Shown here in pieces: positions 1-64,000 of a stretch of 64,000 nt of DNA; position 1 is the first letter of the stretch; each line of letters begins with the position of its first letter. Where the stretch lies: assembly GCF_004349355.1 (NCBI RefSeq), contig NZ_SMFK01000007.1:62001-126000 (forward strand). The letters run 5' to 3'. A program made the position numbers and the translations under genes. Below the pieces are notes generated by a model that saw nothing but the letters and a program-made list of their open reading frames with translations, was not told the DNA's origin and searched no databases. Source of the DNA: Flavobacterium cellulosilyticum. GTDB lineage: Bacteria > Bacteroidota > Bacteroidia > Flavobacteriales > Flavobacteriaceae.

Positions 1-254
1 GGAGCTATTGCAGATGGGACTTCGATAGGTGCATTTGTAAGATACCAATTTAAAGTTCCGCCTACTGAAGGAGTTGCTTTTAATGGTGATGCCATACTAT
101 TTTGGCATAAATATATTGGTGAAGTTACTGCAGGTGGAACAGTAGCAAGACTTGTAGTACCATTTTCCGTAGTTATAACATTCGCTAATATACCTGAAGT
201 AGATAAGGCTGAAGTTATTATCAAAATGATTACCGTTTTAAAAAGGTTTTTCAT
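1..254 (-). CDS. Secreted Ig-like surface protein, N-terminal part only (runs off the left edge)
   Basis: Read leftward from an ATG at 254, this frame is open to the window edge. It starts with MKNLFK and a hydrophobic stretch typical of a Sec signal peptide. About residue 50 onward there is a CQNS...ATPSVGGTLNWYLT pattern, as in the Ig-like repeats of large Bacteroidetes adhesins that end in a type IX secretion sorting domain. Only about 84 codons are visible, so the C-terminal domain and full function cannot be judged. The start is chosen because a signal peptide follows it directly. It lies upstream of secDF in the same direction, but about 200 bases and a terminator separate the two. Confidence 0.6.
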   Translation of the reverse strand, partial: MKNLFKTVIILIITSALSTSGILANVITTENGTTSLATVPPAVTSPIYLCQNSMASPLKATPSVGGTLNWYLTNAPIEVPSAIA

Positions 255-405
255 CACTTCTAGATTTTGGTTAGTAACGTATTGGGAGTATCTATCTAAA
301 TATTAAGTAAATATATAAATTTTGAAGGTTTAATAAAATTTAATATTTGAATAAAGAATAACATTTCAAATATTAATTTTAAAATTAAAAAATAGTATCC
401 AAAAA

Positions 406-433
406 AAAAGACCCAAATTAAATTGGGTCTTTT
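406..433 (-). terminator. Rho-independent terminator after secDF
   Basis: An 11-bp perfect stem (406-416 with 423-433, core AAAAGACCCAA) has a 6-base loop. It lies 24 bases beyond the secDF stop and is followed on the minus strand by a run of T. Confidence 0.85.
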
Positions 434-456
434 GTAAAAATTTATATCTAAATTAA

Positions 457-3432
457 TTAAGCATTATGCTCTTTTTCAATTATTTTATGTTCTTCTTCAG
501 ACATTGTATCGCACAACACTGGAGTTGCAATAAACAATGAAGAATAAGTTCCTACTACGATACCAATAAGCATCGCAAAGATAAATCCACGAATAGACTC
601 ACCACCAAAAATAAACATAATCAACAATACCAATATCATTGTTAATGAAGTATTAATAGTTCGTGACATTGTACTATTAACAGATTGGTTTACAATACTA
701 TTAAAATCACCTTTTGCTTTTGTTTTATCGCCTAAAAATTCACGAACTCTATCAAATACAATTACGGTATCATTCATTGAATATCCAATAACTGTTAAAA
801 TTGCAGCAATGAAATGTTGATCAATTTCCATTCCAAAAGGCATGACTTTATAGAATAAAGAATAAATCCCCAAGACGAAAATTACATCATGCACTACAGC
901 TGCAATAGCTCCTAAACTATATTGCCATTTTCTAAAACTTATAACTAAATACAATCCTACAATAAGCATCGCTCCAATAACCGCCCAATACGCATTGGTT
1001 TTGATATCTTCTGCAATCGTAGGTCCTACTTTAGAAGCCAGCACGATACCGTATTTTTTTCCATCGTAAGCATTTACAAATTTATTGTATGTTAATCCAT
1101 CTGAATAATATTTTTTCAAATTTTCATACATCAATTTATTCACTTCTTCATCAGCCTCACTTCCGTGTTCTTGTACTTTGTATTTTGTAGTAATTTTTAA
1201 TTGGTTGTCGTTACCGAAAATTTTAACTTCTGCACTACCTTCAAATACTTTTGATAAATCTGCTTTTACAGCTTCAACTTCAACAGGTTTCTCAAAACGC
1301 ACTTGGAATGTTCTTCCTCCAACGAAATCAACTCCTTGGTCAAATCCATTGGTTACAATAGAAAAGATACTTATAACAGTTACTATTGCAGAGAAGGCAT
1401 ACGTCCATTTTTTAATCCCTAAGAAATCAAAATGAAAATTCGTGAAGAAATTTTTAGAGAACCCTGTTATAAATGATAATCTATTATTTTTACTTATACT
1501 CCAATCGATAAAGATTCTAGCAATAAAGATAGAAGTGAATAATGAGGTTACAATACCTATTAATAATGTTGTTGCAAAACCTTTAATTGGTCCTGAACCA
1601 AAAATAAACAAAACGCCACCAGTTAAAATATGCGTAACGTTTGCATCAACGATAGAACGCATTGCTCCTGTCCAACTATAAGATGCTTTTACTGCTTCAT
1701 CTAATGACTTACCAGAACGCAATTCTTCTTTCGCCCTCTCATAAATAATAATATTCGCATCAACTGCTGTACCCATTGTTAAAACGATACCTGCAATACC
1801 TGGTAAAGTAAGTACTGCACCTAAACTTGCAAGAATACCAAATAAAAATAATAAATTCACCGCCAAAGCAACATTCGCATACCAACCTGCTTTTCCGTAA
1901 TATACCATCATCCAAAGTGAAACTATAAGCAAACCTAATAGGGCTGAATTAGTTCCATTATCAATTGCTTCTTGACCTAAGGATGGTCCAACTACTTCTG
2001 ATTGAATTATATCAGCTGCAGCCGGAAGTTTTCCTGCTCTTAAAACATTGGCTAAATCTTTAGTTTCTGAGATGTCAAATGAACCTGAAATTTCTGATCT
2101 ACCACCTGAGATAGGACCACTAGTAACTCCTGGAGCAGAATAAACAATATTATCTAAAACAATAGCAATGTTACTTTTTTGCGTATACGCTCTACCTGTT
2201 AATTCTTCCCATTGTTTTGCTCCTTGACCATTCATTTGCATAGAAACAGCAGGTTTTCCTAACTGGTCAAAAGTATCTTTAGCGTCAGTAATAACTCCAC
2301 CACCCATTGAAGCAACATTATCTCTATTTCCTTTTAATGCATATAATTCAACTGCATCAATCTCTTTTCCTTGAGCATCTTTAAGAATTGTTGGTTTTCC
2401 CCAAACAAATCTAGCATAATGTTGTTCTGGAGTCAATAAAATTTTAATATCGGCTCTTCTTAAATAACCACCAACTACAGCTGTATCTTTTGGCGAAAAC
2501 ATTCCCAATACTGGTCCACCACCTTGTTGAATGATTTTATCAAATAAAGGATTATTCCCTTTTTTTGTTGCAGAAGAGTCTTTTCCGTTAGTCAATAATG
2601 CACTTATTGAATCTTTAACTGCAACTTTAGTTTCAACTTTATTAATTTCAGTTTTTTTCAATGCCTCATTTGCAGCAACTAAAAAGTTACCAATTTCATC
2701 AATTTTATACGTTTCCCAAAACTCTAGTTGAGCTGTACTTTGTAATAATTTTTTGATTCTATCAACATCTTTAGCTCCTGGAAGCTCTACTAGGATTCTA
2801 CCTGTTTCTCCTAATTTTTGAATATTAGGTTGTGTTACGCCAAATTTATCAATACGTTTTCTCAATACTCCAAAAGCACTATCAACTGATTCGTCAACTT
2901 TTCTTTTGATTACTTTTTGGGCTTGCGCATCCGTCATTTGAAAATCAATTCCACCTTCACCTTGCATCGTTCTGTTTGCAAAAATATCTGGAGAAGCCAG
3001 TTTTACTGACCCTTTAGAATTTGCCTCGAACGCTTCGAAAAAAGCATCAACATAAGTTTGATTTCCTTTTTGGTTTGCAGTTGCGTCAGCCAAAGATTTA
3101 TTGAAAATTGGATTTTTCGAATTATTAGACAATCCTTTCAAAACGTCTTTTACCGAAATTTGTAAAATCACATTGATTCCACCCTCCAAATCTAGACCTT
3201 TGTTGATTTGTTTGTCTTTTACTTCATCAAAAGTAAAACTGGTAAACCCAAGATTAAAGACTTTTTCTTTACCTATGGAATCTAAATATTTTACTTCTTT
3301 TTCAGAATTTCCAGCCGCAAATGATTTTGCATCATTTTTAATTTTACTAGAAACGAAAGTGAAAGAAAGTTGGTAAATGCTTACCAATGCAAATAGAATT
3401 GCGAAAAATTTAATAAGTCCTTTATTCTGCAT
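457..3432 (-). CDS. secDF: Protein translocase subunit SecDF (fused)
   Basis: Accessory part of the Sec translocon, which uses the proton gradient to help pull proteins across the inner membrane. The 991-residue product joins SecD and SecF in one chain. The first membrane segment is at about residues 5-27, followed by the SecD motif GLDLEGGINVIL near residue 80, a long periplasmic region and a membrane block containing GTAVDANIIIYERAKEE. The SecF half begins near residue 650 with VDFVGGRTFQVRF and ends in a membrane block with GYSMNDTVIVFDRVREF. The fusion is common in Bacteroidetes. The gene stands alone: a terminator follows it and mdh has its own terminator upstream. The charged C-terminal tail is short. 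Confidence 0.97.
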   Translation of the reverse strand: MQNKGLIKFFAILFALVSIYQLSFTFVSSKIKNDAKSFAAGNSEKEVKYLDSIGKEKVFNLGFTSFTFDEVKDKQINKGLDLEGGINVILQISVKDVLKGLSNNSKNPIFNKSLADATANQKGNQTYVDAFFEAFEANSKGSVKLASPDIFANRTMQGEGGIDFQMTDAQAQKVIKRKVDESVDSAFGVLRKRIDKFGVTQPNIQKLGETGRILVELPGAKDVDRIKKLLQSTAQLEFWETYKIDEIGNFLVAANEALKKTEINKVETKVAVKDSISALLTNGKDSSATKKGNNPLFDKIIQQGGGPVLGMFSPKDTAVVGGYLRRADIKILLTPEQHYARFVWGKPTILKDAQGKEIDAVELYALKGNRDNVASMGGGVITDAKDTFDQLGKPAVSMQMNGQGAKQWEELTGRAYTQKSNIAIVLDNIVYSAPGVTSGPISGGRSEISGSFDISETKDLANVLRAGKLPAAADIIQSEVVGPSLGQEAIDNGTNSALLGLLIVSLWMMVYYGKAGWYANVALAVNLLFLFGILASLGAVLTLPGIAGIVLTMGTAVDANIIIYERAKEELRSGKSLDEAVKASYSWTGAMRSIVDANVTHILTGGVLFIFGSGPIKGFATTLLIGIVTSLFTSIFIARIFIDWSISKNNRLSFITGFSKNFFTNFHFDFLGIKKWTYAFSAIVTVISIFSIVTNGFDQGVDFVGGRTFQVRFEKPVEVEAVKADLSKVFEGSAEVKIFGNDNQLKITTKYKVQEHGSEADEEVNKLMYENLKKYYSDGLTYNKFVNAYDGKKYGIVLASKVGPTIAEDIKTNAYWAVIGAMLIVGLYLVISFRKWQYSLGAIAAVVHDVIFVLGIYSLFYKVMPFGMEIDQHFIAAILTVIGYSMNDTVIVFDRVREFLGDKTKAKGDFNSIVNQSVNSTMSRTINTSLTMILVLLIMFIFGGESIRGFIFAMLIGIVVGTYSSLFIATPVLCDTMSEEEHKIIEKEHNA

Positions 3433-3611
3433 TATTACTAAAAATTAATTATTTATTGTATTTATTTTACATTTAATTCTCATAAAATTGACAATAATTT
3501 CCATTTTCTTTAACAAATTAATAAATGAAAAGTATGGCTTTCTTTATGAACCGAGCAAATATATAATTAACGTAAAGATTAACCAATTATTTATTGATTA
3601 ATATCAAAAAA

Positions 3612-3635
3612 AAAGACTGCAAATATGCAGTCTTT
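3612..3635 (-). terminator. Bidirectional-looking terminator after mdh
   Basis: A perfect 10-bp stem (AAAGACTGCA at 3612-3621 with TGCAGTCTTT at 3626-3635) has loop AATA. An A run on one side and a T run on the other would allow it to work in either direction. It lies about 20 bases past the mdh stop. Confidence 0.88.
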
Positions 3636-3655
3636 CTTTTTTTACTTAAAAATTG

Positions 3656-4591
3656 TTATGCTAATACCGATTTAAGGTCTTCATTCATATTTATAACTGC
3701 CTCTGCACTTTTTGCAAATTTTTCTTTCTCAGCGTCATTTAGAGTAATGTCAAGAATTTCTTCGATTCCGTTTTTTCCAATAATACAAGGTACTCCAATA
3801 CAAATATCACTTTGTCCGTATTCGCCATCTAGCATCACTGAACAAGCAATCATTTTCTTTTGGTCGTTCAAGATACTATCTACTAAATAAGCAACAGAAG
3901 CTCCTGGCGCATACCAAGCAGAAGTTCCTAATAAACCAGTAAGTGTAGCACCACCAACCATAGTTGCTGCAGCTACTTTTGCCAATTCTTCTTCTGATAA
4001 AAACTCAGAAACTGGAATACCATTGTAAGAAGCTAATCTTGTTAATGGAATCATAGTAGTATCACCGTGACCACCAATAACCATAGCAGAAACGTCATTA
4101 GATGGCTTGTCTAAAGCTCTAGACAAATAATATCTAAAACGAGAACTATCAAGAGCTCCACCCATTCCTATAACTCTGTTTTTTGGCAAACCTGTAGCTT
4201 TCAATGTCAAATAAGTCATTGTATCCATAGGATTTGAAACCACTACAATAATTGCATTTGGTGAATGTGTCAATACATTATCAGCAACAGTTTTTACAAT
4301 CCCTGCATTGATACCAATTAATTCTTCACGAGTCATTCCTGGTTTTCTTGGAATTCCAGAAGTGATAACCACTACATTACTGTTGGCTGTTTTTGAATAA
4401 TCATTAGTAACACCCGTAATTACGGTATTAAAACCTGTATTGGTAGCGCATTGCATTAGATCCATAGCTTTACCTTCAGCAAAACCTTCTTTGATATCTA
4501 ATAATACTACTTCACTTGCAATTCCTCTATAAGAAATCACGTCTGCACAAGATGCTCCCACATTTCCTGCTCCTACAATTGTAACTTTCAT
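3656..4591 (-). CDS. mdh: Malate dehydrogenase
   Basis: Oxidises malate to oxaloacetate with NAD in the TCA cycle. The 311-residue length fits the LDH-like type of malate dehydrogenase. Visible features are the Rossmann glycine motif GAGNVGASCADV at residues 7-18, Asp32 at the end of the second strand (NAD preference), the mobile loop with substrate arginines in PRKPGMTREE at 81-90, and catalytic His175 in GGHGDTTM. The ATG start gives MKVTIVGAGN, the normal N-terminus. It follows gyrB in the same direction across a 117-base gap holding an imperfect inverted repeat, and it has a strong terminator of its own. Confidence 0.97.
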   Translation of the reverse strand: MKVTIVGAGNVGASCADVISYRGIASEVVLLDIKEGFAEGKAMDLMQCATNTGFNTVITGVTNDYSKTANSNVVVITSGIPRKPGMTREELIGINAGIVKTVADNVLTHSPNAIIVVVSNPMDTMTYLTLKATGLPKNRVIGMGGALDSSRFRYYLSRALDKPSNDVSAMVIGGHGDTTMIPLTRLASYNGIPVSEFLSEEELAKVAAATMVGGATLTGLLGTSAWYAPGASVAYLVDSILNDQKKMIACSVMLDGEYGQSDICIGVPCIIGKNGIEEILDITLNDAEKEKFAKSAEAVINMNEDLKSVLA

Positions 4592-4627
4592 GTTTTTTTA
4601 TTTAATAGTTGTTTTGTTTATTTGTTT

Positions 4628-4699
4628 AGTCGGTTAATTGCTTAACTGATTAATCTTTTATTCTTCTTTTCGATTAACCGATTAAGCAGTTAACCAATT
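4628..4699. repeat. Imperfect inverted repeat between gyrB and mdh
   Basis: Arms 4628-4655 and 4672-4699 match at roughly 22 of 28 positions when one is reverse-complemented. They are built from GATTAA and GTTAAC words with a 16-base loop. It may act as a weak terminator or mRNA-stabilising hairpin after gyrB; similar low-complexity words recur between other genes in the window. Confidence 0.5.
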
Positions 4700-4708
4700 A
4701 AACTTTTT

Positions 4709-6658
<1,950 letters not shown>

Positions 6659-6690
6659 TTATTCTAAAAATGTAATTTTTGTATAACACG

Positions 6691-6698
6691 CAAATATA
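6691..6698 (-). promoter_or_regulatory. Bacteroidetes-type -7 box upstream of gyrB
   Basis: On the minus strand this reads TATATTTG, a perfect match to the Bacteroidetes -7 consensus TAnnTTTG, 38 bases before the gyrB start. No clear TTTG at -33 is present. Confidence 0.5.
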
Positions 6699-6861
6699 AG
6701 GAAACCGACCTAACTTATCGGTTTAAAACCTACTTTAAGTCGTTAAGTTATTAACAAATAGGTGTGAATTTCAATGGTGAAAATCAATTTCAATGACAAT
6801 GTCAATAGCAAAAATCAATTTCAAGGAAATACTGATAAAAAACTGCAATAAAACAATACAT

Positions 6862-7005
6862 CAATGGCAATGACAATGGCAATGACAATGGCAATGACAA
6901 TGGCAATGACAATGGCAATGACAATAGCAATGACAATAGCAATGACAATAGCGATGACAATAGCAATAGCAACGACAATAGCAATGACAATAGCAATGAC
7001 AATGA
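6862..7005. repeat. Hexanucleotide tandem array (CAATGG/CAATGA/CAATAG), 24 units
   Basis: There are 24 six-base units in a row. The first ten alternate strictly CAATGG-CAATGA; the rest are mostly CAATAG-CAATGA with single-base changes (CGATGA, CAACGA). All six frames are open across the array, but the peptides are low-complexity and not credible genes. The array sits in the 539-base gap between the 3' end of gatB-aspS and the 5' end of gyrB. Looser CAAT-rich copies flank it at 6768-6835, and a reverse-oriented relative (ATTGATATTGCCATTG) is at 7168-7183. Nothing else was recognised in this gap apart from the gyrB -7 box. Confidence 0.9.
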
Positions 7006-7191
7006 CAAAAATAAAAGGCAATACCAAAGTTCAATTTCAATCCAAAAAGCAATTTATAAATAAGAATTAACTTAAAAGAAAAATTTCCAAAACAAAACAT
7101 TTAAAATGCAGTTTTGGAAATTAGCTTAGTTGAACAATTTTATTTTTATCAATTTCTCATTGATATTAACATTGATATTGCCATTGAAAAA

Positions 7192-10100
7192 TTATTTCCT
7201 CATAATCTTCACATTCATTTCTTCAACTTTTTTATCGGATAAAATTGATGGTGCTCCAAACAATAAATCTTCGCTAGATCCCGTTTTCGGAAAAGCCATT
7301 ACTTCACGAATAGAGGCTTTTTTCTCCAAAATCATCATCAAACGATCAATTCCCCACGCAATTCCACCGTGTGGTGGTGCACCGTATTGAAAAGCTTTGT
7401 ACATCGTTCCTACGCTTCGCATCATTTCTTCTTTGTTGTAACCCATATTTCTATACGTTGCCTCCAGAATCTCCGATTTATGTGCACGAACAGATCCTCC
7501 ACCAATTTCGTAACCGTTTAATATGATATCGTATTGTTGGGCGATGATAGTTCCAATTTCTTCATCAGTTCCATTCATGTGTTTTTGCAAATCATAAATA
7601 GCAGGCATCGAAAACGGATTGTGTGTAAACGTCCATCTTCCTTCGTCTGTTTTTTCAAACATTGGAAAATCAACTACCCAAGCAGGACATAATTCTTTTG
7701 GATTAATTAAGTGTAACATTTTACTTAATTCCTGACGAACAGCATCCAAAGCTTTGTTGGCCGTAGCATAATCTGCTGCTGAAAAGAACACAATATCACC
7801 CACTTGCGCATTTGTCGCTTTTATAATTCCAGCTGCAATTTCTTCGCCTAAGAACTTAATAATTGGCGATTGTAATTCGTCTTCATTTACAATAATATAT
7901 GCCAATCCACCCAAACCATGCTGTTGTGCAATAGCCGTAAGGTTTTCGATCTGACCTTTAGACATACGTTTGTCCCCTTGTTCTGCTGCCGAAACTTTGA
8001 TGCATTTTACAATTCCACCTTCTTCAATTGGTTTAGAAAAAACTTGGAAAGTTGTTTCTTTTACAATTGCCGTAATGTCTTGCATTTTTAATCCATAACG
8101 CAAATCAGGTCTGTCGCAACCATAGAAATCCATGGCGTCTTTATAAGTTATCACTTCAAAAGGACGTAAAATCCATTTCTTACCATAAATTTTAGTCACT
8201 ACTTCATTAAACATTTTGGTGTTTAAATCGATAATTTGCTGCATACTGGCATAAGCCATTTCTAAATCCAATTGAGTAAATTCTGGCTGACGATCGCCAC
8301 GAGAATCTTCATCTCTAAAACAACGTGCTATTTGGAAATATTTCTCATATCCACTCACCATCAACATTTGCTTGAATTGTTGCGGCGCTTGTGGTAGCGT
8401 ATAAAACAAACCAGAACCTTTACGGGTTGGGACAATAAATTCACGTGCTCCTTCATCCGTTCCAGCACTTAATATTGGGGTTTCAATTTCTAAGAATTCT
8501 TCCGTATCTAAAATGTCACGTAATAATTTAATTACTTTATGACGATTGACGATTGCTCTTCTTACTTCTTCATTTCTATGATCTAAAAACTTGTATTGAA
8601 AACGCAAGGCCTCATTAGTTTTTGCCGCTCTTTTTATTTCAAAAGGCAAAGTTTTAGATAAGTTTAAAACCTCTAATTCTGAAGTTTTCAATTCGATTTT
8701 ACCTGTTCGTAAACCTGCATTAAAATCATCCTCCTTACGACCTACCACAATTCCTTTCACTGAAATCACCGATTCAGGTTTCAATTTCACTAATTCATCG
8801 ATATTAGGAAACGTTTCTCTACTAATATTGATTTGGAAAATTTCATAGCTTGAATCACGCAAATCGATAAACATCAATTCACCGTGGTCACGTACACTTG
8901 CAATCCATCCAGACAAAAGCACCTCTTCATTGATGCTTTCTTCTGATAATTGCGAAATTTTATGCGTTCTATACGTATCTTTTATAATGATCGGAATTTC
9001 AGGAAGTGCTTCTTCTAGAATTTCTTTATTTTCTACAATTACTTCCTTTGAAACTTTTTCAGTTGCTTGTTCTTTTTCTGAAATTGCTGCAGCACCCAAA
9101 CCATCTATAATAATTTGACGAATTACTTTTCCGTTGGCTCCTTTTCCAATAATTCCAAGAACCTTCCCAACAAGAATACCTGCTTTTCCTTGGTCACCTG
9201 CTTTTATTTCATTGGCAACAGCCTCATTTTCTGAAATTACTTTCGCAATAACTTCGCTGATTTTATCTTCAGAAATGGTGTTGTCAGCAAAATATTTATT
9301 GTAATCAAAATTTTGATCTTTCAAATAACCAGCAATTGCATTTTGAACTAAAACCGCTGTGATTTTTTCGGCTTTAAATAAGACAAAAATGGTTATTAAA
9401 TGTTCAATATTATGGATTTTAGAATAATCTTCCGATTTTATGTTGTTCGCCAAAGTTTTAGCGACGAATGACGGATCTTGTATTTCATTATTTAAAGTGA
9501 CGAATGTTCTAGAACGCAAAGCATCTGCCGTAAAAAACTTGGCATCTTGTGGTAAAACACCTCCATTAATCAAAATAGATTCAACAGCAAACGGCAACGC
9601 ACTTGTATTCACTTTTATCGCTTCGATTTCTTTTTTGATATTTACAAAAGGCAAATCGGGTTCCGAAATAAAACGGTAATCCGCTTCAAATTCCTTTTTA
9701 CGCATTACTTTAGTTTGCTTCAAATCAGCATCCCATAAAACCGTAGTTTGATCTGGTCTAAACTCTTTGTTTTCAATAAAATAATTGAATTGTTTCTCTA
9801 CTTCTTCTTTCAAGGCTTCCACCATAAACTTAAACGAGTTCAAGTTTTTGATTTCTGTTCTTGGATTTAAATCATAAGTGTGTTTTTTGCGTAAAGACAC
9901 TGAAACATCCGATTTAAATTCTCCTTTTTCCAAATTCGCTTCAGAGATACCGATGTTTTGAACAATACGGTGAATATATTGCGCATAAGTCGAAGCATCT
10001 TCGATATTCCGGATACAAGGCTCGGTAACAATTTCAATCAATGGCACTCCTGCTTTGTTAAAATCGACTAAGGAAATTTTCTTTTCGTGTACCAATTTCG

Positions 10101-10524
10101 CAGCATCTTCTTCAATATGAACCTGCGTTAGGTTTACTGTAAATTGAGAACCGTCATTTCGGTAGCAAGATACATGTCCATCAGGAATGATTGGATTGTG
10201 AAATTGCGTTATTTGAATGTTTTTTGGATTGTCTGGATATTCGTAATGCTTTCTATCCCAAGAGATCACCTCATTACTAAATGACGAATCCACCGCTTTT
10301 CCAAAATAAATCGCCTTTGTAATTGCTTCTTTATTTAAGGCAGGCAAAATACCCATTTGTCCCGTACAAACAGAACATATATTTTCGTTAGGTGTTTCTA
10401 TTTCTTGATTGGGACAAGAACAAAACAACTTGGTTTTGGTATTCAATCGAACGTGAGTTTCTAGTCCAATTACCAATTCTAAATCGTAGGCTTTTAATGC
10501 CGCAGTTAATTGCTCCAATTCCAT
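7192..10524 (-). CDS. gatB/aspS: GatB-AspS fusion: amidotransferase subunit B joined to aspartyl-tRNA synthetase
   Basis: A single 1110-codon frame encodes two tRNA enzymes. Residues 1 to about 480 are GatB: ETHVRLNTKTKLF, a zinc-type cysteine set CSC...CSVC, and LTQVHIEEDAAKLVHEKK followed by DFNKAGVPLIEIVTEP. After a roughly 30-residue acidic linker, about 513-1110 are class II AspRS: anticodon-binding OB fold (WIASVRDHGELMFIDLRD), motif 2 with RCFRDEDSRGDRQPEF, the bacterial insertion domain, and motif 3 GIAWGIDRLMM. GatB helps amidate Asp-tRNA(Asn) or Glu-tRNA(Gln); AspRS charges the tRNA. The stop of gatA overlaps this start by one base, so gatC-gatA-gatB/aspS is one operon. Each half has family-normal length. 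Confidence 0.95.
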   Translation of the reverse strand: MELEQLTAALKAYDLELVIGLETHVRLNTKTKLFCSCPNQEIETPNENICSVCTGQMGILPALNKEAITKAIYFGKAVDSSFSNEVISWDRKHYEYPDNPKNIQITQFHNPIIPDGHVSCYRNDGSQFTVNLTQVHIEEDAAKLVHEKKISLVDFNKAGVPLIEIVTEPCIRNIEDASTYAQYIHRIVQNIGISEANLEKGEFKSDVSVSLRKKHTYDLNPRTEIKNLNSFKFMVEALKEEVEKQFNYFIENKEFRPDQTTVLWDADLKQTKVMRKKEFEADYRFISEPDLPFVNIKKEIEAIKVNTSALPFAVESILINGGVLPQDAKFFTADALRSRTFVTLNNEIQDPSFVAKTLANNIKSEDYSKIHNIEHLITIFVLFKAEKITAVLVQNAIAGYLKDQNFDYNKYFADNTISEDKISEVIAKVISENEAVANEIKAGDQGKAGILVGKVLGIIGKGANGKVIRQIIIDGLGAAAISEKEQATEKVSKEVIVENKEILEEALPEIPIIIKDTYRTHKISQLSEESINEEVLLSGWIASVRDHGELMFIDLRDSSYEIFQINISRETFPNIDELVKLKPESVISVKGIVVGRKEDDFNAGLRTGKIELKTSELEVLNLSKTLPFEIKRAAKTNEALRFQYKFLDHRNEEVRRAIVNRHKVIKLLRDILDTEEFLEIETPILSAGTDEGAREFIVPTRKGSGLFYTLPQAPQQFKQMLMVSGYEKYFQIARCFRDEDSRGDRQPEFTQLDLEMAYASMQQIIDLNTKMFNEVVTKIYGKKWILRPFEVITYKDAMDFYGCDRPDLRYGLKMQDITAIVKETTFQVFSKPIEEGGIVKCIKVSAAEQGDKRMSKGQIENLTAIAQQHGLGGLAYIIVNEDELQSPIIKFLGEEIAAGIIKATNAQVGDIVFFSAADYATANKALDAVRQELSKMLHLINPKELCPAWVVDFPMFEKTDEGRWTFTHNPFSMPAIYDLQKHMNGTDEEIGTIIAQQYDIILNGYEIGGGSVRAHKSEILEATYRNMGYNKEEMMRSVGTMYKAFQYGAPPHGGIAWGIDRLMMILEKKASIREVMAFPKTGSSEDLLFGAPSILSDKKVEEMNVKIMRK

Positions 10525-11921
10525 TATAGTGTATCTTTTAAGAAGTTTGCAAATTGCAAGACTAATTCATCATTATTTTTTGCTGCCGTAATTTGCAGTC
10601 CTGTACTTGTCCCTTGTGGCACGGTTAACGTTGGCAATTGTCCTAAACTGAATCCAACCGTGTAAGCATCTGACAAATACATCGCCAAAGGATCTTTTAA
10701 GCTGTCTCCAATTTTAGGAGGTGTATTTGGAGTAACTGGCGATAAAATGATATCTACTTCTTCGAAATCTCTACTGAAATTCTCCGAAATCTGATCTCTT
10801 ACAGCCAAACCTTTTAAATATATTTCGTCTGAGAAACCTTGAGATAAAACTTGGTTTCCCCCTACAATTCTGCGTTTTGTTTCGTCTGAAAAGTTTTCAG
10901 AACGCGTTACAGCGTAGGTTTCGATTAAATTTTCTGCTTCAATACGGTTTCCATAATTAGTCCCGTCCAAACGAGATAAATTAGAAGCCGTTTCCGCCAT
11001 AGCCAAAGTATAATAAGTCGAAACTAAAATATCTGATTTAAAGAAACCCAATTCCTTAACTGCAATTCCTTTTACTTTTAATTTTTCAATAGTGACTAAA
11101 AAATCAGATTTAACTTGGGCATCAATAGCGTCACTTTCAACAAAGTTTTTGAAATACCCGATTGTTTTCACAGCGGAAGTTGCAATAGCAGCTTCACTAA
11201 TTTCTGACGAAGTGATTGAAGTTTGATCTTTTGGATCTTTCCCACTCATTACATTTAGTACAATTCGGATATCTTCAATTGATTTTGCCAATGGCCCCAC
11301 ACAATCCGTAGAAGACGCATACGCCATTAATCCAAACCTTGAAATTCTTCCATAAGTGGGTTTGAAACCATAAATATGATTGTATCCCGCAGGTTGACGA
11401 ATCGAACCGCCAGTATCTCCACCTATAGAAAATACGGTATATTCTTTAGCTACATTCACCGCAGAACCTCCGCTTGAACCACCTGCTACTAATTCTGGAT
11501 TGATTGCATTTTTGACGGCACCAAAAATGGTGTTTTCACTAGACGATCCGTGACCAAAACTATCGCAGTTTTCTTTTACTAATGGGATCGCACCCGCATC
11601 CATTAATTTTTGAATAGCAGTAGCGGTGTAAGGCGATTTATAATTTTTTAACAAATCAGAACTTGCTGTTGTGTAAGTTCCTTGAACCATATACACATCT
11701 TTAATTCCAAAAGGAATTCCTTCTAACAAACCTATTGTTGCTCCATTTGCAATTTTTGCATCTACTTTTGCGGCTAAATCTAGAGCCAAAGTATCCAATA
11801 AAGAATTTACAGAGTTGTAGGTATTTTGTTTAAGTAAGTCTAATTTTTCTTGTACCAAAGCAGTACAAGTTATTTGTTTTGACACCAACTGTTGGTGTAT
11901 TTTTTTTATCTGAGAATCCAT
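10524..11921 (-). CDS. gatA: Asp/Glu-tRNA amidotransferase subunit A
   Basis: Amidase subunit of GatCAB; it releases ammonia from glutamine for amidation of mischarged tRNA. The 465 residues carry the amidase-signature catalytic set: Lys in GIPFGIKDVYM, the glycine-serine loop GGSSGGSAVNVAKEY, and the nucleophile region IGGDTGGSIRQPAGYN. The start MDSQIKKIHQQLVSKQITC matches GatA N-termini. It lies 4 bases after gatC and abuts gatB-aspS. The protein is slightly short for GatA (about 480-490), but all catalytic blocks are present. Confidence 0.96.
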   Translation of the reverse strand: MDSQIKKIHQQLVSKQITCTALVQEKLDLLKQNTYNSVNSLLDTLALDLAAKVDAKIANGATIGLLEGIPFGIKDVYMVQGTYTTASSDLLKNYKSPYTATAIQKLMDAGAIPLVKENCDSFGHGSSSENTIFGAVKNAINPELVAGGSSGGSAVNVAKEYTVFSIGGDTGGSIRQPAGYNHIYGFKPTYGRISRFGLMAYASSTDCVGPLAKSIEDIRIVLNVMSGKDPKDQTSITSSEISEAAIATSAVKTIGYFKNFVESDAIDAQVKSDFLVTIEKLKVKGIAVKELGFFKSDILVSTYYTLAMAETASNLSRLDGTNYGNRIEAENLIETYAVTRSENFSDETKRRIVGGNQVLSQGFSDEIYLKGLAVRDQISENFSRDFEEVDIILSPVTPNTPPKIGDSLKDPLAMYLSDAYTVGFSLGQLPTLTVPQGTSTGLQITAAKNNDELVLQFANFLKDTL

Positions 11922-11925
11922 TTTT

Positions 11926-12195
11926 TTATCCTTCTATAACTTTAGCAACCACTAAAAAACCATTTTTCTTGTTCGGGAAATTTTCTATAATGAGTTGTTT
12001 CTCGATAGCCGAACTTTCTACCACAACATCATCCCTTAAGTCGCTAACAGATACGTAATTATGATTGACATTATTTACAGCATTTTCATTTGATGGTTGT
12101 GCATTTTTAATTACATCAAATAATTGGTTCACGGACTCTGAGGGCTGTGCTCCTTTAATACTCGACAAGATGTCGACTGTCATTGTTTTGCTCAT
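11926..12195 (-). CDS. gatC: Asp/Glu-tRNA amidotransferase subunit C
   Basis: Small stabilising subunit of GatCAB, first gene of the gatC-gatA-gatB/aspS operon. The 89 residues are in the usual range and end in the KQLIIENFPNKKNGFLVVAKVIEG tail, which resembles the GatC segment that wraps around GatA (R..AP...gyFkVP+V). The N-terminal half, usually a helix pair with a conserved LA.L, is weakly conserved here, so the call rests on length, tail and operon position. Confidence 0.85.
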   Translation of the reverse strand: MSKTMTVDILSSIKGAQPSESVNQLFDVIKNAQPSNENAVNNVNHNYVSVSDLRDDVVVESSAIEKQLIIENFPNKKNGFLVVAKVIEG

Positions 12196-12461
12196 AATTT
12201 TATTTCGTTTTAGATCAAACTTTAAGGGTGCGAATTTACGAAAGTTTATCAGGGAAGCCTATTTTTTTTTAATGATTTCAATAGTCCTCTATAGTAATGA
12301 AGATTAATAAATGATCATTTTGTTAAATATATTTGTTTTATACGGCTTTATGTTGAAATAATATAGAGAAAGCACAAAAACTAATATCAAGCCTATTGGA
12401 TATAATTAAAAATAGCTTACGAATAAAACAGATGGAAGCAACACAGATTAAAACGGATTTT
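12196..12461. other. Gap with no gene
   Basis: A+T-rich spacer. At its left is a likely promoter area for gatC (TAAATTCG on the minus strand at 12231-12238, one mismatch from TAnnTTTG). Near 12426-12460 there is a degenerate intergenic repeat containing CACAGATTAAAACGGAT. No open frame of interest was seen. Confidence 0.4.
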
Positions 12462-12911
12462 TTATTCTATAGATTCAATCAAATACTTCGTTCCATTGAT
12501 CTCGAAAGCGTAACCTACAGCATTCCCCATTAATTTATTTCCTAATGGCGATTGAGGCGACAAGGCAATAACATTAATTCCATCAATAGTGATTTTAGGG
12601 AGAGCCGCACATAAATACAAGTGTATTCCATTGGCCGTGACTAAACTACCCACAATAATAGTTTTAGTTATTTTAGTCGAATCAATTTTATCTAAAATAG
12701 CTTTTTGAGCTAAAACTTCCTTCAATTTATGATTGAATTTTTCTTGCTCGATGTGCATCATAGAAAGCGCTGTTTCGTGTTTATCTCCAGCAGAACCTTT
12801 GGCATCGTTTTTTGAATCTTCAGTCAAAGCCGAAATCATATCTCGAAAAGCATCTACTCTATCTTGGACAAGTTGAAGGTAATATTGATGTGTTTTTTGT
12901 TTGAAAGTCAT
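12462..12911 (-). CDS. GreA/GreB-like protein (C-terminal fold of transcription elongation factor)
   Basis: Starting at the second ATG (MTFKQKTHQYY) gives 149 residues. An eight-residue 5' extension is possible but reaches into a repeat-like sequence, so it is not preferred. The N-terminal half is helical and charged, compatible with a Gre-like coiled coil. The C-terminal half has LSPQSPLGNKLMGNAVG and EINGTKYLIESI, close to the GreA signature SP.SP.G.AL.G...GD. Homologues in Flavobacteria are sometimes labelled 3-oxoacyl-ACP synthase, which the sequence does not support. The conserved acidic tip residues of true GreA were not identified, so it may be a Gre-related RNA polymerase binder rather than a cleavage factor. 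Confidence 0.7.
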   Translation of the reverse strand: MTFKQKTHQYYLQLVQDRVDAFRDMISALTEDSKNDAKGSAGDKHETALSMMHIEQEKFNHKLKEVLAQKAILDKIDSTKITKTIIVGSLVTANGIHLYLCAALPKITIDGINVIALSPQSPLGNKLMGNAVGYAFEINGTKYLIESIE

Positions 12912-12930
12912 GTTTTGAAAAAGGTTTAAA

Positions 12931-13014
12931 CACAAAGATCACAAAGAATGCAAAAGGTTCACAAAGTTTTAAAATTATTTTCTGTGTTCTTCGTGCCTTC
13001 TTTGTGAACTTTGC
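12931..13014. repeat. Imperfect palindrome of CACAAAG words
   Basis: The left half (12931-12967, with CACAAAGATCACAAAGAATG) and right half (12980-13014, ending TTCTTTGTGAACTTTGC) are inverted versions of each other with several mismatches. It lies between the barrel gene and the Gre-like gene, and resembles the CACAAAG-type repeats often seen between Flavobacterium genes. Confidence 0.5.
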
Positions 13015-13026
13015 TTATAAATAAAA

Positions 13027-14784
13027 TTAAAAATCAAATTTATAATTCGCTCCCAATACAATCTGAAACCCTTGAACTGGATAATCCATCCATTTTTGAT
13101 AGGATTTATTCGTAATATTATTGGCTCTTAAAAAAATAGTTAATCTATCACTATAATTGAATCCTACATGAGCATTTACATCAAAATAACTGGCTAATGT
13201 AATTGGACCTTGATCAATCGAGGTGGACAATGCCTTATTTATTTTTTGGTCTTTTCGTTCCCCTACATAAAAGGCATTAATACCTGCATACCATTGTTTT
13301 GTGATATTAAAATCTAATGTTGAATTCAGTTTGACAGCAGGCAAATTCCATGCCTCTGCTTCAAAACCTTTTGTATAACTACTAAAAGTTCCGTTGACAC
13401 CAAAAGTGACAACATCATTTATTTCTGCTTTAAGTTCCCCATAAAAACTCAAGGTTTTCACATCGTCATAAACCACACTCATCGAATTTCCGAAAGCATA
13501 GTTTTCATTGTTACTATTTTCGGTGTAATCATTGCTTTTAAACAAAGCTTTATTACTTTCGTTCAAGTAAGAAGCTCGCACATTATAACTTACGTTGTCC
13601 ACTATTTTACCTTTCAACCCAGCAAACATATCATATTTTTTGTCTGTTGGAATAATGGCTAAAGTTGGCGATAAAAACGGATTCACATCAACAAAATCGG
13701 AATAGGTATTTTGTTTCAACTCCCCTTCGGCACCAGCATAAAAAATCATCAAATCACCAATGACTTTATAGGAAGCATTAATTTGGGGGTAAACAAAAAA
13801 TTTATTGTTACTATTTTCAATGTCTTTACTATAAAATAAACCCGCTCCTATATGTATAGTCCAATCGTCTTCATCTAAGACAAAACTTGGAACAATCCCA
13901 ATATTTGTATAACCATATTTTATTGGGTTTGTATTCGTATTCCAATAATTTTTATCAAAACTTCCGCCTAAATAATCTACAATTATGTTTGTTTTAATAG
14001 CTACATCGTTGATGTCAAATTCCAATGATGGTTTGGCAAAAAATCTATTTTCCGCAGAACCATAATTATCCGAAAAATGATTGAATTTTACACTTGCTTC
14101 TTTTAAAATACCATCAAAAAGCTCAATTTTGCTTCCTATATAAACATTGTTATAACTTTGTTGCGGATTAATACCCCTTCTTATACTCTCCCTGTCGTTT
14201 GGAGTTAACGTACCTCCGAATTTAGCAGGCAAACCATACCAATTATAAATTTGATTTTGGTATCCTAAATCTAAATTCCAGTACAAATTATTTTGACGAA
14301 TACCATATGTTAAATCAATGGAAGTGTCATAAAATTTATCGTTTAACTCCACTCCTTTTATACCGCCTTGTGACGAAAGATGACGAAACATTCCACCCAC
14401 ATAATCATTATTATTTAATTCTTGATTTACAAACAATTCACCATTGAAAATCCCGTAATTCCCACCACCAAAAGTGGCATAATTATTATACAAATGGGCT
14501 TTTTTTTCTTTCTCAACACCTTCGGCTTTTCCTTTAGATGGTGCAAAAGTGGACGCTACAGGAAAAGAAAAAATCGTGTATTTTATTTTTTCTTTTTGGG
14601 CATTTCCTTCATCGTCCAATTCGGGAGTTTCTTTTATTTTAAAAGCATCCGAAATAGTTGGCGAATACGGTTTCACCACATTTACTACTTCAGTCCCAAT
14701 GTTTTCCTCTTTTTTTTGAGCAAATGAAAATTGGAACGTAATGAGTAAAATTATTGCAATTATATTTTTGAAATTGATTGTCAT
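13027..14784 (-). CDS. TonB-dependent-receptor-like outer-membrane beta-barrel protein
   Basis: From the ATG at 14784 the product is 585 residues. It begins MTINFKNIIAIILLITFQFSFAQ, a clear signal peptide. Then comes a short GTEVVNVVKPYSPTISDAFKIKETP segment reminiscent of a TonB box or plug start, then alternating aromatic strands to the C-terminal end ...FQIVLGANYKFDF, which finishes in the terminal aromatic typical of barrels. There is no full plug domain, so it is shorter than a classical TonB receptor. A 19-codon 5' extension exists but translates a dispersed repeat, so it is rejected. It lies just downstream of a TPR protein in the same direction; the two probably work together at the outer membrane. 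Ligand unknown. Confidence 0.8.
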   Translation of the reverse strand: MTINFKNIIAIILLITFQFSFAQKKEENIGTEVVNVVKPYSPTISDAFKIKETPELDDEGNAQKEKIKYTIFSFPVASTFAPSKGKAEGVEKEKKAHLYNNYATFGGGNYGIFNGELFVNQELNNNDYVGGMFRHLSSQGGIKGVELNDKFYDTSIDLTYGIRQNNLYWNLDLGYQNQIYNWYGLPAKFGGTLTPNDRESIRRGINPQQSYNNVYIGSKIELFDGILKEASVKFNHFSDNYGSAENRFFAKPSLEFDINDVAIKTNIIVDYLGGSFDKNYWNTNTNPIKYGYTNIGIVPSFVLDEDDWTIHIGAGLFYSKDIENSNNKFFVYPQINASYKVIGDLMIFYAGAEGELKQNTYSDFVDVNPFLSPTLAIIPTDKKYDMFAGLKGKIVDNVSYNVRASYLNESNKALFKSNDYTENSNNENYAFGNSMSVVYDDVKTLSFYGELKAEINDVVTFGVNGTFSSYTKGFEAEAWNLPAVKLNSTLDFNITKQWYAGINAFYVGERKDQKINKALSTSIDQGPITLASYFDVNAHVGFNYSDRLTIFLRANNITNKSYQKWMDYPVQGFQIVLGANYKFDF

Positions 14785-14817
14785 ATTGTAAAGTTTTATT
14801 TTGATAGTATTCTCTTC

Positions 14818-14842
14818 TCTCGATTGCGCTCGAGATGACACT
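14818..14842. repeat. Short palindromic repeat, TCTCGA-TTGCGC-TCGAGA type
   Basis: A 6-bp stem (14818-14823 with 14830-14835) is followed by TGACACT. The TCGAGCGCAATCGAGA-type sequence is, from memory, a widespread intergenic palindrome in Flavobacteriia. Here it sits between the TPR gene and the barrel gene. Confidence 0.6.
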
Positions 14843-14855
14843 ATAGAAGCAAAAA

Positions 14856-17800
14856 TTAGTTAGTAATAGATGAATTCGTTTTGGATTCTTCATTTTTAAT
14901 GTTTCCCAATTCTGTTTTGGCTTCTAAAACCACATCAGGATAATCAGTAAAGTTTTTAATCACATTTTCCAAGATATAAGTGGCCTGAAAACTATCTTTT
15001 AATCCATAGAAATTCTTGGCCATAAGAATCAAACCTTTAGACCCAAAATATTTATATCCAGAATAATTCTTAGCTAATTTTTGAACGACAGTATTTGACG
15101 CTTCAAACTTTCCGTCTTTATTTTTAAAATACCCTTCATAATATAAGGCTTCAGCGGCCAATTCTCCCTTAGCAATAGTTTGTAATTTGGCATAAGCTGT
15201 TCTTGCCTTGGCTTCATCTCCTGTTTGAATGGCAGCTCTTGCTACAATAATTTGCGCATCACTTTTTACCCCATCATCCGTTTTTGTATTAGCCAACACT
15301 TTTTCGGCATAAACCACGGAGTTAGCATAATCCTTTTTGTCATAATAACTTTTCATCAAGTTGGATTGTGCGTAAGTTTTATTTTGAGGATAATCAGCTT
15401 CGGATTCTAAACGTGTTAAAACAGGAATTGCTTTTGAATAATCATTGTTTTTTAAATAAATCTGAGCCAAACGAACCAGAGATTGTTCTGAAAACTCATT
15501 TCGGGGTTCCCCAATAACATACACATAGTTAGCAACTGATTTACTTTCCTGTCCGTCAGCATAATACGATTGTGCCAAATAAAAATTAGCTTTTAGCGAA
15601 TGAATTCCATTCGGGAATTTAGAAACATAATTGCTACATCCCACAATAGCTTGTTTTGTATTGTTTTGCAAATATTGTTTTTCTGCTGATTCGAAAGTGT
15701 CGTTATCTAATTCAGCATTGGTAACCGCAACAAAATCAAGTGTTCGAACCCAACTTGCATATTCGTCTACTCTACCGCTATCAACATAAATTAATCGAGC
15801 AGTAGCTACAGCCTCAAGTGCTTCGGGAGTTTTAGGGAAATCCGCAGCCACTTTTTTAAATTTGGCCAAAGCCAATTCATCTTTATCTGAATTGTAATAA
15901 ATCAATCCCTGACGTAAAATAGCTTTTGAGGTGAATGATCCTTTTTTGAATTCTGTATTTAATTGATCGTAGGTTTTTATAGCAAGATCTCTATTTTTCT
16001 CGGCTACATAAGTATTTCCAAGTTCAAACAAGGCGTCATCACGATAATAGGACTTTGGAAATAATCGCAAAAAGGAATTGAGTTCTTCTATCTTTTGATT
16101 GTTTTTTGCAAGAAAACCGTAACAAATCGCTTTTTGAAAATACGCATAATCCGCATCAACACTTTTTAAATCTATTACTTTATTATACGCTTCCAATGCT
16201 GGCGTGTATCTTGAACTCACAAATCGACAATCAGCCAAACGCAAGTAAGAATCATTCAAACGATCTTTGTCGTCTTTCACTTTTTCGATTTGTTTTTCGA
16301 AATAATTACCTGCTTGATCATATTCTTTTAACTTGAAATAAGAATAGGCAATATTGTAATTACTGTTCTTGAATTCTGGCGTAGCTGCCGCTTGAGCCAA
16401 ACCTGCAAATTGTCTATAACTCAAGACTGCATTTTTATAATCTTCTAAAACATATTCGGTTTCTCCTTTCCAGAAAGTTGCCCGAGCAGTAAATTTTGCG
16501 TCTCTAGGCTCGTCGATTGATTTTGAAAACATAGAACCCGCTTCTTGAATTTTTCCGTCAGTATACAACTCTAATCCTCTATAAAAAGCCACTTTTTGAT
16601 AGGCTGGTTTATTTTCTGTCGATTTATTTTTCTCTAATAAAACTAGAGCTTCTTTGTAATTTTTAGAGGAAATATAAGAATCAATTAATAATTTTTCAAT
16701 CTCAGACTTATTGGCATTATTAGGATATTTGTTCAAAAAAGAAGTCAAAACCGAAGGTACATTTTGATAGGAGTTTCCAATTTCGTAACTCAGTTTGGCA
16801 TAATTTAAGCTGGCATCTTCTTGAATTGCAAGATCAAATTCCATTTCAGAAGCATTCTTAAAGGCATTCAAGGCTTCTTGCTTTTTATTTAGTTTAAGGT
16901 AGCTTTCTCCTAAATGATAATACGCATTTTGAGCTACAAAATCTTTCCCACCAATGATTTTATTGAATTGAGAAATCGCATTATTGAAATCATTTTGCTT
17001 GTAATACGCATAGCCCAATTGGTAATAATCAGTATTATTCCATCGCCCTCTTTTGCCTTTATACAATGATAAATAAGGAATCGATTTGTCATATAGTTGA
17101 AAATTAAAATAGCTTTCGCCAATGATTTTATTTAATTCTGACTTTTCTGAAGCGTCCGATTTTGACATTGCCTTTAAACCTAAATCGATCGATTTTTGAA
17201 AATTTCCCAATTTAAAATTCATATCGGCTTGATAGTACGAAAGCTTTTCTTTGTATTTTTCTTCTCCAGATACTTCGTCAAAATATTTGTTGGCTTGTTT
17301 GTAATCATCCCCTTCGTAAGCCATAAAACCTAAATAATATTTGGCTTGCGAACCGTATTCGGGAGAATTTACTGCTTTGTTTAAATAAACTGCAGCTTCT
17401 TTCTTATTTTTAGAACTAAAAAAACTATAGCCTTTTTGAAAATTATACTTATCTCTTTCGGCATAACTTATGTTCGAGTCATCCACCTTTTCAAACCAAC
17501 GCAAAGCTTGAGGGTAGCTTCCTTGTTTGAAGTAATATTGTGCAACATCTAGATAGGCCCTATTTTGTTTTATGCTCGTTGGATAATCCGATACAAAACG
17601 TTCCATTAGAACATTGGCATTGGGTTGATCTGTGCGAATGGCACAATTTGCAATGTAATAAGAACAATCAGATAACAGTTCCTCATTAGTTGCAGTCGAT
17701 TTTAGCTTTTCGAATATGATTTGAGCAGAAGCATATTGATCTTCATTATACAATGAAACCGCTTTATCAAAATCTTTTGAATCGTGAGTGTAAATAGCAG

Positions 17801-17870
17801 ATTTTTGGGCTGAAATAGTTAAACTAACAGCAAAAATTAGCGAAAAGAAAAGCAAAGAAAGTTTACGCAT
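14856..17870 (-). CDS. Large tetratricopeptide-repeat protein, exported
   Basis: The 1004-residue product starts with signal peptide MRKLSLLFFSLIFAVSLTISAQ. The rest is almost entirely helical TPR-type repeats about 34-37 residues apart, for example YPQALRWFEKVDD, ALNAFKNASEMEFDLAIQEDASLNYAKLSY-like units and FRLFPKSYYRDDALFELGNTY. No enzymatic motif is visible. Such proteins act as periplasmic or outer-membrane scaffolds. It precedes the barrel gene by 71 bases in the same direction, suggesting co-transcription. The divergent neighbour is ftsE, with promoters likely in the 219-base gap. Confidence 0.85.
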   Translation of the reverse strand: MRKLSLLFFSLIFAVSLTISAQKSAIYTHDSKDFDKAVSLYNEDQYASAQIIFEKLKSTATNEELLSDCSYYIANCAIRTDQPNANVLMERFVSDYPTSIKQNRAYLDVAQYYFKQGSYPQALRWFEKVDDSNISYAERDKYNFQKGYSFFSSKNKKEAAVYLNKAVNSPEYGSQAKYYLGFMAYEGDDYKQANKYFDEVSGEEKYKEKLSYYQADMNFKLGNFQKSIDLGLKAMSKSDASEKSELNKIIGESYFNFQLYDKSIPYLSLYKGKRGRWNNTDYYQLGYAYYKQNDFNNAISQFNKIIGGKDFVAQNAYYHLGESYLKLNKKQEALNAFKNASEMEFDLAIQEDASLNYAKLSYEIGNSYQNVPSVLTSFLNKYPNNANKSEIEKLLIDSYISSKNYKEALVLLEKNKSTENKPAYQKVAFYRGLELYTDGKIQEAGSMFSKSIDEPRDAKFTARATFWKGETEYVLEDYKNAVLSYRQFAGLAQAAATPEFKNSNYNIAYSYFKLKEYDQAGNYFEKQIEKVKDDKDRLNDSYLRLADCRFVSSRYTPALEAYNKVIDLKSVDADYAYFQKAICYGFLAKNNQKIEELNSFLRLFPKSYYRDDALFELGNTYVAEKNRDLAIKTYDQLNTEFKKGSFTSKAILRQGLIYYNSDKDELALAKFKKVAADFPKTPEALEAVATARLIYVDSGRVDEYASWVRTLDFVAVTNAELDNDTFESAEKQYLQNNTKQAIVGCSNYVSKFPNGIHSLKANFYLAQSYYADGQESKSVANYVYVIGEPRNEFSEQSLVRLAQIYLKNNDYSKAIPVLTRLESEADYPQNKTYAQSNLMKSYYDKKDYANSVVYAEKVLANTKTDDGVKSDAQIIVARAAIQTGDEAKARTAYAKLQTIAKGELAAEALYYEGYFKNKDGKFEASNTVVQKLAKNYSGYKYFGSKGLILMAKNFYGLKDSFQATYILENVIKNFTDYPDVVLEAKTELGNIKNEESKTNSSITN

Positions 17871-18038
17871 CGAGGATTTTTTTTATAATAATTCAAATAT
17901 ACCGCATTATACAAGCTATAACGGATAGAAATTCGAATTTATTATGAACATCTTTTTAAACAATTGTATTTTTCCTTAATTATGGAATATTCAAATAATT
18001 ATATTATTAAGTTAATCTCCGCAATTGTCAAAATTTAT

Positions 18039-18069
18039 TTTGAATGCCACTAATATCTTGTTACTTTTA
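18039..18069 (+). promoter_or_regulatory. Promoter of ftsE (TTTG / TAnnTTT pair)
   Basis: TTTG at 18039-18042 and TACTTTTA at 18062-18069 are 19 bases apart, matching the Bacteroidetes -33/-7 pattern. The -7 box ends about 20 bases before the ftsE ATG. Confidence 0.5.
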
Positions 18070-18089
18070 CACGATAAACAAATAGTATT

Positions 18090-18773
18090 ATGTCACAACC
18101 AGTTCTGTCATTAAAAAATGTTACCATTTCCCAAGGAGGAAAAATAATTTTATCCAATGTCACTCTTGATGTTAATCATGGTGAATTTATATATATTATT
18201 GGAAAAACAGGTACAGGAAAAAGTAGTTTTATGAAAACGCTTTATGCTGACTTACCCTTGACTGAAGGAGAAGGTAATATTGTTGATTTTGATTTAGCTA
18301 ATTTAAAAGAAGACGAAATTCCCTATTTGAGAAGAAAAATTGGATTTGTTTTTCAGGATTTCAAATTACTTCCAGATCGTACTATAAAAGACAATTTACT
18401 TTTTGTTTTAAAAGCTACTGGCTGGAAAGACAATGCTGAAATTCAGAATAAAATTGACGAAGTTTTGAATAAAGTTGGAATGATAGGCTCTGTTGGCAAA
18501 ATGCCTCATCAACTGTCCGGAGGTGAGCAACAAAGAGTAGCGATTGCTCGTGCATTACTCAACAATCCTGAGTTCATACTTGCCGATGAGCCTACTGGAA
18601 ATCTTGATCCACAAACTAGCGTAGAAGTTATGGAAGTATTAAGAAAAATAAACGCTACCGGTAAAACTGTTATTATGGCCACACATGACTATGCTTTAAT
18701 AATGAAATTCCCATCGAAAACATTAAAATGTGAAGATGCTCATCTTTTTGAAGTAGTTCAAAAAACAGTGTAA
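18090..18773 (+). CDS. ftsE: Cell division ATP-binding protein FtsE
   Basis: ABC ATPase that pairs with FtsX to control peptidoglycan hydrolases at the division site. The 227 residues carry Walker A GKTGTGKSS (about 38-46), Q-loop FVFQDFKLLP, signature LSGGEQQRVAIARAL, Walker B FILADEPTGNLDP and switch histidine MATHDY. FDFKLLPDRT after the Q-loop is typical of FtsE rather than LolD. No ftsX follows; a glycosyltransferase gene begins 46 bases later. In Bacteroidetes ftsX is often elsewhere. Confidence 0.88.
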   Translation: MSQPVLSLKNVTISQGGKIILSNVTLDVNHGEFIYIIGKTGTGKSSFMKTLYADLPLTEGEGNIVDFDLANLKEDEIPYLRRKIGFVFQDFKLLPDRTIKDNLLFVLKATGWKDNAEIQNKIDEVLNKVGMIGSVGKMPHQLSGGEQQRVAIARALLNNPEFILADEPTGNLDPQTSVEVMEVLRKINATGKTVIMATHDYALIMKFPSKTLKCEDAHLFEVVQKTV

Positions 18774-18819
18774 TTTTACATTACTATTCAACTTATTTCT
18801 TTAAATACTATCAAATTAA

Positions 18820-19926
18820 TTGTCATTGAAAAAACAGATAATTGTCATTTCAGGGGTTAATATGGTCGAAGGTGGCATTTTTACTATCCTTGATAATTGT
18901 TTGCAGAAAATCGCTATTTATGCTCCAAACAAAAATCTGAAAATAATTGCTTTAGTTAATGACAAGTCAAAATTCAATTATCCCAACATTGACTTTATTG
19001 AATTTCCTAAATCAAAGAAATCTTGGCTTTTGAGATTGTACTACGAATATTTTTATTTTAAAAAACTTTCCAAAGAAATAAAACCAGATATTTGGTTCTC
19101 ATTGCACGATACAAGTCCAAATGTGATTGCAGGAAAGCGTTTTGTTTATTGTCATCATCCAACCGTTTTTTATAAACCGACCTTCAAGGACTGGAAATTT
19201 AATTCTAAAATCGGAGTGTTTTCTATTCTTTATAAATATTTATATCAAATAAATTTAACAAAAAACGAAGCTGTTTTTGTTCAACAAAATTGGATTAAAA
19301 AAGAATTTGAAGCCCTTTACCAAATCCAAAACGCAATTGTAAGCAAACCAGAATACGTAGAAACGATTACCGATAAAAAGACAGTACTAGATCAAAATAA
19401 AATCCATTTTTTATACCCGAGTTATCCTAAAGCTTACAAGAATTTTGAACTAATTCTTGATGCAATTCCATTATTAGACAAAACTGTAAGAGATAAAACC
19501 ATATTCCATTTTACAACAATCAAAAACAATCCAAGTAAATTTGCTACTTATTTATGTAACAAATATGCCAATCTGAGTGAAGTGAATTTTTGGGGAAATA
19601 TTGAACGAAATGAATTATTAGAATTATACAATTCTATCGATTGTATTTTATTCCCCTCCAAACTAGAAACTTGGGGATTGCCACTTTCCGAGGCAAAAGC
19701 TTTCAAGAAACCTATTCTTGCAGCTAATTTGCCTTATGCAAAAGAAACCGTAGGAGATTATGAAAAGGTAAGTTTTTTCGATGTCGATTCCCCAAAAGAA
19801 TTAGCCGAATTAATCACTAAATTTGTTAACCAAACCATTGCGTATCAAGGCAACAAATCTGGCATTGGAACAAATCAAATCAACAGTTGGTTTGAATTAT
19901 TTGATTTCATTTTAAAAGAAAAATAA
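18820..19926 (+). CDS. Glycosyltransferase, GT4-like
   Basis: The first gene of the polysaccharide locus, 368 residues. It starts with a TTG: no ATG precedes the conserved N-terminal GVNMVEGGIFTILDN loop, and a second TTG at 18826 (MKKQIIVISG) is equally plausible. The C-terminal nucleotide-sugar domain shows FWGNIERNELLELYNSIDCILFPSKLETWGLPLSEAKAF, the E-x7-E type region of GT-B enzymes. Soluble and cytoplasmic by prediction. The stop is directly followed by the next glycosyltransferase ATG at 19927, so the two are co-transcribed. Donor and acceptor cannot be told. Confidence 0.82.
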   Translation: MSLKKQIIVISGVNMVEGGIFTILDNCLQKIAIYAPNKNLKIIALVNDKSKFNYPNIDFIEFPKSKKSWLLRLYYEYFYFKKLSKEIKPDIWFSLHDTSPNVIAGKRFVYCHHPTVFYKPTFKDWKFNSKIGVFSILYKYLYQINLTKNEAVFVQQNWIKKEFEALYQIQNAIVSKPEYVETITDKKTVLDQNKIHFLYPSYPKAYKNFELILDAIPLLDKTVRDKTIFHFTTIKNNPSKFATYLCNKYANLSEVNFWGNIERNELLELYNSIDCILFPSKLETWGLPLSEAKAFKKPILAANLPYAKETVGDYEKVSFFDVDSPKELAELITKFVNQTIAYQGNKSGIGTNQINSWFELFDFILKEK

Positions 19927-20862
19927 ATGGCTTTTTTTTCGATCATCATTCCGTTATACAACAAAGAAAACTATGTTGAAAAAACACTTCGAAGTATCAA
20001 TAATCAAACCTTTGTAGATTTTGAAGTTCTGATTATCAATGATTGTTCGACTGATTCAAGTATTGAAAAAACAATTCCATTTCTTTCAGACAAAATCAAA
20101 TTATTCCACCATAAAACAAACAAAGGTCTTTCTGCTTCTAGGAATACTGGAATTCAAAATGCAAATGCTGATTACATCACTTTTTTAGACGCAGATGACA
20201 CTTGGAAACCTAATTTTTTAGAAACTATTCATAGGCTAATTACCAACTTTCCTGAAGCTCGAATTTTTGGGACTAATTATGAAGAAGTATATAAAACTCA
20301 GACGCTCCAACCGCAAAATGGATCTGAAAATTTAGCTAAGCATTTCGAAGGAATTATCGACTTTTTCAAAATAAACTTAAAACAAGGCATTTACAATCAC
20401 GGAAGTGTTTGTTTCCATAAAAATGTTTTTGAAAAGGCAGGCTATTATGATGAAACTATAGATTTTTCTGAAGATATTGATTTTAATATTCGGGCTAATT
20501 ATTTTTTCAAATTAGCGTATTCAAATTCAATTCAAATGAGTTATTTGATGCAAAGTGAAAATCAATTAACAACGAGTTCAATACTCAACAAACGATTGCC
20601 TGATTATGATAAATATGAAGCATTTGCAAATAGCAATTTAACATTAAAAAAATATTTGGATTTTGAACGCTATGTACTTTCAAAGCACATTAAAGTGGAT
20701 GGAAATACTATTTTGTCCAAAAAAATACAGAATTCTATCGATGTTGATAACTTAAATTGGAAACAGCATTTGCTTTTAAAATCACCCGTTTCTCTGTTAA
20801 AATGCTTTAATAAAATCAAGTTTTTGTTAATTCGATTAGGTTTTAAATTTACAAGTTATTGA
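19927..20862 (+). CDS. Glycosyltransferase family 2
   Basis: GT-A enzyme of 311 residues. It starts with FSIIIPLYNKENYVEKTLRS, has the nucleotide-binding INDCSTDSS and the metal-binding FLDADDTW, and a candidate catalytic acidic segment ETIDFSEDIDFNIRANY. It is translationally next to the preceding GT4-like gene (no gap) and ends 7 bases from the convergent FdtA-like gene. A single sugar transfer in surface glycan assembly is likely; specificity unknown. Confidence 0.88.
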   Translation: MAFFSIIIPLYNKENYVEKTLRSINNQTFVDFEVLIINDCSTDSSIEKTIPFLSDKIKLFHHKTNKGLSASRNTGIQNANADYITFLDADDTWKPNFLETIHRLITNFPEARIFGTNYEEVYKTQTLQPQNGSENLAKHFEGIIDFFKINLKQGIYNHGSVCFHKNVFEKAGYYDETIDFSEDIDFNIRANYFFKLAYSNSIQMSYLMQSENQLTTSSILNKRLPDYDKYEAFANSNLTLKKYLDFERYVLSKHIKVDGNTILSKKIQNSIDVDNLNWKQHLLLKSPVSLLKCFNKIKFLLIRLGFKFTSY

Positions 20863-20869
20863 TAAATAA

Positions 20870-21262
20870 TTATTTCAAATAACATAAAAATTCATTGAAA
20901 TCCCGGATATAATCATCTTCATTAAAAACATCTGAAGCTAAAACTAAACATACTGCTCCTGAAGAAAAGTTCTCTAATTCACGCCACGTATTATTAGAAA
21001 TTATAAGCCCTTTATCTGGTTTATTTAAAGTTACTTTATGGGTGTTGACACCATCTTTCAAGACAACATCAAAACTACCTGAAAGTGCAATAAGAATTTG
21101 ATTTAGGTTTTTGTGAGCGTGCCCTCCACGATTAGCCGAACTAGGAACATCAAATAAATAATAAACACGTTTAATCTCAAATGGTATAGTGTCTTTTTCA
21201 ATTACAGCAAGATTTCCTTCCGGGTTTGCAATTTTAGGTATATCAATAATTTTTATATTCAT
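20870..21262 (-). CDS. FdtA/QdtA-like dTDP-4-keto-6-deoxyglucose 3,4-ketoisomerase (cupin)
   Basis: A 130-residue single-cupin protein of the WxcM/FdtA/QdtA family. The motif RGGHAHKNLNQILIALSGSFDVVLKDG holds the two catalytic-type histidines, and NTWRELENFSSGAVCLVLAS follows. FdtA moves the keto group of dTDP-4-keto-6-deoxyglucose to C3 so that an FdtB-type transaminase can add an amino group. An FdtB-like gene is present at 27418-28578, giving a coherent partial pathway to a 3-amino-3,6-dideoxyhexose. It ends the two-gene unit with the upstream GT4-like gene (1-base gap). FdtA versus QdtA cannot be resolved. Confidence 0.82.
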   Translation of the reverse strand: MNIKIIDIPKIANPEGNLAVIEKDTIPFEIKRVYYLFDVPSSANRGGHAHKNLNQILIALSGSFDVVLKDGVNTHKVTLNKPDKGLIISNNTWRELENFSSGAVCLVLASDVFNEDDYIRDFNEFLCYLK

Positions 21263-21263
21263 T

Positions 21264-22463
21264 TTAATTAATTTTCAATAGTTCTAACCATTGATTTCCT
21301 ATTTTTTCAATGGAAAATCTTTCTACACTTGTCTTAGCATTTTGCTTGCAATGTAAATATAATATTTTATCTTGTAGCATTAAATTCATTGCAGAAGTCA
21401 ATTTAGCAAAATTCTGATTTTCAACCAAAATTCCGTTTTCATTATTGATTATTATTTCGCTTGGACCGGAATGACAAGCAAAAGAGATTACTGGTGTTTC
21501 ACAAGCTAATGACTCAATTAAGACAGTTGGGAACCCTTCATTCTTACTAGATAATACTGTATAAAGAGCCTTTTTAAAATATACAAATGGATTTTTGACT
21601 TCCCCTTTAAATAGAATCATATTTTCTAATTTAAAAGTTTTAACTAAATTAACAAGTTCGCTTTTTAAAGTTCCATCTCCCAAAATTATCATTTTAATAT
21701 CATTTTTGGGCAATATAGAATTGGCATAACATTCTATAAGCTTATTAAATTGTTTAACATTATCTTGCATCCTTCCTACTGCGAGAATGTATTTAAAATC
21801 AAATTCAAACTTTTCTTTTATAGCAGTTTCAATGTATTTAAAATCAATAGGATTATAAATAGTTTCAATATTCAAATAATTAGAATTGGAAACAATTCTT
21901 TTTTTTATTTCATTAGAAACAGTAATAATTTTATAACAATTAGAGTAAATCCAATTAGCCAACAATTTATTTTTGGGAAAATATAAATCTATCATATAAC
22001 TATGAATAGTCACAATTAAAGGTGCTCTATATATTAATTTAGCAATGAAAAACTCTTGCCATTGATGTCTTTTTACTCTAAAATCAATGATAAAATCAAA
22101 TTCGTTTTCTAAAAAAAACTTTCTAAGAACCCTAAATCGTTTAAGTCTATTAAAAAAATCATTCGAATCGTCTCTTATAATTCCTAAATTTAAAACATTC
22201 CCAGAGAATTCATACTCAATTTTATCAACAACGACAACATGATGAACTTTACAATTATTTTTTTCAAAAAAAACAGACAATAAAGCTGCACAACGCTCTG
22301 CACCTCCAGTTGCAAGCTGATCTGAGACTAAACAAATTTTATATTGCTTTTTAATAGAATCGCTCAATAGTAACAAATTTTTAGAAACAAATATAGGTAA
22401 AATAGAACTTAATAAAATTTGAAAACACCTTAGAATTAGCAATAAGATTAAATAATCTGTCAA
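21264..22463 (-). CDS. Glycosyltransferase, GT4-like
   Basis: 399 residues as drawn. The GT-B core begins at KICLVSDQLATGGAERCAALLSVFF and includes AVGRMQDNVKQFNKLI, ILGDGTLKSELVNLV and SSKNEGFPTVLIESLACETPVISF, the usual donor-sugar loop. The first ~36 residues (MTDYLILLLILRCFQILL...) form a hydrophobic extension that is unusual for GT4; a TTG nearer the core could be the true start. It is co-directional with and 1 base from the FdtA-like gene. It likely adds one sugar during O-antigen-type assembly. Confidence 0.82.
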   Translation of the reverse strand: MTDYLILLLILRCFQILLSSILPIFVSKNLLLLSDSIKKQYKICLVSDQLATGGAERCAALLSVFFEKNNCKVHHVVVVDKIEYEFSGNVLNLGIIRDDSNDFFNRLKRFRVLRKFFLENEFDFIIDFRVKRHQWQEFFIAKLIYRAPLIVTIHSYMIDLYFPKNKLLANWIYSNCYKIITVSNEIKKRIVSNSNYLNIETIYNPIDFKYIETAIKEKFEFDFKYILAVGRMQDNVKQFNKLIECYANSILPKNDIKMIILGDGTLKSELVNLVKTFKLENMILFKGEVKNPFVYFKKALYTVLSSKNEGFPTVLIESLACETPVISFACHSGPSEIIINNENGILVENQNFAKLTSAMNLMLQDKILYLHCKQNAKTSVERFSIEKIGNQWLELLKIN

Positions 22464-22494
22464 TTAATATATTATCAGCTAAATGCTTTAAATT

Positions 22495-22529
22495 TTTGTT
22501 TAAAATTATATTAGTTTAATTTAGCTTTA
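22495..22529 (+). promoter_or_regulatory. Candidate promoter of the glycosyltransferase at 22551
   Basis: TTTG (22495-22498) and TAGCTTTA (22522-22529) are separated by 23 bases. The -7 box has one mismatch to TAnnTTTG and lies 21 bases before the ATG. Confidence 0.4.
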
Positions 22530-22550
22530 CAATTTAATTAAATTTATAGA

Positions 22551-23432
22551 ATGCAAAATAACGATTTAGTTACTGTGATTTGTTCCTGTTTTAATCATGC
22601 AAAATTTGTAACCGATAGTATTCAATCTGTTTTAAATCAATCGTATAAAAACATTCAAATTATTATTGTAGACGATTGCAGTACTGATGATTCTGTCTCC
22701 GTAATTGAAAATTTTATCATTCAATTTCCTCAAATACTATTCATAAAAAACACAAGCAATCTTGGTTTGACCAAATCTTTTAATAATGCCGTAAAATTAG
22801 CCAAAGGAGATTATTTGGTGGATTTAGCCGCAGACGATGTTTTATTTCCAGATTGTATCACAATCCAACTTGAAACTTTTAAAAACACTACGCTTAAAAA
22901 CCTTGCTATTGTATATGGTAATGCTGAAATAATTTCCGAAAAAGGAGATCATTTTTCCTATAATTTTGAAGTTGATTCTAATTTGAAAACTAGTAAAAAA
23001 AGGATTTCTGGTGATTTATATGCTAAAATTATAAGTTTAGAAACAACGATTTGCAGTGTTTCTGCTATGTTAAAAAAATCTGTTTTTGATGAACTAAAAG
23101 GTTATGACGAAAGGTTATCTTTTGAAGATTTAGATTATTGGATACGCGTTTCCAGGTTCTACACCATTGAATTTATAGATGCAATATTAGTTCAAAAACG
23201 AAAAACACCTAATTCTTTGCATTCCAGTTTTTCTATTCCAAAAAACACAAATGGCTTTTCGACTTATTTAATATTAAGAAAAGCTTTTACTTTAAATAAA
23301 AACAAAACAGAACACCGAATTCTATCAAAAAGAGTAAATAATGAAATTAAATTTGCGCTAAAAACTCATAATCACTCCTTAGCATTAAGGAATATCGTAT
23401 TAAGAATTCAGATTGGTTTGAAATCAATTTAA
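22551..23432 (+). CDS. Glycosyltransferase family 2
   Basis: GT-A protein of 293 residues with VTVICSCFNHAKFVTDSIQSVL, VDDCSTDDS and the metal site DLAADDVLFPD. The segment GYDERLSFEDLDYWIRVSRF supplies the usual catalytic-base region. It has its own likely promoter and is followed by a 210-base gap, so it is a single-gene unit, divergent from the GT4-like gene at 22463. Sugar specificity unknown. Confidence 0.88.
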   Translation: MQNNDLVTVICSCFNHAKFVTDSIQSVLNQSYKNIQIIIVDDCSTDDSVSVIENFIIQFPQILFIKNTSNLGLTKSFNNAVKLAKGDYLVDLAADDVLFPDCITIQLETFKNTTLKNLAIVYGNAEIISEKGDHFSYNFEVDSNLKTSKKRISGDLYAKIISLETTICSVSAMLKKSVFDELKGYDERLSFEDLDYWIRVSRFYTIEFIDAILVQKRKTPNSLHSSFSIPKNTNGFSTYLILRKAFTLNKNKTEHRILSKRVNNEIKFALKTHNHSLALRNIVLRIQIGLKSI

Positions 23433-23583
23433 ATCTTGCTCAATCTCAAAATCAAAATGTTTAAAACAAGTCTTTTGTATTGTCAAAATTCAATTAATTT
23501 GGACCTTTTTTTTCGAAAAACACCAACAGATTATTTCAACTTTTAGCGCCTTTTAAAAGGGACTTTAACAATTAAGAATGTTA

Positions 23584-23615
23584 TTGCAAAGTCCAATTAA
23601 ATAACTTTATATTTG
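23584..23615 (+). promoter_or_regulatory. Candidate promoter of the DPM1-like gene
   Basis: A perfect TATATTTG -7 box is at 23608-23615, with TTG 21 bases upstream at 23584-23586; the ATG follows 28 bases later. Confidence 0.5.
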
Positions 23616-23642
23616 TTTTTTATAATTGTTAAAATCTAATAA

Positions 23643-24350
23643 ATGCCTTTACTTTCTATAATTATTCCTGCTTACAATGAAGCTCCTACAATTCATTTAA
23701 TACTTAATAAAGTTTTAGAAGTAACCCTTATAGAATCCATTGAAAAAGAAATTATAATTATAAATGACTGCTCGACAGACAATACCGAATCTTACATTTT
23801 AGATTACATTAAAAATCACTCTGAAACTAAAATAAAATATTACAAACACGAGAGCAACCAAGGAAAAGGTGCCGCTATACATACTGGTATTACAAACGCA
23901 ACAGGCGATTATATCATTATACAAGACGCCGATTTAGAATACGATCCAGACGAATTCAACATCTTATTAAAACCAATAGTAGAAGGACATGCAGATGTTG
24001 TCTATGGATCTCGATTTATTGGCGGTAAACCCCATAGAATATTGTTTTTTTGGCACACCATCGGCAATCATTTTTTGACATTTATTTCAAATATGTTTAA
24101 TAATTTAAATTTGACAGATATGGAAACCTGCTACAAATTATTTAGAAAAGAAATCATTAAAGACATTATTCTAAACGAAAAAAGATTTGGTTTTGAGCCT
24201 GAAATCACTGCTAAAATTGCCAAGATTAAAAACATACGACTCTATGAAGTTGGCATTTCATATTATGGTCGTACTTATGATGAAGGGAAGAAAATAGGTT
24301 GGAAAGATGGGTTTAGAGCCATTTACTGTATTTTAAAATATGGACTCTAA
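23643..24350 (+). CDS. Polyprenol-phosphate glycosyltransferase, DPM1-like (GT2)
   Basis: 235 residues with [43 protein letters not shown], and [14 protein letters not shown], the signature of dolichyl- or undecaprenyl-phosphate sugar synthases. There is no membrane domain, as in soluble DPM1 types. The conserved YGSRF...[11 protein letters not shown] region is present. It probably charges a lipid carrier with a sugar that the next gene, a multi-pass membrane transferase, uses at the periplasmic face. The genes are 38 bases apart on the same strand. Confidence 0.88.
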
Positions 24351-24388
24351 TCATTAATTAGAAAATAAAATTCAAAGTAATATCAATA

Positions 24389-26089
24389 ATGAAAAATACT
24401 TTTTTAAGTTCAACTACTCTTAGCCAGTTCAGCAGTATAAACAATTCGAACCTTTACAAATTTTTGTTTTTATTTATCTTGTTATTTTACTCCATAATTT
24501 TAAGTCAATATGGATTTGAAAACTGGGATTCTGGATTTATTCAAGGTTTTTGTTGGCGAGTACTTCAAGGCGAGCATCCTTACACAGATTTTTTATATAT
24601 TAGACCACCAGCCTCAGTATATTTTCACTCTATTTTCATGAAAGTATTGCCTGTTGAAGGTCAATATTATTTTACCCGTGTTATTGGTTATTGGCTATTT
24701 GCACTTCAAGTCTATTTGACGGTTACAGGATTTGACAATATCTATAATCTAAAAAAAATAAACCTTAACAAATGGGCTATAATCATCGTTTGTTATATCA
24801 TTTCTATCCATAATTTTTTTGCAAATCCATGGTACAATGTAGATGGAATCTTTTTTGCATCAGTCGCGTTTTATCTAATGTCGCGTTTTAAAACGCTTAC
24901 TTTTTTTAATTTATTTTTAATTAGTTTTTTTTGTGTTTTTTCTGCATTAACCAAACAGTCCTTTTATTTTATCCCTATAATATTCTTCATTTGGATAGCA
25001 TTAACTAAAAGCCGTCAACAAACTTTATATTTTTTATGCTCACTTTTAATATGGATTGCCACTTATATTTTATTTTTAAGATCTATTACTACATTAGATA
25101 ATTATTTGTCACAAACCTCTGAACATACCAGACTTTCTGACTTAGCGCAAGTTGGAATTGAAATTTACATTAGGAGTTTTAACAATATCTACCTTTTAAT
25201 TAGCTCAATAGTTATAGCATCTATACTTTTCTACTTTAAAACACCCGATATAAAGATCAACAGCAATACGATCTGTTCTTTTTTTAAATGGTTATCAATA
25301 ACCACCTTCTTTTTCAGCCTAATGGCAATTCCATTTATGGATTTCAGAAAAATAAGTGTGATTTTCTTTAATGCAACTATTTATGCATTTATCTACAAAA
25401 CAGCTTTTGATTTTCAAAAAATTAAGGGAAATTTTCCTTTAATAGTTCTCATTTGCATTTCTTGGTGTGTTGGTCTAAGCCTTGGTTATGCATTCCCAAT
25501 ATTATATGCTACTGGATTAATTTTGAGTTTTTACGTTCTAATGAGAGAAGATTTAATGATTCAAACGTATAAAAAAACGTATTCTATTGTTGTAATTGCG
25601 ATATGTATTTATGCGTCCTTGTTAAATATTCACCAGTATCGCGAAAAAAACATCTTTCAACTTAATTATTCACTAGAAGAAATATCACCTAAATTAAAAT
25701 ACATAAAATCTGCAAAAGAAACCCTAGAAAAATACAGAGAACTTAAAATCCTTTCTAAGGAATATCCAAATTATACCGTAACTCCTAGTATTCCTTTATC
25801 ACACTATTTGTTTGACACCAAAAATAGTGTTCCCGCAGAATGGTTAACTAATTTTGAAATAAATTACAAAACATCTGAATTTTTTGAACTTATAAAAAAC
25901 AAAACCGATTATGTTTTTCTAGAAAAATCGTTTATAAAAGGCGAAATTTTAGATTCAAGTTTTGAAAAGAAAATGAGCTTTAGCAGTTTATCAATATATC
26001 TCTATTTTTATTCGAAGCCTATTACTGAAACCCAACATTTCATTGTTTATAAAAGCAGCGATATCAAAAATGTTTTCATAAGAAAATAG
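24389..26089 (+). CDS. Multi-pass membrane glycosyltransferase (GT-C type, PMT/ArnT-like)
   Basis: 566 residues with about ten membrane segments, starting near residue 25. The first periplasmic loop contains ENWDSGFIQGFCWRVLQG and IRPPASVYF; the acidic residue in WDSGF is where GT-C enzymes carry the catalytic Asp. The C-terminal roughly 150 residues are soluble. It likely transfers a sugar from a polyprenol-phosphate made by the DPM1-like neighbour onto a glycan or lipid in the periplasm. The exact GT family cannot be assigned. Confidence 0.7.
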   Translation: MKNTFLSSTTLSQFSSINNSNLYKFLFLFILLFYSIILSQYGFENWDSGFIQGFCWRVLQGEHPYTDFLYIRPPASVYFHSIFMKVLPVEGQYYFTRVIGYWLFALQVYLTVTGFDNIYNLKKINLNKWAIIIVCYIISIHNFFANPWYNVDGIFFASVAFYLMSRFKTLTFFNLFLISFFCVFSALTKQSFYFIPIIFFIWIALTKSRQQTLYFLCSLLIWIATYILFLRSITTLDNYLSQTSEHTRLSDLAQVGIEIYIRSFNNIYLLISSIVIASILFYFKTPDIKINSNTICSFFKWLSITTFFFSLMAIPFMDFRKISVIFFNATIYAFIYKTAFDFQKIKGNFPLIVLICISWCVGLSLGYAFPILYATGLILSFYVLMREDLMIQTYKKTYSIVVIAICIYASLLNIHQYREKNIFQLNYSLEEISPKLKYIKSAKETLEKYRELKILSKEYPNYTVTPSIPLSHYLFDTKNSVPAEWLTNFEINYKTSEFFELIKNKTDYVFLEKSFIKGEILDSSFEKKMSFSSLSIYLYFYSKPITETQHFIVYKSSDIKNVFIRK

Positions 26090-26141
26090 TTAAATTTAAA
26101 TCACTGTATACCTAGAGACATCTAAATTCTCCAGTAATCAA

Positions 26142-27416
26142 TCAAAATAAACTCTTTCGAAAATAAATTACCAAGACCAATAAATAAATAAGATTATCTA
26201 AAGCTTGAGCCATCACAATACCTTGAATCCCGAAAACGGTTATCAGATAATTACTTGCAAAATACAATACGGCAAGAGAAGTGATTTCAGAAAAAATGAA
26301 AGCTAACGTCAACTTTTTTGCCAAAAACTGAAATCCAAGAATCAAAAAAGCCACTTTGAATACATCTCCAATTAATTGCCAAAAAAACAAACTCGTTACA
26401 GGCAAAAATTCTTTCGTAAAAAGTAACTCTATAATAAAAACTCTCAAAAAATAAATGCTTAGTAATCCAATGATAAACAATGGTAAAATGCTTTTGTAAT
26501 AAGACCAAAAAACTTTTTTAGTTTCTAAATTATTTTTCGCATTAGCTAATTTAGGAAAAAAATAAACCGTCAAAATAGTACTGGAAAACATCATATAATA
26601 CGATGAAATTCGGGTTATAGTTTCCCAAAAACCAGCTTCATCAATTCCTATTTCTTTGATAACATTATTCCTAATCGCGATATAAACGATTGGCCCCAAA
26701 ACAGAGGACACTAATGCCATAAGGGTATAGGATGATAAATTTATTACAATTTTAAAATCATACGATTGGTATCGAATAGTGCTAAAAAAAGGAATTTCTT
26801 TATTTATAAAATACGAAGTCACAAAAAACATCAAAGCTGGAGTGGTTACAATTGCCAACAAAGCGCCTAAAGTTGCATAGTTTAAAATTAAAACTAGTGA
26901 TACCAGTAAACCCAAAACATTACCTAAAATAGTTATCCAAATAACTTTTTTAAATAGCCCCAATCCATTAATAACTGAAATCCAAAAAATAGAAATAACA
27001 TACCAAGGTAAGGCCGCGCCTGCCACCTTAAAAACAACTTCATAATCATAATTATCCCCGAAAATTTTACTATTCCAATAAGAGGCAGAAAAAAACAAAA
27101 AACCACTTAATAGTAGAGCAACACCTAACAAAATAAGGAATACTGTTGAAAACAATTTATTTAAATGGGCCTTATCTTCTTTGTTTTCGGCAACATATTT
27201 CACAATTCCTGTTTGAAACCCTAAAGTTGAAATACTCTCTAAAGAGGATGAAAAATTCTTAAAATTCCCCACCAATGCCATTCCGGCTGGACCTACAAAA
27301 ATAGCCAGTAATTTGGACGTAACGAGTCCAACACCTATTTTGATAATCACACTTAGGCTGTTCAACGTAGAAATTTTAAACAACTGTGTTTGGGTTATTT
27401 TTTTTATCAACTTCAA
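26142..27416 (-). CDS. Wzx-type O-antigen flippase (MATE-like polysaccharide transporter)
   Basis: 424 residues with about twelve membrane segments. The N-terminal sequence SVIIKIGVGLVTSKLLAIFVGPAGMALVGNF is typical of the O-antigen flippase/Wzx family, which moves lipid-linked repeat units across the inner membrane. It is 1 base downstream of the FdtB-like transaminase gene, in the same operon direction. Its presence without a visible Wzy polymerase in the window suggests the rest of the pathway is elsewhere. Confidence 0.85.
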   Translation of the reverse strand: MKLIKKITQTQLFKISTLNSLSVIIKIGVGLVTSKLLAIFVGPAGMALVGNFKNFSSSLESISTLGFQTGIVKYVAENKEDKAHLNKLFSTVFLILLGVALLLSGFLFFSASYWNSKIFGDNYDYEVVFKVAGAALPWYVISIFWISVINGLGLFKKVIWITILGNVLGLLVSLVLILNYATLGALLAIVTTPALMFFVTSYFINKEIPFFSTIRYQSYDFKIVINLSSYTLMALVSSVLGPIVYIAIRNNVIKEIGIDEAGFWETITRISSYYMMFSSTILTVYFFPKLANAKNNLETKKVFWSYYKSILPLFIIGLLSIYFLRVFIIELLFTKEFLPVTSLFFWQLIGDVFKVAFLILGFQFLAKKLTLAFIFSEITSLAVLYFASNYLITVFGIQGIVMAQALDNLIYLLVLVIYFRKSLF

Positions 27417-27417
27417 A

Positions 27418-28578
27418 TTAGTACTGATTTAAAATTTCAATCACAAAGCTCACCTCATCATCCGTCAAAACAGGACTAATAGGCAAACTCAACACTTCGT
27501 TATGAATTTTTTCGGTGACAGGAAAAGATAAGTTATTCCAATTTTCGAATGCTTTTTGTTGGTGTGGAGGAATTGGATAATGAATCATAGTTTGAATTCC
27601 TTTATCCAATAAAAACTGCTGCAATTCATTTCTGTTTTTGGTGCGAATAACAAACAAATGAAAAACATGATTGTTAGATTGCTTCGTTTCTCGCAATGAC
27701 ACATTTGGTAGAATGATTTTATCATTTTTTATTTCGGTCAAATAGCGATTGGCAATCGCTTTCCGAATCGAATTTTCCTGATCTAAATTGGGCAATTTCA
27801 CATTCAAGAAAGCCGCTTGCAATTCATCCAACCTCGAATTGACGCCAATATATTCAATGTGATATTTAATTTCCGAACCGTAATTTCTCAATATTCGAAT
27901 GGTCTTTGCCAATTCCGAATCGTTTGTTACAACTGCACCTCCGTCTCCCAAAGCACCTAAATTTTTTCCAGGATAAAAACTATAAGCTGCTACCAAATTA
28001 GGAGTTGCAATTTGTGTATTCTGTGTTTCCGGAAACGAGGACTGAACACTACTTTCTGAACACTGAACACTAAATTTTGCCCCATGGGATTGAGCCGCAT
28101 CTTCAACCACTAGTAAATTATTTGCTTTAGCAACTTCATTTATTGCATCCATTTCAGCTAATTGACCATAAAGATGCACTGCTAAAATTGCCTTGGTTTT
28201 AGATGAAATTTTTACTGTAATTAAATCCGGATCAATATTGTAAGTTTCCAACTTTGGCTCGACCAAAACTGGAACCAAATCAGCTTCTACAATGGCTAAA
28301 ATACTTGCAATATAGGTATTTGCAGGAACGATTACTTCATCTCCTTTTCGCAATTTCCCCAACTGAATGTAGGCTTTAAAGATCAATACTAAAGCATCAA
28401 AACCATTACCAACACCAATACAGTATTTTGCATCACAATAATTGGCGAAATTATTTTCGAATACGGAGACTTCATTACCTAAAATATACCAACCTTTTTC
28501 TAAAACCGCATTCAATTTTTCTTGAAAAGCGATTTCATAAGGTTCATTTATTTTTTTTAAATCTAGGAATTGTATCAT
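27418..28578 (-). CDS. FdtB-like DegT/DnrJ/EryC1/StrS sugar aminotransferase
   Basis: PLP-dependent transaminase of 386 residues for dTDP-3-keto-6-deoxyhexose. The N-terminus MIQFLDLKKINEPYEIAFQEKLNAVLEKG and FYPGKNLGALGDGGAVVTND with the PLP lysine identify the family. It works after the FdtA-like isomerase at 20870. Two stretches are unlike relatives: about residues 167-188 (SVQCSESSVQSSFPE...) and about 293-303 (VSLRETKQSNN). Both are encoded by sequences that look like dispersed intergenic repeats (see 28040-28075 and 27677-27700), read in frame. The 5' end is duplicated at 29789-29867 on the far side of a YhcG-like gene. Its original promoter or operon leader has therefore been displaced. 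Confidence 0.88.
   Translation of the reverse strand: MIQFLDLKKINEPYEIAFQEKLNAVLEKGWYILGNEVSVFENNFANYCDAKYCIGVGNGFDALVLIFKAYIQLGKLRKGDEVIVPANTYIASILAIVEADLVPVLVEPKLETYNIDPDLITVKISSKTKAILAVHLYGQLAEMDAINEVAKANNLLVVEDAAQSHGAKFSVQCSESSVQSSFPETQNTQIATPNLVAAYSFYPGKNLGALGDGGAVVTNDSELAKTIRILRNYGSEIKYHIEYIGVNSRLDELQAAFLNVKLPNLDQENSIRKAIANRYLTEIKNDKIILPNVSLRETKQSNNHVFHLFVIRTKNRNELQQFLLDKGIQTMIHYPIPPHQQKAFENWNNLSFPVTEKIHNEVLSLPISPVLTDDEVSFVIEILNQY
27677..27700. repeat. Dispersed palindromic repeat inside the FdtB-like gene
   Basis: The minus strand reads GTCATTGCGAGAAACGAAGC followed by AATC, with stem ATTGC/GCAAT (27678-27682 with 27693-27697). This matches, from memory, a common Bacteroidetes intergenic palindrome. 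Here it is translated as VSLRETKQSN. Confidence 0.65.
28500..28578. repeat. 79-bp direct repeat, copy A (functional 5' end of the FdtB-like gene)
   Basis: Identical to 29789-29867 at 76 of 79 positions and in the same orientation. It contains the start codon and first 26 codons of the FdtB-like gene. The pair brackets the YhcG-like gene. Confidence 0.95.
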
Positions 28579-28671
28579 TGAGCGATGTGACTGTTTTATT
28601 TTTTATCCAAAGTTATTCTTTTTGATTGAACCACTATCAAAATGTTTTATTTTGAAAATTGGCAAGTAAAT

Positions 28672-29709
28672 TCAATTCTTTGATCTATTGATGTAATTGG
28701 TAATGCTTTCTATTTTATCAACAAATTCTTGATTTGACGGAAAAAAAGCACTGATATTTTTAGGCAATTCTTTGTTTAAAGTATACGTAGCAATACCAAT
28801 CGGTTTGTTAATATCTTGTAATGCAAACTCTACAGTAGTTCTATTTTTAGATTTGCAAATAATAATTCCAATGCTAGGTTTTTCGTGTTTTTTCTTGACT
28901 AATTTATTCAAAGTCGAAAGATAAAAATTCATTTTCCCTGCCATTTCTGGTTTAAATTCATCAATTTTTAAATCAATTGCTACTAAGCATTGAAGTTCTC
29001 TATGAAAAAGTAATAAATCTATTTCGAATGTTTTATCATCGTATTTTATTGGAAATTGATTCCCAATAAATGAAAAATCACCACCTAATTCAATCAAAAA
29101 ATTTCGAATATTTGATAAAATTGCTTGTTCCAATTGCGCTTCCGAATAAGGTTCCGATAGATTTAAAAAATCAAACAGATACTCGTCTTTAATAATTATA
29201 TCCGCATTATTTGCACTACTTATTTCTAATGTTTCCGAAAAATTGGTTTGACTTAAAACTGTATTTTGATAATGATTATTGTCGATTGCATTGACTAATA
29301 AAGTTTTTGACCACTGGAATTTTTTGGTCATATTGATATAATAAAACCTTTCGTGTTCGTCCTTGCACTTCTCCAAAATGAGAATATTATGCGTCCATGG
29401 AATTTCTGCAACCAATGGTTGCAGAATTAGAGAACTTGTGTAATATTGTTCATATAAATTTCTCATATACCACAAGTTACGAGCAGAAAAACCATTTATT
29501 CCCACAAATTCTTTTTGCAATTCGGCTGCTAAAATTTCGACAATTCCTTTGCCCCAACCATATTGCTGCTGTCTTTCGAGAATTGTTTTACCAATATTCC
29601 AATACAATTGAATCTGCTCCACATTCACTTTTTGCAAAGCACGATATTGAGCTTCTTTTATTTGGGTTTTTATTTCCTGAACAAAATGGATATGATTTGA
29701 CTCTAACAT
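28672..29709 (-). CDS. YhcG-type PD-(D/E)xK nuclease (DUF1016 family)
   Basis: 345 residues. The N-terminal DUF1016 helical domain is clear: AQYRALQKVNVEQIQLYWNIGKTIL, WGKGIVEILAAELQKEF, GFSARNLWYMRNLYEQY, and PWTHNILILEKCKDEHERFYYI. The C-terminal half has KTFEIDLLLFHRELQCLVAIDLK, which fits the D...(D/E)xK core of the restriction-endonuclease-like fold. Its biochemical role is not well established; the family is often found near restriction systems or as an isolated gene. Here it interrupts a sugar-biosynthesis operon and is flanked by 79-bp direct repeats derived from the neighbouring FdtB-like gene, which points to recent insertion. No partner toxin, methylase or transposase is seen beside it. 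Confidence 0.9.
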   Translation of the reverse strand: MLESNHIHFVQEIKTQIKEAQYRALQKVNVEQIQLYWNIGKTILERQQQYGWGKGIVEILAAELQKEFVGINGFSARNLWYMRNLYEQYYTSSLILQPLVAEIPWTHNILILEKCKDEHERFYYINMTKKFQWSKTLLVNAIDNNHYQNTVLSQTNFSETLEISSANNADIIIKDEYLFDFLNLSEPYSEAQLEQAILSNIRNFLIELGGDFSFIGNQFPIKYDDKTFEIDLLLFHRELQCLVAIDLKIDEFKPEMAGKMNFYLSTLNKLVKKKHEKPSIGIIICKSKNRTTVEFALQDINKPIGIATYTLNKELPKNISAFFPSNQEFVDKIESITNYINRSKN

Positions 29710-29788
29710 ACTTTAATTTTATAGTTTGATCAATTTTGAACAATTATATTTTGAATAAACATTTAAACTGCTTTGAGTCACATAATAA

Positions 29789-29867
29789 CTAAAACCGAAT
29801 TCAATTTTTCTTGAAAAGCGATTTCATAAGGTTCATTTATTTTCTTTAAATCAAGGAATTGTATCAT
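29789..29867 (-). pseudogene. 79-bp direct repeat, copy B: 5' remnant of the FdtB-like gene
   Basis: Begins with the ATG at 29867, which overlaps the stop of the FemAB-like gene (ATGA), and encodes MIQFLDLKKINEPYEIAFQE and six further matching positions with one Ala-to-Ser change, then runs into unrelated sequence and a stop. Two of the three differences from copy A are silent. The ATGA overlap shows that the FdtB-like gene once followed the FemAB-like gene directly. Confidence 0.92.
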
Positions 29868-30841
29868 AATATAACAGTATGTAACAAGCTATAATTAACA
29901 GTTTCAACTTCATAAAAATCATGTACAATCGTACTAGCACCAAAACTTTCTTTCCAATAGGATAAGCCATTATTCAAATTTCGGCCTTGGTTTTCATTGG
30001 AAATACCAAAATCAAAAAACCGTTTATTTTTAAAAACCTCAGTAATTAAATGATGAAATAAAAAATCAATTCCTCCGAGGTCATTCACATCATCTTTTCC
30101 TGAAATATATTGGCAATGAGCCACATTATCAGTTTCGAAAATTGTAGTTCCTGCTACAATAATTCCATTTTCATAAACGTTAAACTGTCGGATATTTTTT
30201 GGAAATAACTTTTTCAGCTTCGTGATTTCTTGTAAACTATGAACGGGCGTCGCTTGGTGTTTTTGAGCTAAATTGGGGGTCAAAATTCCCATCCAAAATT
30301 CCTCAAAATCAGCCACTTCTTTAACTATCAAATGATTTTTCATTCCGTTCCGAATCCCTCTGTTTCTAATTTTAGAAAAAGTAAACGGTTTTGACATATC
30401 AATAACTGCCAGTGTGTCTCTTCTAATTAATTGAGCTTTCACCAAAAACAGGGCGTAATTCAATTCTTCCGCTGGTTTTTGATGATAAATAGAAGGCGTC
30501 AGTTTTATCTGCAATTTTCCCATTTTGTTTTCATTCAAAAAAGCCATAATGGCTTTAAAAATCGCAATAACCGAAGACAATTTCAATTTATCAGCATAAA
30601 CTAATCCACCATAACTCAACCCTTGATGCGAAAAAACTTCATTTTCGACATTGTTTGCTGGAAGAACAGCTACCCATTTATCCTCATCTAAAACAACAAT
30701 CGAATAATCCTGAAATCGATCCTTGTGATAATCCATAAAATCACGATGAAACAAAAAAGTTGCATTTTTGGCTTTGCCAATAAAAGCATTCCAATTTTCA
30801 GAATCGTTTTCTTGATATCGTTTTACAGAATAATTTTTCAC
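29864..30841 (-). CDS. FemAB/GNAT-like acyltransferase of the polysaccharide locus
   Basis: 325 residues with the layout of the FemAB-like or CelD/BioF-like acetyltransferase group: NATFLFHRDFMDYHKDRF near residue 27, then GGLVYADKLKLSSVIAIFKAIM, and a second half with QFNVYENGIIVAGTTIF and GIDFLFHHLITEVFKNKRFFDFGISNENQGRNLNNGLSYWKESFGA. In this setting it may N-acylate the amino sugar made by the FdtA- and FdtB-like enzymes, taking the place of FdtC; this is inferred from gene context only. Its stop overlaps the start codon of the truncated FdtB copy. It is divergent from the type IX cargo gene. Confidence 0.78.
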   Translation of the reverse strand: MKNYSVKRYQENDSENWNAFIGKAKNATFLFHRDFMDYHKDRFQDYSIVVLDEDKWVAVLPANNVENEVFSHQGLSYGGLVYADKLKLSSVIAIFKAIMAFLNENKMGKLQIKLTPSIYHQKPAEELNYALFLVKAQLIRRDTLAVIDMSKPFTFSKIRNRGIRNGMKNHLIVKEVADFEEFWMGILTPNLAQKHQATPVHSLQEITKLKKLFPKNIRQFNVYENGIIVAGTTIFETDNVAHCQYISGKDDVNDLGGIDFLFHHLITEVFKNKRFFDFGISNENQGRNLNNGLSYWKESFGASTIVHDFYEVETVNYSLLHTVIL

Positions 30842-30949
30842 TTGTATGGTTTAGAATGTGTGAAATTAAGCATTTTTTATTAAGATTCGAAATGGAAAAA
30901 ACAATTCGTCAATCGTCAATTTGATACAAATTAAACAATATAACATTTG

Positions 30950-30957
30950 TAACTTTG
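30950..30957 (+). promoter_or_regulatory. -7 box of the type IX cargo gene
   Basis: TAACTTTG is a perfect TAnnTTTG match, 26 bases before the ATG at 30983. A TTTG lies further upstream at 30920-30923, with a spacing longer than usual. Confidence 0.4.
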
Positions 30958-30982
30958 ACTACATTTAACTTTTTTATTAAAA

Positions 30983-32785
30983 ATGAAACGGATTTTTCAA
31001 AAAATAGTTTTAGGATTTAGTTTACTTATTTTCAACTCCTTTTTCGGACAGGATATTTCGTTGCTCAAACAATTTAACGGAAGATATGACTTTATTTTAT
31101 TTGGAAATACGCTAAATCCAGATGAAAATACATTCCAAATATTCCCTACAATTTTCACTTCTTCCTCTGCAGTATTAAATTTGAATCCTGATGATGTTAT
31201 TGAAAAGGCCTATTTATATTGGGCCGGAAGCGGAACTGGAGATTTTGATATCAAACTAAATGGTCAAACAATTAATCCTGAAAGAACTTTTAGTTTTCAA
31301 AGACAATTATCCAATGTGAACTACGATTATTTCAGTGCTTTTAAAGACATTACGACTCAAATCCAATCCATTGGTAGTGCAACCTACATCTTATCCTATC
31401 TCGATGTTACCCCATTTTTATATTCCCATTTTAATATTAGAACTAATTTTGCTGGATGGGCTATAATTATTATCTATAAAAATGAAAACCTATCCCTTAA
31501 TCAATTGAATGTTTATGATGGATTGCAAGCGGTTCCTAACGAAGTAAATATCACTTTAAATAGCTTGAATGTTATTGACAATAAAGAGGCTGAAATTGCT
31601 TTTCTAGCTTGGGAAGGCGACGTTGGAATTGCGGTAAATGAAACCGTAAGAATTAATGGAAATCCTATTAGTAATCCACCATTAAACCCAATAGATAATG
31701 CATTTAACGGAACAAATAGTTTTACGAATTCCAACACATTATATAATATGGATTTGGATGTGTATCCAATTCAAAACAATATCAAAATTGGAGACACTGC
31801 TGCACAAATTCAGCTCACTTCTGGACAAGATTTTGTTATGATTAATGCCATTGTAACCAAGTTAAACAGTCAATTACCCGATGCAACTATTAGTGCCAAC
31901 AACATAAGTTCCAGCTGCGATTCAAGAGCAATTGCTGTTGATTATACCGTTTCTAATATGAATTCTACGAGTATTTTACCAACAAATACACCAATTTCAA
32001 TATATATTAATTCCGTTTTTTATAAAACCATATTCACTCAAACCAGCATTCCAATTAACGGAAGTGAAAAAAGTCAAACTACTATAGACGTTCCGACTTC
32101 AATTTCAGATCCTTTTGAATTGAAATTTGTTGTTGACGACGATGTAACTGGTGCTGGAATAGTTGCTGAGATTAATGAAAATAATAATGATTTTAAATTA
32201 AATGTTGCTTTATTAAAATCGCCATTATTCAATTCATTACAAGACAAAGAAGTTTGCAATGAAGGTTTATCAAAAGGGACTTTCGACTTTTCGGATTATG
32301 AAGCAGTAGTAAAAGTAAATGCAACTGATACAGTTCGTTTTTATGAAACTATTGAAAATGCTCAAAATGAAATAAATCCTATATTTAATACTTCGAATTT
32401 CATTGTTCAAACTACTCCAAAAACAATTTATACCCGAATTGATAATACGCATTGTTCCAGTGTCACAACATTTAAATTAACAACTACAAATTGCCCTCCA
32501 GTAGTTCATAATTATATATCAGCAAATAACGATTTTAGAAACGACACTTTTCATGTAGATGGTTTAAAAAATGTTTTTCCAAATTACAAAATCTCCATTT
32601 ACAACAGATGGGGCACCTTAGTTTGGACCGGAAATAACACTTCAGAAGAATGGGATGGATATGCTAACAAAGGCCTTCGTTTCGACACTAAAAAACTTCC
32701 AACAGGAACCTATTTTTATACAATTGACTTGAATGATCCCGATTATAACGAAGCGCTTTCAGGATATTTATTTTTGAAGCAATAG
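30983..32785 (+). CDS. Secreted protein with type IX (type B) sorting domain
   Basis: 600 residues with a signal peptide (MKRIFQKIVLGFSLLIFNSFFGQ). Residues about 60-300 form a beta-rich domain of the kind in secreted proteins with DVIEKAYLYWAGSG, followed by a CARDB-like region (LPDATISANNISSSCDSRAIAVDYTVSN). The C-terminal ~90 residues are the gliding-motility-associated sorting domain: NDTFHVDGL, YKISIYNRWGTLVW, WDGYANKG, LPTGTYFYTIDLND and SGYLFLKQ. It is expected to pass through the outer membrane by the type IX system and remain at the surface or be released. The gene is monocistronic. Confidence 0.9.
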   Translation: MKRIFQKIVLGFSLLIFNSFFGQDISLLKQFNGRYDFILFGNTLNPDENTFQIFPTIFTSSSAVLNLNPDDVIEKAYLYWAGSGTGDFDIKLNGQTINPERTFSFQRQLSNVNYDYFSAFKDITTQIQSIGSATYILSYLDVTPFLYSHFNIRTNFAGWAIIIIYKNENLSLNQLNVYDGLQAVPNEVNITLNSLNVIDNKEAEIAFLAWEGDVGIAVNETVRINGNPISNPPLNPIDNAFNGTNSFTNSNTLYNMDLDVYPIQNNIKIGDTAAQIQLTSGQDFVMINAIVTKLNSQLPDATISANNISSSCDSRAIAVDYTVSNMNSTSILPTNTPISIYINSVFYKTIFTQTSIPINGSEKSQTTIDVPTSISDPFELKFVVDDDVTGAGIVAEINENNNDFKLNVALLKSPLFNSLQDKEVCNEGLSKGTFDFSDYEAVVKVNATDTVRFYETIENAQNEINPIFNTSNFIVQTTPKTIYTRIDNTHCSSVTTFKLTTTNCPPVVHNYISANNDFRNDTFHVDGLKNVFPNYKISIYNRWGTLVWTGNNTSEEWDGYANKGLRFDTKKLPTGTYFYTIDLNDPDYNEALSGYLFLKQ

Positions 32786-32819
32786 TTTTTTAAACTATCC
32801 TACATCCACTAAGTATCAT

Positions 32820-32827
32820 TATATTTG
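32820..32827 (+). promoter_or_regulatory. -7 box of the SpoU methyltransferase gene
   Basis: Perfect TATATTTG, 27 bases before the TTG start at 32855. Confidence 0.4.
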
Positions 32828-32854
32828 TACCTTAATTTTTGAATAACGACACTC

Positions 32855-33640
32855 TTGAAACAAATCACTTCTATACAAAATCCATTTATAAAATCATTAG
32901 TTCTTTTACAAGAAAAAGCAAAAGCTCGAAAACAATCGGGCACTTTTTTGATTGAAGGTAAAAGAGAAATAGAAATTGCAATTAAAGGCGGTTACCAAAT
33001 CGAAACGATTCTATTTTTACCTGAATTTATTTCAGAAAATGAAATTCAAAGTTTTGTAAAAAATGCTGATTTAATCGAAATATCGAAAGATGTCTATCAA
33101 AAACTAGCGTATCGCGATACCACCGAAGGAATTTTAGCTGTAGCCAAAACAAAATCATTGGAATTATCCGATTTGAAATTATCCCAAAACCCCTTAATTC
33201 TCATTGCCGAAGCACCAGAAAAGCCAGGAAACATTGGAGCTTTACTTCGAACTGCCGATGCTGCCAATCTAGATGCAGTGATTATTGCCAATCCAAAAAG
33301 TGATTTATACAATCCAAATATTGTTCGCTCCAGCGTGGGTTGTTTGTTTACAAGACAAATCGCAACTGGAACTACTGCTGAAATTATTGCTTTTTTGAAA
33401 GAACGAAAAATCAATATTTATTGTGCCACTTTGCAAAACTCAACTTCATACCACACCCAAGATTACACCAATCCAACAGCGCTAGTCGTAGGCACAGAAG
33501 CCACTGGCTTGACTGAAGATTGGCGAAATGCAGCTACGCAAAATATCATTATCCCCATGCAAGGCGAAATCGACAGCATGAACGTTTCGGTTGCTGCTGC
33601 CATTTTGATTTTTGAAGCCAAAAGACAAAGAGGGTTCTAA
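32855..33640 (+). CDS. TrmH/SpoU-family RNA 2'-O-methyltransferase
   Basis: 261 residues; uses SAM to methylate ribose of rRNA or tRNA. It begins at a TTG (MKQITSIQNPFIKSLVLLQEKAKARK), since the next ATG is deep inside the fold. The N-terminal substrate-binding domain (TFLIEGKREIEIAIKGG) is followed by the SpoU knot with motifs NIGALLRTADAANLDAVII, VGTEATGL and IIPMQGEIDSMNVSVAAAILIFEAKRQR. The target nucleotide cannot be deduced. It is a single-gene unit, followed by a degenerate GTAGATTGTAGA-type spacer. Confidence 0.92.
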   Translation: MKQITSIQNPFIKSLVLLQEKAKARKQSGTFLIEGKREIEIAIKGGYQIETILFLPEFISENEIQSFVKNADLIEISKDVYQKLAYRDTTEGILAVAKTKSLELSDLKLSQNPLILIAEAPEKPGNIGALLRTADAANLDAVIIANPKSDLYNPNIVRSSVGCLFTRQIATGTTAEIIAFLKERKINIYCATLQNSTSYHTQDYTNPTALVVGTEATGLTEDWRNAATQNIIIPMQGEIDSMNVSVAAAILIFEAKRQRGF

Positions 33641-33693
33641 TTGTAGATTGTAGACTGAAGATTTCAGATTGGCAAAATTAAATAAAAACGAAA

Positions 33694-35259
33694 ATGAAAA
33701 AATTAATTATTTTATTTTTACTCTTACTCACTTTTAATTCTTTCGCACAAATAAGCGAAAAACAAGTCGATGAATTAGTAGAAAACACACTAAAAAGTTT
33801 CAATGTTCCTGGAATAGCTGTAGCAATTGTAAAAGACGGAAAAATTGTGCTTGCTAAAGGATATGGTGTGAAATCTACCAAAACTAATGAAAAAGTAGAC
33901 GCGAACACCTTGTTTGGCATTGCTTCCAACAGCAAAGCATTTACCTCTGCAGCCATAGCAATGCTTGTTGATGAAGGCAAAATCAACTGGGATAACAAAG
34001 TAATTCAATACATTCCTGAATTTAAAATGTATAATGACTACGTCACTAACGAATTTACCATTCGGGATTTGCTTACTCATAAAAGTGGACTAGGACTTGG
34101 CGCTGGTGATTTGATGATTTGGCCCGACGGAAGTGATTTCGTACCTAAAGATATTATTCAAAACATACAGTATTTAAAACCTGTTTCAGGATTTAGAACC
34201 CAATATGATTACGATAATTTACTGTATATTATTGCTGGCGAAGTGATTGCGAAAGTAAGCGGATTATCCTGGAGCGATTTTATCGAAAATCGAATCATGA
34301 AACCATTAGAAATGAATAACAGTGCTGCGAGTTTCATTCGACTCAAAGACACCTCAAATGTGATTGTACCTCATGTGCCAACTGAGGGAAAACTCAAAAT
34401 AATCAAACGCTATACCAATCAAACATTCGATGCAGCAGCAGGAATTTACTCGAGTGTAAATGACTTGAGCAAATGGATGATTATGCAATTGCAACATGGA
34501 AAATACGGCTCAGAAAAACAAAATAAATTGTTTTCAGAAAAGGAACAAAATGAAATGTGGCAGTTACAAACCATCATTCCCACTACATCTAGAGCGCCAT
34601 ACAACACCCATTTCAACGGATACGGTTTAGGTTGGTTTTTAAGTGATGTAAAAGGCTATAAACAAGTAACCCATACTGGAGGACTGGAGGGAATTGTTAC
34701 ACAAACGACCCTGTTTCCAGAACTTAATTTAGGGATTGTTGTATTAACTAATCAACAATCTGGAGCTGCTTTTACTGCCATTACAAATACTATAAAAGAC
34801 AGCTATCTTAATATTCCGTATACTAATTATGTCGAATTGTATAGCAAACGGGAAAAAGATAATATCAATGATGCCGATAAATCGACTTCAGAAGTATGGG
34901 CCGCTGTCGACAAAAACCAAAAAGACAAACTAAAAATCGATCATAAAAAATATTTAGGTTCGTATATTGATAACTGGTTTGGCGAAATTATACTTTCAGA
35001 AAAAAAGGGGAAATTATTTTTTAAAGCGACTCGATCTCCGCAATTAGCAGGAGAAGTTTTATTTTACAAAGACACTACTTTTGTCGTAAAATGGGATAAT
35101 CGCAGCTTTAACGCCGATGCTTTCTTGTTTTTTGAATTGGACGAAAAAGGAAATTCGAGTGCCCTAAAAATGAAAGCCATTTCTAAATTAACTGATTTTA
35201 GTTATGATTTTCATGATTTAAACTTTATTAAGAAAATAAATAGTGGTTTCTCTAATTAA
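33694..35259 (+). CDS. Exported serine hydrolase of the class C beta-lactamase fold
   Basis: 521 residues with signal peptide MKKLIILFLLLLTFNSFAQ. The penicillin-binding fold shows the SxxK motif in FGIASNSKAFTSAAIAML (S and K about 75-78), YxN-type in TQYDYDNLLYIIAGEV, and HTGG in KQVTHTGGLEGIVTQTTLFP. The C-terminal ~130 residues resemble the DUF3471 extension found in related peptidases and esterases (YLGSYIDNWFGEIILSEKKGKLFFKA). It may be a D-aminopeptidase, esterase or peptidoglycan-related hydrolase in the periplasm; the substrate is unknown. Not likely to be a resistance determinant by itself. Confidence 0.88.
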   Translation: MKKLIILFLLLLTFNSFAQISEKQVDELVENTLKSFNVPGIAVAIVKDGKIVLAKGYGVKSTKTNEKVDANTLFGIASNSKAFTSAAIAMLVDEGKINWDNKVIQYIPEFKMYNDYVTNEFTIRDLLTHKSGLGLGAGDLMIWPDGSDFVPKDIIQNIQYLKPVSGFRTQYDYDNLLYIIAGEVIAKVSGLSWSDFIENRIMKPLEMNNSAASFIRLKDTSNVIVPHVPTEGKLKIIKRYTNQTFDAAAGIYSSVNDLSKWMIMQLQHGKYGSEKQNKLFSEKEQNEMWQLQTIIPTTSRAPYNTHFNGYGLGWFLSDVKGYKQVTHTGGLEGIVTQTTLFPELNLGIVVLTNQQSGAAFTAITNTIKDSYLNIPYTNYVELYSKREKDNINDADKSTSEVWAAVDKNQKDKLKIDHKKYLGSYIDNWFGEIILSEKKGKLFFKATRSPQLAGEVLFYKDTTFVVKWDNRSFNADAFLFFELDEKGNSSALKMKAISKLTDFSYDFHDLNFIKKINSGFSN

Positions 35260-35325
35260 TATCCAAATTCTAGACTTGTTTTTCTCATTCCTTATCCCTA
35301 ATTTTAAAGATTGAACCTTTCCTTT

Positions 35326-37545
35326 ATGATAGAAATAGATTTCGAAAAAGAAAACAAGGCTATTGCCCAAGAATACAAAGAGTTACTGCGAATTAGTTAC
35401 CAAACTTTGTCTCCCGAAGACAAAAAACTAATTCGGAAAGCTTTTGATGTTGCCATGGATGCACATAAAGACCAGCGAAGAAAATCTGGTGAAGCCTATT
35501 TTTTCCATCCTATTGCTGTAGCAAAAATAGTTGCTTCAGAAATTGGACTGGGAGCCACTTCTATTGCCGCAGCATTATTACATGATGTTGTCGAAGACAC
35601 CCCAATTACTATAGAAGAAATCGACAATCTTTTTGGTCCAAAAATAGCACAACTTGTTGAAGGATTAACAAAGATCTCTAAAGTTCAAAAGGAAATGGAT
35701 GCCTCATTGCAAGCAGAAAATTTCCGAAAAATGTTACTGACACTCAACGATGATGTGCGTGTAATTCTTATAAAAATTGCCGATCGTTTGCACAATATGC
35801 AAACGTTGGACAATATGGAAAACCACAAACAAATTAAAATAGCATCAGAAACATTATATATTTATGCTCCGTTAGCACATAGATTAGGACTTTATAAAAT
35901 TAAAAACAAATTAGAAGATCTAGGTTTAAAATATACGGAACCCTACATCTATACTGATATTGTAAGCAAATTAAAAGAAACAAAAGAAGAGCAAGATTCC
36001 TATATAAAAGATATTTCCCAAGTTCTTAAAGCCGCATTAGATGAGGAAAAAATAGATTATATCATAAAAGGAAGGCCAAAATCTATCTATTCTATTTATC
36101 GAAAAATGAAAACTCAAGGAGTTGGCATTGATGAAGTATATGACAAATTCGCTTTACGAATAGTTTATAAATCCAATCAACATGAAGAAAAGTTCTTGGC
36201 TTGGAAAATATATTCAATAGTAACAGATCATTACAGACCAAGTCCAAGTCGCTTGCGTGATTGGATTTCTTCCCCAAAAACAACGGGTTACGAAGCTTTG
36301 CACATAACTGTTATGGGACCAAAAGGACGATGGGTCGAGGTACAAGTACGAAGTGAACGAATGGACGAAATTGCCGAAAAAGGTTATGCAGCTCATTACA
36401 AATACAAACAAGGAGGAACTGAAGACAGCGGATTAGATTTATGGCTTAATTTACTGAAAGAAGCCTTAGAAAATTCGGAGACAAATGCAGTAGATTTTGT
36501 TGAAGATTTCAAAATGAATTTATATTCAAAGGAAATTTTTGTATTTACGCCAAAAGGGGAAATAAAATCATTACCAAAAGGGGCTACTTCACTCGATTTT
36601 GCATTTTGCATTCACTCTGAAGTAGGAATTCGAACTAGAGGAACGCGTGTCAATGGTAGATTAGTGCCTTTAAATCACGAATTAAAAAGCGGCGATCAAG
36701 TAGAAGTAATCACCTCACAATATCAAAAACCAACCGTCAACTGGCTGGATTATGTTACCACTTCCAGAGCGAAAAATAAAATAAAAAATGTACTTAACGA
36801 AAACACCAAAAAAATAGCCGAAGAAGGAAAAGAAATTCTAACGCGAAAATTAAAACACTTAAAGATTACGCTTAGCGAATCAGTAGTCAATGAATTAGTC
36901 AATTTTTTTAAACTAAAAACAAGTTTAGACTTATTTTATAGAATGGGAATTGGCGCGATTGAAAATCAACAATTGAAAGATTATGTTGCTCAAAAAAACA
37001 ACACTTTTATCAATTTTTTCAAAAACAAAATCAAACGTTCCTCCAGCACAACTACTACAGAAATTCACAAACAAGTCACAAATGGAAATTATGATTTACT
37101 TGTTTTTGGCGCTGAACAAGATAAATTAGATTACAAATTATCTAGTTGTTGCAATCCTATTCCTGGCGATGATGTTTTTGGTTTTATAACCATAAATGAA
37201 GGAATAAAAGTACACAAAAGTGATTGTCCTAATGCAATAAGTTTACAATCAAATTATGCCTATCGAATTATGCAAGCGAAATGGATTGATTCAACCCAGC
37301 AAGAATTCAAAGCAGTTTTACATATCACTGGAATGGATACCTTGGGACTTACCAATAAAATCACGAAAGTAATTTCAAGTAATATGAATGTAAATATTCA
37401 AAGTATTTCCTTGAGCGGTGAGGCTGGACTTTTTAAAGGACAAATAGCCGTAATTGTTCAAAACAACACTATTTTGAAAAAAATGATGGATAACATCAAA
37501 AAAATCGATGGTGTTGATAAAGTATCCCGAGAATATAAAAATTAA
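35326..37545 (+). CDS. rel: Bifunctional (p)ppGpp synthetase/hydrolase (Rel/SpoT)
   Basis: Stringent-response enzyme that makes and degrades ppGpp. The ATG at 35326 is preferred over an in-frame TTG at 35311, giving 739 residues. The HD hydrolase domain shows FFHPIAVAKIVASE and ALLHDVVEDTPIT, with RLHNMQT nearby. The synthetase domain has GRPKSIYSIYRKMKTQG and YDKFALRIVY, followed by SPKTTGYEALHITVMGP. A TGS domain starts at IFVFTPKGEIKSLPKGATSLDFAF, and an ACT domain ends the protein (LHITGMDTLGLTNKITKVIS). Both activities look intact. It precedes the Fur-like gene and purA in the same direction. Confidence 0.96.
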   Translation: MIEIDFEKENKAIAQEYKELLRISYQTLSPEDKKLIRKAFDVAMDAHKDQRRKSGEAYFFHPIAVAKIVASEIGLGATSIAAALLHDVVEDTPITIEEIDNLFGPKIAQLVEGLTKISKVQKEMDASLQAENFRKMLLTLNDDVRVILIKIADRLHNMQTLDNMENHKQIKIASETLYIYAPLAHRLGLYKIKNKLEDLGLKYTEPYIYTDIVSKLKETKEEQDSYIKDISQVLKAALDEEKIDYIIKGRPKSIYSIYRKMKTQGVGIDEVYDKFALRIVYKSNQHEEKFLAWKIYSIVTDHYRPSPSRLRDWISSPKTTGYEALHITVMGPKGRWVEVQVRSERMDEIAEKGYAAHYKYKQGGTEDSGLDLWLNLLKEALENSETNAVDFVEDFKMNLYSKEIFVFTPKGEIKSLPKGATSLDFAFCIHSEVGIRTRGTRVNGRLVPLNHELKSGDQVEVITSQYQKPTVNWLDYVTTSRAKNKIKNVLNENTKKIAEEGKEILTRKLKHLKITLSESVVNELVNFFKLKTSLDLFYRMGIGAIENQQLKDYVAQKNNTFINFFKNKIKRSSSTTTTEIHKQVTNGNYDLLVFGAEQDKLDYKLSSCCNPIPGDDVFGFITINEGIKVHKSDCPNAISLQSNYAYRIMQAKWIDSTQQEFKAVLHITGMDTLGLTNKITKVISSNMNVNIQSISLSGEAGLFKGQIAVIVQNNTILKKMMDNIKKIDGVDKVSREYKN

Positions 37546-37627
37546 AAAAAGAGAATAACTATCCCAAGTTTTGTGATTAAAGATTAAACTTTTAAACTCT
37601 TAAACTTCTAAACTAAAAAATATAATT

Positions 37628-37635
37628 TATCTTTG
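37628..37635 (+). promoter_or_regulatory. -7-like box directly before the Fur-like gene
   Basis: TATCTTTG matches TAnnTTTG perfectly and ends only 6 bases before the ATG at 37642, so transcription would begin at or next to the start codon. No TTTG lies at the expected -33 distance. Confidence 0.35.
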
Positions 37636-37641
37636 CCAGAT

Positions 37642-38097
37642 ATGACACAAATTGCATCAGATAATAGTAAAAATCAAGAAATTGTAAAAAACGTTTTTAC
37701 AATGTATCTTGAGAATCACGGACACCGCAAAACGCCTGAGCGTTATGCTATACTCCAAGAAATTTATGATAGCGAAGAACATTTTGATATTGAGAATTTG
37801 TATATCAAAATGAAAAATAAAAACTATCGTGTAAGTCGTGCAACATTATACAATACAATTGAACTTTTATTAGAATCTGCCTTAGTTCGAAAGCATCAAT
37901 TTGGTCAAAATCAAGCACACTACGAAAAATCCTATTTTGACAAACAGCATGATCATGTGATTATGACTGATACTGGTGAAGTTTTCGAATTTTGCGATCC
38001 CAGAATTCAAACAATCAAGCAAACAATAGAAGAAATATTTGATATTAATATAACAAATCACTCCTTATATTTTTACGGAACAAAAAAAGAAAAATAA
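37642..38097 (+). CDS. Fur-family metal-responsive transcriptional regulator
   Basis: From the ATG at 37642 the protein has 151 residues. The winged helix is clear ([55 protein letters not shown]). The dimerisation domain has [25 protein letters not shown]. In classic Fur this place reads HDH..C..CG; here the CxxC pair is replaced by TDTG, so the structural zinc site is absent. This is seen in other Bacteroidetes Fur-like proteins. Histidines of the regulatory site are retained. It lies between rel and purA; which metal or peroxide signal it senses cannot be told. Confidence 0.88.
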
Positions 38098-38132
38098 CAA
38101 ACACAATCATATAACTACAAATAACTTATAGA

Positions 38133-39404
38133 ATGACCGCAGATTTATTATTAGGATTACAATGGGGAGATGAAGGAAAAGGAAAAATAGTTGACGTTCT
38201 TACTTCGAAATATGATATTATTGCTCGTTTTCAAGGGGGTCCAAATGCAGGACACACTTTAGAATTTGACGGCATCAAACACGTTTTGAGAACAATCCCT
38301 TCTGGAATTTTTCATAAAACTGCGATTAATATTATTGGAAATGGTGTAGTTATTGATCCTGTAGTTTTTCAAAAAGAATTAGAAGGATTGGCGAAATTTA
38401 ATTTAGATATAAAAAGTAAATTAATCATTTCTAGAAAAGCACATTTAATTTTACCAACACATCGTATGCTTGATGCAGCATCTGAAGCGTCTAAAGGTAA
38501 AGCAAAAATTGGTTCTACGTTAAAAGGCATTGGCCCAACCTACATGGATAAAACTGGTAGAAACGGTTTGCGTGTTGGCGATATCGAATTGGAAGATTTC
38601 AAAGAAAGATACCGAGCATTAGCTGACAAACACGAAGCAATGATTGCATTTTATAATGTAAACATTCAATACGATTTACCAGAAATGGAAAAAGAATTCT
38701 TTGAAGCCATAGAAGAATTGAAAAAATTAGATTTTATTGACAGTGAAGAATACATGTACCAAGCTCAAAAAGCTGGTAAATCTATATTATGCGAAGGTGC
38801 TCAAGGTTCATTATTGGATGTTGATTTCGGAACCTATCCATTTGTAACTTCTTCAAACACTACTGCCGCAGGAGCTTGTACTGGTTTAGGTATTGCCCCA
38901 AATAAAATCAAAGATGTGTATGGAATCTTCAAAGCCTATGTAACACGTGTAGGAAGCGGACCTTTCCCAACAGAACTTTTTGATGAAGATGGCGCTACTA
39001 TGGCAAGAGTAGGAAATGAATTTGGATCTGTAACCGGAAGACAAAGACGTTGTGGCTGGCTGGATTTAGTAGCACTAAAATATGCTATTCAAATCAATGG
39101 TGTAACCCAATTAATGATGATGAAAGGAGATGTGCTTTCAGGATTTCCAACATTGAAAGTATGTACAGAATACAATTATAAAGGAGAAAACATTGCTCAC
39201 TTCCCATACAACATCGAACCTGAAAATGTAACTCCAGTTTATAAAGAGTTCAAGGGTTGGGAAGCGGATTTGACTGGAATGACGACTTATGAGGAGTTGC
39301 CAATCGAATTAAAAGAATATATTGAATATATTGAAAAGGAAGTTGAAGTTCCTATCAAAATTGTTTCTGTTGGACCAGACAGAAAACAAACTATCTTAAA
39401 ATAA
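38133..39404 (+). CDS. purA: Adenylosuccinate synthetase
   Basis: Converts IMP, Asp and GTP to adenylosuccinate, the first committed step to AMP. The 423 residues have the N-terminal GLQWGDEGKGKIVDVLT P-loop-like motif, FQGGPNAGHT, GIGPTYMDKTGR, ILCEGAQGSLLDVDFGTYPFVTSSNT and RQRRCGWLDLVALKYA. It starts at ATG with MTADLLLGLQWG, as in relatives. It follows the Fur-like gene by 35 bases and is closed by a strong terminator, so it is probably the last gene of its transcript. Confidence 0.97.
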   Translation: MTADLLLGLQWGDEGKGKIVDVLTSKYDIIARFQGGPNAGHTLEFDGIKHVLRTIPSGIFHKTAINIIGNGVVIDPVVFQKELEGLAKFNLDIKSKLIISRKAHLILPTHRMLDAASEASKGKAKIGSTLKGIGPTYMDKTGRNGLRVGDIELEDFKERYRALADKHEAMIAFYNVNIQYDLPEMEKEFFEAIEELKKLDFIDSEEYMYQAQKAGKSILCEGAQGSLLDVDFGTYPFVTSSNTTAAGACTGLGIAPNKIKDVYGIFKAYVTRVGSGPFPTELFDEDGATMARVGNEFGSVTGRQRRCGWLDLVALKYAIQINGVTQLMMMKGDVLSGFPTLKVCTEYNYKGENIAHFPYNIEPENVTPVYKEFKGWEADLTGMTTYEELPIELKEYIEYIEKEVEVPIKIVSVGPDRKQTILK

Positions 39405-39410
39405 TATCTT

Positions 39411-39440
39411 AACGTCCCGAAACATCGGGACGTTTTTTTT
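39411..39440 (+). terminator. Rho-independent terminator after purA
   Basis: A perfect 10-bp stem AACGTCCCGA/TCGGGACGTT (39411-39420 with 39425-39434) with loop AACA and a T tract to 39440. Confidence 0.95.
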
Positions 39441-39513
39441 TATACAACTTTACACTATAGATTCAATTTCACAAATCTGATACGTTGATAAAAACTCAGC
39501 AGTTAGTATTTTT

Positions 39514-39549
39514 AACCGCAGATTCGCAGATTTATAATAATCTGCGGTT
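39514..39549. repeat. CCGCAGATT hairpin repeat, copy 1
   Basis: AACCGCAGATT (39514-39524) pairs perfectly with AATCTGCGGTT (39539-39549). A second CGCAGATT at 39525-39532 could pair with the same right arm. A related hairpin with changed bases is at 45886-45929. Confidence 0.75.
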
Positions 39550-39616
39550 AATATTTTAGAATCTTTATAAAAATACTTATATTAAATTACAATAAAACTA
39601 AATTCAAGCTTTTCAA

Positions 39617-40204
39617 ATGAAAAATCCAAAAATAAAAATCCAAAAAACCGAATTGCTTTCAGACAATTGGTATTTATTGAATAAAGTTACTTTCGATTAT
39701 CAAAAAGAAGACAATTCTTGGATCACCCAAAAACGTGAAGTCTATGACCGAGGGAATGGAGCTGCCATATTTTTATACAACACCTCACAAAAAACCATTA
39801 TTTTAACGCGTCAGTTTCGATTGCCATCCTACCTCAACGGCAACGAAACAGGAATGATGATCGAAGTTTGCGCGGGACTTTTAGACAAAGATCAACCCGA
39901 ACAATGCATCATCCGCGAAACTGAAGAAGAAACGGGCTACCGCATTCCACAGGTTAAAAAAATCATGGAAACCTATATGTCACCAGGCGCAATTACAGAG
40001 ATTTTACATTTATTTATTGGAGAGTATGACGCATCCATGAAAGTAAGTGAAGGTGGCGGACTAGAACACGAGCAAGAAAACATCGAAGTTATCGAAATGT
40101 CTTTTGATGATGCTTATGACATGATAGCAACAGGAGAAATAAAAGATGCAAAAACGGTAACTTTGTTGCAATATGCCAAAATAAATAATTTGGTTGGAAA
40201 TTAA
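39617..40204 (+). CDS. nudK: NudK-type Nudix hydrolase (GDP-mannose pyrophosphatase family)
   Basis: 195 residues, aligning by eye along its whole length with E. coli NudK: RQFRLPSYLNGNETGMMIEVCAGLLDKDQPEQC, then Nudix residues RETEEETGY, then YMSPGAITEILHLFIGEY, and IEVIEMSFDDAYDMIATGEIKDAKTV. NudK hydrolyses GDP-mannose and related nucleotide sugars. The first half of the Nudix box is one residue shorter than the textbook spacing, as in NudK. A 20-bp perfect hairpin follows. Cytoplasmic; its link to the polysaccharide locus 9 kb away is only speculative. Confidence 0.9.
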   Translation: MKNPKIKIQKTELLSDNWYLLNKVTFDYQKEDNSWITQKREVYDRGNGAAIFLYNTSQKTIILTRQFRLPSYLNGNETGMMIEVCAGLLDKDQPEQCIIRETEEETGYRIPQVKKIMETYMSPGAITEILHLFIGEYDASMKVSEGGGLEHEQENIEVIEMSFDDAYDMIATGEIKDAKTVTLLQYAKINNLVGN

Positions 40205-40208
40205 ACCT

Positions 40209-40257
40209 AAACATATAAGTCATATAAGTATCTTTTGCTTATATGACTTATATGTTT
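40209..40257. terminator. Long hairpin between convergent genes
   Basis: A perfect 20-bp stem (40209-40228 with 40238-40257) with a 9-base loop, made of repeated ATATAAGT words. It lies between nudK and the convergent peroxiredoxin gene and could end both transcripts, although the T tract is short. Confidence 0.75.
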
Positions 40258-40268
40258 AAAAATAACTT

Positions 40269-40907
40269 CTATTTATTTGGTTGAGGAGTTGTTCTTAAAT
40301 AGTATTTAATGTATTTAAATCCTTTTGGAAATTTAGTTGGAATTTCGCTATCCGGAATGGCTGGTGAAATAACCACATCTTCTCCTTCTTTCCAGTTTGC
40401 TGGTGTTGCCACGCTATAATTGGCTGTCAATTGTAAACTATCAATCACCCGCAACAACTCGTCAAAATTTCGACCTGTAGAGGCAGGATAAGTCAACGTC
40501 AATTTTATTTTCTTATCAGCTCCGATAATAAATACGGATCGCACTGTAAATTTATCATTGGCATTTGGATGAATCATGTCATACAAAGTAGCTACTTTTT
40601 GGTCTTCGTCTGCAATAATTGGAAAATTCACCGTCGTTCCTTGCGTTTCATTGATGTCTTTTATCCATTCTAGATGGGATTTTAATCCATCGACGCTTAA
40701 TGCAATTACTTTGGTATTGCGTTTTACAAATTCTGGATAATAATTGGCAACTGTACCCAATTCGGTAGTACAAACTGGCGTGAAATCTGCTGGATGTGAA
40801 AATAAAACACCCCAAGAATCACCCAACCATTCGTGAAAATGAATCTTACCCAATGTTGTTTCTGCTTCAAAATCTGGAGCTATATCTCCCAGTCGTAGTG
40901 TGGCCAT
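40269..40907 (-). CDS. 1-Cys peroxiredoxin (Prx6 type)
   Basis: 212 residues; reduces peroxides in the cytoplasm. The active site is VLFSHPADFTPVCTTELG with peroxidatic Cys46 and Thr43. The Prx6-specific long C-terminal extension is present (NWKEGEDVVISPAIPDSE...FPKGFKYIKYYLRTTPQP). DRxG-like context and RSVFIIGADKKIKLTLTYPASTGRNF with the conserved arginine are visible. No second resolving cysteine is obvious in the usual position, supporting a 1-Cys mechanism. It is monocistronic. Confidence 0.95.
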   Translation of the reverse strand: MATLRLGDIAPDFEAETTLGKIHFHEWLGDSWGVLFSHPADFTPVCTTELGTVANYYPEFVKRNTKVIALSVDGLKSHLEWIKDINETQGTTVNFPIIADEDQKVATLYDMIHPNANDKFTVRSVFIIGADKKIKLTLTYPASTGRNFDELLRVIDSLQLTANYSVATPANWKEGEDVVISPAIPDSEIPTKFPKGFKYIKYYLRTTPQPNK

Positions 40908-41384
40908 TTTTAGTTCTTTTTAAAATTTATCTAAAGTTACTTAAAATAAAACCATTGAGGGATTTGATGCTTATAAAAATTTATTAAAAAATTAAAATCT
41001 ATTTGATAAAAGGGTATTGCAAAACAAAATACCGATGTTCGAAATCTCCCCACTTTGTACCAATTACTAGATGCTGATTTAAATTTTATGCTTTTTATTT
41101 GTGTTAGCTGATTATTAGAATGGCTATCATGCTGGGAGACTTCGAGCTACTAGAACAATTCATTTCATTTCCGCTTTTTTTTAATACTTCGCAGAGAAAA
41201 ACACTTAAAACCAAATTAATTTAACTTCATAAAAAAAGAGGATCTAAAATCCTCTTGATATTTATTCTAACCTCTAAACTATATCTCCTTATGTTTTAAC
41301 GTCATCTAATCGGTTCTGTCCTACACAGACTTCATTGTACTACTTTCAGACGCAACGCATCCTAAGCTGTTGGTAAAAGCTGCT
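40908..41384. other. 477-base gap: terminator-like hairpin and a short gene remnant
   Basis: No full gene was recognised. On the minus strand, 41236-41256 forms an 8-bp hairpin (AAGAGGAT/ATCCTCTT) followed by a T run, like a terminator for the toxin-antitoxin transcript. On the plus strand, 41322-41402 reads YTDFIVLLSDATHPKLLVKA and continues to a stop that overlaps the 3' end of the PIN gene. This looks like the tail of a lost protein gene, but it could be chance. Confidence 0.45.
41236..41256 (-). terminator. Terminator-like hairpin downstream of the toxin gene
   Basis: An 8-bp stem (41236-41243 with 41249-41256), loop of 5, T run on the minus strand. It lies about 130 bases after the PIN-domain stop. 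Confidence 0.6.
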
Positions 41385-41798
41385 TTACAAAATGCTATTT
41401 GAATATTCCTCAGCTGTCATAATTGGAATTGTAGCATTCTTAAAGTCTTTTCCGTTTCTAGTTATTATTATTGAGCAGTTAGATTGCAAAGCAGAAAAAT
41501 ATTGAACAGCATCTTCAAAATCTTTGAAACTCGAATTCAGTGCTTTATCAATTGTTTCTTCATTAACCTCACAAATCTCACAGATTATCTTAAACTTTCG
41601 AAGTTTATTCAAAACAGATTCGGATGTTTCATATTTATTTAAAACGTAATTTATTGTCGTGAATGAAAGAGGTGAGACAATTATACTAAGTTTTTTTTGA
41701 TCTGCCAAGGTAGCAACTTTAGCAATGGAATCAAAAAAAGGATCTCTTTCTCCCAACAAATCTAAAATTACGTTAGTATCTAAAAAAAGTCTGCTCAT
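41385..41798 (-). CDS. PIN-domain toxin (VapC-like ribonuclease)
   Basis: 137 residues of the PIN fold. FLDTNVILDLLGERDPF has the first acidic residue (Asp7) and FKDFEDAVQYFSA carries Asp93/Glu95/Asp96. IITRNGKDF near residue 111 provides the last conserved polar block. VapC-type toxins cleave tRNA or rRNA when the antitoxin is degraded. Its start overlaps the stop of the antitoxin gene (ATGA at 41795-41798), the classic toxin-antitoxin layout. The pair is next to an attC-like structured repeat and a broken HNH gene, so it is likely mobile cargo. Confidence 0.9.
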   Translation of the reverse strand: MSRLFLDTNVILDLLGERDPFFDSIAKVATLADQKKLSIIVSPLSFTTINYVLNKYETSESVLNKLRKFKIICEICEVNEETIDKALNSSFKDFEDAVQYFSALQSNCSIIITRNGKDFKNATIPIMTAEEYSNSIL

Positions 41799-42043
41799 TT
41801 GTATTTTTGTTCTAAATAATCAGCACGATCTTTTTTATAATCATAATCAGCTGGAATTTTAGTACCTGAAGAAAGACTTTTTACAAACGGTGAAATTTGA
41901 AAGTCATCATTAGTCTTGTCTGAAGTCAAAGAATTAAGATAATTTTCTATAAGTCGAGACAAGCTTACTTTTTTTTCAGCTGCATACTGTTTCGCTTTTT
42001 CAATGATCTCTTGATCAAGCTTCAAAGTCAGTTTAGTATCCAT
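41795..42043 (-). CDS. Antitoxin of the PIN toxin (ribbon-helix-helix, DUF6364-like)
   Basis: 82 residues. The first 40 (KLTLKLDQEIIEKAKQYAAEKKVSLSRLIENYL) form a short strand and two helices, as in ribbon-helix-helix DNA-binding antitoxins. The C-terminal half is acidic and disordered-looking and should wrap the toxin (FVKSLSSGTKIPADYDYKKDRADYLEQKYK). It is the first gene of the pair and probably represses the operon. The upstream 190 bases contain the structured repeat at 42140-42245. Confidence 0.88.
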   Translation of the reverse strand: MDTKLTLKLDQEIIEKAKQYAAEKKVSLSRLIENYLNSLTSDKTNDDFQISPFVKSLSSGTKIPADYDYKKDRADYLEQKYK

Positions 42044-42139
42044 AACATATAATTATTTATACGTACAAATATATAAATTTCGAACGTAACAATCACAGGT
42101 TTCAAATTTATTTTGGGATTACTATCATCCTTTTTCTGA

Positions 42140-42245
42140 TTTGAGATGGCTGGAAGTTCGAAACCGCTCAATTTTCGGCATAACGAAAATTTGATGCGGA
42201 ACGATAATTCCACTAAATTCCAGCTATATCAAAGGCTGTTAGCGG
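42140..42245 (-). repeat. attC-like structured repeat A (3' of the HNH gene)
   Basis: Outer arms 42140-42155 and 42218-42233 pair at 14 of 16 positions. Within them is a core (42202-42220, minus strand GAATTTAGTGGAATTATCG) identical to one in the repeat at 62152-62277, and an inner hairpin TTTTCG/CGAAAA. The end box reads CCGCTAAC on the minus strand (42238-42245) and includes the stop codon of the HNH frame. The arms differ in sequence from the other copy while the fold is kept. Confidence 0.8.
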
Positions 42246-43273
42246 CTGCTGTTGTTGTTTTCATTCGTTGTTTGTAATAATAATTTTAGTAAGTTAATTG
42301 TTAGTGGCGGTTCTTCTTTGTGTAGCATTGAATGACAATTTTGACAAACTGGAATTAAGTCGTTTATTGGGTCAACCTGATATGCTTTTCCGATTTGTGA
42401 AACTGGCGTTAAATGATGAACTTGTATAAAACCTTTTCCGATTTCTCCATACGATTTTTCAAATTCGAAACTGCAAACCACACAAATTGCTTTCCAATGT
42501 TTCACACAAAGTTGTCTTGCTTTTGAGTTTCTTTCGTAGGAATTTACAATTATTGTTCGCTTAATTCCTTCAAAAAGTTCTGCGGTATATTCTTCTGAAA
42601 TTTCTTCTGGATAAATTTCTTCGCCTGTCAAATCGATTTCGATTAATTCTTCGATTATCTCAGGTCATAATTGCCAAATAAATTTATTTCCTTCATCCCA
42701 ACCGTTAAAAAATAAATCCCAAAACTTATATTTTTCAGTATTTCATACCGTGAAATTAATATCGTAAAATTCTGCAATCCTCTTCGCGTATCGTCCGATT
42801 TCAAGATTTAGTAATGGCTGAGTGGTTTCTAAAATCAATGCAATTTGGCTTGCATAAGCTTTATGGTCTTGAAAAGAGTACAAACTTTGAAAAATTGCTA
42901 AATCGAGTTCGTTTGTCAGTTTTTTATTTTGAAGGATTTCAGTCCATTCTAAACTGTTCAGCTCAGATGATTTTGCAAAAATGTCTTTTCTTATTATTGA
43001 TTTTTCTTCTTGATTTTTTTCGTTAAACGGATTGGCTTTTGTTACTTCAACATCGATTTTCATTTGATTGCCAATAATCCATAAAAAAGAATGAGCGTCT
43101 AATAAAGTTGTATTATTGTCTTTTGTTTTTAAAAATTCTCTTGTTTGTTTAATTATGTTGATGTAAGTCGAATAATTTTCCCAAGAAAGATTATGACTTG
43201 TTTTAAAATCAGCAATTCCAAAAATTCCAATAATTTCAAAAATTTCGTCAAATTTTGTTTGAGAAATTGGCAT
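42239..43273 (-). pseudogene. HNH endonuclease gene with two in-frame stops
   Basis: One frame of 345 codons is interrupted by TGA at 42743-42745 and again at 42665-42667; everything between and after stays in phase (NTEKYKFWDLFFNGWDEGNK, then PEIIEELIEIDLTGEE). The C-terminal part is a canonical HNH nuclease: CVVC, VHHLTPVSQIG, NDLIPVCQNCHSMLH. The N-terminal part (DAHSFLWIIGNQM) is like that of other stand-alone HNH restriction-type proteins, but its function is not recognised. The second stop fits a CGA-to-TGA change (QL-R-PEI). The shorter parts 42239-42631 and 42743-43273 could be made separately, but a dead gene is simpler. Confidence 0.75.
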
Positions 43274-43764
43274 AAACTGATTTCTGTCTTTTATAAAAAC
43301 AAATAAGCTATAAATTGATAACTTAATTTTTCGTCAATAAACACTTCAAAAGCCGATTGATTTGAAATCTTGCTTTTAAATAAATAAAACCACAACCACT
43401 TTCGCAATTGTGGCATTTTCAAATTATCTAATTTTGAAGTTTTCTTCCCTCCATTTTTTGGTTTCTCAAAACCTGTTCTGAAATCGCTTTTTCTTTTTTA
43501 TCAAAGACACTATTTCTGTGATTAAATTAATTATACGAATTCAAAAACCTCACTTTCATGATTTTGGACCATTTATAAGTATTCGGAATATTTAGCGTAC
43601 AACCAAGTACTTAAAAAAATATTATTTTTCTTTTTTTACCTTAATAATCAATACCTTACATTAATTTGATATATATTTACAAGGCAATTCCAATAAACAA
43701 AATAATAAATATTTTTATTTTTTTTACCCTCAATAATTATTTTAAACATTTAAATCTTTATTTT
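43274..43764. other. 491-base gap with a possible gene fragment
   Basis: A+T-rich. On the minus strand about 43300-43470 reads KPKNGGKKTSKLDNLKMPQL and then RKWLWFYLFKSKISNQS before a stop, which has protein-like composition but no ATG at its beginning; it may be the tail of a decayed gene that preceded the HNH gene. The rest leads into the S9 peptidase gene, and no clear promoter was found. Confidence 0.35.
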
Positions 43765-45795
43765 ATGAAAAAAACTTTGCTACATCTTGCAGTATTTATT
43801 ATCACAGTGAATGCTATCCTTGCACAGACAAAAACCATCAAAACCGACATTCCAATTTTAGACCGTGAGTTATTCTTTGGAAATCCAGAATTTGTTGGTG
43901 GTAAATTAAGTCCTGATGGAAAATACATATCCTTTATGAAGGAATATGAGGGCATTATGAATATTTGGGTAAAAAAATTCGATGAACCTTTTGGGAATGC
44001 TAGGCCACTTACGAATAGCAAACGTCCAATGCAAGGCTATTTCTGGTCAGAAGACGGTAAATACATCCTTTATGTCAAAGATGAAAATGGCGATGAAAAC
44101 ATAAATATCTTTGCTGTTGATCCAATGGCAACAGCTGAATCAAGCAAAGTTCCAGCATCTCGAAACCTTACTCCACTAAAAGGAATTGCTGCAAAAATAA
44201 ATTTAGTAAGTAAGAAAAACCCAGATTTAATAATCGTATCATTAAACGATAGAGATAAAGCTTGGCACGATTTATATGAGCTAAAAATTGCTACAGGAGA
44301 ACTTACTAAGATTTATGAAAATAAGGATAGAGTTACAGGCTTTGACTTTGATTGGGACGAAAATTTAAGAGTAGTATCTAAAACTGACGAAAAGGGAAAT
44401 ACAATAATGTACAAAAAAGAAGGCGAATCCTTAACTCAAATATACGAAACATCAGTTTCAGAACAAGCTTACATTACTAGTTGGACGCCTGATAACAAAC
44501 AAATCTACATAGTAAGCAATAAAGGAGATTTAAATCTTTCTACTTTACTTTTAATGAATTTAGACACTCAAAAAATCACTAAAATAGAAAGTGATCCTAA
44601 AAACAAAGTTGATTTTGGCGGACTTAATACAAGTGATTTAACACACGAAATTATTTCTACTTCCTATACCGATGACAAAACTACCTATTATTGGAAAGAC
44701 AAAAAATGGGAAGCAAGTTATACCTATTTACAATCAAAATTTCCAGGGAGAGAAATAACTTTTCAGAGTTTGACAAAAGATGAAAAGAAATTATTGGTAG
44801 CAATTTCGGGAGATAAATATGCCTCAGAATTATACTTTTTTAATATTGATACTAAAGAATTGCTTTTGCAATATGTATCAAGACCAGCATTAAAAAAAGT
44901 AGAACAATATTTGGCAGCAATGACTCCAATAAAATATAAAAGTAGTGATGGCGTAGAAATTTCAGGCTATTTAACTCTTCCTGTTGGTTCAAGTGGAAAG
45001 AATTTACCAGTAATAATGTTTATTCATGGTGGACCAAAGGGACCTAGAGATAATTGGGGCTATAATTCATATGCTCAATTTTTGGCAAATCGAGGCTATG
45101 CTGTTTTGCAACCCAATTTTAGAGCAAGTGGAGGTTATGGTAAAAAATTCCTGAATGCAGGTGATTTACAATGGGGGAAATTAATGCAAGATGACATTAC
45201 TTGGGGCGTAAAATATTTAATTGCTCAAGGAATTGCAAACAAAGATAAAGTTGCCATTATGGGCGGGAGTTATGGTGGTTATGCAACTTTAGCTGGTTTA
45301 GCCTTTACCCCAGACGTATATGCTTGTGGTGTTGATATTGTTGGCCCTAGTAATCTTTTCACACTTTTAGAATCGATACCTGCTTATTGGGAAGCAGGAA
45401 GAGCTAGTCTCTATGCAATGGTTGGCGATCCAAAAACAGAAGAAGGCAAAAAAAGAATGGAGGAGGCAAGTCCGTTGTTTAGTGCTGATAAAATTGTAAA
45501 ACCATTATTGATAATCCAAGGGGCAAATGACCCTAGAGTTAAAAAAGCAGAAGCTGATCAAATTGTTATTGCTTTGAGAGACAAAGGAAAAAAAGTTTCC
45601 TACCTAATGGCAGATGACGAAGGCCACGGCTTTAGAAAGCCCGTTAACAATATGGCAATGTTTGCTGAAACAGAAAAATTTTTGGCAGGAATTCTTGGCG
45701 GAAAATATCAAAAAGAGATGCCTGAAAATGTTGCCAACCGATTAAAAGAAATTACAGTTGACATTTCGAAAGTTACCTACGAGCCTAAAAAATAA
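43765..45795 (+). CDS. Prolyl-oligopeptidase-family (S9) serine peptidase, exported
   Basis: The ATG at 43765 gives 676 residues and a signal peptide ([21 protein letters not shown]); the 33-codon extension upstream is A+T-rich noise. Residues about 40-390 look like a beta-propeller with WD-like blades ([35 protein letters not shown]). The C-terminal alpha/beta hydrolase carries the nucleophile in [15 protein letters not shown], the acid in [13 protein letters not shown] and His in DDEGHGF. It is likely periplasmic, cleaving short peptides. Single-gene unit. Confidence 0.93.
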
Positions 45796-45885
45796 AATGT
45801 TTTAGAAATAATAAATCAACTCAATTAATCAAATCACTCTCAAAAAATTGAGCTTGGAATTTTAAAAACAAAACTGAATAACAAA

Positions 45886-45929
45886 CCGCATATTCGCAGA
45901 TTCTCTACTAGAAATCTGTGAATTTGCGG
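45886..45929. repeat. CCGCAnATTCGCAGATT hairpin repeat, copy 2
   Basis: Left arm 45886-45902 and right arm 45913-45929 pair at 15 of 17 positions with a 10-base loop. Related in sequence to 39514-39549. It lies between the convergent peptidase and thioesterase genes and may act as a terminator. Confidence 0.7.
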
Positions 45930-45960
45930 CGTATAGTTTATTCAAGTAAAAAAAGCTTCT

Positions 45961-46509
45961 TTATTCCAATTCTACCTTAACATGATAGTCTTTAGAACTC
46001 AAGATGGATTCGATTGATCCAAAAGTCGCTACGCTTTTTTGGTATTCTTTTTCTTTTTTCAGAGCCAATTGCCTCACTCCATGTTGAAAACGGCTTACTT
46101 CTTTGAGATTGTTCAGAATTAAACCTGGAACCATTGCTTTTTTTCCGTCATCGCCTATGGCAACCATAGTGAAATAGGAGGAATTACAATGTTTTACGGC
46201 TCCTGTTCGAATATTTTCAGCTTCAACACGAATCCCTACAATCATGGAACTATGTCCAACATAATTCACACTCGCTTTCATCGTAACTAATTCGCCAACT
46301 TCAATAGGTTTTAAGAAGTTAACAGTATCAACGGAAGCAGTTACACAATAATTTTCAGAAAATCGAGAAGCACAAGCAAAGGCAATTTGATCTAATAAGG
46401 ACAAGATAAATCCACCGTGAATTTTACCACTAAAATTAGTGTGTGAAGGCAACATCAATTCCGAAATACTAATATGGGAGGATTTTACTGTTTTGAATCG
46501 GGTTTTCAT
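45961..46509 (-). CDS. Acyl-CoA thioesterase, hotdog fold
   Basis: 182 residues with a BFIT/YciA-like hotdog domain: LPSHTNFSGKIHGGFILSLLDQIAFACASRFSENYCVTASVDTVNFLKPIEVGELVTMKASVNYVG, with the catalytic-type Asp in LLDQIA. About 60 extra residues at the C-terminus (VSRFQHGVRQLALKKEKEYQKS) are helical. Such enzymes hydrolyse acyl-CoA to free acid and CoA in the cytoplasm. It lies just downstream of the rubredoxin-like gene in the same direction, 32 bases away. Confidence 0.9.
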   Translation of the reverse strand: MKTRFKTVKSSHISISELMLPSHTNFSGKIHGGFILSLLDQIAFACASRFSENYCVTASVDTVNFLKPIEVGELVTMKASVNYVGHSSMIVGIRVEAENIRTGAVKHCNSSYFTMVAIGDDGKKAMVPGLILNNLKEVSRFQHGVRQLALKKEKEYQKSVATFGSIESILSSKDYHVKVELE

Positions 46510-46541
46510 TTATTTTTATTAAGATTTTTAAAAGCACTAAA

Positions 46542-47969
46542 TTAGTTTATTGTCGCCAAGTCTATGAAATTTATTTTAGGCGATTCGCATAAAGAGCAAC
46601 AATAGTCTTCAGGTAAATCTTTGAATAATACCTCTTTTGGAATCCCTTGAACCACATCTCCAAATTCAGAATTATAAAGTGTTAAACATTCAGGACATTG
46701 ATGAACATCTTGTTTTTTAACTTCTTTTTTTACTGTAGTTGCACTTTCCTCAGCCACTGAAGTACCTAATTCATTAAAATATTTCTTGCTCAATTCAATC
46801 AAAATATTCGGCAGTTCGAGCTTATCTACATCTTGAGTATGAACAATGTATTCCTTGGAATTGGGGTCAAAGTTTTTGGCATATAAAACATTATAGGTTG
46901 CTCTAATCTTAATGGATTCTAATTCTTTTGGAGTGTCATTTTTTTCAATTACAATCGATGTAAAATAATGCCCATCTCTGTTGTATTCCGAAAGCCCAAA
47001 AGTAAGTCCATAAGTACTAATGTCAAATTGATCTAAAGTTCTAACCAAAAAGGTTTTCAAATTTAAGGCCCATTCTTCGGCTACAGGCAAATGCCAGTTT
47101 AATTCTAATAAGGAATGGCGGACATTGATCCCTCTTTTTCCTAAAAATTTTTCCCAATCTAATTTTCTTTCCTTAGGAATTCCTTTGACAACAAATGATT
47201 TCCATGGTGTGATACAAATTTTTCCGATTTTGCATTCAAAACATAAATCACACATCTCTTTTAGAAAATCTAAATCATATAAATTATTTCTCCAATATAA
47301 TCCTAACCAATATTGATCAATACCCAATCTATTCATTCCTTCATAATACGGAAACGGGTAGAATGGAACATTTAAGGGCTTGTCGATAGTTCTATTATTT
47401 GTATCTAATTCGTCGTTAACCAGTTGAAAAATCATCTCGGCAGAATCAGGCTCTTCTTTTAGAATATTTTCAATAGCGTAATAGACTTCGGCTATATTCC
47501 AACTGTAAATCAAAACGGGATAGACTTCCATTTTATCCCATTTTGGCAAACGGATATAAACATACCAATAATCCTCATGATGGGAAGCTATAAAGTTAAT
47601 ATGCCCTGTAAACAAAGGAACCAATTCTTGATTTGGATCGGTGATATTTACTTTTAATTTGGGTTGTTCTTTAAATTGTTCTAAGACATACAAAAATTTA
47701 TTTCCTGTAAGCCAAGAAGAATTTCTAAAAATATCTGTCGAAACATAGGACGAAACAATATTATTTCCGCTTTTTTCATTTGGAAACACAAAGTGATGTT
47801 TCCCCATTTTTTCCTTATCAATGGCTTTAAACCCTTTTGGGAAAATAATATCCTGTCTTGAGCCAAATGAAATAGATTCGAGTCCTTGTTCCATACTCAT
47901 GGCAACAATTTCCTTTAATTCACCTGGTGAAATCACGCCTCCTTTTACTATTAATCGAGTTAATTCCAT
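46542..47969 (-). CDS. NIR/SIR half-domain protein with a C-terminal rubredoxin
   Basis: 475 residues. The N-terminal VKGGVISPGELKEIVAMSMEQGLESISFGSRQDIIFPKG is a nitrite/sulfite reductase ferredoxin-like half domain. The middle repeats the fold (CKIGKICITPWKSFVVKGIP). The C-terminal 60 residues are a rubredoxin (CPECLTLYNSEFGDVVQG ... LPEDYCCSLCESPK). The C-x5-C...C-x3-C cluster that holds siroheme and Fe4S4 in true reductases is missing, so it is unlikely to reduce nitrite itself. It may pass electrons to the NasA-like protein encoded directly upstream on the same strand. Function is inferred. Confidence 0.75.
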   Translation of the reverse strand: MELTRLIVKGGVISPGELKEIVAMSMEQGLESISFGSRQDIIFPKGFKAIDKEKMGKHHFVFPNEKSGNNIVSSYVSTDIFRNSSWLTGNKFLYVLEQFKEQPKLKVNITDPNQELVPLFTGHINFIASHHEDYWYVYIRLPKWDKMEVYPVLIYSWNIAEVYYAIENILKEEPDSAEMIFQLVNDELDTNNRTIDKPLNVPFYPFPYYEGMNRLGIDQYWLGLYWRNNLYDLDFLKEMCDLCFECKIGKICITPWKSFVVKGIPKERKLDWEKFLGKRGINVRHSLLELNWHLPVAEEWALNLKTFLVRTLDQFDISTYGLTFGLSEYNRDGHYFTSIVIEKNDTPKELESIKIRATYNVLYAKNFDPNSKEYIVHTQDVDKLELPNILIELSKKYFNELGTSVAEESATTVKKEVKKQDVHQCPECLTLYNSEFGDVVQGIPKEVLFKDLPEDYCCSLCESPKINFIDLATIN

Positions 47970-48052
47970 GTTATTTAGATTTTAGAATTTAGAATTCTGA
48001 TTTTAGATTTCAGTTCTAAACTGATCACTTAAAACTGAACACTGATCACTTT

Positions 48053-51000
48053 TTATTTGCATTTAGCTAAAATTTCCTTTACTTCTGATTTGCAACTTCC
48101 GCAACCCAATCCTGCTCCTGTAGTTTTACATAATTCGGTAAAATTAGTTACACCACTTTTGATGCATTCCTCAAGGTTGCCAGCACCTACTTGACTACAA
48201 GAACAAACGAGTTTTCCTAAAACAGGCTTGGCGTTCGAACTGCCTCTTAATAAGGTGTTTCGTTTGTCGGACAATTCAATTTTACTTTCAATTAGGGTTT
48301 TAAATTCGGCAAATTCATTTTTATCACCCATCAAAATTGCACCTATCAACAAATCATTTTTGACTATACATTTCTTATAATAGCGCTGACCTAAGTCGGC
48401 AAAAACAATTTCTTCATAAGAATCATCATTTTCTGGAACTTCAATAATCCCAATACTACATAAATTAATGTCCTCGAGTTTTAAAATATTCATTAAAACA
48501 GAACCTTTATAAAAACTACTGATATCACCAGCCATAAAATTAGCCAAAATATCGGCTTGTTCTTCTGCCGCTGAAGTGATTCCAAATAATTGATTATTGA
48601 ATTCAGCGATTTCACCAATTGCAAAAATATTAGGTTTGGATGATTGTAAGTATTGGTTCACTTTTACACCACGACCACAAGAAATTCCAGATTCTTTGGC
48701 CAATTCAATATTTGGAATGGTTCCAATGGTATACACAATGGCATTGGCAGTAAGGATTCGTCCACTCTTTAATGCTATTTCTAATTCTTTAGGGTTTTCA
48801 GTTTCGAAAACAGTACTAACCTCATTATCAAAATAGATTTGGATGTCACGAAGTTGCACTTCTTCTGCCAATAATTTACTTGAAATTCGGTCTAACTGAC
48901 GCTCCATCAAACGTGAAGCCCGTTGAATAATAGTAATTTTAACTTTTTTATGTTTTAAGGCTGCTGCCAATTCCAATCCTAACAATCCACCTCCAACGAT
49001 AACCACATGTTGTTCTTCAACTGGTAAATTAGTACTGTCTAAATAGTCTTTTAATCGATCCGCATCGCTCTTTTTTCTCATGGTAAAACGTCCAGGCAAA
49101 TGCAATTGAGCATCTTCAGGGATGAATGGGCGACTTCCTGTTGCTAATATTAATGAATCGAAAGTATGCAGCACCTTTTTACTATCGAGAATTGTGTTTT
49201 CTTTTGTATTTAAATTCTCAATCGAAACATTCGAATTCATTGTGATATTCAACTTCTTTAGCGCGTCTTCTTTAATTTTCAAGAGTTGCTCCCAAGAAAA
49301 TTCTCCTGTCATATATTCAGGTAACAATACACGATTATAAAAAGGATTTTCTTCATTTGAAAATACAATTATTTCGTCGGTCGTATTAATTTCTCTATAA
49401 TTCTGAATGAATCTAAATGCGGCTGCTCCCGCTCCTACAACTGCAATTTTTTCGAATGGTTTTACAAATTTTCCGACTGAAACAGCAGTAAATTTAAAAT
49501 CGGGTTCTTTCGAAATGGGGTCAACAACAGTGTTGGTTAGATTATTGGTTCTATTCAAATCGTTTTCTAATTGTTTTCCCCAATGCATGGGCAAGAAAAC
49601 AACTCCTTCTTTAATCGCATCTGAAATTTTTGCTTTTACACGAACATTTCCGTTTTTACTTGTTACCACAACAATATCACCCTCCTTTATTGCAGCTTTA
49701 AAAGCGTCAATTGGATTTATTTCCAGCATTGGACTCGGAGTATGCGTCATCAATCGAGACACTTTACCTGTTTTAGTCATAGTATGCCATTGGTCTCTAA
49801 TTCTACCAGTAGTTAGAATCAGTGGAAACTGGTCATTGGGCTGTTCAGATGTATTTTCAATTGCCGTCGGAATATTGAAAATAGCTTTTTGTGAAGGTGT
49901 AAAGAATTTTTTATCTGCGAATAAACGAGGTGTTCCAGGATGTCCATAATCAGGAACAGGCCATTGAAAAGTTCCTTCGTTTTTTAATCGATTGTAATTT
50001 AAATAGGAAATATCGATATTAGTTCCTCTAGTCATTTGAGTGTATTCTTTATAAACGTCTTCGGTAGTATTGAAATTAAAACCATTGAAATTCATTTTTT
50101 TCGCAAAACGAATTAGAATTTCTACGTCAGAAAGTGCTTCACCTGGAGGATTAATCCCTTTTGGCAAATAGGAAATTCGTCTTTCAGAATTGGTCATGGT
50201 TCCATCTTTTTCCAACCATCCTGCAGCAGGCAACAATAAATCGGCAAATTTAGCTGTATCAGAATTATGAGAAATATCTTGAACTACGACAAATTTAGCA
50301 TTTTGCAAGGCTTTTTCTACTCTTCTAGAATCCGGTAAACTCACCATAGGATTCGTACAAATAATCCAAATCGCTTTCATTTTTCCCGATTCTAATGCAT
50401 CAAACATTTCAGTAGCTGTCAAACCTGGTTTTCCTGAAATGGTCTCAACACCCCAAAAATCAGCTACTTCTTGGCGATGGACTGGATTATTTAATTCCTT
50501 ATGAACAGCCAATAAATTAGCCATTCCTCCTACTTCTCTTCCACCCATTGCGTTGGGTTGCCCAGTTAATGAAAATGGACCTGATCCTGGTTTTCCGATG
50601 TGTCCAGTAAGAAGCGAAAGATTTAATAAGGCGGTATTTTTATCAACACCAATAGCACTTTGATTCAATCCCATTGCCCAAAGTGAAATAAATCCATTCG
50701 CCTTTGCAATAATATCAGCAGCTAATTTCATATCACTAATAGTAATCCCGCAAAGTTTAGATGCTTTTTCTAAGGAACTCGATAGTACTAAGTCTTTATA
50801 TAATTGATAGTTCTCCGTATGGTTTTTAATAAAATCGCTGTCTGTATATCCTTTTTCGATTAAAATCTTCGCAATGGCATGACACAAAACAACATCTGTT
50901 CCTGGAATGATTTGCAAATGCAAATCAGCCAATGCAGCCGAATCTGTTCTACGAGGATCGATAACGATAATTTTAGTTTTCGGATTTTTCTCTTTGTGCA

Positions 51001-51565
51001 TTTCAATACGACGAAAAAGTATTGGATGACAAAAAGCAGGATTAGCTCCAGAAATCAAGAATGTATCCGCTAGTTCGATATCTTCATAGGAAATTGGAAC
51101 CGCATCTTCACCAAAGGTTTTTTTATAACCCACAACTGCAGAACTCATACACAATCTTGAGTTAGTATCTACATTATTAGTTTTAAGAAATCCTTTAACC
51201 AATTTATTAATCAAATAATATTCTTCAGTTAAGCATTGGCCTGAAACATAAAAACCTACACTATCAGGACCATGTTTTTTTATAATTGACGCAAAAACTG
51301 CAGCAGCACGTTCTAAAGCTGAATCCCAGCTCACGCGTTCCATTGGATGCGATTTGCTCCACCGCATTTCGGGATATAAAATTCTATCCGAAGTATCATT
51401 GACCACATAATGTAGATTCATCCCTTTTGAACAAAGCATTCCTTTGTTTACGGGATGATTTATATCACCAGTTACCGATACTCCATTTTTAGAATCATTG
51501 TTCACAATAATTCCACATCCTACACCACAATAGGAACAAGTAGTTTTGATTTCTGTATTTTGCAT
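48053..51565 (-). CDS. Assimilatory nitrate reductase fused to a NirB-like flavoprotein and BFD domain
   Basis: 1170 residues with three parts. Residues 1 to about 690 are a NasA-type molybdopterin oxidoreductase with an N-terminal Fe4S4 set (CSYCGVGCGIIV ... GMLCSKGMNLH) and SLWAMGLNQSAIGVDKNTALLNL. Residues about 700-1080 are an FAD/NAD(P)H oxidoreductase (VGAGAAAFRFIQNYREI; VIVGGGLLGLELAAALKHK; GRGVKVNQYLQSSKPNIFAIGEIAE). The C-terminal about 60 residues are a BFD-like [2Fe-2S] domain (LVCSCSQVGAGNLEECIKSG ... GAGLGCGSCKSEV). The fusion should let NAD(P)H feed nitrate reduction in one polypeptide in the cytoplasm. A TATTTTTG -7 box lies 37 bases upstream and phased palindromes lie behind it. 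Confidence 0.92.
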   Translation of the reverse strand: MQNTEIKTTCSYCGVGCGIIVNNDSKNGVSVTGDINHPVNKGMLCSKGMNLHYVVNDTSDRILYPEMRWSKSHPMERVSWDSALERAAAVFASIIKKHGPDSVGFYVSGQCLTEEYYLINKLVKGFLKTNNVDTNSRLCMSSAVVGYKKTFGEDAVPISYEDIELADTFLISGANPAFCHPILFRRIEMHKEKNPKTKIIVIDPRRTDSAALADLHLQIIPGTDVVLCHAIAKILIEKGYTDSDFIKNHTENYQLYKDLVLSSSLEKASKLCGITISDMKLAADIIAKANGFISLWAMGLNQSAIGVDKNTALLNLSLLTGHIGKPGSGPFSLTGQPNAMGGREVGGMANLLAVHKELNNPVHRQEVADFWGVETISGKPGLTATEMFDALESGKMKAIWIICTNPMVSLPDSRRVEKALQNAKFVVVQDISHNSDTAKFADLLLPAAGWLEKDGTMTNSERRISYLPKGINPPGEALSDVEILIRFAKKMNFNGFNFNTTEDVYKEYTQMTRGTNIDISYLNYNRLKNEGTFQWPVPDYGHPGTPRLFADKKFFTPSQKAIFNIPTAIENTSEQPNDQFPLILTTGRIRDQWHTMTKTGKVSRLMTHTPSPMLEINPIDAFKAAIKEGDIVVVTSKNGNVRVKAKISDAIKEGVVFLPMHWGKQLENDLNRTNNLTNTVVDPISKEPDFKFTAVSVGKFVKPFEKIAVVGAGAAAFRFIQNYREINTTDEIIVFSNEENPFYNRVLLPEYMTGEFSWEQLLKIKEDALKKLNITMNSNVSIENLNTKENTILDSKKVLHTFDSLILATGSRPFIPEDAQLHLPGRFTMRKKSDADRLKDYLDSTNLPVEEQHVVIVGGGLLGLELAAALKHKKVKITIIQRASRLMERQLDRISSKLLAEEVQLRDIQIYFDNEVSTVFETENPKELEIALKSGRILTANAIVYTIGTIPNIELAKESGISCGRGVKVNQYLQSSKPNIFAIGEIAEFNNQLFGITSAAEEQADILANFMAGDISSFYKGSVLMNILKLEDINLCSIGIIEVPENDDSYEEIVFADLGQRYYKKCIVKNDLLIGAILMGDKNEFAEFKTLIESKIELSDKRNTLLRGSSNAKPVLGKLVCSCSQVGAGNLEECIKSGVTNFTELCKTTGAGLGCGSCKSEVKEILAKCK

Positions 51566-51601
51566 TATAAACTGTATCTATGTTAATATTGAATCCTTGT
51601 A

Positions 51602-51609
51602 CAAAAATA
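51602..51609 (-). promoter_or_regulatory. -7 box of the nitrate reductase gene
   Basis: The minus strand reads TATTTTTG, a perfect TAnnTTTG, 37 bases before the ATG. The TACGTA cluster starts 30 bases further upstream, a position suited to an activator. Confidence 0.5.
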
Positions 51610-51633
51610 GTCCTCTTTCAATTTTGAAAATGT

Positions 51634-51667
51634 AAAAATACGTATTTTTACGTATAAATACGTATTT
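51634..51667. promoter_or_regulatory. Triple TACGTA operator between nitrate reductase and its Crp/Fnr regulator
   Basis: A 16-base perfect palindrome AAAAATACGTATTTTT (51634-51649) and a 12-base one AAATACGTATTT (51656-51667) are joined by a middle TACGTA. The three cores are centred at 51641.5, 51651.5 and 51661.5, exactly 10 bases apart. The region is shared by divergent genes. Confidence 0.7.
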
Positions 51668-51737
51668 TTAATAATTTTTTTTTTAAGTTTGTTGAATATT
51701 AATTGAAAATGGTTACAAATCTTAATACTATTCCAAA

Positions 51738-52436
51738 ATGAAAAATATAAATGCAGATTGTTCCGTTTGTACCAATTCGAATTGTTTCATAAAAAAGCAT
51801 TTACATCTTGAAAAAATGCAAGATTATGTTATGCAAAAAATAAATTTTTCATGTAAAAAAGGACAGCAATTTATGATTGAAGGCGCTCCAATGCAAGGAT
51901 TGTATTTTATTTTTAGCGGAAAGGCAAAGGTGATAAAAACTGGAATCTACGGAAAGGAACAAATTGTACGATTGGCTAAGGAAGGGGATACTTTAGGATT
52001 TAGAGGATTTGGAACAAAAAACCGTTACCTCATAGCTGCTTCTGCTATAGAAGACACCGTTTTATGTAATTTTAGCAATGAGGTTATGCAAGGAATTCTA
52101 AAAAACATTCCTGAATTTACTTATGATATGATGTTGTTTTATGCACAAGAGCTCAATAAAAGCGAAAACAATGTAAAAAAAATTGCACAAATGAATGTTA
52201 GAGAAAGAGTTATTGACGCACTCTTGTACTTACACAAAAAATTTGGACAATCTAACGGTTTAATTGATATCACCCTTTCTCGAAAAGAGATAGCCGATTT
52301 TACTGGAACCACAGATGAACAAATAACACGGATACTCTCAAGTCTTAAAAAAGAAGGACTAATCAAAATTGTTGAAAAAAAAATAGGCCTATTAGATACT
52401 GAAAAAATGCAACGCGAAATAATTGAACACAAATAA
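51738..52436 (+). CDS. Crp/Fnr-family regulator of nitrate genes
   Basis: 232 residues: N-terminal Cys-rich segment, cNMP-type beta roll (MIEGAPMQGLYFIFSGKAKVIKTGI, GDTLGFRGFGTKNRYLIAASAIED), dimer helix, and C-terminal helix-turn-helix (LSRKEIADFTGTTDEQITRILSSLKKEGLIKIV). Cysteines at 8, 11, 16 and 39 could hold an Fe-S cluster, as in FNR; the spacing differs from FNR, so this is a suggestion. It is divergent from the nitrate reductase gene, with the palindromic operator between them, and precedes the transporter remnants. It probably activates nitrate assimilation. Confidence 0.9.
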   Translation: MKNINADCSVCTNSNCFIKKHLHLEKMQDYVMQKINFSCKKGQQFMIEGAPMQGLYFIFSGKAKVIKTGIYGKEQIVRLAKEGDTLGFRGFGTKNRYLIAASAIEDTVLCNFSNEVMQGILKNIPEFTYDMMLFYAQELNKSENNVKKIAQMNVRERVIDALLYLHKKFGQSNGLIDITLSRKEIADFTGTTDEQITRILSSLKKEGLIKIVEKKIGLLDTEKMQREIIEHK

Positions 52437-52772
52437 TTTCCTATCCACTTATTGCAATATTAATAAAAAAGTCCAAAATATTGGGCTTTTTTTAGTCCAT
52501 AACTTCAAGCAAATTAACTTACTTATTAATCTAAGTAAATCTTTCCTTAATTAATCGAATACTTAATTCTTTTAATTTCCACACACCAACCTATATACCA
52601 AACATTTAAAACGTATTTTTGTATTTTAACATGTTTTATTATGTTATAAATTGTTTTTTTAGTAGCGTAAAAAGTCAAAACGCTTTGCCAAAAGCTTTAA
52701 GCCTAAGTATTAATACGTAGGTGCATTTGCAGAGTAGATATTTAAAAACAAATACTAACTAAAACATTCATT
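52437..52772. other. 336-base gap upstream of the transporter remnants
   Basis: Contains a weak hairpin after the regulator gene (GTCCAAAATATTGGGC, 52471-52486) that may be a terminator. It also holds an ACGTATTTTTGTATTTT stretch at 52612-52628 resembling a degraded TACGTA operator, and GTATTAATAC at 52708-52717. These suggest that the porin/transporter operon was once under the same regulator. No gene was seen. Confidence 0.45.
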
Positions 52773-53044
52773 ATGAAATTATCACAAAAAATTGGTTTAT
52801 CCTTATTAGGTTTATTAGGCACAACAACTTATTCCCAAGAATTTAGCATGTTCAGCTTAGACCACGATTAGAATACACCAATGGCTTTGGTACTTTGTTA
52901 ACACCAACAACCAGTCATACTTCCTTCATCGGGCAACGTTCCAGATTGAACTTAAACTATGGCGATGAAAAATTACCAATAAAATTAGCTTTACAAAGTG
53001 TACGTACTTGGAGAGATACACCAACTATTGCTACTATTGCTGGT
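52773..53044 (+). pseudogene. Remnant of an alginate-export-type porin gene
   Basis: Begins with ATG and signal peptide MKLSQKIGLSLLGLLGTTTY. It goes out of frame near 52854; the continuing frame reads RPRLEYTNGFGTLLTPTTSH and then TSFIGQRSRLNLNYGDEKL ... [12 protein letters not shown], as in the N-terminus of alginate-export-family outer-membrane porins. The reading breaks off at about 53041 and is followed at once by the C-terminal half of an ABC ATPase. At least three quarters of the porin is missing. In related genomes, from memory, such a porin precedes nitrate transporter genes. Confidence 0.8.
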
Positions 53045-53492
53045 TAAAAAACCCAGAGAACTTTCTGGAGGTATGCGCCAACGTGTGGCTGTTGCAAGAG
53101 CATTAGCCATGAAACCCGAATTGATCTTAATGGATGAGCCACTAGGTGCTTTGGACGCTTTGACTCGAGGCAATCTTCAGAAAGAAATTTTATCGATTTG
53201 GAGCGAAGACAAAAGAACGGCGGTATTAATTACCAACGATGTTGACGAAGGCGTTTTTATGGCCGACAGAGTGATACCATTACGTCCTGGACCAAAGGCA
53301 ACTTTAGGACCTGAATTCGAAATTAAACTGGAAAGACCTCGAGATAAAATCGCTTTGAATCATTTAGTTGATTTCAAAAAATCAAGAAATGAAATTATTG
53401 AATATCTAATGGAAATTGGACAGGAAAGAACTGCCGGTATGGTAATTACCGAGTATGTTTTACCCGATTTAGTTCCATTAAAATTTGACTAA
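53045..53492 (+). pseudogene. C-terminal half of a nitrate-type ABC transporter ATPase
   Basis: About 148 codons starting inside the signature region ([20 protein letters not shown]) with Walker [20 protein letters not shown], a switch asparagine ([17 protein letters not shown], where most have HD) and the long C-terminal segment of NrtD/CmpD-like proteins. Walker A and the first half are missing. A chance open frame from 52998 adds 15 residues of porin DNA read in another frame. It cannot hydrolyse ATP by itself. The deletion that fused it to the porin remnant must have removed the genes in between. Confidence 0.85.
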
Positions 53493-53549
53493 TTTTTTTT
53501 AATGAAATTATTAATTGCTATCAACGAGTAAATTTAAAATAAACGTATC

Positions 53550-54371
53550 ATGCTAGAAACCATAAAAGACAACAATAAATCCAATCGTGATCCTTTAGGA
53601 TTTGAAAAATACATGCTCGAATTAGCTAATTTGACTAAAATCTATCCAACTCCCAATGGTGATTTTGTAGTATTAGAAAATTTGAATCTAAAAATAAAAG
53701 AAGGAGAATTTGTGTCCATTATAGGGTATTCTGGTTGTGGAAAAACCACTTTATTATCCATGATTGCAGGTTTAAATCCAATTTCTGGCGGGCAAATAAT
53801 TCTTGATGGCACCCCTATTTCGGGTCCAGGTCCTGATCGCGGAGTGATTTTTCAATCGCCGAGTTTATTACCTTGGATGAGCGCATTAGAAAACGTACAA
53901 TTAGGAGTAGATAAAGTTTTTGCAAACGCTACAAAAAAACAAAGGGAAGATATTTGTAAACATTATTTAAGCAAAGTGGGTCTTGACGGAGCTTTTGACA
54001 AAAAAGCCAAAGATCTTTCGCAAGGAATGAAACAAAGAGTCGGTATCGCAAGAGCCTTGGCATTAAAACCGCAAATATTATTACTGGATGAACCTTTTGG
54101 AATGTTGGACTCCTTGACTAGAGGTGAATTACAAGATGTTTTATTAGAAGTTTTAGACAAAGAAAAAACAACTGGAATTATGATTACTCATGATGTTGAT
54201 GAATCTATTTTCCTAGCCGATCGAGTGATTATGATGACATCGGGACCTCGAGCACAAATAGGCGATATCCTAGACATCAATTATGAAAGACCTCGAAATA
54301 GAAAAGCTATTCTTGAACATGAAACCTATTACAATAATAGAGAACATTTAATTAATTTCTTGGAACATTAA
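53550..54371 (+). CDS. Nitrate/sulfonate-type ABC transporter ATP-binding protein (NrtD-like)
   Basis: 273 residues, intact. Walker A GYSGCGKTTLLSMIAG, Q-loop VIFQSPSLLPWMSALENV, signature LSQGMKQRVGIARAL, Walker B QILLLDEPFGMLDSLTRGEL and MITHDVDESIFLADRVIMM are all present. The QSPSLLPW pattern is typical of nitrate, cyanate and sulfonate importers. Its permease and binding protein are missing from this locus, presumably lost with the upstream deletion, so it may be an orphan. It is followed by the chlorite-dismutase-like gene in the same direction. Confidence 0.85.
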   Translation: MLETIKDNNKSNRDPLGFEKYMLELANLTKIYPTPNGDFVVLENLNLKIKEGEFVSIIGYSGCGKTTLLSMIAGLNPISGGQIILDGTPISGPGPDRGVIFQSPSLLPWMSALENVQLGVDKVFANATKKQREDICKHYLSKVGLDGAFDKKAKDLSQGMKQRVGIARALALKPQILLLDEPFGMLDSLTRGELQDVLLEVLDKEKTTGIMITHDVDESIFLADRVIMMTSGPRAQIGDILDINYERPRNRKAILEHETYYNNREHLINFLEH

Positions 54372-54479
54372 TAATTAATTTGGTTTTTGATAGAAATGGT
54401 TGTAATAGTGAAGCATTACGGCCTTTTTATGCTTAAAAAAGAAATAAATAAAAATGAAAATTAATTAAATTTTTAAGAC

Positions 54480-55031
54480 ATGACAACAACAATTTTTGAT
54501 TTCATAGGAGACCAATCTGGTGAATGGAAAGTTACTTTAACAGCAACGCTGAAAGGTGACCCAATTTCATCAGTCTCTCATCTTACAAAAGTATCTAGCA
54601 ATTTAATTCAAACTGAAAAGGGAATCTGGACACTGAAAGGAATCGTAAGCAATTTACGTTACACCGAAAAAAAAGACAAGGATAAACTTGTCTCTATTCA
54701 AGAAAATTTGGGTAGACCAAATGCAACTCTTGCTGCATTTATTCCCATTCGGAAATCGGAAGCATGGTGGAATCTAGCTCAAGATGAGCGCCGAAAAATT
54801 ATGGAAAACAAATCCCAGCACACACATACCGGAATGAAATACTTACCCGCCATTGCCCGAAAGTTATTTCACTCTCGCGATATTGGAGAACCCTTTAATT
54901 TTTTGACTTGGTTCAAATATGCTCCTGGCGATGCCGATGCTTTTGAAGAACTTTTGTATACACTTCGAAAAACAGAAGAATGGACTTATGTCGATAGAGA
55001 AATTGATATTCGATTGAAAAAAAAAGTTTAG
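54480..55031 (+). CDS. Short (dimeric-type) chlorite dismutase family haem protein
   Basis: 183 residues, the same length as the dimeric Cld of Nitrobacter winogradskyi and very like it by eye: IPIRKSEAWWNLAQDERRKIMENK, KYLPAIARKLFHSRDIGEPF, FLTWFKYAPGDADAF and TEEWTYVDREIDIRL. The proximal haem ligand His114 and distal Arg127 fall at the same numbers as in that enzyme. Cld turns chlorite into chloride and O2; in a nitrate-reducing cell it could remove chlorite made by side-reaction of nitrate reductase on chlorate. The gene ends the nitrate cluster and is intact. Confidence 0.9.
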   Translation: MTTTIFDFIGDQSGEWKVTLTATLKGDPISSVSHLTKVSSNLIQTEKGIWTLKGIVSNLRYTEKKDKDKLVSIQENLGRPNATLAAFIPIRKSEAWWNLAQDERRKIMENKSQHTHTGMKYLPAIARKLFHSRDIGEPFNFLTWFKYAPGDADAFEELLYTLRKTEEWTYVDREIDIRLKKKV

Positions 55032-55063
55032 ACACTAACCTATAATTAGTTAAAAGTGATACT

Positions 55064-55492
55064 ATGAAAACAACTGTTATTAGCTACTTCAAAAAAATAG
55101 AATTCCAAAAAATTATTTTGTGGTGCTATCTAATTTGGTATTGCACAATTATGACGATATACTTTGAACCTTCATTAAAATTGTGGGCTAGTTCAATTGG
55201 AATTTCTTTCATTATTGGATTTGCTCTTATCTTATCTACAAGCCAACAAGGTTCAAAACAAGATATATGGATTAAAATCAGACTCTTTTTATTTCCATTT
55301 TGTGTATCCAGTTATTCTGCTACTATAAAAAATCATGATTTCATTCTTTTATTTCCGAGTAATCTATTCCATTTACTGATTTCAGTTGTCAATTGTTTAC
55401 TATTTTTAGTATCCATCTGGTGTATTAAAAGATTTTATAAGCCTGATTATATAAATAAAAAACATTTTGATCAAACATTAACCTTTCAATAA
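55064..55492 (+). CDS. Small membrane protein of unknown function
   Basis: 142 residues with about four hydrophobic segments (IILWCYLIWYCTIMTIYF, LWASSIGISFIIGFALIL, IRLFLFPFCVSSYS and LFHLLISVVNCLLFLVSIWC). No known motif was recognised. It starts 32 bases after the Cld-like gene and is closed by two hairpins, so it is probably the last gene of the nitrate cluster. Conservation beside Cld genes in other species would support a link. Confidence 0.6.
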   Translation: MKTTVISYFKKIEFQKIILWCYLIWYCTIMTIYFEPSLKLWASSIGISFIIGFALILSTSQQGSKQDIWIKIRLFLFPFCVSSYSATIKNHDFILLFPSNLFHLLISVVNCLLFLVSIWCIKRFYKPDYINKKHFDQTLTFQ

Positions 55493-55537
55493 TCTAATTT
55501 GATATTCGACTAAAGAAATTGGTTTAGCTAAATCAAT

Positions 55538-55577
55538 AAAGAAGCCGACTCCCAACTAAACTGGAGTTGGCTTCTTT
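55538..55577 (+). terminator. Terminator after the nitrate cluster
   Basis: A 15-bp stem with one mismatch (55538-55552 with 55563-55577; AAAGAAGCCGACTCC and its near complement) and A/T tracts on both sides. Confidence 0.9.
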
Positions 55578-55596
55578 ATTTAGCTATTTAAAAAAT

Positions 55597-55622
55597 AAGA
55601 CGCTATTAATTGTTAGCGTCTT
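55597..55622. terminator. Second hairpin after the nitrate cluster
   Basis: A perfect 9-bp stem AAGACGCTA/TAGCGTCTT (55597-55605 with 55614-55622). It could back up the first terminator. Confidence 0.6.
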
Positions 55623-55834
55623 CAGTATTTATTTTGCAACAAACAGCTTAATTCTAACATAAGTTCAACGGCTAAAAGGTTGTGTTTTAATTTGTAAAAA
55701 AAAGACTATTTGGAAGTTCGAACTATAATATTCTTGACCAAAACTTCTGTTTTTATTAAATAGTATTTGTGGTAAGTAATTTGTATTTTTACTATCCTAT
55801 TCCTTTTCAAATACTACTATTAAAATTCATTAGA

Positions 55835-57907
55835 ATGACTTCAAAAACAAAACTACTATTCATTTCTTTTTTATTCTTTTTCCTATCAACTTTCGAAATT
55901 TCTTCCCAATCATTGAATAATACTATGAAAAATCCATTTCTTGTAGACCTCAACATCCCTATTGACTATGCAAAAGTTACCGCCAAAGATGTAGAAGCTT
56001 ATGCCAATCAATCGGTGAATGATGTCAATACAATGATCGCCTCAATCAAGAAACAAAAGTCAGCAACATTTTTAAATGTATTTGGTGCCATGGATGACAT
56101 TTCTAATAAAATCAGTAAAACATCCAACAATTGCTTTATGCTTTATTGGGTTTCTACCGATTCACTCATTCGAGCAAAGGGACTGTCTGGATATCAATTA
56201 TTAGATTCATTATCCACTAGTATTCATTCTGATAAAGGAATTTATGATAAAATGCTCCGTTTCAAATCATCAAAATCATATGCTGCATTAGTAGGCAACA
56301 AAAAGATTTTAGTCGATGATGCCATTCTAGATTTCGAACTTTCAGGAGTGAATTTGAATGACAAAAAGCTATTGAAATTCAAAAAGCTAACCAAAGAAAT
56401 CAGTCAGCTTTCCTCTCAATATTCGGATAATATGAATGGGTACAATGAAAACTTGATTGTAGATGAAAAAGCTGCCGAAGGATTGCCCGAAGCATTTAAA
56501 GCCAAATATAAAGTGGCAGAAAACAAATATGAGATTCCAATAATAAATGCTACCAACGCAACAATAATGAGTAATGCCACAAACGAAGCAACTAGAAAGG
56601 CGTATTATTTTAAATTTTACAACCGAGCTTCCGACAAAAACCTAAGCATCCTGGATAGTTTAGTTCAAAAACGATATGAATTAGCAACAATTATGGGCTA
56701 TTCCTCCTATGCAGCTTATAACTTGGTACCAAAAATGGCCAAAGACCCCAAAACCGTTTGGGCATTCTTGAATGATTTGGTAAGTCGTTCAAAAGAAAAA
56801 GCAAAAGCAGACGTTACAATTTTAGAAAACCAAAAGAAAAAGCAATTCCCAAAGGAACAAAACGTTCAAATAAATGCTTGGGATGCTGCCTATTATAAAA
56901 ACCAAATTTTAAAAGAACAATACAATGTAAATACCGAAGAACTTAGAGCATATCTTCCCATGAAGCAATGTCTGAAAGGAATGTTTGACATTTATCAAAC
57001 CTTGTTGGGATTCGAATTTAGAAAAGTAGAAAATCCTTCTGTATGGTATAAAGAAGTAGAAATGTATGAAGTTTACGAAGGAAACAATCTAAAAGGTCGC
57101 TTTTACTTAGATCTTTTTCCTAGGCCAAATAAGGAAACATGGTTTTATGGCGTAGGATTGACTCCTGGAAAATTGACACCAAAAGGTTATGAAATACCCG
57201 TATCTATGTTGCTGGGTAATTTCACCAAAGCTACCGAGACCACTCCTTCACTATTGAGTATAAAAGAATTGAATACCTTGTTTCACGAATTTGGACATAT
57301 TGTTAACGGCATGTCTTATAATGGTGAATTCTCCTCTCAATCTTCTTCTAAAGCGGATTTCAGCGAAGCAATGTCACAGTTATTTGAAAATTGGCTTTGG
57401 AATTATGACATTCTAAGTTCCTTTGCCAAACATTATCAAACGGGCGAAGTGTTACCAAAAACAACTTTCGACAATATGCTAAAGGCAAAAAATGTCTCTT
57501 CTGGTTTATCAGCAATTAGCCAGCAACGAAGCGCACTGTATGACATGAATTTATACGACAAATACGACCCAAAAAACCGAATTGCTACCGATCAATTATG
57601 GAAGAATCTTGATGACAAATTAGATGTCATGAAGTTTTATGTTGAGGGCACGCATTATCAAGCCAGTTGGATTCACATTAACACGCATCCGGTTTATTAT
57701 TACGGTTACTTATGGTCAAATGTATTTGCTGAGGATATGTTTACAGCATTTGAAAAAAATGGACTCAGAGATCCAAAAACAGGATTACGATACCGTAAAT
57801 TAATTCTAGCCAATGGCACTCAAAGAGACATCGAGGAAGCCGTAAAAGAATTCCTAGGACGACCATCCAATAATGAAGCTTACATAAAAAGCCTTGGACT
57901 AGAATAA
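55835..57907 (+). CDS. M3-family metallopeptidase (Dcp/oligopeptidase-like), exported
   Basis: The ATG at 55835 gives 690 residues with signal peptide MTSKTKLLFISFLFFFLSTF; the 22-codon extension upstream is noise. The zinc motif is LNTLFHEFGHIVNGM (HExxH), with a downstream Glu in SKADFSEAMSQLFENW. FYLDLFPRPNKE and GTHYQASWIHINTHPVYYYGYLWSNVFAEDMF are M3 hallmarks. Likely a periplasmic peptidyl-dipeptidase or oligopeptidase that trims peptides. Single-gene unit, followed by a palindromic repeat. Confidence 0.94.
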   Translation: MTSKTKLLFISFLFFFLSTFEISSQSLNNTMKNPFLVDLNIPIDYAKVTAKDVEAYANQSVNDVNTMIASIKKQKSATFLNVFGAMDDISNKISKTSNNCFMLYWVSTDSLIRAKGLSGYQLLDSLSTSIHSDKGIYDKMLRFKSSKSYAALVGNKKILVDDAILDFELSGVNLNDKKLLKFKKLTKEISQLSSQYSDNMNGYNENLIVDEKAAEGLPEAFKAKYKVAENKYEIPIINATNATIMSNATNEATRKAYYFKFYNRASDKNLSILDSLVQKRYELATIMGYSSYAAYNLVPKMAKDPKTVWAFLNDLVSRSKEKAKADVTILENQKKKQFPKEQNVQINAWDAAYYKNQILKEQYNVNTEELRAYLPMKQCLKGMFDIYQTLLGFEFRKVENPSVWYKEVEMYEVYEGNNLKGRFYLDLFPRPNKETWFYGVGLTPGKLTPKGYEIPVSMLLGNFTKATETTPSLLSIKELNTLFHEFGHIVNGMSYNGEFSSQSSSKADFSEAMSQLFENWLWNYDILSSFAKHYQTGEVLPKTTFDNMLKAKNVSSGLSAISQQRSALYDMNLYDKYDPKNRIATDQLWKNLDDKLDVMKFYVEGTHYQASWIHINTHPVYYYGYLWSNVFAEDMFTAFEKNGLRDPKTGLRYRKLILANGTQRDIEEAVKEFLGRPSNNEAYIKSLGLE

Positions 57908-57932
57908 ACAAAAATCAATCTTAATTAAAATT

Positions 57933-58011
57933 TGGGCGTGACCACAAGGGTCAGGCTGTGCGCTGTATCCACGCCAAAAAGCGTGGGATGCCGCTTCCAT
58001 CCTTCACGCAA
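57933..58011. repeat. G+C-rich structured intergenic repeat
   Basis: A G+C-rich island in A+T-rich DNA. Hairpin ATCCACGC/GCGTGGGAT (57967-57974 with 57981-57989) lies between GGGCGTGACCACAAGGGTC and CCGCTTCCATCCTTCACGC. It resembles, from memory, a family of repeats found between genes in many Flavobacteriia. Confidence 0.6.
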
Positions 58012-58155
58012 GCCGAAACACGAGATAATTAGCAATTTTCATGAAAAATCTACAAGAAAACAATTATATTTGAATTAAATATAATGCGCTATTCAGTTGC
58101 GACAATCCACCCAAAATTGGGTGTATATGCGCTACTTTATAGCGACTATAAACGA

Positions 58156-58164
58156 GTTATGCGG
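58156..58164 (+). other. GTTATGCGG box at the 5' side of the cassette-like gene
   Basis: An exact inverted match to CCGCATAAC at 58966-58974 on the other side of the gene. It compares with the R' core of attC sites and lies 38 bases before the start codon. Confidence 0.5.
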
Positions 58165-58201
58165 CATTTTAAAGAACAACCAACAACATAGACAACACAA
58201 T

Positions 58202-58954
58202 ATGAAAAAAATCATTCCAATATTAATCTTACTTCTGACGACAGTTGACGGGTTTTCAAAATGTGCATCAAGCGGACTTTATTTTTGGCCGACTAAACAG
58301 ACAATTAACCAAAACTCAATTTTTGTAATTGACGGCTACGCAACAAGCCAAAAAATAATTAACGGACTTGGGACAACTTATAAAGTATACTTGAAATCGG
58401 ACAAGCAGAAAATTAAATTAAACGTTCAAGAACTATTGGTAGGACAATTTAGTCTTACACAAGCAATATTAAAACCCGAGACAACTCTTTCCGTTGGACA
58501 AGAATATGAATTGGTAATTGAAAATTTAGATGATTTAGAAACTCAAGTTTATAGGTATAATGACTCAACAAGACAGAGAGAAAAAATCAAATGGACAGTT
58601 AAAAATTTCAATGACACTACATCCCCGACTTGGACAAGTAATCCGAAATTCAAGAATAGCAGTTATAATATGTATGGTTGTGGACCTGCAATTTTTGCGA
58701 ATTTTACCTATTCTGCTGCAGACAATTCAAAATATTTAATCAAAACAACAGTGAAAAACAAATCAACTGGAATTGAAACAACATACTATTTGAAACCGGA
58801 TGACAAAGTAATTGCTATTGGACACGGTATGTGTTCGGGTGCTTTTAATTTTGACGGTGGTGACAAATTTGAAGTTGAGTTTAGCTTATTTGACGCTTCA
58901 GGCAACTTGACAAAATGGACAGGTGAAAGAATTGAATTTAAACGACCAACGTGA
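58202..58954 (+). CDS. Secreted protein of unknown function in a cassette-like unit
   Basis: From the ATG at 58202 there are 250 residues with signal peptide MKKIIPILILLLTTVDGFS; an earlier in-frame ATG (58097 region) would lead through repeat-like DNA and is rejected. The mature part is beta-rich with six or so cysteines (FSKCASSGLYFWPT, YNMYGCGPAIFANFT, GHGMCSGAFNFDGGDKF). No family was recognised. It is bracketed by inverted GTTATGCGG boxes and followed by an attC-like stem, so it looks like a mobile single-gene cassette. Confidence 0.7.
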   Translation: MKKIIPILILLLTTVDGFSKCASSGLYFWPTKQTINQNSIFVIDGYATSQKIINGLGTTYKVYLKSDKQKIKLNVQELLVGQFSLTQAILKPETTLSVGQEYELVIENLDDLETQVYRYNDSTRQREKIKWTVKNFNDTTSPTWTSNPKFKNSSYNMYGCGPAIFANFTYSAADNSKYLIKTTVKNKSTGIETTYYLKPDDKVIAIGHGMCSGAFNFDGGDKFEVEFSLFDASGNLTKWTGERIEFKRPT

Positions 58955-58965
58955 AAGAAAAACGA

Positions 58966-59100
58966 CCGCATAACAGCACCTACCCAAAAGGCGGGGTTTC
59001 GTGTTCCAAAGACAGTTTTGTGGTTAATCAAACATTAGCTTTTCAAATCAAGTCTTGTGGTAAAAGACCCGCCCTTCGGGTAGCTGCAAACCGTCAAACT
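58966..59100 (+). repeat. attC-like structured repeat C, split by the IS element
   Basis: Box CCGCATAAC (58966-58974), then arms 58976-58995 and 59068-59087 that pair at 17 of 20 positions. The rest of the site (CCGTTGGTGGC around 60826-60836) now lies beyond the IS1182-type insertion. Arm sequence differs from repeats A and B while the layout is shared. Confidence 0.7.
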
Positions 59101-60819
59101 GTCTAAAAACCTCCCTTTCCTTAATTTGTTTTTTTTGTATTAAAAATCGTTCAAAAAACTTGTTTCTTACATTCCTTTTCTGTATCTTTAAATAGGTTTA
59201 AACCGCTAAAAAGATAGCTTATGAGTAAATTCATTATTGGAACCAACAGAAACCAACTCCCGCTTTTTGCAACATCTATTGACGATGCTATTGCGCAAGA
59301 CAACGAAATCAGACTCATTGATTTATTTGTGGACAGTCTAAAACTATCGGATTTTGGATTTAATTTTGAGTTTGTCGAAAACGGAAGACCCGCTTATCAC
59401 CCTTCGGATTTACTGAAACTATTTATTTACGGTTATCTCAATCGTATGCGTTCTTCCAGAACTCTTGAAAAAGAATGCTCCCGCAACATTGAACTGATTT
59501 GGCTTATGAAAGGGCTTGTTCCTGACCACAATACTATTTCTAATTTTCGCAAAGACAATCCTAAAGCCATTGCTCGTGTTTTTCGTGCCACAGTAAAAAT
59601 GGCAGCTCATTTTGAACTCATTGGAGGAACTTTGGTAGCGGGAGATAGTACTAAACTTAGAGCTCAAAACTCTAAGAAAAACAACTTTAATCCTGCAAAA
59701 ATAGAACGACACATTGCTTATATCGATGCGCGACTCCAAGAATACAACGCCGCTTTAGCCAAAGAAGATGGCGATTCTGAAAACAATAAAATCATCACTA
59801 AAAAAATTCAGAAACACACTAATCAAAAACAAAAATACATTGAATATCAAAATACAATTGACACCACAGGAGTAACTCAAATCTCGACTTCAGATCCTGA
59901 TAGTCGCCAAATTATGACCCGTAACAATATCTCCGAAGTGGCGTATACCGTGCAAACTGTTGTTGATGCCCAGCACAATATTCCTATTGATTTTAAGGTT
60001 ACCAATGAAAACGATTCCAAAGCAATGGGCGGTATGCTTCGGCGCAGCAAAACTATTTTGGGACACAACAACTTCACCGCCATTTACGACAAAGGGTATC
60101 ACACCGGAAGCGAGTTTAAATACGCTAATATGCTTGGCATTGACGTTTTGGTAGCCATTCCTGGTGTAGCAGCTCATGCACCAGATTTAGCTTTTGATGT
60201 AGAACATTTTAAATACAACAAAGACAACGATTCTTATACTTGCCCTGCCAATGAAATCCTAACCACAAACGGAAATTGGTACAATAAAACCAATGGGAAA
60301 TCCATAACCAAAATGAAGCATTACAAAACTGCTGGCTGTTTGTCCTGCGTATTTTTCTCGCAATGCACCAAAAATAAAAAAGGAAGACTCATTGAGCGTT
60401 CCCAGTATGCTGATTTGATATATGAAAACAAAATACGAATGGAAAACAACTACGAAATCTATCGCAAACGACAAGCCATTGTAGAACATCCTTACGGCGT
60501 TATCAAAAGGCAATGGGGATTTTATTACATCATGACCAAGAAAACAATCAAACACGCCTCTGCCGATGTGGGACTCATCTTTACGGCTTACAATCTGCGT
60601 AGAATTTTCAATTTAATTGACCAAAATCTTTTAAAACAGTATCTAAAAATGCTGACTTTATTTGTTCTTGCTATAAGAAGCTTTTTTAAAGCTTTTTACG
60701 CGTATACTATTTCTTATCCCAAACTAAATATATATTCTAAAAAATATTTAACTGGAGCTTAAATCAACTATTTTTACTCTGAAATTAATTAAAATAACGC
60801 AGTTTATAGGTTTTTAGAC
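59101..60819 (+). mobile_element. Complete IS1182-type insertion sequence
   Basis: 1719 bases bounded by perfect 12-base inverted ends GTCTAAAAACCT (59101-59112) and AGGTTTTTAGAC (60808-60819). It is flanked by the 5-base direct repeat AAACT (59096-59100 and 60820-60824), the expected target duplication. It carries one transposase gene, intact. Removing the element and one AAACT restores a continuous site C. Confidence 0.9.
59221..60762 (+). CDS. IS1182-family transposase
   Basis: 513 residues. The N-terminal domain (FVENGRPAYHPSDLLKLFIYGYLNRMRSSRTLEKECSRN) is typical of IS1182 (DUF772). The DDE residues are likely the Asp in GGTLVAGDSTKLRAQN, the Asp in AIYDKGYHTGSEF, and the Glu in AIVEHPYGVIKRQWGF. 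A zinc-like cysteine group (CPANE ... CLSCVFFSQC) lies between the last two. The frame is unbroken and the ends are intact, so the element may still be active. Confidence 0.95.
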   Translation: MSKFIIGTNRNQLPLFATSIDDAIAQDNEIRLIDLFVDSLKLSDFGFNFEFVENGRPAYHPSDLLKLFIYGYLNRMRSSRTLEKECSRNIELIWLMKGLVPDHNTISNFRKDNPKAIARVFRATVKMAAHFELIGGTLVAGDSTKLRAQNSKKNNFNPAKIERHIAYIDARLQEYNAALAKEDGDSENNKIITKKIQKHTNQKQKYIEYQNTIDTTGVTQISTSDPDSRQIMTRNNISEVAYTVQTVVDAQHNIPIDFKVTNENDSKAMGGMLRRSKTILGHNNFTAIYDKGYHTGSEFKYANMLGIDVLVAIPGVAAHAPDLAFDVEHFKYNKDNDSYTCPANEILTTNGNWYNKTNGKSITKMKHYKTAGCLSCVFFSQCTKNKKGRLIERSQYADLIYENKIRMENNYEIYRKRQAIVEHPYGVIKRQWGFYYIMTKKTIKHASADVGLIFTAYNLRRIFNLIDQNLLKQYLKMLTLFVLAIRSFFKAFYAYTISYPKLNIYSKKYLTGA

Positions 60820-60869
60820 AAACTGCCGTTGGTGGCAAGCAACCCTAAATAACTAAAAACCTATTTATT

Positions 60870-62171
60870 GTGAAATATATTAAGATAAATTATACCTTTT
60901 GGTTATCATTACTTTTATTATTTTCTATATGGATAATAATAAGTGTTGATTTAGAAATATTACCATTAATTCCCTCAAATTTAAACGTTGAATTAACTTC
61001 AAAATTGAATCGGATTTTACTTAATATCTCTTATAGTAATATTGCTGCTTTTATATTTTTTTGGTTTACAACAACTCTACCAAGGAAAATTAGAATTCAA
61101 CGTTCTAAGAAAATCATTTCTCGACATGTACATTCTTTGCTTATACAGTTATTTAGGATGATTAATCAGATTTTATATGCCTATAAAATTGAAAAAAAAA
61201 TCGAAGAAGTTCAAGAAAAAGATTTAATTAATTTAAGTGGTAATGTTCTTAATACTTTCAAAATTTCATATTTATCAACAGAACACTGGAAGCACTTTTG
61301 GAAAAAAGGCAAGCAATTTACTGGTAGTATACATCGAGAAGTGGATTATCCTGAATCAGTTGTAAATATCTTAAATTCACTACCAAATATAATAGAACAA
61401 ATTCGTAAAGCAAATCCAAAATTTCAAGTCGATGAATCTTTCGCTGAAATAATAACTTCCATTGAAACAAATCCATTTTTGGAAACGTATGCAAATAATA
61501 AATATCCTTTATTCCTAACTGTAGGCTCAAATGACAATTTATATTCCCTAATTAATGACTATAAACGATTATATAAACTTAAGTATCAAGATTATCATTT
61601 ATATTCTTTTTTCAAAATAAGATTCTTTAATACTCAAGAATTAGTTGACTATGATGAAGAGAATAAAAAACGTCAAAACGAATATTCTTTAAAATTTAGA
61701 GCTGCTATCGCACTTAACCCTTGCATAGTTTATAATCCAAGTTATTTAGACTCAACTGCACTAATTTCTTCAATAAACGCAGGCTTAATTTATAGAAACA
61801 ATAGTTGGGAAAAGAATTTTTCAATTTCTAAATATGAAAACGATATAATTATTCCAAATTTATGTGGATGTATTGTTTTGATAGCTGAAAATATTCCAAA
61901 GAATAAAATTATAGAATTTGTTAAAAATTACGAAAACGAAAAATTCATAATCCATATAGAATCAAGTATTTACAGAAATACCAGCAAAAAAAAATATAAA
62001 AACAAAGAAATCAATTTTGGATATTATAAATTATATTACAGAAAACCTGTAAATATTTTTGGAATTGAGTTTTATAAAAAACACCCTACTCGAAAGAAAA
62101 TAAGTAAATTATGTTTTGTAATTAACCATATGATGCATAACCGAAAGCCTACCGCTAACACACGTCTGTAG
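60870..62171 (+). CDS. Membrane-anchored protein of unknown function in a cassette-like unit
   Basis: 433 residues from a GTG start (MKYIKINYTFW). Two membrane segments at the N-terminus (about 10-28 and 55-70) are followed by a long cytoplasmic part rich in Lys, Asn and Ile. It has the lower G+C of horizontally acquired genes. No motif was recognised. The last codons (KPTANTRL) overlap the CCGCTAAC box of repeat B. The gene lies between site C (split by the IS) and site B. Confidence 0.65.
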   Translation: MKYIKINYTFWLSLLLLFSIWIIISVDLEILPLIPSNLNVELTSKLNRILLNISYSNIAAFIFFWFTTTLPRKIRIQRSKKIISRHVHSLLIQLFRMINQILYAYKIEKKIEEVQEKDLINLSGNVLNTFKISYLSTEHWKHFWKKGKQFTGSIHREVDYPESVVNILNSLPNIIEQIRKANPKFQVDESFAEIITSIETNPFLETYANNKYPLFLTVGSNDNLYSLINDYKRLYKLKYQDYHLYSFFKIRFFNTQELVDYDEENKKRQNEYSLKFRAAIALNPCIVYNPSYLDSTALISSINAGLIYRNNSWEKNFSISKYENDIIIPNLCGCIVLIAENIPKNKIIEFVKNYENEKFIIHIESSIYRNTSKKKYKNKEINFGYYKLYYRKPVNIFGIEFYKKHPTRKKISKLCFVINHMMHNRKPTANTRL

Positions 62172-62277
62172 CCATTTGCGAATTTAGTGGAATTATCGTT
62201 TTATTTCGTATTTTCGTTCAGCCGAAAATACTCGTCTTCGTAAGTTGCAAACGGCTACAGGCGCGGGAACGTTACAA
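62152..62277 (+). repeat. attC-like structured repeat B
   Basis: Box CCGCTAAC (62152-62159), arms CTGTAGCCATTTGC (62166-62179) and GCAAACGGCTACAG (62247-62260) pairing at 13 of 14, core GAATTTAGTGGAATTATCG (62180-62198), inner hairpin TTTTCG/CGAAAA (62211-62228), and an end box around ACGTTAC (62269-62275). Core and inner hairpin match repeat A at 42 kb. Confidence 0.8.
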
Positions 62278-62291
62278 AAAAATAATAAAAA

Positions 62292-63155
62292 ATGAATACT
62301 AATTTGAAATTAGGTTGGATTGGTCTTGGAAACATGGGAAATCCAATGGTGCGAAATTTATTGAAAGCAGGTTTTAAAGTCGCCGTTTATAATCGTACAA
62401 AAGACAAAGAAACGCCATTAATCGAAGCTGGCGCAATTCCTGCGACTAGTCCACAGGAATTGATGGAAAATTGCGATGTTATAGTGACGATGTTGTCCAA
62501 TGATGCTGCGGTAAAGGAAGTATTTGAAAGCAAATCAGGCTTATTATCAAAAAATAATTCCGAAAAAATAATTATCAACATGAGTACCGTTTCACCTGAA
62601 ACTTCCCGCTATTTGGCAATGATTAGTAAAAAACATCAAATTGGTTTTATTGACGCTCCAGTTTCTGGAAGCGTAAAACCTGCACAAGAGGGAACATTGG
62701 TCATAATTGTTGGTGGAAATCCAGAAACCTTTGATCTCGTTAAACCTATTTTTAATGTACTTGGTAAAATTTCAATTTATGTGGGTGTTGCTGGCGTAGC
62801 TAGTTCCGCTAAATTGGCTATCAATTATCTCCTTGGGCTTCATCTTCAAGGATTAGCCGAAACAATATTATTTGCAGAAAATAATGGGGTGAGCAAAGAA
62901 AATATGCTATCAATTGTAAACGAAGGTGCCTGTGCAAATGGCATTTCAAAAATCAAATCTACCTCTATTTTGAATGATTCGTTTCCGGCTGCATTTGCCC
63001 TTAAACATCTTGTTAAAGATTTAAAACTGGCCAAAGATGCTGGATTAGATGCGCCATTAGCCAATCCTTTACTCGAAAGTTACAGCAAAGCACTAAATGA
63101 AGGTTTAGGCGAGGACGATGTGATGGCAATTATAAAAAGTCTGAAAGGAATTTAA
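62292..63155 (+). CDS. NAD(P)-dependent oxidoreductase, 3-hydroxyisobutyrate dehydrogenase family
   Basis: 287 residues. Rossmann motif GWIGLGNMGNPMVRNLLKAGF at residues 8-28 and NRTKDK after strand 2, which suggests NADP use. The substrate segment INMSTVSPETSRYL and FIDAPVSGSVKPAQEGTLVIIVGG, plus the catalytic-type Lys in GVASSAKLAINYLLGLHLQG, place it in the beta-hydroxyacid dehydrogenase group (HIBADH, GarR, glyoxylate reductase). The exact substrate is unresolved. It stands just outside the cassette-like region, beginning 17 bases past repeat B. Confidence 0.92.
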   Translation: MNTNLKLGWIGLGNMGNPMVRNLLKAGFKVAVYNRTKDKETPLIEAGAIPATSPQELMENCDVIVTMLSNDAAVKEVFESKSGLLSKNNSEKIIINMSTVSPETSRYLAMISKKHQIGFIDAPVSGSVKPAQEGTLVIIVGGNPETFDLVKPIFNVLGKISIYVGVAGVASSAKLAINYLLGLHLQGLAETILFAENNGVSKENMLSIVNEGACANGISKIKSTSILNDSFPAAFALKHLVKDLKLAKDAGLDAPLANPLLESYSKALNEGLGEDDVMAIIKSLKGI

Positions 63156-63207
63156 TCACCAAAAACTGCTAGTGAAAATCAAATTCAAATATAAAAAGTG
63201 GTTTTAG

Positions 63208-64000
63208 CTACAACACACGATTGATTTGCGAGAATCGTTTCACGTAATATTTCTCTTTAATCGAAGAAATCATAACGCCACTATTTGAGGCGTGAATAAA
63301 TTTGATATCTCCATTAGCTACTTCCACAACCATTCCAACATGATTAATTTGACTCCTTCTACCGGTTTTAAAGAAAATTAAATCTCCTTTTTGAGCATCT
63401 TCTTTATTCACAATTACTCCAACTTGAGATTGCTCTATAGATGTTCTAGGTAATTGAATGTCATAGGTCCCAAATGTAGAGCAAATTAATCCTGAACAAT
63501 CAAAACCCTCTTTTGTAGTTCCACCTATTCTATATTGAGTTCCAATATTTTCGGATGCCGTTTCAATCAATTGGTCCAAAAAAGCAGCGTCGTGAAATGA
63601 TTTTGATTTGTTTGCATTTTTATTGATTTCTTCGACTATGATTTTTTCATTCAAAATATCTTCTTTAAATACTTTGCTGCTGCGAATGACAAGTGTTGAT
63701 CCAATGGCAAGTTTTTTTGCAATATTTGGATTTTGCTTTTCTAATTCTATAACTGTAATACCATATTCTTTAGCAATTCCGTATTTGGTCTCCTTTGCTA
63801 ATACCTCTCGAATATATTCTTTTTCATTGGTTTTAGTTCCTGCATCCGGAAGTGAAGAAACCGTTATTTGTTTCGCCTTATCACTTTCACTGAGGTCTTT
63901 ATCTGTTTTTGGTGTTTTTTCTTTACTTACTAGAGTAGTACTGTTTTGGGTATTGACAGGAATAGAAATTATTTGTCCTCTTTTTAAAGATTGAGATTGT
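63208..64000 (-). CDS. LysM-NlpC/P60 peptidoglycan endopeptidase (5' part off the right edge)
   Basis: The frame is open from the window edge to the stop at 63208; an internal ATG at 63654 is not the true start, because LysM sequence continues upstream in phase. Toward the edge is the end of one LysM (SLKRGQIISIPV), a linker rich in Thr/Lys, then a full LysM (YIREVLAKETKYGIAKEYGI ... NIAKKLAIGSTLVI). The C-terminal 110 residues are NlpC/P60 with Cys in GGTTKEGFDCSGLICSTFG, His in INHVGMVVEV, and FIHAS. It would bind and cut peptidoglycan cross-links in the periplasm. Confidence 0.9.
   Translation of the reverse strand, partial: QSQSLKRGQIISIPVNTQNSTTLVSKEKTPKTDKDLSESDKAKQITVSSLPDAGTKTNEKEYIREVLAKETKYGIAKEYGITVIELEKQNPNIAKKLAIGSTLVIRSSKVFKEDILNEKIIVEEINKNANKSKSFHDAAFLDQLIETASENIGTQYRIGGTTKEGFDCSGLICSTFGTYDIQLPRTSIEQSQVGVIVNKEDAQKGDLIFFKTGRRSQINHVGMVVEVANGDIKFIHASNSGVMISSIKEKYYVKRFSQINRVL

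Follow-up and report, generated by a model that had tools for sequence, protein, structure and literature searches.

Both the definition of integrons and the surveys for them build on two features: an integrase with the IntI-specific additional (I2) domain, and attC sites whose extrahelical bases are read by I2. Deletion of I2 abolishes IntI1 function, and I2 is described as necessary for cassette capture (PMC7790495). How I2 or extrahelical bases could be selected without each other was discussed by Escudero et al. 2016 (PMC4792948), and the origin of I2 has been called a chicken-egg paradox (PMC7790495; PMC4792948). In integrons, the bottom strand is the one used, and the pairing of the R boxes spans 7 nt and can be extended to 9-11 nt (PMC2727003). 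A hairpin without extrahelical bases, the CTXphi attP, is used by XerCD, recombinases that have no I2 (PMC4792948; PMC7790495). Integrons are known from Bacteroidota through a study that picked integrases by their additional domain (PMC2426708), and reviews count the phylum among those that bear integrons (PMC8618304; PMC9668308); within Bacteroidetes proper, IntegronFinder 2.0 names a complete integron solely in Salinibacter ruber M1 (PMC9024848). In one open-access library, no description was found of the I2-less cassette system presented below.

The elements considered here are, with a probability that we put at about 0.86, attC-like cassette sites of an integron-like platform in Flavobacterium and other Bacteroidota, a reading that draws on comparative sequence analysis. 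The window, i.e., the whole stretch of 64,000 nt that was analyzed (Flavobacterium cellulosilyticum, assembly GCF_004349355.1, contig NZ_SMFK01000007.1, positions 62,001 to 126,000), contains two such elements. A preliminary description of this DNA had noticed in both an identical 19-base core, a common inner hairpin, and outer arms that differ in sequence yet are self-complementary. A pattern search of the window bears out the core, at 42202-42220 (-) and 62180-62198 (+), and the hairpin and the paired arms are present in both copies. At up to three mismatches the core matches the window twice against 0.04 expected, and none of 100 shuffles reached two matches; a chance repeat is rejected. 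The span first assigned to the element proved too short: the full element measures about 130 bp, 62150-62280 (+) and 42120-42247 (-). Nor are the copies equal: the 62-kb copy is complete, with the R'' box TACCGCTAAC at 62150-62159, the core, the inner hairpin and a crossover GTT at 62271, whereas the 42-kb copy keeps its R'' box CCGCTAAC, both arms, the core and the hairpin and has lost the R'/GTT end, with no CGTT. The CCGCTAAC box was said to contain or overlap the stop of the upstream gene in both copies; the box is indeed present, and the stop lies inside it at 42 kb and 10 nt past it at 62 kb. Each copy follows the 3' end of an ORF that shares its orientation, a point that the preliminary description had proposed to check. 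Upstream of the 42-kb copy, an HNH gene (42239-43273, -) may be split into two ORFs. Folded as single strands, the bottom and top strands of the 62-kb copy reach -21.9 kcal/mol (z -3.05) and -20.9 kcal/mol (z -2.62), a small difference. In a covariance model the 62-kb site scores 138 bits, being itself among the model's own sequences, and the 42-kb relic scores 100.9 bits.

The genome of F. cellulosilyticum holds 20 core matches at up to three mismatches, 13 of which are the element by inspection, and at least 22 covariance-model matches at E<=0.1, at least 18 of them at E<=1e-5; the latter counts are lower bounds, as 150 of 3454 first-look candidates were scored. The copies form clusters that each keep to one strand, most of them located at C31:258-269 kb, C31:49-51 kb and C34:11-13 kb, and also occur singly outside arrays. 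The C31 group begins about 0.5 kb past the gene of a 350-aa tyrosine recombinase (C31:256573-257625). Across 299 sampled Flavobacterium genomes, the core at up to two mismatches is present in 103 (335 copies), against 17 copies in 16 genomes for a reversed-pattern control. A relative of the integrase at E<=1e-60 is encoded in 163 of the 299 genomes, and the two features go together: of the 163 genomes that encode it, 43 have two or more core copies, as do 7 of the 136 that do not (p=6.6e-7), and one or more are present in 70 and 33, respectively, the remaining 93 integrase-positive genomes having no core copy in a count restricted to core-type sites. Fourteen of 48 core matches examined have no AAC or CGTT ends; about nine of these appear to be chance matches without the element and about five decayed sites, the 42-kb copy included.

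Around the integrase gene the sites are distributed asymmetrically. At 80 integrase loci, 28 of which break off no more than 1 kb past the integrase gene, site density downstream on the integrase strand is 2.24 per 10 kb vs 0.12-0.34 elsewhere (85 sites downstream on the same strand, 7 upstream on the same, 8 downstream on the opposite and 20 upstream on the opposite strand). Where at least 2 kb of downstream sequence is available, such sites are present in 23 of 46 loci, 13 of which have two or more; the other 23 have no detected downstream site, and five of those carry upstream sites on the opposite strand instead. Sites in this latter position were found in L094 (7), L083 (5), L079 (3), L080 (2), L084 (2) and L077 (1), six loci that seem to share the divergent arrangement of classical integrons. 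Among the core copies and integrases listed, all 24 copies within 15 kb of an integrase lie downstream on the integrase strand, and so do all 48 covariance matches (E<=1) in L073, L093, L098, L103, L106, L109 and L157, one L098 site being among the model's own sequences. Beyond the integrase gene, about 100-160 nt past its stop codon (47 nt in L204), lies a short conserved attI-like sequence. It has the form GCGTRTATTTA..GA/GTT in relatives of the F. cellulosilyticum enzyme and ..ATATA.AC.A/GTT in the L098/L109/L157 group. The motif was recognized in 11 of 15 loci tried, all except L071, L093, L100 and L106, and in 10 of the 11 its GTT-N7 fits the R'' of the first site with 0-2 mismatches: none in L036, L098 and L204, one in L065, L103, L109 and L206, and two in L022, L067 and L073; L157 has six. 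In L100, another GTT fits the first R'' with no mismatch. Features of an integron found at these loci are an attC with R''/R', paired L arms and a GTT end, an attI beside the integrase at whose crossover the first cassette begins, and a cassette array in one orientation.

The integrase is a tyrosine recombinase by its Pfam match (PF00589, E 1.2e-38), and one such protein bears the NCBI name 'site-specific tyrosine recombinase/integron integrase'. R204, K229/K232, H294, R297 and Y329 are invariant, and H320 nearly so, among 30 integrases; we take them to be the catalytic R-K-H-R-H-Y residues. The best neighbours in sequence and fold include archaeal XerA-type recombinases and IntI4 (4a8e, 5hxy, 2a3v), and the structure predicted for the L109 integrase, which comes from Flavobacterium sp. 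245 (pLDDT 82), has XerA, archaeal Xer and IntI4 as its best fold matches; the pTM of 0.53 is low, and the domain arrangement in the model is tentative. The I2 domain is absent from all 14 family members inspected, ten of which have sites nearby. These proteins miss a segment of about 35-40 residues that is present in IntI1 and in four canonical IntIs of the same phylum; this gap also shows up in comparisons with IntI4 and with the TIGR02249 profile. By its place, we identify the missing segment as the one that would contain the additional/I2 domain. The TIGR02249 score, 197.8, falls short of the cut-off of 265, and the match comes in two pieces, at profile positions 1-177 and 241-315. IntIs above the family cut-off occur in 84 of 296 sampled genomes of the phylum, one of them from the window's class and the others sharing only its phylum.

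At the other end of the protein, residues 1-56 of the L109 model form a confidently predicted N-terminal domain of the order strand-strand-helix-strand-strand-helix, which has no Pfam match in the homologue P0001. A GxxWSxxxxxWxxP-like motif in it may point to a resemblance to the HARP domain. In genome G142, a 584-aa integrase (L204:1148-2902) that heads a core-type array seems, by eye, to carry this domain three times in tandem. In a tree, nine canonical IntIs form one clade (100) on a long branch, and the array integrases fall outside it in several places; the tree is a quick one whose root is unsure because the outgroups are very long, and it was computed from an alignment covering 60 of the 80 loci, after removal of 17 near-copies or odd rows. 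It is compatible with lineages that may have preceded I2 or may have lost it.

The sites might be genuine cassette sites that are moved by the host Xer pair or by a canonical IntI, the recombinase next to them being incidental. The F. cellulosilyticum genome does encode further tyrosine recombinases, and G036 and G213 are rich in the core (14 and 11 copies) with no integrase at E<=1e-60, although G213 retains a 178-aa frame with a C-terminal match. Against a canonical enzyme, no match in the F. cellulosilyticum genome, G015, G036 or G213 reaches the canonical IntI cut-off. The specificity of site density for the integrase's own flank and strand, and the position of the integrase at the head of the array with the conserved attI-like sequence in between, make an incidental neighbour improbable.

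A site consists of N7-AAC (R''), an arm, an inner part, the other arm and [A/G]C-GTT-N7 (R'); in the core type the inner part is the fixed core with the inner hairpin, and the stem measures 15-20 bp. The idea that stem covariation around a fixed core reflects selection on structure gains support from 34 sites that are complete and carry the core. Changes on both sides are seen in 15 of the 18 pairs of the outer stem; double-change cells number 148, where shuffles average 58 and slid pairings give 7-32; and the covariation score is 0.444 vs 0.182 in shuffles. Paired cells amount to 88.8% vs 33-44% with the partner slid. In the comparisons with slid versions the structure has an advantage, having been drawn from the 34 sequences themselves. 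Two of the five covariation measures are less decisive, having been reached by 21 and 22 of 500 shuffles.

The stems also distinguish the two strands. One stem position has an A.C mismatch in 33 of the 34 core sites, which is a G.T wobble on the bottom strand; among the arm mismatches on the top strand of 62 sites of many types, A.C occurs 74 times and T.G 28 times. Since top-strand A.C mismatches turn into G.T wobbles, the bottom strand tends to pair better, and it is the more stable one in 51 of the 62 sites (mean 2.2 kcal/mol). One of the 62, L153, comes from a canonical-IntI locus and is left out of the sets of 61 and 59. Extrahelical bases are mostly absent: a bulge is found on L' in 5 and on L'' in 5 of 61 validated sites, which were selected by a stem score with gap penalties that could disfavour bulges, and the 34 core sites, chosen without regard to the stem, agree (2 on L' and 4 on L''). 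The controls number four: a class 1 attC, which has three extrahelical bases on L'', and three candidates from a single canonical locus, which have 2-3. Two of these candidates bear the bulges on the other arm and are possibly read in reverse. From eight canonical IntI regions, three canonical attC sites were collected under each of two rules.

The strongest evidence, in our assessment, comes from own-cassette complementarity, the pattern that a circular cassette would leave. In the circular form of an integron cassette, the 5' end is joined to the cassette's own R'', so that R'' is expected to be complementary to the first bases of that same cassette. In 87 loci, both strands of which were scanned with sites picked by their ends and stem alone (122 sites, 62 consecutive pairs), R'' fits the 10 nt of GTT-N7 of the previous site with at most one mismatch in 55 of 62 pairs. 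The GTT of the same site is fitted in 6 of 62 cases and that of the next site in 4 of 45; random sequence would give such a fit in about 0.13% of cases. A coarser scan made beforehand counted 66 pairs in the expected order vs 14 in the reverse. Complementarity breaks off at exactly 10 nt in every one of the 35 perfect pairs (p 4e-5 vs 75% expected), so pairing at the eleventh position seems to be avoided.

The interval from one site to the next typically contains a single short gene. Position relative to genes, which had been singled out for checking, is not random: the longest ORF shares the strand of its cassette in 55 of 59 cases, and in the middle half of them its stop falls 11-30 nt ahead of AAC. 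The median cassette length is 633 bp; units above 2600 bp were left out, and some of the 59 are nested or overlapping and hence not independent. Of 30 ORFs from cassettes, some of these presumed, most have no Pfam match or a domain of unknown function, exceptions including TPR, HEAT, HNH, PIN and RraB. Two loci contain duplications. In L098, which comes from F. saccharophilum, a 970-bp cassette is present twice, with 1084 of 1088 positions identical over cassette and site; on the left the copies diverge just outside AAC, and on the right they do so after GTTA. L073 has two copies of a 481-bp unit that do not differ, the identity on the left extending 27 bases into a neighbouring similar site.

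Location 3' of genes in one orientation and covarying stems would also be expected of structured RNAs or transcription terminators belonging to the upstream genes, and the preliminary description had left the choice between recombination site and structured RNA open. The tests favour the former. Rfam has no match above the gathering score in four loci (L002-L005), each with at least one copy; in 51 of 62 sites the better-paired strand is the bottom one, from which the transcript of the gene is free; the partner of R'' is the beginning of its own cassette, which lies hundreds of bases upstream, and not the opposite end of the site; the boundaries correspond to those of cassettes; and whole cassettes are duplicated with breaks at AAC/GTT. 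An RNA or terminator is therefore very unlikely. Dispersed non-autonomous palindromes of the REP/MITE kind, unrelated to gene capture, would account for the single copies away from arrays and are scarcely credible in view of the one-gene spacing, the orientation, the integrase at the head and the own-cassette complementarity.

For the cassette sites of an integron-like platform, the array anatomy, the cassette ends, the attI-like sequence, the covariation, the strand asymmetry and the duplication bounded by AAC/GTT can be read from the DNA itself. In the mechanism that we infer, recombination would be catalyzed by the neighbouring integrase, a tyrosine recombinase of about 350 aa at the array head, which would bind the folded bottom strand, probably as a mimic of double-stranded DNA, cut it at AAC/GTT, and recombine this site with the AAC/GTT of another site or of the attI-like sequence. 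Cassettes would be excised as circles and then inserted or shuffled, and the wobble/mismatch asymmetry would replace extrahelical bases in choosing the strand. Alternatively, the reaction may proceed on double-stranded DNA instead of a folded single strand.

The copies in the window appear to be orphans away from an integrase: two putative cassettes behind an integrase-less attI at 58.0-62.3 kb, and one relic site without R' at 42 kb. The candidate orphan attI (58047..58155, +) is of the second attI form, ends with ATAAACGA and is followed by GTT; window positions 58047-58160 align with the region just 3' of the L097 integrase (blastn, 72% over 116 columns), and tblastn with the integrase family finds no member in the window. 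Cassette 1 (58156..58974, +) starts with GTTATGCGGC and ends with ACCGCATAAC, with one mismatch in the variable 7; its ORF (58202-58954) encodes a hydrophobic N-terminus and has no Pfam match. Its attC-like site (58965..59081, +) is of another stem type and runs at its 3' end into an insertion sequence (59082..60827, +, ends approximate; transposase ORF 59221-60762) located at the crossover end of the site. Probable cassette 2 (60828..62159, +) starts with GTTGGTGGCA beside the end of the insertion sequence, has the complete site 62150-62280 as its own and contains an ORF (60870-62171) with no Pfam match. Its fit to this start is weak, with three mismatches in 7, and the start was placed by position because two other GTTs tie at three mismatches. 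No cassette start complementary to either R'' box of the window, taken as 13- and 14-mers, turned up at two mismatches or fewer, and no identifiable cassette start was found for the 42-kb copy.

Window positions 58971-59085 recur at L071:18338-18452, in a freshwater Bacteroidetes MAG: the two sites are 96.5% identical, and the cassette gene has no blastn match, which hints at site exchange between lineages. The insertion sequence, with its 513-aa transposase, is 97.5% identical to one at L022:6845-8595; both copies adjoin the GTT crossover end of attC-like sites, and the insertion sequence may target such sites. An uncertain element at 41231..41338 (-), possibly a site or tail of another type, is 75-77% identical to repeats in L022 and L001, and no cassette start was found for it. 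Upstream of it are two ORFs (41385-42043, -), one of them small and the other with a PIN domain, that together resemble a toxin-antitoxin pair; being situated between the 42-kb relic and this element, the two ORFs are perhaps a cassette.

Outside the genus, a Chryseobacterium plasmid (L157, NZ_CP041688.1) carries the same kind of integrase at 14001-15041, an attI-like sequence and site matches, two strong and two weak; a transposase of the IS110 family and a group II intron are present in the same stretch. Plasmid and phage records searched with one site gave no match, so close copies of that stem type are absent there at that sensitivity. MAGs labelled Lachnospiraceae (L090) and Oscillospiraceae (L096) also carry the integrase, by transfer or by mis-binning; taxonomic breadth taken from names is loose, some MAG names disagreeing with the genus assignment.

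An integron-like system without I2 may help to explain how integrons evolved. I2 and extrahelical bases are apparently absent together while the arrays, the attI-like sequence and traces of cassette turnover are kept, so the question of origin becomes directly testable with natural enzymes. We give even odds to a broader proposition: that Bacteroidota harbor a widespread, unrecognised class of integrons that captures genes without I2, using hairpins without extrahelical bases whose bottom strand is marked by mismatch/wobble asymmetry, and that may represent or resemble a pre-I2 stage. If this is true, gene capture would have preceded I2, which would answer the chicken-and-egg question; the system would also add a pool of cassettes that surveys may miss.

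The closest likeness to known systems is to integrons, sedentary chromosomal integrons included: cassettes of one gene stand head to tail, sites have the R''-L''-L'-R' order and end in GTT, R complementarity is to the own cassette, an attI-like sequence lies at the array head, the genes are mostly of no assigned function, clusters without an integrase occur as orphans (cf. CALINs), and the recombinase is related to IntI and Xer. The differences are that the integrases inspected lack I2 and have an N-terminal domain of about 56 aa, that the sites mostly have no extrahelical bases, and that the R boxes depart from the integron consensus RYYYAAC/GTTRRRY. Unlike in classical integrons, integrase and array have the same orientation in Flavobacterium; upstream sites on the opposite strand give L083 and L094 the divergent layout. 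With the CTXphi hairpin attP and host XerCD the system would share a folded single-strand hairpin devoid of extrahelical bases and recombinases devoid of I2; it differs in having a dedicated integrase, an attI-like sequence and cassette arrays. Recombinases of the archaeal XerA type are close neighbours of the integrase in sequence and fold; in contrast to them, it has an extra N-terminal domain and is found with cassette arrays. As it departs from integrons in I2 and in extrahelical bases, two features regarded as integral to them, the system is set apart from integrons in the strict sense, despite a way of working that would be integron-like.
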